Of a stretch of 34,013 bases of DNA, positions 1 to 34,013 are shown piece after piece. A program made the position numbers and the translations under genes. The first letter of the stretch is position 1; every line of letters begins with the position of its first letter. The notes below the pieces were generated by a model. The model ran no database searches and had not been told where the DNA came from. It saw nothing but the letters and a program-made list of their open reading frames with translations. This DNA is from Phycisphaerales bacterium (GTDB lineage: Bacteria; Planctomycetota; Phycisphaerae; Phycisphaerales; UBA1924), in assembly GCA_029260535.1 (NCBI GenBank), contig JAJDDA010000056.1:1-34013 (forward strand), given 5' to 3'.

Positions 1-33
1 AAAAACGCCCCTCAATGGTCTGGAGGGGCGTTT
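1..33 (-). terminator. Rho-independent terminator of the secreted repeat protein gene
   Basis: A perfect 11-bp stem (3-13 with 23-33) encloses a 9-base loop. On the minus strand it is followed by a run of T (complement of the A run at 1-5). It lies about 85 bases past the stop of the minus-strand gene ending at 118. The plus strand has only three T after the stem, so the minus direction is favoured. Confidence 0.85.
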
Positions 34-117
34 GGAGGGGATTAGTGAGGGAGAAAAATCCTGGGATTTCCGCCACTGCGGATCTTCGACGACCTCATCC
101 CAGGCGTGGGGTTTGTG

Positions 118-2568
118 TTATGGGGCGGCCCAGCCGAAGAAACCGACGAGGATGCCCAGGTCGGCGGTGTCGGTGATGCCATCGAGGTTGATGTCGCCGT
201 GGTACATGGCTTCCTGGAGGACGAGCAGGTTGGGCGGGTCTTCGTGGGCGTCGAGGTCGAGCGAGATCTTGAGCGTGTAGCACCCGCACTCGCCGTGGGC
301 GGGAGGCGGATCGGCGCAAACCAGATCGATAGCCCTGCTGCTGAGGGGCTGACCGCCCATGTCGATGATCGGAGCGGCCGCTGGCGGGAGGCCGGGGTAG
401 TCGTTGAGATACTCGGGGTGGTCGGCGAGGTACTGGTCTTCTGCGGGCCCATCGAGGAGCCCGTTGAAGTTGGTGTCGCCTGAACCGGAGAACGCGATTC
501 GGATGATGCCGTTGATATCGGCGGTGACCGCCGCGTCGGGATCGCAGAGCGAGGCGTACACGCCGTCGCCGCTGTTGTCGTCAGTGGTGTTGATGAGTTG
601 CTTGGGGCTGAACCAGGCGAGGAGGCCGTCGGTCTGTGTGCACTGGTCGTTGAGCCCGCCGATCTGAACGACGCAATAGGGGCACAGGGGGATGAGGTTT
701 TTGAAGAGGAAGAAATCGACGTCGTTGCAGAAGTCGTCGCGTCCGGTGGTGTTGTCGATGACGGCGTGCGCCGCGTCGGCGCCGATGGGGGCCATGTAGT
801 TGATGTAGAAGGCCTCGCCTCCGGTGCGGAACTCGTCGACATACTGGATCGGGTTTTCCATCATGGAGCCGTCGGGGAGCATGGTGGGGCTGGGGAGCGC
901 CATCCCCATGTCGTCAACGAATGTGACGGTGAGGGTGAACTCACCGAGTTGCCCGTGGGGAAAGTTCTGGTTGAGCCCGTTGAAATCACCGGCGGTTCCC
1001 ACGTTGCTCTCGACGACGTCGGCTTTGCCGGTGACGCCGAGGCGGAGTGTTGAAGAGCCGCTGCCCGGGACGAGCGGGATGTCCCACAGCGCCGAGGCTC
1101 TGCCGTCGCCTTCGGTGGCGTCGTCATCGTTGATCAGGCGGATGCCTGCATCGTCTTCGAGGAAGTTGATCTGCTTGTCGAAGGCGACGAGGACGGTGTC
1201 GGGGTCGCACGCGGGGAACTCGTTGGATTGGAGTTTGCCCGAGACGAAGGCGCAGTCGGAGAGCAACTCGATGCAGTTGGCGGTATCGATGGAGTTGTTG
1301 GGCTCGGTCTCGAAGGATTCCTGGATCAGCGTTGCGGTGTAGACGGCATCGCTGAAGTCATCGAATCGGACGCAGAGTGCGAGTGTGAGACCGCTGAGTG
1401 CTTGTCTGCCTGGCGTGTCGATCGCGACGACGGTTTTTCCATCGAGCATGTCGCCGACGGCGAGGACGAGCTTGGGTTCGTCGCTGTTGGTTGCGCCCAG
1501 TGTGGTGTAGAGGTTCCGGTCGTCGTTCTCGGTGGTCGAGGCGAGGAAGACGTGAGCGCCGTTGTTGATCGCGATCGTGGTGGAGAACAGGTCGAATGTA
1601 TCGGTGAATGTTGGCGGCGCGGGGTCACCAAGCCCGATGACGAGCTCGAGCGTTGAAGAACTTTCCTTGCTGAAGATGCCGATTGTTCCCATGTCACCGA
1701 CACCGATGAACGCGGTCTGGTCGCCGTCGGAGTTCACGACCGGTGAGGCGAAGCTGTTGAAGACCTCGCCGACCGCGCCGTCCGGGACGAGATCGCCGTC
1801 TGAGGCGAGCAATTCGGAACCGCTTTCGCTGTTCAGGAGGATGTGTTCGACGCCGAATTCTGCGAGGACCCGGCTTGCGAGGAGGCCGGCGTTGAAATCG
1901 AATTCGTTGATCGTAAACAGCGTTTCGCCGTTCGGGAGAAGCATGCCCGCTATGACCGGGAGGGTCTGCTCGCCGTTGTCATCTTGAAAGAAGGCCCGCT
2001 CGATCGGTCCGATGGAAGCCACATCGGTGAGGGCGATCACGGTGTCGTCGTCGGCGACAGCGCTGAAGAAACCGGTGTAGAAGTCTCCCGGTCGCATGGG
2101 CACCATTGAATTGGTGTCAACGACCCGGTGGAGTTTGGCAGCGGGGTGATAGCGGTATACGCCGGAGAACGGGGGGCCGCCGCGACCCGAATCGCGCCCT
2201 GTGAACACAATGCAATCACCGTCGAGGTGGCCGCCGGAGTTTTGAGCGAAGACTCCGACACCATCGGGAACCGGGGTTTCGTTGAACACGACTGTCCGGC
2301 CGACGCCCTTGACTAGCGCAGCGATGTAGTCTGTGCCTTCACCGCCGTTATGAGCGTTGCCGGAATAGACGACGTTTCCGTTTTCGATGCCACAACTCTC
2401 GATGCTGTCGATGACCACATTGTTGTTGTGGGGCAGAGAGTCCCCGCTCTGAGCGATTCGCTCAAAGGCCCACTGCTCAGCCGAAGCGCTTTGCACGGAG
2501 AGTGCGGTGACGGCGAAGCCTGCGGCAATGGACACGGCGCTGGCGGAACGTAAAACAGATTGCAGCAT
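118..2568 (-). CDS. Large secreted repeat protein with half-dockerin-like C-terminus
   Basis: An exported protein of about 816 residues with no recognised catalytic motif. A hydrophobic signal peptide ends near SASA/EQW. Residues about 30-410 hold roughly six imperfect repeats of about 60-70 residues. Each has a GD-x-x-P or VPDG turn, then a hydrophobic stretch and an I/VF-x-G segment, like propeller blades. An EPNNS-type segment follows, as in pre-peptidase C-terminal domains. The tail has the GDTNFNGLLDG and GDINLDGITDTADLG calcium-loop-like motifs usual at the ends of planctomycete secreted proteins. I chose the ATG at 2568 over an upstream TTG at 2589 because GGGAGGA lies 7 bases before it. 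The gene is probably monocistronic, with a strong terminator downstream. A surface or extracellular binding role is plausible; the real function is unknown. Confidence 0.85.
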   Translation of the reverse strand: MLQSVLRSASAVSIAAGFAVTALSVQSASAEQWAFERIAQSGDSLPHNNNVVIDSIESCGIENGNVVYSGNAHNGGEGTDYIAALVKGVGRTVVFNETPVPDGVGVFAQNSGGHLDGDCIVFTGRDSGRGGPPFSGVYRYHPAAKLHRVVDTNSMVPMRPGDFYTGFFSAVADDDTVIALTDVASIGPIERAFFQDDNGEQTLPVIAGMLLPNGETLFTINEFDFNAGLLASRVLAEFGVEHILLNSESGSELLASDGDLVPDGAVGEVFNSFASPVVNSDGDQTAFIGVGDMGTIGIFSKESSSTLELVIGLGDPAPPTFTDTFDLFSTTIAINNGAHVFLASTTENDDRNLYTTLGATNSDEPKLVLAVGDMLDGKTVVAIDTPGRQALSGLTLALCVRFDDFSDAVYTATLIQESFETEPNNSIDTANCIELLSDCAFVSGKLQSNEFPACDPDTVLVAFDKQINFLEDDAGIRLINDDDATEGDGRASALWDIPLVPGSGSSTLRLGVTGKADVVESNVGTAGDFNGLNQNFPHGQLGEFTLTVTFVDDMGMALPSPTMLPDGSMMENPIQYVDEFRTGGEAFYINYMAPIGADAAHAVIDNTTGRDDFCNDVDFFLFKNLIPLCPYCVVQIGGLNDQCTQTDGLLAWFSPKQLINTTDDNSGDGVYASLCDPDAAVTADINGIIRIAFSGSGDTNFNGLLDGPAEDQYLADHPEYLNDYPGLPPAAAPIIDMGGQPLSSRAIDLVCADPPPAHGECGCYTLKISLDLDAHEDPPNLLVLQEAMYHGDINLDGITDTADLGILVGFFGWAAP

Positions 2569-2575
2569 TGGTCGA

Positions 2576-2582
2576 TCCTCCC
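2576..2582 (-). promoter_or_regulatory. Shine-Dalgarno GGGAGGA fixing the start at 2568
   Basis: On the minus strand GGGAGGA lies 7 bases before the ATG at 2568. The upstream TTG at 2589 has no such site, so the shorter protein is preferred. Confidence 0.7.
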
Positions 2583-2720
2583 GAATCAACCGACCGATCC
2601 ACGCCTCATTCGTAGGGCATGGTTATCGGGCGGTATCGAGAGGATACAGGATCAACTCGGGAAAATCGCGTCTATTTTCGGACTTGGGACAAGTCAGCGT
2701 TTGAAGCGGTGGGTTCAGGC

Positions 2721-3881
2721 TCAGTGGCAGGCGCCGGTGGTTTTGCAGCCTGCGTGCGGGGGCGCCGGCAGGTGGGCCGGGATGTCCCCGAAGCAGGTTC
2801 CGACGGCTCTGGCGGCGGCGATGGTGGGATCGCCGAGCGGGACAAGTCGCTGTTTGTCGGCGGAGGCCATGAGCGGGGCGTGGGTGACGACGCCTCCCTG
2901 GACCACGACGAGGCGGTTGGTTTCACCATCGGCGATGAGTTCGATGGCTTTGTGGCCGAACTCGGTGGCCATGACGCGGTCGGCGGCGACCGGGGAGCCG
3001 CCTCGGATGACGTGTCCCAGCGTGACGGCGCGGGTCTCGATGTCGGTGCAGCGTTCGATGTCGATCGCGAGCTGGTCGCCGATGCCGCCGAGGCGGATGG
3101 GGTCGGGGCTGGTGGGATCGATCTTGTTGACGACCTGCTTGCCGCCCTTGGGCTTGGCGCCTTCGGAGATGCAGATCAGGCTGAAGCGGCGGCCGTACTT
3201 GGCGCGTTCGATGACGAAATCGTTGATGGTCGCGAGGTCGTACTCGATCTCGGGGAGGAGGATGACATCGGAACCGGAGGCGACCCCTGCGTGGAGCGCG
3301 ATCCAGCCGGCGTTGCGGCCCATGACCTCAACGATCATGACGCGGTGGTGGCTCATCGCGGTGGTGTGGAGGCGGTCGATGGCTTCGGTGGCGGTCTGGA
3401 CCGCGGTGGAGAAACCGAAGGTGATGTCGGTGCCGACGAGGTCGTTGTCGATGGTTTTGGGAACACCGACGAAGTTGACACCGTGCTCGACAAAGTTGTT
3501 GGCGCAGGTCATGGTGCCGTCGCCACCGATGACGACGATGGTGTCGAGGTCGTGGCGCGCGAGGGTGTCGAGGCATTCCTGTGTGCGGTTCTCGAAGACG
3601 GGCTCGCCGTCGGCGTTGTACCCGACGGGGAAGCGTGCGGGGTCGGCCTTGTTGGAGGCGCCGAGGATGGTGCCGCCGAGGGTGAGGATGCCGGAGACAT
3701 CGCAGGGCGCGAGGGGTCGGAGGCGGTCCTCGATGAGTCCGAGGAATCCGTCTTCGATACCCATGACTTCCCAGCCGTGATCGAAGATGGCGGACTTGGC
3801 GACGGCGCGGATGACGGCGTTGAGGCCGGGGCAGTCGCCGCCTCCGGTGAGGACTCCGATGCGTTTGGTGGGCGTGGGCAT
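2721..3881 (-). CDS. pfkA: 6-phosphofructokinase (PfkA family)
   Basis: Phosphorylates fructose 6-phosphate to fructose 1,6-bisphosphate in the cytoplasm (glycolysis). The 386 residues carry the N-terminal GGGDCPGLN loop (13-21), GGDGT (119-123), PKTIDND (141-147) and MGRNAGW (about 187-193). In this family a Gly at the GGDG position (E. coli Gly104) goes with ATP use, while Asp goes with pyrophosphate. The Lys of PKTIDND (E. coli Gly124) is shared with pyrophosphate-type and mixed group III enzymes. The combination here (G122, K142) suggests an ATP-using group III enzyme, to be confirmed by assay. The C-terminus has a short Cys/His-containing tail. It is transcribed divergently from the Rrf2 regulator; the gap contains a perfect dyad that could affect both genes. 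Confidence 0.93.
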   Translation of the reverse strand: MPTPTKRIGVLTGGGDCPGLNAVIRAVAKSAIFDHGWEVMGIEDGFLGLIEDRLRPLAPCDVSGILTLGGTILGASNKADPARFPVGYNADGEPVFENRTQECLDTLARHDLDTIVVIGGDGTMTCANNFVEHGVNFVGVPKTIDNDLVGTDITFGFSTAVQTATEAIDRLHTTAMSHHRVMIVEVMGRNAGWIALHAGVASGSDVILLPEIEYDLATINDFVIERAKYGRRFSLICISEGAKPKGGKQVVNKIDPTSPDPIRLGGIGDQLAIDIERCTDIETRAVTLGHVIRGGSPVAADRVMATEFGHKAIELIADGETNRLVVVQGGVVTHAPLMASADKQRLVPLGDPTIAAARAVGTCFGDIPAHLPAPPHAGCKTTGACH

Positions 3882-3940
3882 AAGAGGGAGTATCGGCCAT
3901 TAGGCGGTGGATTGACAGGCCATAGATTGGGAAACGTCAC

Positions 3941-3966
3941 AATAACGGACATCTTGTTCCGTTATT
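3941..3966. promoter_or_regulatory. Perfect inverted repeat, candidate Rrf2 operator
   Basis: AATAACGGA (3941-3949) and its exact reverse complement TCCGTTATT (3958-3966) are separated by 8 bases. Rrf2-family regulators bind dyads of about this span, and the site lies between divergent pfkA and rrf2. A TTGACA hexamer sits at 3912-3917, but I see no good -10 at normal spacing. No T run follows on either strand, so a terminator is unlikely. Assignment to this regulator is an inference. Confidence 0.55.
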
Positions 3967-4076
3967 CAATATTTGCATCGCGTTGAATCCGACGTTTTAC
4001 TCCGATACTGTTGCGGAGTGCTGGATCGTTGAGAATCCATCGCAGTTCCGTCTCCTGTCGCGAAAGGGCCGCCTTC

Positions 4077-4541
4077 ATGCTGAGCCAAACCGTTGAATAC
4101 GCGCTTCGTGCGATGGTTTGTCTTGCGGCCTTTCCGGATCAGCGGGTCTCGGCTGGCACGCTCGCGGACCAGACCTGCGTGCCGCCTGATTATCTTGCCA
4201 AGGTGCTCCAGCTGCTGTCGAAGGCGGACCTGATCGCGGGTCGGCGGGGTGTGGGCGGCGGGTACCAGATCGCTCGCGATCCCAAGAAAATCGGTGTGCT
4301 TGAGGTGATCCGTGCGGTCGGCTCGATGGATCGGATCACGTCGTGCCCGCTTGGTATCGAGGGCCACGGGAAGCCGATGCTCTGCCCGCTGCATCATTTA
4401 GTAGATAAGGCGATCGGGGCCATGATCAAGGTGCTGGATGAGCACACGCTGGCGGACATCGTTGAGTGGACCGAAGACGGGGCGCCGTTGTGCCAGGAGG
4501 GCGGGAAGCCCACTCCTGTTTCGCTTGGTCTGCGCAAATAA
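4077..4541 (+). CDS. Rrf2-family transcriptional regulator
   Basis: A 154-residue DNA-binding regulator. The N-terminus (MLSQTVEYALRAM) and the winged-helix segment with LAKVLQLLSKADLI and RRGVGGGY are typical of Rrf2 proteins (IscR, NsrR, CymR). The region where IscR and NsrR hold three Fe-S ligand cysteines here has C90 and C103 in CPLGIEGHGK...CPLHH, with nearby His97, 106 and 107. So it may bind a cluster or metal with a different ligand set. A longer reading from a TTG at 4011 adds unrelated residues; the ATG at 4077 matches the family start. It is divergent from pfkA, with a dyad at 3941-3966 that may be an autoregulatory operator. The signal sensed and the target genes are unknown. Confidence 0.9.
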   Translation: MLSQTVEYALRAMVCLAAFPDQRVSAGTLADQTCVPPDYLAKVLQLLSKADLIAGRRGVGGGYQIARDPKKIGVLEVIRAVGSMDRITSCPLGIEGHGKPMLCPLHHLVDKAIGAMIKVLDEHTLADIVEWTEDGAPLCQEGGKPTPVSLGLRK

Positions 4542-4564
4542 TCAATCAGGTGTTTGAAGTGTTG

Positions 4565-4588
4565 AGCACAGATGTGCTTTGTTCTTGT
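4565..4588 (+). terminator. Weak hairpin plus T-rich tail after the rrf2 gene
   Basis: AGCAC (4565-4569) pairs with GTGCT (4574-4578) around a 4-base loop. A T-rich tract (TTTGTTCTTGT) follows on the plus strand, about 25 bases after the rrf2 stop. The stem is short, so this is a moderate call. Confidence 0.4.
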
Positions 4589-4591
4589 GCG

Positions 4592-6253
4592 CTAGTGCCT
4601 GCGCAGGAGCGTGAACTCGCGGAGTGTGAGCAGCGCGAGGGCGCCGACGCCTGACCAGATGACGATGACACCCACGACGACCTGGTCGCTCGCGGCGTTG
4701 GAGCCGCTGGAGATGGTGATCAGCGCGAGCAGCGCGGGGAAGAAACTCCAGAGGTAGACGGTCAGGGGGAGGCTGTTCTTGAGTTTGATCGCGAGGACCG
4801 CCCCGAGGACGGTCATGATCAGCGTCGCGACGGCGAGCGCATAACTCTCCTGGATGTGCCCGGTGATCTCGTGGAGGGTCAGGTCGATGTTCTTGCGGAG
4901 GCGTTTGGCCTGCTGCGTGATCGGTTTGATCGCGGGGTCATCCGGGGCGCTGTCGTGAAGATTGGCGGCGGCGATCAGCAGCTCGGCGGAGGGTTGCTCG
5001 AAGAAGGGCGTCGGGGTTTTGAAGGTCGGGGTCAGGTTGGTGCGCGTGACGCTCTGCCGGACGGCGTCGGCCTCGGCGTCGGCGAAGCGGACCTGCAGCA
5101 TGTGCAGCGTGATCAGCGACTGGGCGTTGAGTGGGTCGACCGTGATCTCGAGTTTGCAGTCCTGCGCGAGTTGTCGGCGGATCTCGCCGGTGTCGCTGCG
5201 CCAGATGATCTCGATGGGTTCCTGGGCGGCTTGCGGGATCACGGACCAGCCGGCGTCGGTGCGATTGAGCCCGGCGGTGATCAGGTCGACTCGGCCCTCC
5301 GGCGTGATCATGGTGAGGCGTTGGTCGCGGGATGCGGCCTGGGCGAGTTCCGCTTCGAGGAGCCTTGCGGTGAGCAGCGCGGCGAGGGCCCTCCTGTGGC
5401 GGTTGATCGTGGGGCGGCGATCAGGGTCGGCGCGGAGTTGGCGCAACTCGGTCGCGGTGCGGGTTTTGATTCGGTCGCGCACGCCGCTGGGCATGGCCCA
5501 TGGGCCGAACTGGTGCTGGGAGAGATCGACTGCGCCCTCGCCGGCCTGGCGAGCGTGGGCGTCGGTGAGCCTCATATAGATGAGTGTTTCGGGCTGGCTC
5601 TCGTTTTCTGTAGGGAAGAGCCAGACATCGGCGCGGTTGGCGGTGACGTCAACCTTGATGTTGTTGTCGTTATCGGTAGCGACGGCGACAACACCAAGGA
5701 GGGCGAGGCGGTCGGTGGCCTGCCCGTCGGGGTCGGGTCCCAGGTTGGCGATGCTGTCCGCGTGGATGGTGAGGTCGCGGAGCGTGACGGATTCGCCGCG
5801 TTCGATCGAGGAGGTCAGGAGCCTTGCGATATCGCGGGCGATGAGCTGCTCGATGCGCTCAAAGAAGCGCGGGATGATGCTGGTGTTGAGGGCGAAGATG
5901 ACAACCGCGAGCGCGAGCCCTGAGAGTACCGCCGGGCCCAGGATGGATTTGTAGGAGATGCCGCTGGCGCTGCAGGCCATCGCCTCGTTGTCTGTGGCGA
6001 AGTCGTGGTAGGTGAGCGTCGCGGCGAAACCCGCTGCGAAGGGGAGCGCGAATTGGAGCATGGGGATGATTGCCAATCCCATGTACCGGAGCGCGTCGAT
6101 CGCGCCGACCTGGCCATCGGCGAGGGGTCGGATCGCTGCGGCGAAGGCGATGACCATCACGAGGATCGATGCGGTCAGGAGCAGTCGCTTCCAGAGGTCG
6201 CCGGCGAGGCTCTTCCAGATCGTCATTGGTAGTCGTATCGGACGCTGTGGCAT
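4592..6253 (-). CDS. LptF/LptG-family permease (YjgP/YjgQ)
   Basis: An inner-membrane protein of 553 residues, of the family whose LptF and LptG, with the ATPase LptB, extract lipopolysaccharide for export to the outer membrane. Hydrophobic segments lie at about 24-42, 56-80 and 104-124, and three more at about 470-490, 497-517 and 522-545. This is the 3 + 3 arrangement around a large periplasmic domain (about 130-465). The segment DNEAMACSASGIS after the second helix is a family hallmark. No second lptF/G gene or lptB is in the window. It could start at Met10 (6226); neither start has a clear ribosome site. It converges on rrf2 and diverges from the pseudopilin operon across a G-rich 229-base gap. 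I cannot tell LptF from LptG. Confidence 0.85.
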   Translation of the reverse strand: MPQRPIRLPMTIWKSLAGDLWKRLLLTASILVMVIAFAAAIRPLADGQVGAIDALRYMGLAIIPMLQFALPFAAGFAATLTYHDFATDNEAMACSASGISYKSILGPAVLSGLALAVVIFALNTSIIPRFFERIEQLIARDIARLLTSSIERGESVTLRDLTIHADSIANLGPDPDGQATDRLALLGVVAVATDNDNNIKVDVTANRADVWLFPTENESQPETLIYMRLTDAHARQAGEGAVDLSQHQFGPWAMPSGVRDRIKTRTATELRQLRADPDRRPTINRHRRALAALLTARLLEAELAQAASRDQRLTMITPEGRVDLITAGLNRTDAGWSVIPQAAQEPIEIIWRSDTGEIRRQLAQDCKLEITVDPLNAQSLITLHMLQVRFADAEADAVRQSVTRTNLTPTFKTPTPFFEQPSAELLIAAANLHDSAPDDPAIKPITQQAKRLRKNIDLTLHEITGHIQESYALAVATLIMTVLGAVLAIKLKNSLPLTVYLWSFFPALLALITISSGSNAASDQVVVGVIVIWSGVGALALLTLREFTLLRRH

Positions 6254-6312
6254 GCGCAGGCATGGTCGCCGGTTGTGCGCTCCGGGACAAGCGCGGTGCT
6301 TCTCGGACGCTC

Positions 6313-6357
6313 GGGGTTGGGGGTGCGTGGGTTGGGCAGCGTGGGGGAGAGGTTGGG
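6313..6357 (+). other. G-quadruplex-type G-run cluster
   Basis: Six runs of three to five G lie on the plus strand at 6313-6316, 6319-6323, 6329-6331, 6334-6336, 6342-6346 and 6354-6357, with spacers of 2-7 bases. The first four alone meet the G3+N1-7 consensus. The cluster is in the divergent gap between the LptF/G gene and the pseudopilin operon, which otherwise holds no gene I can support. Confidence 0.6.
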
Positions 6358-6470
6358 GTGTTTTCGGGCGCGGGGGCTCCCGGTCGAGGGGGCGTCGATG
6401 GTCGATGAATCAGAGGATTGTCATGCGGGGCCTCCGGGAAATCCGGGCCTCGCGAGCGTCAGCACTGATT

Positions 6471-6475
6471 GGAGG
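6471..6475 (+). promoter_or_regulatory. Shine-Dalgarno GGAGG fixing the first pseudopilin start
   Basis: GGAGG lies 7 bases before the ATG at 6483. In-frame ATGs at 6405 and 6423 lack such a site and would give an unusually long prepilin leader. Confidence 0.65.
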
Positions 6476-6482
6476 CCGACAG

Positions 6483-6968
6483 ATGCAGCGGACAAGGATC
6501 GTCCAACTCGACTCGTCTCAACAACGGGTGATCGTTGCGCAGGGGCGCCCGAGGCGTGGGTTCACGCTGCTCGAGTCATTGATCGCGATGGTCATCCTGG
6601 CGGCGACGGTGCTGGCGGTGGCGTCGGCGATCAACGCGTCGAGCCAGCAGTCGATCGAGGGGCAGAAGCAGATCCTCGCGGCGATGGCGGCGGATGATCT
6701 GCTCGCGGAACTCAGCGCGGTCCCTTACGCGCAGTTGAGCACACACGACGGCCTCGATCAGGGGATCGGGCTGATGGAGACGCTCACGAGCTTTCCTTAT
6801 CCCGATACGTACTGGCTGATCGGCCGGTCGGTGATCGTCACCGAGACGATGATGAGCACCGGGGCATTGGGTGTTGATGTGCGCGGGATGCTGATCACGG
6901 TCTCGGCATATGACGAGAACCGGACGCTTTCGCAGATCCAGACGTTCATCCCGGAGCCCGCAGCATGA
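6483..6968 (+). CDS. GspI-like minor pseudopilin
   Basis: A 161-residue prepilin-like protein, probably a minor subunit of a type II secretion or type IV pilus-like pseudopilus in the inner membrane and periplasm. The leader of about 26 residues ends in RRG, followed by FTLLESLIAMVILAATVLAV. This is a prepilin peptidase site (G26/F27) with Glu at +5, then the hydrophobic N-terminal helix. Position and size match GspI, the first gene of the I-J-K tip complex. The next gene starts within its stop codon (ATGA overlap at 6965-6968), indicating translational coupling. Assignment to GspI rather than another minor pilin rests mainly on gene order. Confidence 0.8.
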   Translation: MQRTRIVQLDSSQQRVIVAQGRPRRGFTLLESLIAMVILAATVLAVASAINASSQQSIEGQKQILAAMAADDLLAELSAVPYAQLSTHDGLDQGIGLMETLTSFPYPDTYWLIGRSVIVTETMMSTGALGVDVRGMLITVSAYDENRTLSQIQTFIPEPAA

Positions 6969-7606
6969 ACAATTTAACCAAACAACACGCGGCAGGGCGC
7001 AGGGGTGTGACGCTGCTCGAATTGATGCTGGCGCTGTCGGTAACAGCGATGGTCGGTTTGGGTGTGGCGTCGATGCTCTCGATGATCAGCTCGAGCACGC
7101 AGGATGCGCGGGATGCGCGGTCGCTGCTGCTGCGGGCGCACGCCGGGCAGATCAGGCTGCGTTCGTACCTGGATTCCTCGCTGAGCCTGCTCCAGCACGA
7201 CGCGGATCAGGGGCTGGCGGTGTGGCTGCTGGATCAGCGGACGATCGACGAGGTGAACCTGTCGGAGATCCGGGTGTTCTGGTTCGACGACGTGACCGGG
7301 ACGCTGACAGTGGAATGGGTGAGCTTCCCGGAGGGGTGGACGGAATTGCAGATCCAGACGTTCGACACGGTGGTCCCTGTCGGCGCGGATTATTTCGCGG
7401 AGATGCAGGCGCAGCGCGCCGGCGGGATGACCGCGACGCTGGACCTGATCGAGGGGATGACATGGCATCAGATGAACTTTGACGCGAAAAATATTTTAGA
7501 TGCGACACGGGTTACGGCGCAGATGGAGTTCGAGGTCGCCGAGGGCGATCGCCGGAGGACGTTGTCCACGTTCGGGCTGGCGAATCATCAATCGGTCGGC
7601 GGCTAA
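6965..7606 (+). CDS. GspJ-like minor pseudopilin
   Basis: A 213-residue prepilin-like protein. The leader MNNLTKQHAAGRRG is followed by VTLLELMLALSVTAMVGLGV, so cleavage is expected after G14 with Glu19 at +5, ahead of a single membrane helix. The rest looks like a periplasmic beta-rich domain without recognised catalytic residues. It overlaps the upstream gene by ATGA and is followed 16 bases later by a GspK-like gene. GspJ is typically about this size and lies between gspI and gspK. The protein would act in the pseudopilus tip; the machine it belongs to is not otherwise encoded in the window. Confidence 0.8.
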   Translation: MNNLTKQHAAGRRGVTLLELMLALSVTAMVGLGVASMLSMISSSTQDARDARSLLLRAHAGQIRLRSYLDSSLSLLQHDADQGLAVWLLDQRTIDEVNLSEIRVFWFDDVTGTLTVEWVSFPEGWTELQIQTFDTVVPVGADYFAEMQAQRAGGMTATLDLIEGMTWHQMNFDAKNILDATRVTAQMEFEVAEGDRRRTLSTFGLANHQSVGG

Positions 7607-7609
7607 ATC

Positions 7610-7615
7610 AGGAGG
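7610..7615 (+). promoter_or_regulatory. Shine-Dalgarno AGGAGG of the GspK-like gene
   Basis: AGGAGG lies 7 bases before the ATG at 7623. It sets the start well inside a longer open frame that begins at 7500. Confidence 0.75.
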
Positions 7616-7622
7616 ACATACG

Positions 7623-9479
7623 ATGACGAAGCGAATGAAACGGGCGATTAGTTTTGGGTCCGAACACGGCGCCGCTCTGCCCGCAAAGCGAGGCGTGGCG
7701 CTGATGCTCGTGGTCGTGGCGCTGGGCACCGCGACGGTGCTCACAACGGCGTACCTGATGAGCAAGGATAATTCCGCGGCGATCGGCGCGAACGCGCAGG
7801 ACACCGCGGCGAGCTCGTGGGTCGCGCGGAGCGGCGCGGAGTTGGCGCTGGCGGTGCTGCAGACACAAGAAGACTGGGTGGACGCTGATCCTGAGAAGCT
7901 GTTCGAGGGGTTCTCGATCGCCGGAGGCACGGTCTCGGTCGCGCTGACCAACCTGCAGGGCGAGGTGCCGGATGGGACGGAGACCGAATTGGCGATGACG
8001 GTGGTCGCGGACGTCAACGGGATCAAGACGGTGCTTCAGCGGATCGTTTCGATCCAGCCTGATGCGGTCTTTGACGACGCGGTGGATGCGGAACTCGGTG
8101 AGTTCGGCATCTTTGCAGCCACTGAGATTGATCTATCGGACACCGCGAGGATCGGCGCGTGGCCCATGAGCCCGGCGTACCTGTCGGGTGAAGGGGTCAA
8201 GATCGGCGCTGGGTTTGTTGATGCTTCGAGCATGGGCGTGAACGCGGGTTCTGCGGCTTCGAGAGCGGAGTTGTACGTGCGTCCTGACGCGGCGGCGCCC
8301 CTGCAAGCCATGACCTCGGATTCAACGTTTGTTGATGGCGCGGTGCTGCAGATGGTGGTCCCGGCGATCCCGCCGCTCAAGCCCGCCGACTTTGGTGCGC
8401 TGCCGGTGATCGAGGAATCAAACCTCACGATCAATGATTCATCGCTGTCAACACGGCTTGTCAGCGGGACGTATGCCAATCTGAAAATCGACAAGTTGGA
8501 CACTGTTGTGACACTGGATGACACGGACGGCGGCGTGTACCTGTTCGATGATCTTGACGCCGATCACGAATCTGTCCTGCTGATCTCAGGCGATGTTCAG
8601 GTTTGTGTCATCAACAATATGAAGATTCAAAACTGCAGCGCTATTGAATTCGCGGATGATACTTCTCGCGTTCGTTTTTATGTCGGGAAGCAATTCAAGG
8701 TTCACAAGACTGCGGTTGGGCTCCCTCGTGAGATTGCACGGAAGCCGGACCGTGGGCTGATGGACATCGATAAGTATGTCGATCCATCGAGGCTGCGCGT
8801 GTACGCGCTCGAATCGGCCGGTGGGGGCGACGCGGATCCTGACATCGACATCTTCAACGGGTCCATCGCGAACATGGTCGTGCACGCACCGCTGTCGCAG
8901 ATCGAGGTCAAGGGATCGTCCTGGGTGATCGGCCGGCTGACCGGCGACATCATTAAGATCAAGGACGATTCGGGTCTGCTTTACGACCCGGTGCTGGACA
9001 GCAAGGTCGGGTACACGGCGTTCAAGGGGCCGCTCTACCAGAGCAACGGTGATCTGCAGGTCGGTCTGAAGGCGGCGATTGATTCGTATGACGTCCTGCT
9101 TGGATTGGAACAGTTCCAGGCGCACGTGATCGCGAATGTCACCACCGAGGTTGTTCCCGTGCAAATGGTCGGGATCGGCGATCCGACGCCGCGCAGCCAT
9201 GATCGCGCGATCGAGAAGCTCTGGCCGTTCGTTGCCAAAGCGATCGAGAACGGGAGTTGGGTGACCGGTGACCACGAAGTGCGGCAGGAGAGCCTGTACG
9301 TGCCGCTGGATCCGTCGATCTTCGATCTCGATCAGTTCTACAACAATGGCGTGATCAGCGCGACGCATGTTGGGCAACAGGCTCTTGAGGTTACGGAGTC
9401 GCAGGTTGCTGTCCCAATCGGATCTCCCGGCAACAGCAACGGCAATGCGAATGCCAACGCCAATATCCCGATCAACTGA
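7623..9479 (+). CDS. GspK-like large minor pseudopilin
   Basis: A 618-residue protein. The leader ends AKRG (G24), followed by VALMLVVVALGTATVL. The prepilin glycine and helix are present but residue +5 is Leu rather than Glu, as in GspK, which lacks the conserved Glu. GspK is the largest minor pseudopilin and caps the pseudopilus tip. This copy is about twice the usual size, so the long periplasmic part may carry extra domains; it could also be compared with PilX-type proteins. The C-terminus is an Asn/Gly/Ala tail (NSNGNANANAN). It is third in the tight I-J-K-like operon. A short AT-richer patch lies at about 8590-8710. The function beyond pseudopilus assembly is unknown. Confidence 0.75.
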   Translation: MTKRMKRAISFGSEHGAALPAKRGVALMLVVVALGTATVLTTAYLMSKDNSAAIGANAQDTAASSWVARSGAELALAVLQTQEDWVDADPEKLFEGFSIAGGTVSVALTNLQGEVPDGTETELAMTVVADVNGIKTVLQRIVSIQPDAVFDDAVDAELGEFGIFAATEIDLSDTARIGAWPMSPAYLSGEGVKIGAGFVDASSMGVNAGSAASRAELYVRPDAAAPLQAMTSDSTFVDGAVLQMVVPAIPPLKPADFGALPVIEESNLTINDSSLSTRLVSGTYANLKIDKLDTVVTLDDTDGGVYLFDDLDADHESVLLISGDVQVCVINNMKIQNCSAIEFADDTSRVRFYVGKQFKVHKTAVGLPREIARKPDRGLMDIDKYVDPSRLRVYALESAGGGDADPDIDIFNGSIANMVVHAPLSQIEVKGSSWVIGRLTGDIIKIKDDSGLLYDPVLDSKVGYTAFKGPLYQSNGDLQVGLKAAIDSYDVLLGLEQFQAHVIANVTTEVVPVQMVGIGDPTPRSHDRAIEKLWPFVAKAIENGSWVTGDHEVRQESLYVPLDPSIFDLDQFYNNGVISATHVGQQALEVTESQVAVPIGSPGNSNGNANANANIPIN

Positions 9480-9506
9480 ATTGGTCGATCCGAAATGACG
9501 CCGATC

Positions 9507-9523
9507 CGGTCATCGGATGACCG
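9507..9523 (+). terminator. Hairpin after the pseudopilin operon
   Basis: CGGTCAT (9507-9513) pairs with ATGACCG (9517-9523) around a 3-base loop, 27 bases after the GspK-like stop. Only a weak T content follows (AATTGTT), so a terminator role is tentative. The rest of the gap to 9649 shows a second short hairpin (CTCTC/GAGAG near 9547-9560) and nothing else I can name. Confidence 0.35.
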
Positions 9524-9649
9524 AGAATTGTTGCCCGTCGAGAGGCTCTCTTTCGAGAGTTCCTGGAGCGGCATTGTGGAAATCTGGTGGGTGGACGGGT
9601 ATTCGCGGCGTCCTTTCGTTCGGTTGACGTTTGGTGTATGCTGATCCGG

Positions 9650-10264
9650 ATGGGTCAGCGACGCAGCGAGTATGAGCGGGCGTTCGAGGCGCACCTTCGC
9701 CAGGTGGGGACGCCTTACGTTTCTGTCAACGAGGCCCGGCGGGCGCTGCTCCCGGAGGGCGCGAGGCTCGACCTGGAATGCGGGGTCGGCGACGATGGGG
9801 AGCCTTTGCGGTCCACGCTGAAGAACTTTGACTTCGTGGTTTACGGCCCCGAAACGCACCTTCTGGTGGATGTGAAGGGTCGCAAGATCGGCGCGCGGCG
9901 CGCGCGGGGGTCGTGTGCGCCGGGTCGTCTGGAGAGCTGGGTGACCGAGGATGACGTGGAATCGCTCGGGGTGTGGGAGTCGGTCTTCGGCGAGGGGTTC
10001 AAGGCCGCGTTTGTGTTCTTGTACCAGTGCGAGGCGCAGCCGCCGGCGGCGCTCTTTCAGGAGATCTTCGAGCATCAGGGCCGGTGGTACGCGGTCCGGG
10101 CGGTGGGGCTCGATGCGTACCGGGAATCGATGAAGCAGCGAAGCCTGCGGTGGCGGACGGTGCATGTCCCGACGGCGGCGTTTGAGCGGATCAGCCAGCC
10201 TTTGTGCGGTGTGATCGAGCCCTCGATCAACGAACAAACTGCCCCGGTTGCTGCGAATCATTGA
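9650..10264 (+). CDS. HYExAFE-family protein, putative PD-(D/E)xK-like fold
   Basis: About 204 residues. The N-terminal SEYERAFEAHLR (6-17) matches the H/SYExAFE signature of a family I know mainly from planctomycetes. The next block, NFDFVVYGP (59-67) then LLVDVKGRK (71-79), places D61 and D74-x-K76 as in PD-(D/E)xK nuclease-like folds: an Asp at a strand end, then D/E-x-K in the next strand. A nuclease or DNA/RNA-binding role is therefore possible, but unproven for the family as far as I know. The protein has no signal peptide, so it should be cytoplasmic. I prefer ATG 9650 because the family motif follows directly; ATG 9638 is an alternative. It stands alone, about 45 bases before a small membrane protein gene. 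Confidence 0.75.
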   Translation: MGQRRSEYERAFEAHLRQVGTPYVSVNEARRALLPEGARLDLECGVGDDGEPLRSTLKNFDFVVYGPETHLLVDVKGRKIGARRARGSCAPGRLESWVTEDDVESLGVWESVFGEGFKAAFVFLYQCEAQPPAALFQEIFEHQGRWYAVRAVGLDAYRESMKQRSLRWRTVHVPTAAFERISQPLCGVIEPSINEQTAPVAANH

Positions 10265-10309
10265 CTGGACAGTCTTTACAGGGCCTGACGCGGATCGTAT
10301 CGTCGTTTT

Positions 10310-10552
10310 ATGAACCGAATTCAACTCCGACGATCGGTGGTGTGGTGCGGCTGTCTGGCGGCGCTATCGCTGCTGGTTGTTACGGCGCCTGAGGCGCTGG
10401 CGCAGTTTGACGAGCCCATTACGAAGTCACCCCCGACGCCGAACTCTGCGGATGACCCGCCGCTGCTGATCCAGTACGGGGTGCTCGTGGTGCTGGTGAT
10501 TGGGGTGATTGGTCTGGGGATTCTCCGGAGCAAGCGCGAGGTCCGGAACTGA
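10310..10552 (+). CDS. Small membrane protein of unknown function
   Basis: 80 residues: an N-terminal signal-like helix (about 10-31, ending APEALA/Q), a short Pro-rich linker (KSPPTPNSADDPP), and a second hydrophobic helix (about 53-71) ending in RSKREVRN. This predicts either a two-helix membrane protein or an exported protein with a C-terminal anchor and a basic cytoplasmic tail. I do not recognise a family. It lies between the HYExAFE gene and two more small membrane or secreted protein genes on the same strand, but the 106-base gap downstream argues against tight coupling. Confidence 0.7.
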   Translation: MNRIQLRRSVVWCGCLAALSLLVVTAPEALAQFDEPITKSPPTPNSADDPPLLIQYGVLVVLVIGVIGLGILRSKREVRN

Positions 10553-10658
10553 GCCGGGAACTCGTTCTCGGTAGAGCCGTACAACCCGGAGAGGGAGTAC
10601 GTTCTGGTGCAGGCGCTGGTTTTTTCGCTGGCGTGCGTTCAACGAAGGAGCCATTGCA

Positions 10659-10961
10659 ATGAATAAGCGATCGATGCGGGGTCTGCTGCTGCTCAACGGG
10701 GCGCTGGTCGGTTGTCTGGCGCTGGTGACGCTCTCGTCATCGGTGACGGCTCAGCCGCAGGCGCCGACGAGGGCGCCCGGTGATTACACGATGGTCGCCG
10801 GCGAGGTGCAGGGGCAGACGGCGGCGGGGATCTACATCGTTGACGCGACGAATCGTGAGTTGGTCGCGGTGTTCTGGGATCAGAGCCGGCGGAAGCTGCA
10901 GGCGATCGGGTACCGGGACCTGGCCGACGATGCGCAGCAATCTGGGAGGCCAGGGCGATGA
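10659..10961 (+). CDS. Small exported protein, tandem paralogue A
   Basis: 100 residues with a signal peptide (hydrophobic 8-30, SVTAQ). A compact domain (about 40-92) contains GDYTMVAGEV, GIYIVDATNRELVAVFW and YRDLADDA. The alternating hydrophobic pattern suggests a few beta strands resembling one propeller blade. GGAG lies about 9 bases before the ATG. The next gene overlaps it by ATGA and shows the same pattern (GDLTVLTA, VLVVLDRRLERVFLY, HDLAEMF), so the two look like tandem paralogues. No enzymatic motif is visible and the function is unknown. I infer joint action in the periplasm or at the membrane. Confidence 0.72.
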   Translation: MNKRSMRGLLLLNGALVGCLALVTLSSSVTAQPQAPTRAPGDYTMVAGEVQGQTAAGIYIVDATNRELVAVFWDQSRRKLQAIGYRDLADDAQQSGRPGR

Positions 10962-11320
10962 ATGATCAGATGAATAATGAGAATCGTGCGGGTGCGTCTG
11001 TCGGGTTTTCCGGCGCGGCGCTCTGGGCGAGCGCGTTCGTGATCCTGGCGATGATCGTGGTGCAGGCGGGGCGTGTCTCGGTCGGGCCATCCGCGGCGTA
11101 CGCCGGCGATGTCGCGACGACCGGCGATCTGACCGTGCTCACCGCGGCAGGCGGAGACAATCAGGACGTGCTGGTGGTGCTCGATCGGCGCCTGGAGCGG
11201 GTGTTCCTGTACGGGATCGAGAATCGGACGAGCGTGCGGATGTTCGAGAGTCACGATCTGGCTGAGATGTTCACTTCGGCGCGGAACTCGGTCCGTGGCG
11301 GCATCCCATCGCGGCCTTGA
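10958..11320 (+). CDS. Small membrane-anchored protein, tandem paralogue B
   Basis: 120 residues with one N-terminal membrane helix (about 18-38) and an extracytoplasmic domain. That domain resembles the upstream protein: GDLTVLTA, then DVLVVLDRRLERVFLYGI, then HDLAEMFTSAR. The start overlaps the upstream stop (ATGA, 10958-10961), so the pair is translationally coupled. Only this copy seems to stay membrane-anchored without an obvious signal peptidase site, so it could hold its partner at the membrane. The function is unknown. Confidence 0.72.
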   Translation: MNDQMNNENRAGASVGFSGAALWASAFVILAMIVVQAGRVSVGPSAAYAGDVATTGDLTVLTAAGGDNQDVLVVLDRRLERVFLYGIENRTSVRMFESHDLAEMFTSARNSVRGGIPSRP

Positions 11321-11397
11321 GCGTGCTTTGAACCGCGTCTGAACAGGGTTTGGTGGATCTGATAGGCTGTCGGCTCACGCTTTGCGTATGGAGCCGT

Positions 11398-11458
11398 CCG
11401 GTCTGTCGGGGACCTGGCGGGGCATAAAAACCCATCCCGACGGCATCCGGTTTTGTTT
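11398..11458 (+). terminator. Long hairpin with T-rich tail between the small-protein cluster and ricT-like gene
   Basis: CCGG (11398-11401) plus GTCGGG (11405-11410) can pair with CCCGAC (11436-11441) plus CCGG (11447-11450), followed by TTTTGTTT (11451-11458). The stem has an internal loop and a 25-base apical loop, so it is an imperfect terminator. It could instead be leader structure for the downstream PSP1 gene. The 205-base gap shows no gene. Confidence 0.35.
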
Positions 11459-11525
11459 GAATCACGCGCACGCTGTTGGTGCGCGGTGATCGGTGGACCG
11501 GGTTTGCGCGAGGCGGTCTGTTCAG

Positions 11526-12953
11526 ATGTCGATTTTTCCCCTTGAACAATTCGAGATTGATGTCGCCGAGTACCAGCGTGAAGCGAAGGAACGCGCCGAC
11601 ACGCTGCGCGACCAGCCGCGGACGGTGATCGTTCAGTTCGGCAGGATGCGGTTGGTTGGGGAGTACCCCTACAAGGGTGATGTTCAGCCGGGGTGCGGGT
11701 CGAAGCTGGTGGTGCGTACGCACCGGGGGACCGAACTCGCGACGCTGCTGACGAGCATGTGCAAGAACTCCGGTTGCGGATCGAGCGTCTCGCGGCAGGA
11801 ATTGCTGGGGTACATCGAGGACTCGGGGGGCCGGGATTACCCGTTCTTCTCCGAGGGGCAGGCGCTGCGGGTCGCGACGACGGAGGACATGGAGAAGCAG
11901 TCCGAGATCGAGTCCGGGATCGATCAGATCGTTCGCGGCGCTCGGAACGAGGTGGAGTCGCTCGGTCTGGATATGAAGATCATCGACGCGGAGCCTCTGC
12001 TCGGCGGCGAGCGGCTGACGCTGTACTTCACCGCTGAAGACCGGATCGATTTCCGGGAACTGGCGCGAAGGCTCTCGAGCACGCACCACACGCGGATCGA
12101 TCTGCGGCAGGTCGGCGCGCGCGATGAGGCGCGGCTGACGGCGGATTACGAGCGGTGCGGGCAGTACTGCTGCTGCAAGCAGTTCCTGAAGGTGCTCAAG
12201 CCGGTGTCGATGCGGAGCGCGAAGGTGCAGAAGGCGACGCTGGATCCGCTGAAGATCAGCGGCCGGTGCGGGCGGCTGATGTGCTGCCTGCGGTACGAGG
12301 ACGAGACGTACACGGAATTGCGGAAGAACCTGCCGCACCGGAAATCGCGTGTCGGGACGGACGAGGGCCCCGGGATTGTTGTTGATACACAGATCCTGAC
12401 GCAGTTGGCGCTGGTCGAGCTGGATTCGGACCGACGGCGGATCGCGGTGCCGATCGAGAACCTGATCGACCCGGAAGAGGCGGAGAAACTGGTCGAAGAG
12501 CAGCGGCTCAAGACCGCGCGCGAATTGGAAGAGACGATGAAGACGGTCCGCGCCGAGCAGCGGCGCGACGGCAGGAACAAGCGCGGCGGCAGCGGATCTC
12601 GCGGGGGTTCATCCCGTGCGGGTTCCGGCGGTGGGCGTGGTCGCGGCGAGGGCGGCGGTCGGGCGAAGGCGGGCGATGGCGCGAAGACGACTGAAGAGGG
12701 TGGGGCGACGAAGAAGAAGCGGAGCCGGCGCAAGCCGAGGAGCGGACGAGGCCGAACCGGGAGTGGTGGCCCTGGTGGAGATCGCTCCGCGCAGGGCAAC
12801 GCCGGAGGGCCATCTGGAGGAAGCGGTCAAGCCGAGGGTGGCGGTGGGGCGTCCAAGAAGAAGCGTCGCAGGCGTCGGCGTGGACGTGGTGGCCCTGGTG
12901 GTGGCGGCGGCCAGAGTGGCGGGAACACAGGTGGCGGTCCTCCCGCGACCTGA
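11526..12953 (+). CDS. PSP1-domain RicT/YaaT-like protein with Gly/Arg-rich tail
   Basis: 475 residues. The N-terminal two thirds is a PSP1/RicT-type domain with the family cysteines: C57, C79, C84, C211, C215-C217 and C248/C252/C253 in GRCGRLMCCLRYE. In Bacillus subtilis, RicT (YaaT) with RicA and RicF forms an Fe-S-binding complex that works with RNase Y in RNA processing. A related cytoplasmic RNA role is a family-based inference. Residues about 350-475 form a low-complexity tail of RGG/GGR and KKKRRRR blocks, like RNA-binding tails, much longer than in firmicute RicT. I start at ATG 11526 rather than GTG 11493 because the protein starts sensibly at MSIFPLEQ and AGGCGG precedes it. The signal peptidase gene follows 65 bases later. 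Confidence 0.88.
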   Translation: MSIFPLEQFEIDVAEYQREAKERADTLRDQPRTVIVQFGRMRLVGEYPYKGDVQPGCGSKLVVRTHRGTELATLLTSMCKNSGCGSSVSRQELLGYIEDSGGRDYPFFSEGQALRVATTEDMEKQSEIESGIDQIVRGARNEVESLGLDMKIIDAEPLLGGERLTLYFTAEDRIDFRELARRLSSTHHTRIDLRQVGARDEARLTADYERCGQYCCCKQFLKVLKPVSMRSAKVQKATLDPLKISGRCGRLMCCLRYEDETYTELRKNLPHRKSRVGTDEGPGIVVDTQILTQLALVELDSDRRRIAVPIENLIDPEEAEKLVEEQRLKTARELEETMKTVRAEQRRDGRNKRGGSGSRGGSSRAGSGGGRGRGEGGGRAKAGDGAKTTEEGGATKKKRSRRKPRSGRGRTGSGGPGGDRSAQGNAGGPSGGSGQAEGGGGASKKKRRRRRRGRGGPGGGGGQSGGNTGGGPPAT

Positions 12954-13018
12954 GTTCTGGGTCGGCACATGAATTGAATTTGGGCTAGTCGGCGTGTGTG
13001 TCGATATGGTGATTGCTT

Positions 13019-14644
13019 ATGGATTCCAACAACGCCGTGTCTGGTTCTGTGTCTCGTCCGCGATCAAAGCCTCAAGAGGAATCGCTGCGCGAGACGCTGG
13101 TTTCGATCCTGATCGCGTTTGTGCTGGCGTTTGTGTTCCGGTCGTACGTTGTTGAGCCGTTCGTGATCCCGACGGGGTCGATGGCCCCGACGCTGCTCGG
13201 GGCGCACATGGAGTTCCACAGCCCTTATTCGGGGTACGCGTGGACGGCGAACCCGCGCGACTTTGTTGATGGGCGGAACGACAAGCCGCTGCCATTGCAG
13301 GGCCGGCGCGACAGCACCGGCGGCGGTCACATCGCGGTGACGGACCCGATGTCGGGGCTTGGGTTGGCGCAGTTCGATGTTCCGGCGAAAGCGGGGGATC
13401 GGATCCTTGTCTTGAAATATTTGTACGCGGTGCGCTCACCGAAGCGGTGGGATGTCGTGGTGTTCAAGAACCCGGAGCAGCCGCAGCAGAACTACATCAA
13501 GCGGCTGGTGGGATTGCCCAACGAGGAGCTCTGGATCGCCGACGGTGATCTGTTCACCCGCGCTGCGAATACGGATGACAACTGGTCGGTGGCGCGGAAG
13601 CCGAACCGGATCCAGCGGGCGCTGTGGCGGACGCTGTATTCGAGCGAGTGGGCGCCGAGGGTTGAGGAGCATGACGGCGTGGCGTGGCGCGGGCCTTGGG
13701 AAGCGGCGGGCGTGCGCACCGCTGGCCAGGCGTACCGGATGATTGCCGACGACAACGGCGCCTCGGTGCTGCGGTGGAACAGCGCCGATTGGCCGATCAC
13801 CGATGAGACGGCGTACAACGAGACGTACCGGATGAGCAACATCAAGCGGTACCCGATCTCTGATCTGCGGATGCGGGCGGTGATCACGCCCGATGAATCA
13901 TCCGCATTTACCGCGACCGCGAGCCTGCTGATCCGTGGGCAGGAGTTCCAGGCGGTGCTCGGTGCGAACGGCGTGACAATCCGGCAGCGGTCGGCGCCGA
14001 TCGCGGACGACAGTTCGATCGCCCCTGCGGACGAGATCGATTGGGTGACGCTCGCGACATCTTCGAAGCGCGTCTTTACGAGTGGTAAAGCGGCGACGGT
14101 CGAGTTCTGGCACGCGGATCAACGGTTGAGCGTCTGGGTTGACGGTAAGGAAGTCTGCGCCGCAGGGTACAACTGGTCCCCCATGGAGCGGATCGAGAAC
14201 GTGACCGGGATGGAAGTGACGCAGCGCGGGACGGCGTACATGTCGGTGAAGTCTGCGAACCTCAGCAGGCCTGGGGTGTACCGGAGGCCGATCGTGTCGT
14301 GGCGGTTCGAAGGTTCGGACGCGACGCTGACGCGGGTTGGTCTGGATCGTGACTTGTATTACCAGCCGGCGAGGAACCCCTCGCGCGCGACGACCCCTGA
14401 GACGGTGTTCACGCTCAACTCGGATCAGTTCTTCACGCTCGGGGACAACAGCGCCGCGAGCAAGGATGGCAGGATGTGGACGCACGTCGATCCGTGGATC
14501 GCAGAGCAGTTCGACCCGACAATCGGGGTGGTGCACCGGGACCTGATGATGGGGCAGGCGTTCTTCGTGTACTTCCCTTCGCCGAGGAAGGCGATGGGTC
14601 GGGTGCCCGTGCCGAACTTTGGTGAGATGCGGTTTATTCGGTAG
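13019..14644 (+). CDS. lepB: Signal peptidase I with large inserted domain
   Basis: Cleaves signal peptides from exported proteins at the outer face of the inner membrane. A membrane helix at 26-43 is followed by the catalytic serine motif PTGSMAPT (Ser54), the general-base lysine in NYIKRLVGLP (Lys161), and box D GDNS (475-478) with SKDGR (481-485). The Ser-Lys dyad is therefore intact. Usual bacterial enzymes have about 180-330 residues; this one has 541, because about 290 residues sit between the Lys box and box D. Part of the insertion (about 282-400, with VEFWHADQRLSVWVDGKEV near 361-379) looks like a concanavalin/LamG-type jelly roll. The start ATG 13019 lacks a clear ribosome site. The 3' end overlaps the hisS 3' end by 11 bases, tail to tail. 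Confidence 0.9.
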   Translation: MDSNNAVSGSVSRPRSKPQEESLRETLVSILIAFVLAFVFRSYVVEPFVIPTGSMAPTLLGAHMEFHSPYSGYAWTANPRDFVDGRNDKPLPLQGRRDSTGGGHIAVTDPMSGLGLAQFDVPAKAGDRILVLKYLYAVRSPKRWDVVVFKNPEQPQQNYIKRLVGLPNEELWIADGDLFTRAANTDDNWSVARKPNRIQRALWRTLYSSEWAPRVEEHDGVAWRGPWEAAGVRTAGQAYRMIADDNGASVLRWNSADWPITDETAYNETYRMSNIKRYPISDLRMRAVITPDESSAFTATASLLIRGQEFQAVLGANGVTIRQRSAPIADDSSIAPADEIDWVTLATSSKRVFTSGKAATVEFWHADQRLSVWVDGKEVCAAGYNWSPMERIENVTGMEVTQRGTAYMSVKSANLSRPGVYRRPIVSWRFEGSDATLTRVGLDRDLYYQPARNPSRATTPETVFTLNSDQFFTLGDNSAASKDGRMWTHVDPWIAEQFDPTIGVVHRDLMMGQAFFVYFPSPRKAMGRVPVPNFGEMRFIR

Positions 14645-15974
14645 TTGGAGGGGCGATCCTTGCAACCGCTTTGTCTGTTGCGACGTTCTCTTCCTGCTCA
14701 CCTGAATCGAGATCTTTGATCGTGCAGATCGTGTCTGATTCGAGGATCAGCGCGAAACGTGCGTGCGCGTTGTTGGCTTCTTTGAGGAGCTTGCCGACGT
14801 TGCGGGTTGATTTGTAGGTGTGTCGTGCATGCAAGCCCTCGCGGCGTAATTGCGCGACGAGAGTTTTGACGAGGTGCTCGGTTTCGGTTGTTGGGATGAC
14901 GTAGACGTCGGGGCGCAAGCCGAGGTCCTGTGCGATCTGTTCATCTGTTGGCATGAGGCCCTTGTCCTGGAGGACGAGGGAGAGGACGACGTCACCCATC
15001 GCGAAGCCGACCGCGGGGGTGGGGGGACCGTTGAAGAGCTCGATGAGTTTGTCGTACCGGCCGCCGCCGGCGATGGCGCGTTCGGAGCCTGTTGTTTCGT
15101 GGACTTCGAAGACGGTTCCGGTGTAGTAGGCGAGGCCTCGGACGGTATCTATATCCGTTTCACACCACTCCCATAAACCGTTTTTAGTTAAGAAGTCAAC
15201 GGTGGTTTCCAGAGGCCTAGTCTCGGGGTACTTATCTCCAACAGTATCTCGCAAAACATCGAGAAAATTGGAACGCCCAGTTAACTTATGGATTCGTTCT
15301 ATTCTGTTGATGTGATCATCCGTAGCTCCAATTTTTCTTGATTCTTCTGCGAACTGTTCCTTAGTGATCTTCAATCGTCGGTCCAGCAGCACAAGCATTG
15401 GTTCGATCAACTCTTCGGGGAACTTGCTTGCAGTTAAGATGGTCTCCATATCAACTCGATTGTTAATCTTGATAGTTACGTCATTTGGAGTGAGTCCAAG
15501 GCTCTCAAGAAAGCCAATACAACACGCGATGCACTCCCCGTCCGCCTCCGGCGAATCATCTCCAATCACATCCACATTCCACTGCAGGAACTCGCGGAGT
15601 CTTCCTCGCTGTGGGTTTTCTGCGCGGAAGTAGGGGCAGATCGAGAACCACTTGGTTGGCTTCGGGAGCGAGTTGGCTCGTGCCGCGGCCATCCTGGCGA
15701 GGGTGGGGGTGAACTCGGGGCGGAGGGCGTAGCGTTTGTCGCCGCCCTCTCGGGTGAAGGAGAAGAGCTCGGAGACGATGCCGTCGCCTGATTTGACGGT
15801 GTAGAGGTCGAGGTGCTCGAAGGTGGGGCCGTCGATCTCGTCGAAGCCGTGGCGGATGGAGGTCTGGCGCCACTTGTCCTCGATCCAGCGTCGGCGGGCG
15901 AGTTCGAGGGGGTAGAAGTCTCGGGTGCCCTTGGGGGCCTGGAAGACGTGGGTTTTGTCGTTTGGGGTTGCCAT
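14634..15974 (-). CDS. hisS: Histidyl-tRNA synthetase
   Basis: Charges tRNA(His) with histidine in the cytoplasm. The 446 residues show the class II N-terminus (APKGTRDFYP, 13-22), motif 2 (FRAENPQRGRLREFLQW, 116-132), the HisRS-specific RGLAYYTG (279-286), GGGRYD (304-309) and a C-terminal anticodon-binding domain (about 345-435). All key motifs are present and the frame is intact. The oddity is composition: codons about 133-277 (15146-15578) drop to about 42% GC while the flanking thirds are at chromosomal level. This is what a mosaic gene would look like. It is divergent from nuoG with a 53-base gap, and convergent with lepB. Confidence 0.95.
   Translation of the reverse strand: MATPNDKTHVFQAPKGTRDFYPLELARRRWIEDKWRQTSIRHGFDEIDGPTFEHLDLYTVKSGDGIVSELFSFTREGGDKRYALRPEFTPTLARMAAARANSLPKPTKWFSICPYFRAENPQRGRLREFLQWNVDVIGDDSPEADGECIACCIGFLESLGLTPNDVTIKINNRVDMETILTASKFPEELIEPMLVLLDRRLKITKEQFAEESRKIGATDDHINRIERIHKLTGRSNFLDVLRDTVGDKYPETRPLETTVDFLTKNGLWEWCETDIDTVRGLAYYTGTVFEVHETTGSERAIAGGGRYDKLIELFNGPPTPAVGFAMGDVVLSLVLQDKGLMPTDEQIAQDLGLRPDVYVIPTTETEHLVKTLVAQLRREGLHARHTYKSTRNVGKLLKEANNAHARFALILESDTICTIKDLDSGEQEENVATDKAVARIAPPTTE
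15146..15578 (-). other. AT-rich segment inside hisS, possible recombination tract
   Basis: By hand count 15181-15480 is about 42% GC (127 of 300), against 72% for 15661-15720 in the same gene. The segment encodes the region between motif 2 and the RGLAYYTG motif. Codons ending in A or T and codons such as AAA, ATT and TTA are common here and rare on both sides. The reading frame is unbroken. Confidence 0.75.
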
Positions 15975-16027
15975 CTGGGGTGAGGGTACCGCGCCGAGGG
16001 GCGTCGGGGTGATACCATGCTCGCGAT

Positions 16028-17683
16028 ATGCCGACCATTACCATCAACGGAAAAGCGTGCGAGTTCACCGGCGGGCAGTCGATCCTGCAGGTGGCCAACG
16101 AGCACGATGTCGAGATCCCGCAGTACTGCTACCACGACGGGCTGTCCGTAGCGGCTTCGTGCCGGATCTGCCTCGCTGAGGTGTGGGCGCCCAACCCCCG
16201 GAACGACAACAAGCTCGAGGCGATCCCGAAGCTGCTGCCGACGTGCCAGACGCCTGCGGGTGATGGTCAGGTCGTCTCGACACAATCGCCGAAATCGCTG
16301 GCGAACCAGAAATCGGTGATGGAGCTGCTGCTGATCAACCATCCGCTCGATTGCCCGGTGTGCGATCAAGCGGGCGAGTGCGGCTTGCAGGACTACTCGT
16401 ACCAGTACGGTCGGTCGGTCTCGCGGTTTGAAGAAGAGAAGATCAAGCAGCCCAAGAAGGACCTCGGTCCGAACATCCTGCTGTACTCGGATCGGTGCAT
16501 CATGTGCTCGCGGTGCGTGCGGTTTACGCGCGAGGTCAGCGGGACTGCTGAACTGATGATCGAGGGTCGCGGCGCGAACGAGCAGATCGATGTCTTCCCG
16601 GGGCAGGCGCTGGACAACCCGATCGCGGGGAACGTTGTTGATCTGTGCCCGGTCGGGGCGTTGCTTGAGAAGGACTTCCTTTTCGCCAAGCGCGTGTGGG
16701 ACCTGACGGACACGCCCTCGATTGATGGGCTGACGTCCAGCGGCGACAACATCTGGGTCTGCCATGCGGACAACGTGGTGCACCGGATCAGGCCTCGGAC
16801 GAACCCTGACATCAACAAGTGGTGGATCACCGACGAGGTCCGGGCGAGCTTCCAGCGGGTGCACGCGGAGGAACGGATGACCGGCCCTCGCCGGCGCGAG
16901 CACGGCGTGCAGATCGATACCGATTTCCGCCGGGCGACGATCGAGGCGGTCGATGGGCTTGTCCGTGCCGCGAGCGGCGGCAGCCTCGCGGTGCTGGTTT
17001 CGCCGATGCTCTCGTGCGAAGAGGCGTACGCGCTGGCCAAGGTCGCGATCAGGATGGACAGCGAGACGGTCTTCGGTGTTGGTCCTGTGCCGGTCGATGG
17101 CGTCGATCAGACATTCCCCGAGGGCGCCGAGAACGGGTTTGTCCTTCGTGCGGAGAAAGCGCCAAACGCGAGGGGTGTTCGGCGTGTGCTCGATGCGCTC
17201 GCGTCGGGCCTGGTGCACGACTTTGATGTCTGGCTGACCAAGGCGGCGGATGCGAAGGGCGTGATCGTGACGGGGAACTACCCGAGCGAGTGGGCTCCTG
17301 GCGCGCTGGTTGATCTTTGCAGGAACGATTCGTGTTTCGCGGTTTCGCTCGACACGATCGAAGGACCACTGAACGACGTGTGCGATGTCGTGATGCCGGG
17401 GTCGACATGGGTCGAGAAGGCGGGGTCGTTCGAGAACGTCAACGGCGTGCTGCAATCGTTCGAGCAGGCGATCCGGCCCTTCGATGGGACGCGCCCTGAG
17501 GGTCAGACCGCGATGGCGATGACCGCGACGATCCACGGCGAGCTCGAAGGGATCTTCAACTCGGCGGGTGTTCGAAGCGAGATGGCCGCGGCGGTGCCGG
17601 TGCTATCGATGTTCGAGACGGACGTGCGGTCGCCTGGCGGCTCGTCGTTTGTCGAGGCGGACATGGCGATGGTCGAGTTCTGA
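16028..17683 (+). CDS. nuoG: NADH-quinone oxidoreductase subunit G-type Fe-S protein
   Basis: The Fe-S subunit of the peripheral arm of complex I. Ligands for three clusters are visible: C34/C45/C48/C73 for the [2Fe-2S] N1b cluster; H105/C109/C112/C118 (HPLDCPVCDQAGEC) for N5; and C157/C160/C163/C207 (CIMCSRC...CPVG) for N4. The remainder is a reduced molybdopterin-oxidoreductase-like part without the extra N7 cysteines. At 551 residues it is shorter than E. coli NuoG (about 900), as in several other phyla. No other nuo gene is in the window, so it is detached from the complex I operon here or belongs to a partial cluster. An NAD-reducing hydrogenase subunit is an alternative. A thioesterase gene starts 10 bases after its stop. 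Confidence 0.88.
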   Translation: MPTITINGKACEFTGGQSILQVANEHDVEIPQYCYHDGLSVAASCRICLAEVWAPNPRNDNKLEAIPKLLPTCQTPAGDGQVVSTQSPKSLANQKSVMELLLINHPLDCPVCDQAGECGLQDYSYQYGRSVSRFEEEKIKQPKKDLGPNILLYSDRCIMCSRCVRFTREVSGTAELMIEGRGANEQIDVFPGQALDNPIAGNVVDLCPVGALLEKDFLFAKRVWDLTDTPSIDGLTSSGDNIWVCHADNVVHRIRPRTNPDINKWWITDEVRASFQRVHAEERMTGPRRREHGVQIDTDFRRATIEAVDGLVRAASGGSLAVLVSPMLSCEEAYALAKVAIRMDSETVFGVGPVPVDGVDQTFPEGAENGFVLRAEKAPNARGVRRVLDALASGLVHDFDVWLTKAADAKGVIVTGNYPSEWAPGALVDLCRNDSCFAVSLDTIEGPLNDVCDVVMPGSTWVEKAGSFENVNGVLQSFEQAIRPFDGTRPEGQTAMAMTATIHGELEGIFNSAGVRSEMAAAVPVLSMFETDVRSPGGSSFVEADMAMVEF

Positions 17684-17693
17684 TTGCCCGCTG

Positions 17694-18155
17694 ATGAGCG
17701 GTGCGCCACACAATCAAACTGAGATAGCCAAATCGATCGCTGCGAGTTTCGCTCGGCAGGGGTTGATGGGTCGGCTTGGTGCGGAGTTGGTGTCGGTGAC
17801 ACCTGGCGCTGTTGATATTCGGCTTCCGTTTTCGGATGGGGTGTCGCAGCAGCATGGATATTTCCATGCCGGCGCGATCGCGAGTGTGGCGGATTCCGCC
17901 GCGGGGTATTCGGGGCTGTCGGTCGCGCCTGTCGGGATGACGGCGCTGGCGGTGGAGTTCAAGATCAACCTGATGCGGCCCGGCGTTGGCGATGCGATGG
18001 TGGCCAAGGGGAGGGTGCTCCGCGCGGGGCGGACGCTGAGCGTCTGCACGGCGGAGGTCTTCATCGAGGTTGATGGGGAATTGACGGATCAGTGTGCGCA
18101 ATTGCAGCAGACGCTGATCATTCTGCCGGCGGAAGAAGGACGGCCGGCGGGGTGA
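17694..18155 (+). CDS. PaaI-type hotdog thioesterase
   Basis: A 153-residue hotdog-fold protein, probably a cytoplasmic acyl-CoA thioesterase. The segment QQHGYFHAGAIASVADSAAG (about 50-70) corresponds to the active-site helix of PaaI and YigI-like enzymes, with HG and the Asp of VADSA. AVEFKINLMRPG follows in the usual place. I start at ATG 17694 rather than the earlier in-frame start at 17568, which lies inside nuoG. It is only 10 bases from the nuoG stop, so the two are probably co-transcribed, though no functional link is evident. The substrate is unknown. Confidence 0.85.
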   Translation: MSGAPHNQTEIAKSIAASFARQGLMGRLGAELVSVTPGAVDIRLPFSDGVSQQHGYFHAGAIASVADSAAGYSGLSVAPVGMTALAVEFKINLMRPGVGDAMVAKGRVLRAGRTLSVCTAEVFIEVDGELTDQCAQLQQTLIILPAEEGRPAG

Positions 18156-18216
18156 AACGGATATTCTCAAGAGCGAATGTTCACGCTTTGGCCCCCGATC
18201 GACGATTGCAAGACCG

Positions 18217-20211
18217 ATGAGCCGATCAATCAGGAACCAACTCGCCCGCATCGTCAGTGACGAATGGCAGCTGCCCATCGCGATGGCGACGGGGGTGTCG
18301 TTGCTGATCGGGTACTCGCTTTTGGTGCTTGTTGATGAATCGATGGGGCGCTGGTCGGACGGGTTCCATGGGCTCGGGCATGCGCTGATTTGGGTCAGCC
18401 TGGGGCTCGGGGCGATCCACGGGGTGAAGGCGGCGTGGGAGTCGATCGCGGAGTTTCGGCCCAACATCGATGTGCTGATGGTGGTCGGCGCTGGGCTTGC
18501 CGCGATGATCGGGCACCCCGGCGAGGGGGCGTTGCTGCTCTTTATGTTCACACTGGCCGGGGCGCTCGAGCACCGGGCGATGGCCAAGGCGAAGGATGCG
18601 GTGTCGCGGCTGCACAAGCTGATGCCGGAGGAAGCGCTGAAGCGCGTCGGCGACGACGATGCCGGCGGAGATCGGTGGTTGGCGGTGCGGCCTGAGGAAT
18701 TGTCTGCGGATGATGTTGTGCTGGTGCGCGCCGGCGAGACCGTTCCTGCCGACGGCGAGGTGATCGACGGGCATAGTTCGGTGGATCAGAGCACACTCAC
18801 CGGCGAGTCGCTCCCCAGGGCGGTCGGCGTGGGTGATGACGTGTTTGCCGGGACGTTGAATCAGAACGGCGCGATCACGGTGCGCGTGACGCGGCCTGTC
18901 AGCGAGTCGAGCCTGCAGCGGATCATGGAGCTGGTGATCGAGGCGCAGGGGCAGCGGCAGCCCTTGCAGCGGGTGATCGACAAGTTTTCGACCCCTTACA
19001 CGGTGTCGGTGTTTGTTTTCGCGGGGCTGGCGCTGGCGTACTTCGGGCTCCTTCACCGGGTCGATGGTGAGCGGATGCTCTTTGCCGACGCGGCCTACCG
19101 GGCGATCACGCTGCTGATCGTGTGCAGCCCCTGTGCGCTGGTGATCGCGACACCTACGGCGACACTGTGCGGGCTCAACCGAGCCGCCAGGGCCGGGCTG
19201 CTGGTCAAGGGAGGTGATGCGCTCGAGCGGTTGGCGCGGGTGAGCGCGGTTGCGGTTGATAAAACCGGGACGCTGACGGCGGGGGAGCTGCGCGTGGTAG
19301 CGGTCCACACGATCGATGGCGCGGACGTTGACGGGATGCTCCCTGTGGCGCTGGCGATCGAAGAACGATCGACGCACCCGATCGCGGTGGCGATCGCCTC
19401 TTATGCGCAGGAGCGCGGCGCGAGGGCGGCGGAGATCGAGAATTTCGAGATGCTCGCGGGGATGGGGATATCGGCGGCGTCGGGTGGCGAACCGGCGCAG
19501 ATCGGGACGGTGGAATTCGTTGGACCACAACTCGAAGGCGCGATGCGCACCAGTATCGAGTCGGTCGTTGGCGAGGTGCGTGCGCGGGGTGCGATCAGCG
19601 CGGCGATGCGGCTGGGTGATCGGGGTGTCGTGTTCGAGCTGGCCGATACGGAACGGCTCGGCGCGGAGACGTTTGTGGAGGAGATGCACCGTGTCGGGGT
19701 TCGCCGCGTGGTGATGCTCACCGGTGATCACCGGGTGATTGCGGAGCAACTGGCGCTGCGGCTCGGGATCGACGAGCTGCACGCGGATCTTCTCCCGGAG
19801 GAAAAAGTAGATCGGCTGCGCGCAATCCGTGAAGAGATGCGATCTGACGGCAAGAAGGGCGGGCTGGCGGTGATCGGTGACGGCGTGAACGATGCGCCGG
19901 CGTTGGCGACGGCGGACGTTGGGCTGGCGATGGGTGGCGTTGGCGCGGACGCGACGATGGAGACCGCCGACGTCGTGATCCTGAACGACGATCTGCTGGT
20001 GGCCCCATGGGGCTTCCGGCTGGCCAGGCGCGCCCGGCTGGTCATGTTTATCAACCTGTGGTTTGCGCTGGCGGTGATCGTAACGCTTGCGGTCTTTGCG
20101 ATGGCGGGGTGGATCCCGATGGGCGTCGGTGTGATCGGGCACGAAGGATCGACGCTGCTGGTTGTGGCGAACAGCCTGCAGTTGCTCGCGGTGCGCGGTC
20201 CGAGGGATTGA
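18217..20211 (+). CDS. P1B-4-type heavy-metal transporting ATPase
   Basis: A metal-exporting P-type ATPase of the inner membrane, 664 residues. It has TGES (195-198, actuator), the phosphorylation site DKTGT (348-352), the STHP motif (386-388) and GDGVNDAP near the C-terminus. The membrane metal site is SPC (304-306) rather than CPC, and the last helices carry HEGST (642-646). SPC plus HEGS/T and the absence of an N-terminal metal-binding domain define subgroup P1B-4, whose members export Co2+, Fe2+ or sometimes Zn2+. Two or three helices precede the actuator, consistent with the reduced topology of that subgroup. No metal regulator is adjacent. The exact metal is not decidable from sequence. 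Confidence 0.9.
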   Translation: MSRSIRNQLARIVSDEWQLPIAMATGVSLLIGYSLLVLVDESMGRWSDGFHGLGHALIWVSLGLGAIHGVKAAWESIAEFRPNIDVLMVVGAGLAAMIGHPGEGALLLFMFTLAGALEHRAMAKAKDAVSRLHKLMPEEALKRVGDDDAGGDRWLAVRPEELSADDVVLVRAGETVPADGEVIDGHSSVDQSTLTGESLPRAVGVGDDVFAGTLNQNGAITVRVTRPVSESSLQRIMELVIEAQGQRQPLQRVIDKFSTPYTVSVFVFAGLALAYFGLLHRVDGERMLFADAAYRAITLLIVCSPCALVIATPTATLCGLNRAARAGLLVKGGDALERLARVSAVAVDKTGTLTAGELRVVAVHTIDGADVDGMLPVALAIEERSTHPIAVAIASYAQERGARAAEIENFEMLAGMGISAASGGEPAQIGTVEFVGPQLEGAMRTSIESVVGEVRARGAISAAMRLGDRGVVFELADTERLGAETFVEEMHRVGVRRVVMLTGDHRVIAEQLALRLGIDELHADLLPEEKVDRLRAIREEMRSDGKKGGLAVIGDGVNDAPALATADVGLAMGGVGADATMETADVVILNDDLLVAPWGFRLARRARLVMFINLWFALAVIVTLAVFAMAGWIPMGVGVIGHEGSTLLVVANSLQLLAVRGPRD

Positions 20212-20236
20212 TGCCTATTCATCGACCGGCATCAAC

Positions 20237-20268
20237 ACCGCCCGCAGATCCGGAGACCTGCGGGCGGT
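20237..20268. terminator. Strong hairpin between convergent genes
   Basis: A perfect 11-bp GC-rich stem (20237-20247 with 20258-20268) with a 10-base loop lies between the 3' ends of the metal ATPase (+) and the small secreted protein (-). Neither strand has a proper T run. It may work as an intrinsic block or as an RNA end-protecting stem for both genes. Confidence 0.5.
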
Positions 20269-20310
20269 AGCTTTCGAGAGCCAGGAACAATGAGATCTGA
20301 ATAGGCAGGG

Positions 20311-20820
20311 TTAATTTTCGGCTTCCTCATCCGGCGTTTCTTCATCTTCGAGCGCGGTTTCGAGAGCGTCGTTGACCGCGATGTGGGTGTTGATCGATGC
20401 GGTGTGGATGGCCTCGATGGCCTGGGCTCTGGCGCCGTTGATTATTGCGGCGAGCGCGGGGTCAACGTCTTCGGCGTTGGACAGGATGCGGAGGCACTTG
20501 TCGGCGGTCTTGTTGACCTTGCGATCGCCCTTGATCTCGCGTTTTTCGATCCCGACATTGGCTTTGTTTGCGGCGCGGACCATGAGGGGGACCGGCTTGT
20601 CGTTCTCGTCGAGGCGTTCGATCTTGTGGATGCCCTTGGCGCCGGCTGCGTGGATCGCGTCCACGGTGCGCTGGGTGGTCTGCATCATACGGTTGACGCA
20701 GCGGTCGGTGAGGTCTTCCGGCGTTGCGGCGGATGCTGCGGCTGCGGGGATGAGGGCGGCGAAGACGAGGGCGATCAGCGGGGTGAGCGCGCGGGACAGC
20801 GTTGGTGATTTGGTGTTCAT
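20311..20820 (-). CDS. Small secreted helical protein, unknown function
   Basis: 169 residues. The signal peptide has a hydrophobic core (12-30) ending AAASAATPEDL. The mature part is mostly helical and charged, with two cysteines (DRCVNRM and DKCLRIL) that could form a disulphide, and an acidic Asp/Glu-rich C-terminal tail. AAGGAG lies 7 bases before the ATG, so the start is well supported. I recognise no family. It follows the membrane-pilin fusion gene on the same strand, but a terminator separates the two, so it is probably transcribed alone. Confidence 0.75.
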   Translation of the reverse strand: MNTKSPTLSRALTPLIALVFAALIPAAAASAATPEDLTDRCVNRMMQTTQRTVDAIHAAGAKGIHKIERLDENDKPVPLMVRAANKANVGIEKREIKGDRKVNKTADKCLRILSNAEDVDPALAAIINGARAQAIEAIHTASINTHIAVNDALETALEDEETPDEEAEN

Positions 20821-20871
20821 CGGGAAGCTCCTTGGTTGGTGTGTGCGGCGTGACCGCGTCGGCGGGATGCG

Positions 20872-20895
20872 AAAAAGGCCCGCTCGTTGAACGGG
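20872..20895 (-). terminator. Rho-independent terminator of the membrane-pilin fusion gene
   Basis: On the minus strand a 7-bp stem (20889-20895 with 20879-20885, one G-U pair) with a 3-base loop is followed by CC and five T (complement of 20872-20876). It sits about 60 bases past the stop of the fusion gene and before the next minus-strand gene. Confidence 0.75.
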
Positions 20896-20952
20896 TTTGT
20901 CACCGATGTATTGCGTTTCGTTCAGGAATATTTCGCGTCATCGCCGGTTGGG

Positions 20953-22098
20953 CTACGACCCGCCGCCGCCGCTGCCACCGTTGTTGTTATTGCCGCCCGG
21001 TCCTGATCCTGCGACAACAGTGAGCTTGGCGGGCTCGTCAATGGTTTCAGCGGTCAGTGTGTACTGGTAGGTCCGCTGATCTTCGAGGCGAACACCGTTG
21101 ATCGTGATGCCCAGCGGGAGTTCCTGGGTTTCCATCCAAGGCGCGATCATGGTGACCGACGTAATCCACTCGTTGGAAGGGGATTTGTTGAGTCTGTGCT
21201 GGAGGTGCGCATTGCTGAGAGCAATCCCGATGTCGTTGATCGAGGCGATATCGGCGGACTCTTTCGCTTGGTCTGCGTAATCAAAGTACCTGGGGATCGC
21301 GACGGCCGAGAGGATCGCGAGCACGACCATCACCGCGACGAGCTCGATCAGCGTGAACGCTCGGCGGCGCCTGGTTGTCGGGCTTTGGGAACTATGGGGC
21401 ATGCATGGGGTATCGGCGTTCACCCTAATGGGGGTTATCTCGTATTTTGACTCGGTCGCGTTTCTTCTGATCAATAACCAGAGCATGATCGCGGAGGGGA
21501 AGAAGAAAAGGACGGCGACGGTCGCGGCGAGTCCGGAAAGGTATTGGATCGCTGGCAATGCGTTGGAGTTGTGCGCGAAATGATGGTCCCAGCCCAGGAA
21601 GATCGTGTGCGCGCGGTTGACGTTGAAGACGGGCTCCAGGAAGAGTCGGCTGGCCGTGACGAGGTAGAGGAACAGCACGAAGGATGCGCAGAACGTCCCG
21701 AGAACATTGACGCGGCGTCCGATAAGGAAGACCCCGATGTACTGGGCGAGGTAGGCGTGGTGGCTGGTGGCGATCCATGTCCAGGCATCCGCGGTCGGGA
21801 GGTACATCGCCATCCCTACAGGGAACGAGCCGGTGGTCATGCCGACAACCGCGTCGAGGAGCCAGAGCGCGTGCAATCCTGCGATCGAGACGAAGGCGAG
21901 GGCGAGGAGCGGGGCAGATCGGAGCAGGAACCCCGCGGCGCCGATCCCCATCGCGACGTGGGAGATCCAGAGCAATTCCGGCTCGAGGCCCCGGTTGAAC
22001 TTCAGAATGATCAGCAGCGCCAGGTGGGCGAGGAGCAGCGCGGCAGGCCAGCGGGGGATGGGCTTGCTGTCGTTGATTGGCTGGGCGGCTTCGGTCAC
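20953..22098 (-). CDS. Fusion of a polytopic membrane domain and a type IV pilin-like domain
   Basis: One open frame of 381 residues from a GTG. Residues about 17-210 hold roughly six hydrophobic segments with conserved-looking His pairs (SHHAY, 112-116; DHHFAHN, 171-177); I do not recognise this domain. After a linker, residues 242-251 read RRRRAFTLIE, followed by LVAVMVVLAILSAVAIPRYF. This is a classic prepilin helix with basic residues, a cleavage site (A246/F247) and Glu at +5. A GspG/PilA-like periplasmic domain follows, then a Gly/Asn tail. The pilin could instead be made separately from the internal ATG at 21402 (Met233), but no ribosome site precedes it. Prepilin leaders are normally under 30 residues, so a 246-residue membrane leader is unusual. 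A strong terminator follows. Confidence 0.75.
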   Translation of the reverse strand: MTEAAQPINDSKPIPRWPAALLLAHLALLIILKFNRGLEPELLWISHVAMGIGAAGFLLRSAPLLALAFVSIAGLHALWLLDAVVGMTTGSFPVGMAMYLPTADAWTWIATSHHAYLAQYIGVFLIGRRVNVLGTFCASFVLFLYLVTASRLFLEPVFNVNRAHTIFLGWDHHFAHNSNALPAIQYLSGLAATVAVLFFFPSAIMLWLLIRRNATESKYEITPIRVNADTPCMPHSSQSPTTRRRRAFTLIELVAVMVVLAILSAVAIPRYFDYADQAKESADIASINDIGIALSNAHLQHRLNKSPSNEWITSVTMIAPWMETQELPLGITINGVRLEDQRTYQYTLTAETIDEPAKLTVVAGSGPGGNNNNGGSGGGGS

Positions 22099-22199
22099 GG
22101 TGTGGATATCGGTCTTCGGGGACGCCGGATTGATGTCGATCCGGGCAGATCCCCTCTGGTGTCTCGATCCTGGGGCGGATTCGGCTACGATCCCGCCTT

Positions 22200-23699
22200 A
22201 TGTCACACCCACTGCTTGAAACTCTCGGGATCGCGAACGACCCCCGCCTTCAGGGCGGGCCCGGCGCGATCGACACGATCAATCCATCCACGAACGAGGC
22301 GATCGCGAGCGTGGCGCTCGATGACGCTTCGGCATACGAGGCGGCGGTCGGCCGATCGCAGGCGGCGTTCATCAAATGGCGGATGACGCCTGGCCCGGTG
22401 CGCGGCGAAGTCGTCCGGCAGATCGGGCTGAAACTCCGCGAGCAGATCGAGCCGCTCGGTGAACTGATCGCTCTGGAGATGGGGAAGATCCGCGCCGAAG
22501 GCATCGGCGAGGTGCAGGAAGCGGTGGACATCGCGGACTTCGCGGTGGGGCTGTCGCGGCAGTTGTACGGGTTGACGATCGCGAGCGAGCGTCCTGAGCA
22601 CCGGATGATGGAGCAGTGGCACCCGCTCGGTCCGGTCGGGTGCATCACGGCGTTCAATTTCCCGGTCGCGGTGTGGGCTTGGAACGCGATGCTCGCGGCG
22701 GCGTGCGGCGATCCGGTGATCTGGAAGCCGAGCCTGATCTCTCCGTTGTGCGCGATGGCGACGCACAAATTGTGCAACGACGCGGCGATGGCAGCCGGGG
22801 CGCCGGATGGGTTGTTTGAATTAGTCATCGGAACGGATCAGGAGGTCGGCGAGCGGATGATCGCGGACAAGCGGCTTCCGCTGATCAGCGCGACGGGGTC
22901 GTGCCGGATGGGCAAGCGCGTCGGCGAGGTCGTCGGCGGCAGGCTGGGGCGTTCGCTGCTCGAACTCGGCGGGAACAACGCGATGATCGTGTTGGAGGAC
23001 GCCGACCTGGAGATGGCGACGAGGGCGATCGTCTTCGGCGCGATCGGGACGTGCGGGCAGCGGTGCACCTCGACGCGGCGCCTGCTCGCGCAGGACAGCA
23101 TCGTCGACGGTTTGGTCGATCGGCTGGTCAAGGCGTACAAGAGCGCCACGATCGGGGATCCGCTGGATCCGGGCACACTCGTTGGGCCGCTGGTGAATGA
23201 GCAGTCGGTCGATGCGATGATGTCGGCGCTCGACGAGGCGCGCCAGCAAGGCGGCGAAGTGATTGTCGGCGGCGAGCGGTTGGATCGCCCTGGGAACTTT
23301 GTGACCCCCGCGATCGTGAAGGTCCCCAAAGGGAAGGCGTTCCCGGTCGCGGCGTGCGAGACGTTCGCGCCGATCCTGTATGTCTTTGCGATCGACGACC
23401 TCGAGCAGGCGATCGGGATGCAGAACAGCGTGGATCAGGGGCTGTCGAGCGCGGTCTTCACGACCAACGTGCTCGCTGCGGAGCGGTTCCTTTCACCGGA
23501 AGGGAGCGACTGCGGGATCGCGAACGTGAATATCGGGACGAGCGGCGCCGAGATCGGCGGGGCGTTCGGCGGCGAGAAAGAGACCGGCGGAGGCCGCGAG
23601 AGCGGCTCGGACGCATGGAAAGCGTACATGCGTCGGCAGACGAACACGGTGAACTATGGATCGAGCCTTCCGTTAGCGCAAGGTGTTGTCTTTGGTTGA
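22200..23699 (+). CDS. amaB: ALDH7-type aldehyde dehydrogenase (aminoadipate-semialdehyde dehydrogenase)
   Basis: An NAD(P)-dependent dehydrogenase of 499 residues in the antiquitin/AmaB branch, which oxidises alpha-aminoadipate semialdehyde in lysine catabolism. It has the catalytic Cys289 in GQRCTSTRR, Glu255 in LELGGNN, Asn153 in FNFP and Lys176 in WKPS. The C-terminal block (NVNIGTSGAEIGGAFGG, then GGGRESGSDAWK) is nearly word for word that of the ALDH7 family. No other lysine-degradation gene is in the window. Some family members act on other aldehydes or protect against aldehyde and osmotic stress, so the substrate is inferred. It starts 101 bases upstream of, and divergent from, the membrane-pilin fusion gene, and ends 36 bases before mlaF. 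Confidence 0.9.
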   Translation: MSHPLLETLGIANDPRLQGGPGAIDTINPSTNEAIASVALDDASAYEAAVGRSQAAFIKWRMTPGPVRGEVVRQIGLKLREQIEPLGELIALEMGKIRAEGIGEVQEAVDIADFAVGLSRQLYGLTIASERPEHRMMEQWHPLGPVGCITAFNFPVAVWAWNAMLAAACGDPVIWKPSLISPLCAMATHKLCNDAAMAAGAPDGLFELVIGTDQEVGERMIADKRLPLISATGSCRMGKRVGEVVGGRLGRSLLELGGNNAMIVLEDADLEMATRAIVFGAIGTCGQRCTSTRRLLAQDSIVDGLVDRLVKAYKSATIGDPLDPGTLVGPLVNEQSVDAMMSALDEARQQGGEVIVGGERLDRPGNFVTPAIVKVPKGKAFPVAACETFAPILYVFAIDDLEQAIGMQNSVDQGLSSAVFTTNVLAAERFLSPEGSDCGIANVNIGTSGAEIGGAFGGEKETGGGRESGSDAWKAYMRRQTNTVNYGSSLPLAQGVVFG

Positions 23700-23722
23700 A
23701 TTGCACCGATAGACGTTGGGTC

Positions 23723-23727
23723 AGGAG
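23723..23727 (+). promoter_or_regulatory. Shine-Dalgarno AGGAG for the TTG start of mlaF
   Basis: AGGAG lies 8 bases before the TTG at 23736. It supports this non-ATG start, since no ATG exists between it and the first conserved ABC-ATPase residues. Confidence 0.65.
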
Positions 23728-23735
23728 TGATCTGA

Positions 23736-24668
23736 TTGAGTAGCGCAGAACCCATCATCTCGATCCGGGGGCTGAAGAAGAAATTCGGCGACGCCACCGT
23801 CCTGCGCGATGTCAATCTGGACATTTACAAGGGCGAGACGATGGTGATCATGGGCGGGTCGGGGTCCGGCAAGTCCACGATGCTGCGGCTGATCATCGGG
23901 AGTTTCCCGCCGACCGAGGGCGAGATCACGCTGTTCGGCAAGAACATCTGCGGCTTGAATGAGTCCGGGATGAACGAGGTGCGCAAACGGTTCGGGGTGC
24001 TGTTCCAGTCCGGCGCGCTGTTCAACTCGATGACGCTCGCCGAGAACGTGGCGCTCCCTTTGTGCGAGCACACCGATCTGGACCAGATGATCATTGACAT
24101 CACGGTGAAGATCAAGCTCGAGCTGGTCGGGCTGCGCGAGCACGCGGACAAGTTCCCGGCGGAGATCTCGGGAGGCATGAAGAAGCGTGCGGGGCTGGCG
24201 CGGGCCCTGGCGCTGGATCCTGAGATCCTGTTCTATGACGAGCCGAGCGCGGGGCTGGATCCGGTGACGAGCGCTGAGATCGACCGGCTGATCGTGGACC
24301 TGACGAAGAAGCTGGGTGTTACGAGCGTGGTGGTGACGCACGAGATGGATAGCGCGTTCACGATCGCGGACCGGATGGCGATGCTGGACAAGGGCCGGAT
24401 GCTGCGGGTGGACACGCTCGAGGCGTACGACGCGATCCGGAGCCTGAGCGACGACGAGGCGGCCGGGCGTTCGACGGACGATCGGCTGATCCGGCAGTTT
24501 TTAAGAGGCGACGCCGAGGGACCGATCACAGAACGGAAGGCGGCGCTCAGTTACGCGGAGGACCTGCTGGGGATGAGCCCTGGCCAGAAGCCGACCGCGC
24601 CGAGCATCGAGCCGACCAGGGTGGTGACCAAGAGCAAGATCATGACCGACGACGAGCAGCAAGGCTGA
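23736..24668 (+). CDS. mlaF: MlaF-type ABC transporter ATPase
   Basis: The ATPase of the Mla phospholipid-trafficking ABC transporter, on the cytoplasmic face of the inner membrane. 310 residues: Walker A GGSGSGKST (40-48), Q-loop LFQSGALFNSMT (89-100; SGALFNS is typical of MlaF/Mce ATPases), signature SGGMKKR (145-151), Walker B ILFYDEPSAGLDP and switch His202. A C-terminal extension (about 235-310) is longer than in E. coli MlaF, with no clear motif. It begins with TTG behind a good ribosome site. mlaD follows 46 bases later. The permease gene mlaE, usually between or beside them, is not in the window. Confidence 0.92.
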   Translation: MSSAEPIISIRGLKKKFGDATVLRDVNLDIYKGETMVIMGGSGSGKSTMLRLIIGSFPPTEGEITLFGKNICGLNESGMNEVRKRFGVLFQSGALFNSMTLAENVALPLCEHTDLDQMIIDITVKIKLELVGLREHADKFPAEISGGMKKRAGLARALALDPEILFYDEPSAGLDPVTSAEIDRLIVDLTKKLGVTSVVVTHEMDSAFTIADRMAMLDKGRMLRVDTLEAYDAIRSLSDDEAAGRSTDDRLIRQFLRGDAEGPITERKAALSYAEDLLGMSPGQKPTAPSIEPTRVVTKSKIMTDDEQQG

Positions 24669-24714
24669 GTTGATTGCTGCCGCTCACCGGGCTGGGCGAT
24701 GAAAGGGATGGACG

Positions 24715-25917
24715 ATGGCTGGTCGAGAACAATCCAACGCGATGCGGGCGGGTGTCTTTGTGGTGGTGAGTATTCTGCTCGCGGTGTTCATCATCGTGCT
24801 GCTCTCGGGGATCCGCGAGCGGCTGACACCGGCGAACAGCTACACCGTCCGGTTCGATCTCGCGATCGGCGCGCAGGGCCTGAGCGAGGGCTCGGAGGTG
24901 CGCATCGGCGGGCAGAAGGTCGGGCAGGTCTCCGGCGTGCGGTTCACTTCTGAGAGCGACAACGGGATGCCGTCATGGGTCGATGTCAAGATCCGCATCC
25001 CGCGCAGGATCAAGCTGCACGAGGGGACGAAGGCGCAGTTGGAGGTCCCGCTGTTGGGATCGACTTCGGTGCTGAACTTCCCGAACCTCGGGGTGGCGTC
25101 GGCGCCACTCATCGATCGCGGCGGCGTGATCAGCGGCCAACTCGCGGCGCCTGCGTTCCTGTCATCCGCAGGGTATGGCGCGGATCAATCGAACCAGATG
25201 CAGAATATCCTGACCGGGATGGACGACATCGTGACGCGCGTCAATGAGGGGATCGTCCCGGGCATGGAGGAGGTCGTTTCCGATGTGCAGGGCCGGTCCG
25301 GGAAGTGGTTTGACCACATCGATTCGACAACACTCGATGCGAAGGAGCTTGTCGCGAGCCTCCGGTCAATGGTGGACGAGAACCGGTCATCGATCGATGC
25401 AACGATCGCTAACGCGGAGAGCGTGAGCGGCAAGGCGGACGAGATCGCGACGAGGGTGCAGGACGAGATGATCGATACCGCGATCGAGATGCTCGAGGGC
25501 GGCCGGTCGCGTGTTGACGAGGCGCGCGCGGTCATCGATCGTGTCGATTCGCTGATCCAGGAGCAGGCGCCGAACGTGCGCATGTCGATGGCAAACCTGC
25601 GGCTGACCGCGGACCAGTTCAAGCTCGCGTCGATGGAGGTGCGCCGGGCGCCCTGGCGGTTGCTCTACCGTCCGGACACGAAGGAACTCGAGTACGAGCT
25701 GCTCTACGACGCGGCTCGGTCGTACGCGGACGCGGTGAGCAACCTGCGCGGGGCTTCGGTCTCGCTTGAGGCGGCGGCGCAGACGGATGGTTCGAGGCTG
25801 GCCCTCGACGGGCAGACGATCAATGAGCTCTCGGGACAGGTCGGCGACGCGTTCTCGGAATATCAGGTCGCCGAGGAAAAATTCCTTGGGCTGCTGCTTG
25901 AAAAAGCAGGGAAGTAA
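24715..25917 (+). CDS. mlaD: MlaD/MCE-domain substrate-binding protein
   Basis: 400 residues: an N-terminal membrane helix (about 11-31), an MCE domain (about 41-120; YTVRFDLAIG..L..GSEVRIGGQKVGQV), then a long helical periplasmic region (about 155-400). MlaD-type proteins form hexameric rings that carry phospholipids between the membranes. The long helical tail resembles extended MCE proteins that form a needle or tunnel, rather than the short E. coli MlaD (183 residues). GATGAAAGGGATGG precedes the ATG and supplies a purine-rich ribosome site. It forms an operon with mlaF. The tail may bridge part of the periplasm, which is an inference from its length. Confidence 0.9.
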   Translation: MAGREQSNAMRAGVFVVVSILLAVFIIVLLSGIRERLTPANSYTVRFDLAIGAQGLSEGSEVRIGGQKVGQVSGVRFTSESDNGMPSWVDVKIRIPRRIKLHEGTKAQLEVPLLGSTSVLNFPNLGVASAPLIDRGGVISGQLAAPAFLSSAGYGADQSNQMQNILTGMDDIVTRVNEGIVPGMEEVVSDVQGRSGKWFDHIDSTTLDAKELVASLRSMVDENRSSIDATIANAESVSGKADEIATRVQDEMIDTAIEMLEGGRSRVDEARAVIDRVDSLIQEQAPNVRMSMANLRLTADQFKLASMEVRRAPWRLLYRPDTKELEYELLYDAARSYADAVSNLRGASVSLEAAAQTDGSRLALDGQTINELSGQVGDAFSEYQVAEEKFLGLLLEKAGK

Positions 25918-25933
25918 GCCTCTCGGCGTGCAA

Positions 25934-26140
25934 TCACCACCGGCCGGTGCGCATTTTTCTTGACCAGATGCCGAAGCGGATCAGCCTCCGGATGGTTTCG
26001 GTGCGCGTGGGTTGATGCCCCGGTCCCAGCGCGGTTTCCCAGCGCCAGCGCCAGTAAGCGCCCTTGAATCTGAATCTGGTGATGACACCGAGCCTGAGCA
26101 GCTCGAAGATGCCGAGGAGGTTTTCGAGTGTTCGGTGCAT
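25934..26140 (-). CDS. Small basic protein of unknown function
   Basis: 68 residues, rich in Arg and Trp: ENLLGIFELLRLGVITRFRFKG is followed by YWRWRWETALG, then a basic helix RRLIRFGIWSRKMR. I recall similar short proteins in planctomycete genomes but cannot name a family. The first helix is amphipathic and could lie on the membrane. It starts 12 bases after the manC stop on the same strand, so it is probably the last gene of that unit. It converges on mlaD with a 16-base gap. No signal peptide or catalytic motif is seen. Confidence 0.65.
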   Translation of the reverse strand: MHRTLENLLGIFELLRLGVITRFRFKGAYWRWRWETALGPGHQPTRTETIRRLIRFGIWSRKMRTGRW

Positions 26141-26152
26141 CTGGATTTGTTG

Positions 26153-27244
26153 TTATTTGAGATCGTCGGGGAGCAGGGCGTGGATCTCTTTCAGTCGCTC
26201 GGCCTCGTCGCGGGGCATGACGAGCGTTGCCTTGGGGGTGTGGACCACGATGAGGTTGTCCGCGCCAAGAACGGCGACGTGATGACCAGGATTGGACGAA
26301 GCGACGAGCGTGTTCTTGCAATCGAGCAGCGTCGCGTTGGCGCCCTCGACGAGCGACTCGCGGTTGTTGTTGGTGTCGGGCTCGATGGTGTCGGCGAAGG
26401 AGGGCCAGCTCCCGACGTCGAGCCATTCGACATCGGTGAGCACGGTGCAGACATTGAACTTGTTGTCGGCGGCGGCGGGCTCCATGACGGCGTAGTCGAT
26501 GCTCGTCTTGGGGAGCGTCGGGTAGACGTCGTTGAGGACGCGCTGCTGATCGGGGGTGTCCCAGGCTTTGGCGATGGTGTCGAGACCTGCGCGGGATTCC
26601 GGGAGGTAAGCGCCGATGGCGTCGAGGATGGTCGAGGCGCGCCAGACGAACATGCCGGAGTTCCACCCGAAGTCACCGGAGTCGAGGAACTGCTGCGCGG
26701 TTTCGAGGTTGGGTTTTTCGGCGTAGCGCTGGACGGCGAAGGCGCCCGCACGGCCCTCGATCTGTGTTGAACGCTGGACGTAGCCGTAACCGGTCGCGGG
26801 GAAGGTGGGCTTGATCGAGAACGTGACGAGCCGCGAGGGATCATCTTCACAGAGCGTGAAAGCGAGATCGACGCACTGCTGGAAGACATCGGTCGGACGG
26901 ATAAGGTGATCGGCGGTGAAGACCGCGAAGACCGCTTCAGGATCGCGTTTGGCGATGACCGCAGCGGCGAGACCGACCGCATTGACGGTGTCGCGCAGCG
27001 CCGGCTCACCGATGAGGCGGTCGTTGGTGAATCCGGGAAGGGAAGCGATGATCGGCTCGCGGTAGCGCTCGTTGGTGCAGATGTAGCGGCGGTCAGCAGG
27101 GACGATGCCTTCGAGCCGATCGGCGGCGATCTCGAGGAGCGAGCGCCCCTGGATAAAGGGGACGAGTTGCTTGGGCATCTCCTGCCGGCTCATCGGCCAG
27201 AGGCGGGTGCCGGCGCCGCCGGCCATGATCATTGCGTGTCGCAT
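26153..27244 (-). CDS. manC: Mannose-1-phosphate guanylyltransferase
   Basis: Makes GDP-mannose from mannose 1-phosphate and GTP, for surface polysaccharides or glycoproteins (cytoplasmic). 363 residues with the nucleotidyltransferase P-loop GGAGTRLWPMSR (9-20), TADHLI, ATGYGYV, the EKP motif, WNSGMFVW and SIDYAVME, all in family order. At this length it lacks the C-terminal phosphomannose isomerase domain of bifunctional ManC/AlgA. The small basic protein follows 12 bases later. Upstream lies a gap with a pair of related palindromes. No other polysaccharide gene is in the window. Confidence 0.92.
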   Translation of the reverse strand: MRHAMIMAGGAGTRLWPMSRQEMPKQLVPFIQGRSLLEIAADRLEGIVPADRRYICTNERYREPIIASLPGFTNDRLIGEPALRDTVNAVGLAAAVIAKRDPEAVFAVFTADHLIRPTDVFQQCVDLAFTLCEDDPSRLVTFSIKPTFPATGYGYVQRSTQIEGRAGAFAVQRYAEKPNLETAQQFLDSGDFGWNSGMFVWRASTILDAIGAYLPESRAGLDTIAKAWDTPDQQRVLNDVYPTLPKTSIDYAVMEPAAADNKFNVCTVLTDVEWLDVGSWPSFADTIEPDTNNNRESLVEGANATLLDCKNTLVASSNPGHHVAVLGADNLIVVHTPKATLVMPRDEAERLKEIHALLPDDLK

Positions 27245-27290
27245 AGTGGATTGAACTTAACGAGTTGGGAGCGGAGCTGCGCATCGGGTG

Positions 27291-27365
27291 GCGTGGCTAT
27301 GCGGAGCAGAGCCACGGATGGGATGGAGCGATTACTCGTCGTGGTTCTGCTTCGCATAACCACGG
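27291..27365. repeat. Pair of related palindromes in inverted orientation
   Basis: Two 23-26-base units at 27292-27317 and 27340-27365 are reverse complements of each other with three mismatches. Each unit is itself a near-perfect hairpin: GTGGCT/AGCCAC in the first and GTGGTT/AACCAC in the second, with a short TGC/GCA inner stem. They fill the gap between the manC start and the ruvA stop. They could be a REP-like repeat, a bidirectional transcription stop for ruvA, or a regulatory structure. There is no T run. Confidence 0.65.
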
Positions 27366-27383
27366 CACCCAGATGAGGAAAAC

Positions 27384-28019
27384 TCATCCCGGTCTTGATG
27401 CGAAGGCGGCCGCGAGGAGCAGGTCGGCGTTGTCGATCGTCGGGTCGCGCTCCACGGCGAGGTTGACGAGACGCTCGGCATCAGGGCGCGATTCACCAAG
27501 TCGGACGAGCGCGGCGATGGCTTGCGAGGCGATCCCGGTGTTGGCGGCGCCGGGCTTGGGCTCGATGAGGTTGTCGTGGAGTTCGGGGGTGATGAACTTG
27601 TCGACTTTGCCGCCGAGCTCGGCGCAGATGGTCTCGGCGAGCCGGGCGCCGATCTCGGGGAGGGTGCGGAGGAATGTCGTGTCCTTGCGCGAGATGGCGG
27701 CGGCGATGTCGCCGGTCGGGGCGGCCATGGCGCGGAGGGCCTTGCGCGAGCCGACGCCCTTGACGGTGGTGAAGAGCTCGAAGAAGCGGCGGTCGGATTC
27801 GGTGGTGAAGGCGATCAGTCGGGGGGTCAGGTGCGAGCCCTGGCCCGAGGCCTCGTAGATTTCGAGGGTTTCGAGGGTGATGGAGGCGCCGGCCCGGCCT
27901 TCGAGGGATTCGGCGGCGCTGGCGGGGAGCATGGCGCGGTAGGTCAGCCCGATCGGGAGCGTGACGAGGACCGCGCTGGCTTCGATCGAGTCGAGCGTGC
28001 CTGTGATTCGGACGAGCAT
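27384..28019 (-). CDS. ruvA: Holliday junction branch migration protein RuvA
   Basis: Binds Holliday junctions as a tetramer and loads the RuvB motor during recombinational repair (cytoplasm). 211 residues: N-terminal OB-fold (MLVRITGTLDSIE..., 1-62); two helix-hairpin-helix motifs (FFELFTTVKGVGSRKAL, 79-95, and TLPEIGARLAETI, 119-131); a linker; and the C-terminal RuvB-contacting domain (about 163-211). A longer frame up to 28271 is not coding before Met at 28019. It lies 31 bases after the acyltransferase gene on the same strand, probably co-transcribed. ruvB and ruvC are not adjacent. Confidence 0.93.
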   Translation of the reverse strand: MLVRITGTLDSIEASAVLVTLPIGLTYRAMLPASAAESLEGRAGASITLETLEIYEASGQGSHLTPRLIAFTTESDRRFFELFTTVKGVGSRKALRAMAAPTGDIAAAISRKDTTFLRTLPEIGARLAETICAELGGKVDKFITPELHDNLIEPKPGAANTGIASQAIAALVRLGESRPDAERLVNLAVERDPTIDNADLLLAAAFASRPG

Positions 28020-28050
28020 GCGTTGGGTCCGGGCGGGGTGGTGCGGTCGG

Positions 28051-28890
28051 TCAATGGTGCGTGCGGCTGGCTTTACGCCGGCCCGCTGCAAAGTACCTGC
28101 TGGCGCGCCAGCGTGCGCGGGGGCGCCTGGGCGCGACCGGCTCGCGGAAGGCGTCGTCGTTCTCGGGGACCGATTCGCCCTCGGGCCAGCCGGTCCACTG
28201 CAGGTACTTGTTCTGGAGGTCGTCAACGACGTGCCGAGGCGAGATCCGTGAACCCTCGGCCTCAGCCGCATAGTCGATGATGGGCATCACGCGGATCCTG
28301 GCGCTGCTCGGGGTCCAGAGGCTCGCCCACGCGGGGTCGACCTGCGGGGCGTCCTCGATGATGATCGGCAGGACCCTGGCGCCGGTGCGGGCGATGAGCA
28401 TGCCGACACCGGGGAGGAACGGGAAGAGCGTCTGGACGGGGCGCTCGATCCGGCCCTCGGGAAAGATCCCGATGACACCACCTGATTTCACGTGGGCGAT
28501 GGCCTGCCGAAGCCCGGCGGCGCCGCCTTTGTGGGAGCGGTCGATGAAGATGATGCGGGACCAGTCCCAGACTTTGTCGAGCCACGAGACCTTCATGTCC
28601 TGGGCCATGAGCCAGCGGATCTCGAACTTGCACGAGGCCTGGATGAAGAGCGGATCGACCCCGGCGGTGTGGTTCGCGATGACGATCAGTGGGCCTGAGG
28701 ACTTGGAATCGGGGATTGTTGCCTTGTTTTCGACGGTCAGGCGGTGGACGAGCCTCGAATAGACCTGCATCGTGCGGATGACGACCCCGGTGAGGATGTC
28801 ATCGCGCGTGGAGGCGGCCAGCACCCATCGGACCGCGAAGGCGAGGGAGAGGATCGGGATCAGGATGAGGAGGACGCCCCACAAGGTCAT
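28051..28890 (-). CDS. PlsC-like 1-acyl-glycerol-3-phosphate acyltransferase
   Basis: Probably transfers an acyl chain to lysophosphatidate in phospholipid synthesis, at the inner membrane. 279 residues: an N-terminal membrane helix (about 3-26), the catalytic NHTAGVD (H-x4-D, residues 73-79), a second block near IIFIDRS, and FPEGRIER (143-150) for substrate binding. The C-terminus is an Arg/Pro-rich tail of about 40 residues (APRRPRARWRASR...) that is not part of the fold. I start at ATG 28890; a TTG at 28953 would add 21 residues without a ribosome site. It is divergent from carB, with a 202-base gap, and followed by ruvA. Substrate specificity is unknown. Confidence 0.85.
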   Translation of the reverse strand: MTLWGVLLILIPILSLAFAVRWVLAASTRDDILTGVVIRTMQVYSRLVHRLTVENKATIPDSKSSGPLIVIANHTAGVDPLFIQASCKFEIRWLMAQDMKVSWLDKVWDWSRIIFIDRSHKGGAAGLRQAIAHVKSGGVIGIFPEGRIERPVQTLFPFLPGVGMLIARTGARVLPIIIEDAPQVDPAWASLWTPSSARIRVMPIIDYAAEAEGSRISPRHVVDDLQNKYLQWTGWPEGESVPENDDAFREPVAPRRPRARWRASRYFAAGRRKASRTHH

Positions 28891-29016
28891 GTGGCATATG
28901 TTAGCCGGTGCAAGCCTTTGGGTTCCGGGGAACTTGTTACTTTGCGCTGTCAATCATATTCGTCGTTCCGCGCCTTTGCGTGTTCGTAACTCTTTTTCGC
29001 ATTGAAGCCGTTCAAG

Positions 29017-29032
29017 GGAGGGCGTACCCTCC
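29017..29032 (+). other. Small hairpin in the carB leader
   Basis: GGAGGG (29017-29022) pairs with CCCTCC (29027-29032) around a 4-base loop, about 60 bases before the carB start. No T run follows. It may be leader structure; I see no evidence for a known riboswitch. The rest of the gap (28891-29092) must hold the promoters of plsC and carB, but I could not pick them with confidence. Confidence 0.35.
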
Positions 29033-29092
29033 GGCGGTTTGCGCGGATCGGGCGGTGTCCGGCGCGCGGGCTGAAGGGGAGCCGAGTCAACC

Positions 29093-32000
29093 ATGCCACG
29101 CCGGGATGATCTGCATACGGTATTGATTCTGGGGTCCGGTCCGATCGTGATCGGGCAGGGCTGTGAGTTTGATTATTCGGGGGTGCAGGCCTGCAAGGCC
29201 CTTCGGGAAGAGGGGTTGCGCGTGGTGCTCGTCAACTCCAACCCCGCGACGATCATGACAGACCCGGCGTATTCCGACCGGACGTACGTCGAGCCGGTGA
29301 CGGCCGAGGCGGTGCGGAAGGTGATCGAGCGCGAGGCGGCGCTGGGGAATCCGATCGATGCGCTGCTGCCGACGCTCGGCGGGCAGACGGCGCTCAACGT
29401 GGCGGCGAAGCTCTGGGACGACGGCGAGCTGCAACGGCTGGGCGTGGAATTGATCGGCGCGACGCGGGATGTGATCCACCGCGCGGAGGATCGGCAGCTC
29501 TTCAATGAGGTGTGCGCCTCGGCCGGGGTCGCGACGCCCGAATCACGAGTGGTGACCGATCTGGATGATGCCGAGGCGTTCCTTGATCAGGTGGGGCTCC
29601 CGGCGATCGTTCGCCCTGCGTTTACGCTCGGCGGCGAGGGCGGCGGGGTTGCGTACAACCTCGAAGAGTTCCGCGACATCGTGACGCGAGGACTGCGAGC
29701 CTCGATGATCGGGCAGGTGCAGATCGATCGGTCGCTGCTGGGATGGAAAGAATTTGAGCTTGAAGTGGTGCGCGACAAGCACGACAACTGCATCGTTGTG
29801 TGCGGCATCGAGAACATCGACGCGATGGGCGTGCACACCGGTGACTCGATCACCGTTGCGCCGATCCTGACATTAACCGACAAGCAGTACCAGCTGATGC
29901 GCGACACGGCGATCGTCGTGATGCGGGCGGTCGGCGTCGAGACGGGCGGCTCGAACGTGCAGTTCGGGGTGAACCCGGCCAATGGTGAGATGGTCGTCGT
30001 CGAGATGAACCCTAGGGTGTCGAGATCGAGCGCGCTGGCGAGCAAGGCGACGGGGTTCCCGATCGCGAAGATCGCTGCAAAGCTTGCGATCGGGTACACG
30101 CTCGATGAGCTGCGCAACGACGTGACCGGGACAACGAGCGCGTGCTTCGAGCCGACGATCGACTATGTCGTGACGAAGATGCCACGGTGGACGTTCGAGA
30201 AGTTCCCGGAAGCGGACGAAACACTCACAACACAGATGAAGAGTGTCGGCGAGGCGATGGCGATCGGGCGCACGTTCAAGGAGAGCCTGCAGAAGGTCAT
30301 CCGGTCGATGGAGGTCAAGCGCTTCGGGTTAGGGCTCGATCACAACGACAACTGGCTGGCGCACACGAAGGGCGACGCGGACGCGGAGTGGCCGATCGAT
30401 GAATCAAAGCTGACGCGGAAGCTCGCGGTCCCATCGCAGGGGCGGCTGTACTACGTCCGGTCGGCGCTGAAGATGGGCTGGACGATCGAGCGGATCAACG
30501 AGCTGTCGGGGATCGATCCGTTCTTCCTCGATCAGATTTTTCAACTCGTGTCGTTCGAGGATGAGCTGGTTGTCGCCGGGACGCTTGAGGATGTTTCGTC
30601 CGAGTTGATGGGTCGCGCCAAGCGATTGGGGTACTCCGATGCGCAATTGGCGCGGCTGTATCTGGGGGAGATCTCGTCGGCGACGATCCTGCAGGTGCGC
30701 ACGGCACGGAAAGCGCTGGGGGTGGAGCCGGTCTTCAAACTGGTTGACACGTGCGCTGCGGAGTTCGACGCGTTGACTCCATATTATTACTCGACGTACG
30801 AATCGCCGGTCAGCATCGGTGGCGTCGCGAGCGTGGACGACGAGATCCGCGTCAGCGACAACAAGAAGGTCGTGATCCTCGGTGGCGGCCCCAATCGGAT
30901 CGGGCAGGGGATCGAGTTTGATTACTGCTGCGTGCACGCGGCGCAGGCGGCGAGCGCGTGCGGGTTTGAGTCGGTGATGATCAACTCGAACCCGGAAACG
31001 GTCTCGACGGATTACGATACAAGCGACTTGCTCTTCTTCGAGCCGTTAACGCTTGAAGACACGCTCAACGTGCTCGAAAAACTCGGTGGCGATGACGGCT
31101 CGCTGATGCACGGCGTGGTCGTGCAGTTCGGCGGGCAGACGCCGTTGAACCTGGCGCACGGTTTGGAGAAAGCCGGCGTGCCGATCATCGGGACGAGCGT
31201 GGACTCGATCGACCTGGCGGAGGACCGCGAGCGGTTCAGCGCGCTGCTCAGGAAGCTCGATCTGGTGCAGCCCGCAAGCGGGATCGCGCACTCGATCGAC
31301 GAGGCGGTGCGCGAGGCGGACCGTTTGGGGTACCCGGTGCTCGTGCGACCCAGCTATGTGCTCGGCGGTCGCGGGATGGAGATCTGCCCTGACGAGGACG
31401 CGCTGCGGCAGTACATGGCGCGGGCGGTCGGCGCGAGCGAGTTCCGCGGCGCGCCGGTGCTGATCGACAAGTTCCTTGCCAGCGCGATCGAGATCGATGT
31501 TGATGTTGTTGCGGACTTTGACCAGGGCGGGAACGGCCAGGCGGTGGTCTGCGGCGTGATGGAGCACATCGAGCACGCGGGGGTCCACTCGGGGGATTCG
31601 ACGTGCACGGTGCCGCCTTATGATCTGCCACGGCGCACAGTGGAAGAGATCAAGCGCATCGCGCGGCTGCTCGCTGCGGAGCTGCGTGTGTGCGGGCTGA
31701 TGAACATGCAACTCGCGGCGACGGAGGACGGGCTGTTCATCATCGAGGTGAACCCGCGAGCCTCGCGGACGGCGCCGTTCGTTGGCAAAGCAAAGGGTGT
31801 TGCGTGGCCATCGGTCGCGGCGCGGGCGATGCTTGGCGATTCGCTCGGTGCGCAGGGTGTGACGGAGGTCGCCGACAACGGTTGGAACGCGGTGAAGGAA
31901 CCGGTGTTCCCGTTCGCGAAATTCCCGGGGGTGGACTTTGCGCTGGGTCCCGAGATGCGATCGACCGGTGAGGTGATGGGGTTGGATCGGTCGCTGCCGA

Positions 32001-32527
32001 TCGCGCTGGCGAAGGCGAAAATGGGCGCCGGGGTGGAGCTGCCGTTGGAGGGCAACGTGTTCCTGAGCGTTCGCGACGAGGACAAGGGCGTGATCGTTGG
32101 TGTGGCGCGATCACTGCTTGCGATGGGTTTCGGGGTGTACTCGACCGGCGGGACCGCCGACGCGCTCGCGGCGCAGTCGCTGCGGGTGAACCGGCTGCTC
32201 AAAATTACTGACGGTGCACGCCCCAACGTGCTGGACATGCTCTCGAGCGGCGAGATCGGGCTGGTGATCAACACGCCGACGCGGACCGGCTGGGCGACGG
32301 ACGAGGGGCGGATCCGCGCGATGGCGGTTCGGCTCGGGGTCCCGATGATCACGACATCCACCGGCGCGATCGCGGTGACGCAGGCGATCGAGGCGCTGCG
32401 TGCGGGGGAGTGGTCGGTGTCGGCGTTGCAGGATATGGCGGCGCCTGCGACGATCAGCGAGAACGATCCGGGCGCGGCGGTTGTCCGGACACGGCTTGGA
32501 ACCAACGGAGGCGCACCCTGCGCATGA
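29093..32527 (+). CDS. carB: Carbamoyl-phosphate synthase large subunit
   Basis: Makes carbamoyl phosphate from bicarbonate, ammonia (from the CarA glutaminase) and two ATP, for pyrimidine and arginine synthesis. 1144 residues: first ATP-grasp half (about 1-420, beginning [18 protein letters not shown]), oligomerisation domain (about 420-590), second ATP-grasp half (about 590-985, [16 protein letters not shown]), and an MGS-like allosteric domain (about 985-1115, [19 protein letters not shown]). It is somewhat longer than the E. coli protein (1073). GAAGGGGAG precedes the ATG. carA is not in the window. The stop overlaps the start of a lipoprotein gene (ATGA), implying coupled translation. 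Confidence 0.96.
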
Positions 32528-32997
32528 ACGAGATGATGAAACAAATGCTTGGCCTTGTGATATTGCTTGTTGTGGCGCAGCCGCTTGCAGGGTGCGCGAC
32601 GGCGATGGAGCCGAGCGTGACGCTCACGGGGATGACCGTTTCATACGATGAAGCGGACGGAACGGTGCTGTGGTTCGAGCTTGCGGTGGTCAACGGTGAT
32701 CAGGTGGACCTGCCGCTCGCCGAGGCGAGGTACAGCGTGAGCGCGGGTGGTGAGACGTTCTTCCGAGGGGTGCGCAGCGCCGAGGCGACCGCGCCGTCGA
32801 GGGGTGTCGCGGTGGTTCGGCTCCCGGCGTCGGCGCCCAAGGATGCCGAGATCGGCCCTGGCGTGAAGGTGACCATCACCGGTCGGCTGACGTACCTGAC
32901 GCCCAGCCGGTTGTCGGAGGTGCTCTTCGATGCGGATATCTTCCGCCCCGAGAAGACGTTCACCGCGTCGGCGACGATCGACGATCCTGCTGAATGA
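32524..32997 (+). CDS. LEA2/WHy-domain lipoprotein
   Basis: 157 residues. A signal peptide ends in a lipobox, LAGC (Cys24), so the protein should be lipidated and anchored to a membrane facing the periplasm. The rest (about 34-150) resembles the WHy/LEA type 2 domain, a beta-sandwich found in desiccation and stress-related proteins: [19 protein letters not shown], then [12 protein letters not shown] start at ATG 32524, which overlaps the carB stop by ATGA. The link to carB is one of coupling and not obviously of function. Its 3' end overlaps the converging ComEC-like gene by 38 bases. Confidence 0.75.
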
Positions 32998-34013
32998 AAG
33001 AGCCGGAATCGATCGTTCCGTCTTGAAGGATTGATGCCCATACGGCGCCGTCGCTCGCGGTGGTGAGCCATGCGCGGCCTTGCCGTGCTTCATCGAGGCG
33101 CGGATCGTTGAGCCGGCTCGGGCCGGTTGATTGCAGAACAACTTGGGGGTTGATCCGGAGCAGGAACTCGCCGGCGCCGGTGACGGCGCTGCCGTGGTGG
33201 GGGGCTTCGGCGATGTCGGCGCGGAGATCGGGGTGCTGCGCAAAGAGCCGATCCATCGCGTCGTGCTCGATGTCGCCGGTGATCAGGAGCGATCGATCGC
33301 CGGTGTAGGTGTAGACCCAGAAATTGACAACGAGGGAATTGTTGTTGGCTTCGTCGAAGGGGCTGGGCTCTGGAGGTGAGAGGATCTGTGCGGTCATGGC
33401 GCCGAGCAGGATGGTGTCGCCTGCCGAGATTGTTTCGGTGCGGATCCCGGCGCCGTTTAAGGCTTCGAGCAAGGCGGCGACCGGCCCGTCGGGATCGGCG
33501 GTTGCCTGGTCGATGAAGTTTGCTGTGACGAGCACGCGGTGGAGCCCGATCTGATCGGCGGCGTCGATGAGGGCGTTGTAATGATCGAGGTTGGCGTGCG
33601 TGATGATCGCGGTGTCGATCCGGCCTGCGCCGAGGGCGCGCAGTGCGCGGGGGATCGTCCGCTGCCCGGCGCCGAAGTGGCTTGATCCGGCGTCGATCAG
33701 GATCGAGTCGCTCCCTGAACGGACGAGGAGGCACGAGCCGTTGCCGACGTCGAGCGAATCGACGCGGAGGGCAACGTTTGAATCGAGTCTCGGCGGGAGG
33801 AACGCGATGACGGTCCAACCGATCATGATGACCGTCGCGATGAGCACGGGGGTGTTCTTGCGGTCGCCGACGGCGCACCACCACCCGATGACGAGGGTCG
33901 CTCCGATTGCCCACAGGGCGCTGACGTGCGGGACGTGGATTACTGAAAGCGGGAGCGAATCGGCGAAGAGTGCGATCGTTGTGATGACGCCCGCGAGCAG
34001 CGCGAGCAGGGCG
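32960..34013 (-). CDS. ComEC/Rec2-like protein, C-terminal part (runs off the window)
   Basis: The frame is open from 32960 to the right edge, so only the C-terminal part (about 351 residues) is seen and the true start lies outside. The first visible part has hydrophobic segments, including ALWAIGATLVIGWWC and VLIATVIMIGWTVIAFL, belonging to the membrane channel. A metallo-beta-lactamase domain follows: LIDAGSS, ITHANLDHYNAL (H-x3-DH motif), LLITGDIE and APHHGS. In ComEC, the DNA-uptake channel of natural transformation, this domain may degrade the non-transported strand. A GTG at 33847 is only an apparent start. The 3' end overlaps the LEA2 lipoprotein gene by 38 bases. Confidence 0.82.
   Translation of the reverse strand, partial: ALLALLAGVITTIALFADSLPLSVIHVPHVSALWAIGATLVIGWWCAVGDRKNTPVLIATVIMIGWTVIAFLPPRLDSNVALRVDSLDVGNGSCLLVRSGSDSILIDAGSSHFGAGQRTIPRALRALGAGRIDTAIITHANLDHYNALIDAADQIGLHRVLVTANFIDQATADPDGPVAALLEALNGAGIRTETISAGDTILLGAMTAQILSPPEPSPFDEANNNSLVVNFWVYTYTGDRSLLITGDIEHDAMDRLFAQHPDLRADIAEAPHHGSAVTGAGEFLLRINPQVVLQSTGPSRLNDPRLDEARQGRAWLTTASDGAVWASILQDGTIDSGSFIQQDRRSSPTR

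Follow-up and report, generated by a model that had tools for sequence, protein, structure and literature searches.

Among core genes, those for aminoacyl-tRNA synthetases usually count as conserved and slow to change. In the window analyzed here, i.e., the whole stretch of 34,013 nucleotides from a Phycisphaerales bacterium, the essential gene for histidine--tRNA ligase (HisRS), hisS, contains a sharply AT-rich block in its middle, which raises the question of how this part of the gene came by its composition. The source genome assembly comprises 3.09 Mb in 257 contigs and carries one hisS. The gene, its block and the borders of the block are located as follows:

14634..15974, minus strand: hisS, histidine--tRNA ligase of 446 aa (TIGR00442 and Pfam PF13393), single copy in the genome
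15147..15524, minus strand: AT-rich core of the insertion domain, residues 151-276 (GC3 two-change-point fit and GC profile), putatively replaced
15525..15578, minus strand: left transition, residues 133-150; the position of the left junction differs from one family genome to another
15117..15146, minus strand: right border, codons 277-286 (TVRGLAYYTG), a nearly fixed junction
15030..15146, minus strand: right shoulder with C-rich third positions, codons 277-315 (4-fold-site skew)
15525..15674, minus strand: left shoulder, codons 101-150, with G-rich third positions in AT-rich relatives (4-fold-site skew)

The AT-rich block had been pointed out in an earlier note on this DNA, and it is real. 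In 150-base windows, the GC content is 0.40-0.45 across 15150-15524, flanked by 0.65-0.67 at 15600-15974 and 0.65-0.66 at 14925-15149, and the lowest-GC 300-base window of the 34 kb (0.437) lies in this block. GC3 amounts to 0.85 in the N-terminal segment (N), 0.44-0.47 in the middle (M) and 0.72-0.84 in the C-terminal segment (C). Of the interval 15146-15578 given in the earlier note, the edges at the end of motif 2 and at RGLAYYTG stand, and the two-change-point fit of GC3 places a slightly shorter block, on the motif-2 side, at residues 151-276 (approximately 15147-15524). The reading frame is unbroken, as had been stated, and TIGR00442 and Pfam tRNA-synt_His (PF13393) both extend across the whole block; with 317 bits against a cut-off of 287, the protein belongs to the TIGR00442 equivalog. 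An overlapping gene across the block was rejected, as no long open frame in another frame spans it.

The assignment of the block to the insertion region could be verified as well. The middle alone matches the HisRS structures 1wu7 (E 1e-9) and 3hri (E 3e-9) from Thermoplasma and Trypanosoma. An AlphaFold model of the window's HisRS (pLDDT 91), for which 1wu7 is the best PDB match (TM 0.84), has a mostly helical middle of mainly high confidence. The block thus encodes a normal HisRS insertion domain. In the family, the insertion-domain residues G160, R173, D198, K202, G216 and W270 are nearly invariant.

For the comparison with relatives, the named ones of which are Phycisphaerales assemblies, 151 aligned hisS genes were used from 70 genera of the family of the source genome. 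A GC3 dip was defined as a middle GC3 at least 0.2 below the flanks, a cut set after seeing the data. Such a dip was found in 56 of the 151 genomes and 29 of the 70 genera, genomes within one genus being dependent observations. The reverse pattern (middle GC3 at least 0.2 above the flanks) occurs in none of the 151, and 16 genomes that belong to other families of the order all lack the dip. On the tree of the flanks, at least 24 changes between the AT-rich and the GC-normal state are required, so the dip was gained or lost many times. The AT-rich middle is also present in assemblies with one or few contigs (G125, identical to L290, CP053450; G103; G053), which argues against assembly chimeras. 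Strain mixtures might have shown up as contigs ending at hisS unusually often; no such excess is clear from a rough estimate. In three genomes of the family that are 89-96% complete (G128, G129, G140), the N-terminal part of hisS was not found, probably due to assembly gaps. Four records titled Limnohabitans, Singulisphaera or Kuenenia (L248, L251, L276, L277) carry a Phycisphaerales-type hisS, and their titles look misassigned.

The size of the dip is 0.34 in the window's hisS and 0.59 in that of the relative G053. Among 306 genes from the window and 400 kb of G053, one other gene reaches 0.34 and none comes near 0.59; this survey covers about an eighth of one genome, so further such loci are possible elsewhere. 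The second-lowest GC stretch of the window (8401-8700, GC 0.483, GC3 dip 0.24) is located within a plus-strand ORF at 7500-9479, which encodes 659 aa without a Pfam match.

The histories of flanks and middle were compared in 127 hisS pairs with a flank protein identity of at least 0.90. In the 52 GC-normal pairs the middles are 49-95% identical (median 0.78), none being at or below 40%. Among the pairs involving an AT-rich gene, 66 of 68 have middles of 12-40% identity (median 0.22; 14 genera). The distribution is bimodal, with few of the 127 pairs in between. Examples at the protein level are G023/G105 (flank 0.99, middle 0.26) and G008/G071 (flank 0.99, middle 0.14), and the seven species of genus g24 have seven middles with 12-26% identity on flanks of 0.90-0.99. 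At the DNA level, the flanks of sister genes are around 80-100% identical and the middles near chance, with gaps; for G008/G071, flank bins reach 100% and middle bins mostly lie at 23-58%. In control genera, middle and flanks diverge equally, silent sites included. In total, the AT-rich middles represent 54 distinct alleles in 55 genomes. The relatives have the position of the patch in common, not its content. The patch recurs at the same place, part of what had been named in advance as speaking against a mosaic, but it is not shared by descent: the alleles are unrelated.

Correlations of distances agree with this. They are 0.28 (N-C), 0.11 (N-M) and 0.13 (C-M) in the AT-rich set, and 0.58, 0.48 and 0.52, respectively, in the GC-normal set. 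For the window's own gene, the values are 0.52 (N-C), 0.24 (N-M) and 0.42 (C-M). In the AT-rich set, flanks and middle of hisS have different histories, as in a mosaic gene. A further group with unrelated middles on similar flanks is formed by the named Planctomycetota MAGs L228, L229 and L260, which have a moderate GC3 (L228/L229, outside the pair set: flank 0.96, middle 0.25). The assembly G145 contains two hisS (L105, L200) with 96% identical N parts and unrelated middles, possibly from two strains binned together; one of the two contigs ends at RGLAY.

The junctions are sharp in relatives. After around 48 identical bases within the domain in G062/G065 and around 42 in G063/G064, identity is lost within a few codons, and in G158/G161 77 identical bases are followed by a short mixed stretch before identity is lost. 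The window's own gene shows an edge in composition only. The left change point varies (median residue 138, IQR 132-145), being sharp but at variable sites in sister genes, and the right one has its median at residue 275 (IQR 273-278). Once in place, an allele is stable: G146 and G158 have one AT-rich middle in common, which diverges no faster than the flanks. Together with the sharp junctions, this favours discrete replacement over continuing hypermutation.

The best explanation, to which a probability of roughly 0.72 is assigned, is that divergent homologues have repeatedly taken the place of the HisRS insertion domain across this Phycisphaerales family. The repeated replacement in many genera is established by comparisons between species; that the window's own hisS is one such product is suggested by its composition and the pattern in the family. 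The segment between motif 2 and RGLAYYTG would be exchanged as one unit, with a right junction nearly fixed just upstream of RGLAYYTG and a left junction anywhere between roughly the end of motif 2 and roughly residue 180. The exchange would proceed by recombination at the conserved borders, and new variants may be favoured by something, e.g., an antagonist acting on the domain or its DNA. Frame and fold are preserved, as are a few key residues, so that the enzyme remains a HisRS. Accordingly, the earlier proposal that the middle of the gene was replaced holds for the relatives (sharp junctions, bimodal identities, weak flank-middle correlation), not as a single transfer into the source genome but as a recurrent event across the family. 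The even composition of the silent sites in the middles is not predicted by plain exchange among GC-rich hosts, and the right motif contains fewer foreign codons than expected if crossovers fell inside it.

Around the block, the AT-rich genomes show a mirror-image GC skew, G-rich on the left and C-rich on the right, which fades with distance. As genus means, the 4-fold-site skew is +0.34 +- 0.06 in AT-rich versus -0.12 +- 0.06 in GC-normal genomes on the left (codons 123-150), and -0.80 +- 0.05 in 28 AT-rich genera versus -0.20 +- 0.08 in 40 others on the right (codons 277-290). The window's own gene has a left skew of about 0 over codons 90-150 (0.00) and a right skew of -0.80. Furthermore, the TVRGLAYYTG codons of AT-rich relatives are unusually uniform and C-ending (uniformity 0.76; remaining flank codons 0.50-0.59, GC-normal genomes 0.56), and this uniformity tracks the AT-rich state within the genera g18, g68 and g80. 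On both flanks, the G-rich strand is the one whose 3′ end faces the block. As a guess, this orientation would fit sites at which resection starting from a break within the block comes to a halt; co-transfer of the borders is another reading of the skew. Tentatively, and with considerably less confidence than in the replacement itself, it may be that the family keeps an actively diversified domain in an essential synthetase, with a large hidden pool of alleles, recurrent breaks or exchange and an arms race on HisRS or its gene. The G-rich 3′ strands of the flanks would then result from recurrent breaks or exchange within the domain.

The composition of the AT-rich middles bears on the first of the alternatives, local hypermutation, by which a lineage's own insertion domain mutates many times faster until the silent sites reach an even composition. 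The pooled 4-fold sites are indeed near even (A 0.27, C 0.24, G 0.24, T 0.25), genomes differing modestly in this respect, the strand-asymmetric skew fades away from the block, and the middles are no closer to each other than to slow-evolving relatives, as would be the case for independently accelerated copies. This explanation is unlikely, as sharp junctions lie beside long identical stretches, the middle of G146/G158 is stable and the middle identities are bimodal. In addition, codon choice in these middles is not fully random (ATA 0.14 of Ile, TTA 0.08 of Leu).

Equally improbable is ordinary transfer from distant bacteria of lower GC content, with each AT-rich middle coming from an unrelated donor phylum. 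Such an origin would agree with a composition unlike that of the host, with codon usage like that of a moderate-GC genome and with some tracts that extend beyond the right border and contain codons unlike those of the host (G046, G080, G076). However, the similarity of the middles ranks family and order above class, class above phylum and phylum above other phyla, the latter represented by four sequences only. AT-rich middles follow the same ranking as GC-normal ones, with uniformly lower scores, and in dozens of alleles their 4-fold-site GC stays within a fairly narrow range near 0.47. They are no closer to each other than to the remaining sequences, and hence do not form one imported clade. 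For the window's middle, one scan of 84,980 species gave no close relative. The donor of different composition assumed in the earlier note could not be confirmed: none turned up among genomes of the phylum or among viral contigs, phages or plasmids, and the middles keep a Phycisphaerales affinity on uniformly longer branches. Two scans for a viral source, with the protein or the family alignment, gave no match. The border motif was detected in three viral contigs only, in each case in an unrelated phage frame. Where plasmids and phages match the border or the protein, the hits are either ordinary HisRS genes or due to chance. G046 has an unusual border, TSNVFE, for which 397 genomes sampled from the class gave no match. 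A mobile gene linked to hisS was rejected, as the neighbours vary by genus and none is common to the AT-rich set.

In diversity-generating retroelements, the 3′ border is sharp and carries a conserved GC-rich motif, and the 5′ border is variable. The borders of the hisS block are similar, and its fixed 3′ and variable 5′ border recall the polarity of retrohoming. A dedicated diversification system, either such a retroelement or gene conversion from silent cassettes, is nevertheless very unlikely, because the source genome contains neither a reverse transcriptase nor a template repeat and the changes extend over the whole block. Of 163 genomes of the family, 29 contain a reverse transcriptase. 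A second copy of the block was not found in the source genome, nor a second RGLAYYT site in any of the 163, in a DNA search that misses copies as divergent as the alleles unless the right border is present. Least credible is a vertically inherited AT-rich patch kept by selection on mRNA or translation speed: its position is the same in many genera, but it is absent from many others, the unrelated middles of sister species refute this reading for the family, and the left and right flanks pair as RNA no better than controls, with duplex energies weaker in AT-rich than in GC-normal genomes.

Repeated replacement of the domain also invites comparison with known systems. In type I restriction specificity domains and pilin variation, variable domains are exchanged between conserved borders. 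The hypervariable middle and conserved borders of hisS are similar, whereas hisS is a single-copy essential synthetase for which silent copies were not found. Mosaic core genes formed by homologous recombination, e.g., penA of Neisseria (PMC10926701) and the Campylobacter introgression (PMC3139442), likewise have a part replaced by a divergent homologue, with junctions in conserved sequence and the frame kept. Unlike in these cases, replacement affects the same domain of hisS in 14 or more genera, almost every species has an allele of its own, known donors are lacking, the 3′ junction is near-fixed, and the protein divergence of the middle is near the level of unrelated HisRS domains. The nearest precedent for pressure on hisS at the DNA level is the self-targeting CRISPR spacer of Pelobacter carbinolicus, which, unlike here, matches the anticodon recognition domain of a gene that is not replaced (PMC2923632). 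The literature on HisRS domain exchange, intragenic synthetase recombination, local hypermutation and Phycisphaerae, with most subscription journals outside the coverage, contained no such description.

Beyond the mosaic signal of the earlier note, the comparison points to an essential enzyme of which one domain is replaced time and again across a bacterial family, to the point that sister species have almost nothing in common there. This constitutes a natural experiment on the extent to which HisRS tolerates change, and it calls for caution in the use of hisS of this group in trees. Furthermore, the pattern points to some pressure on HisRS or its gene in planctomycetes.
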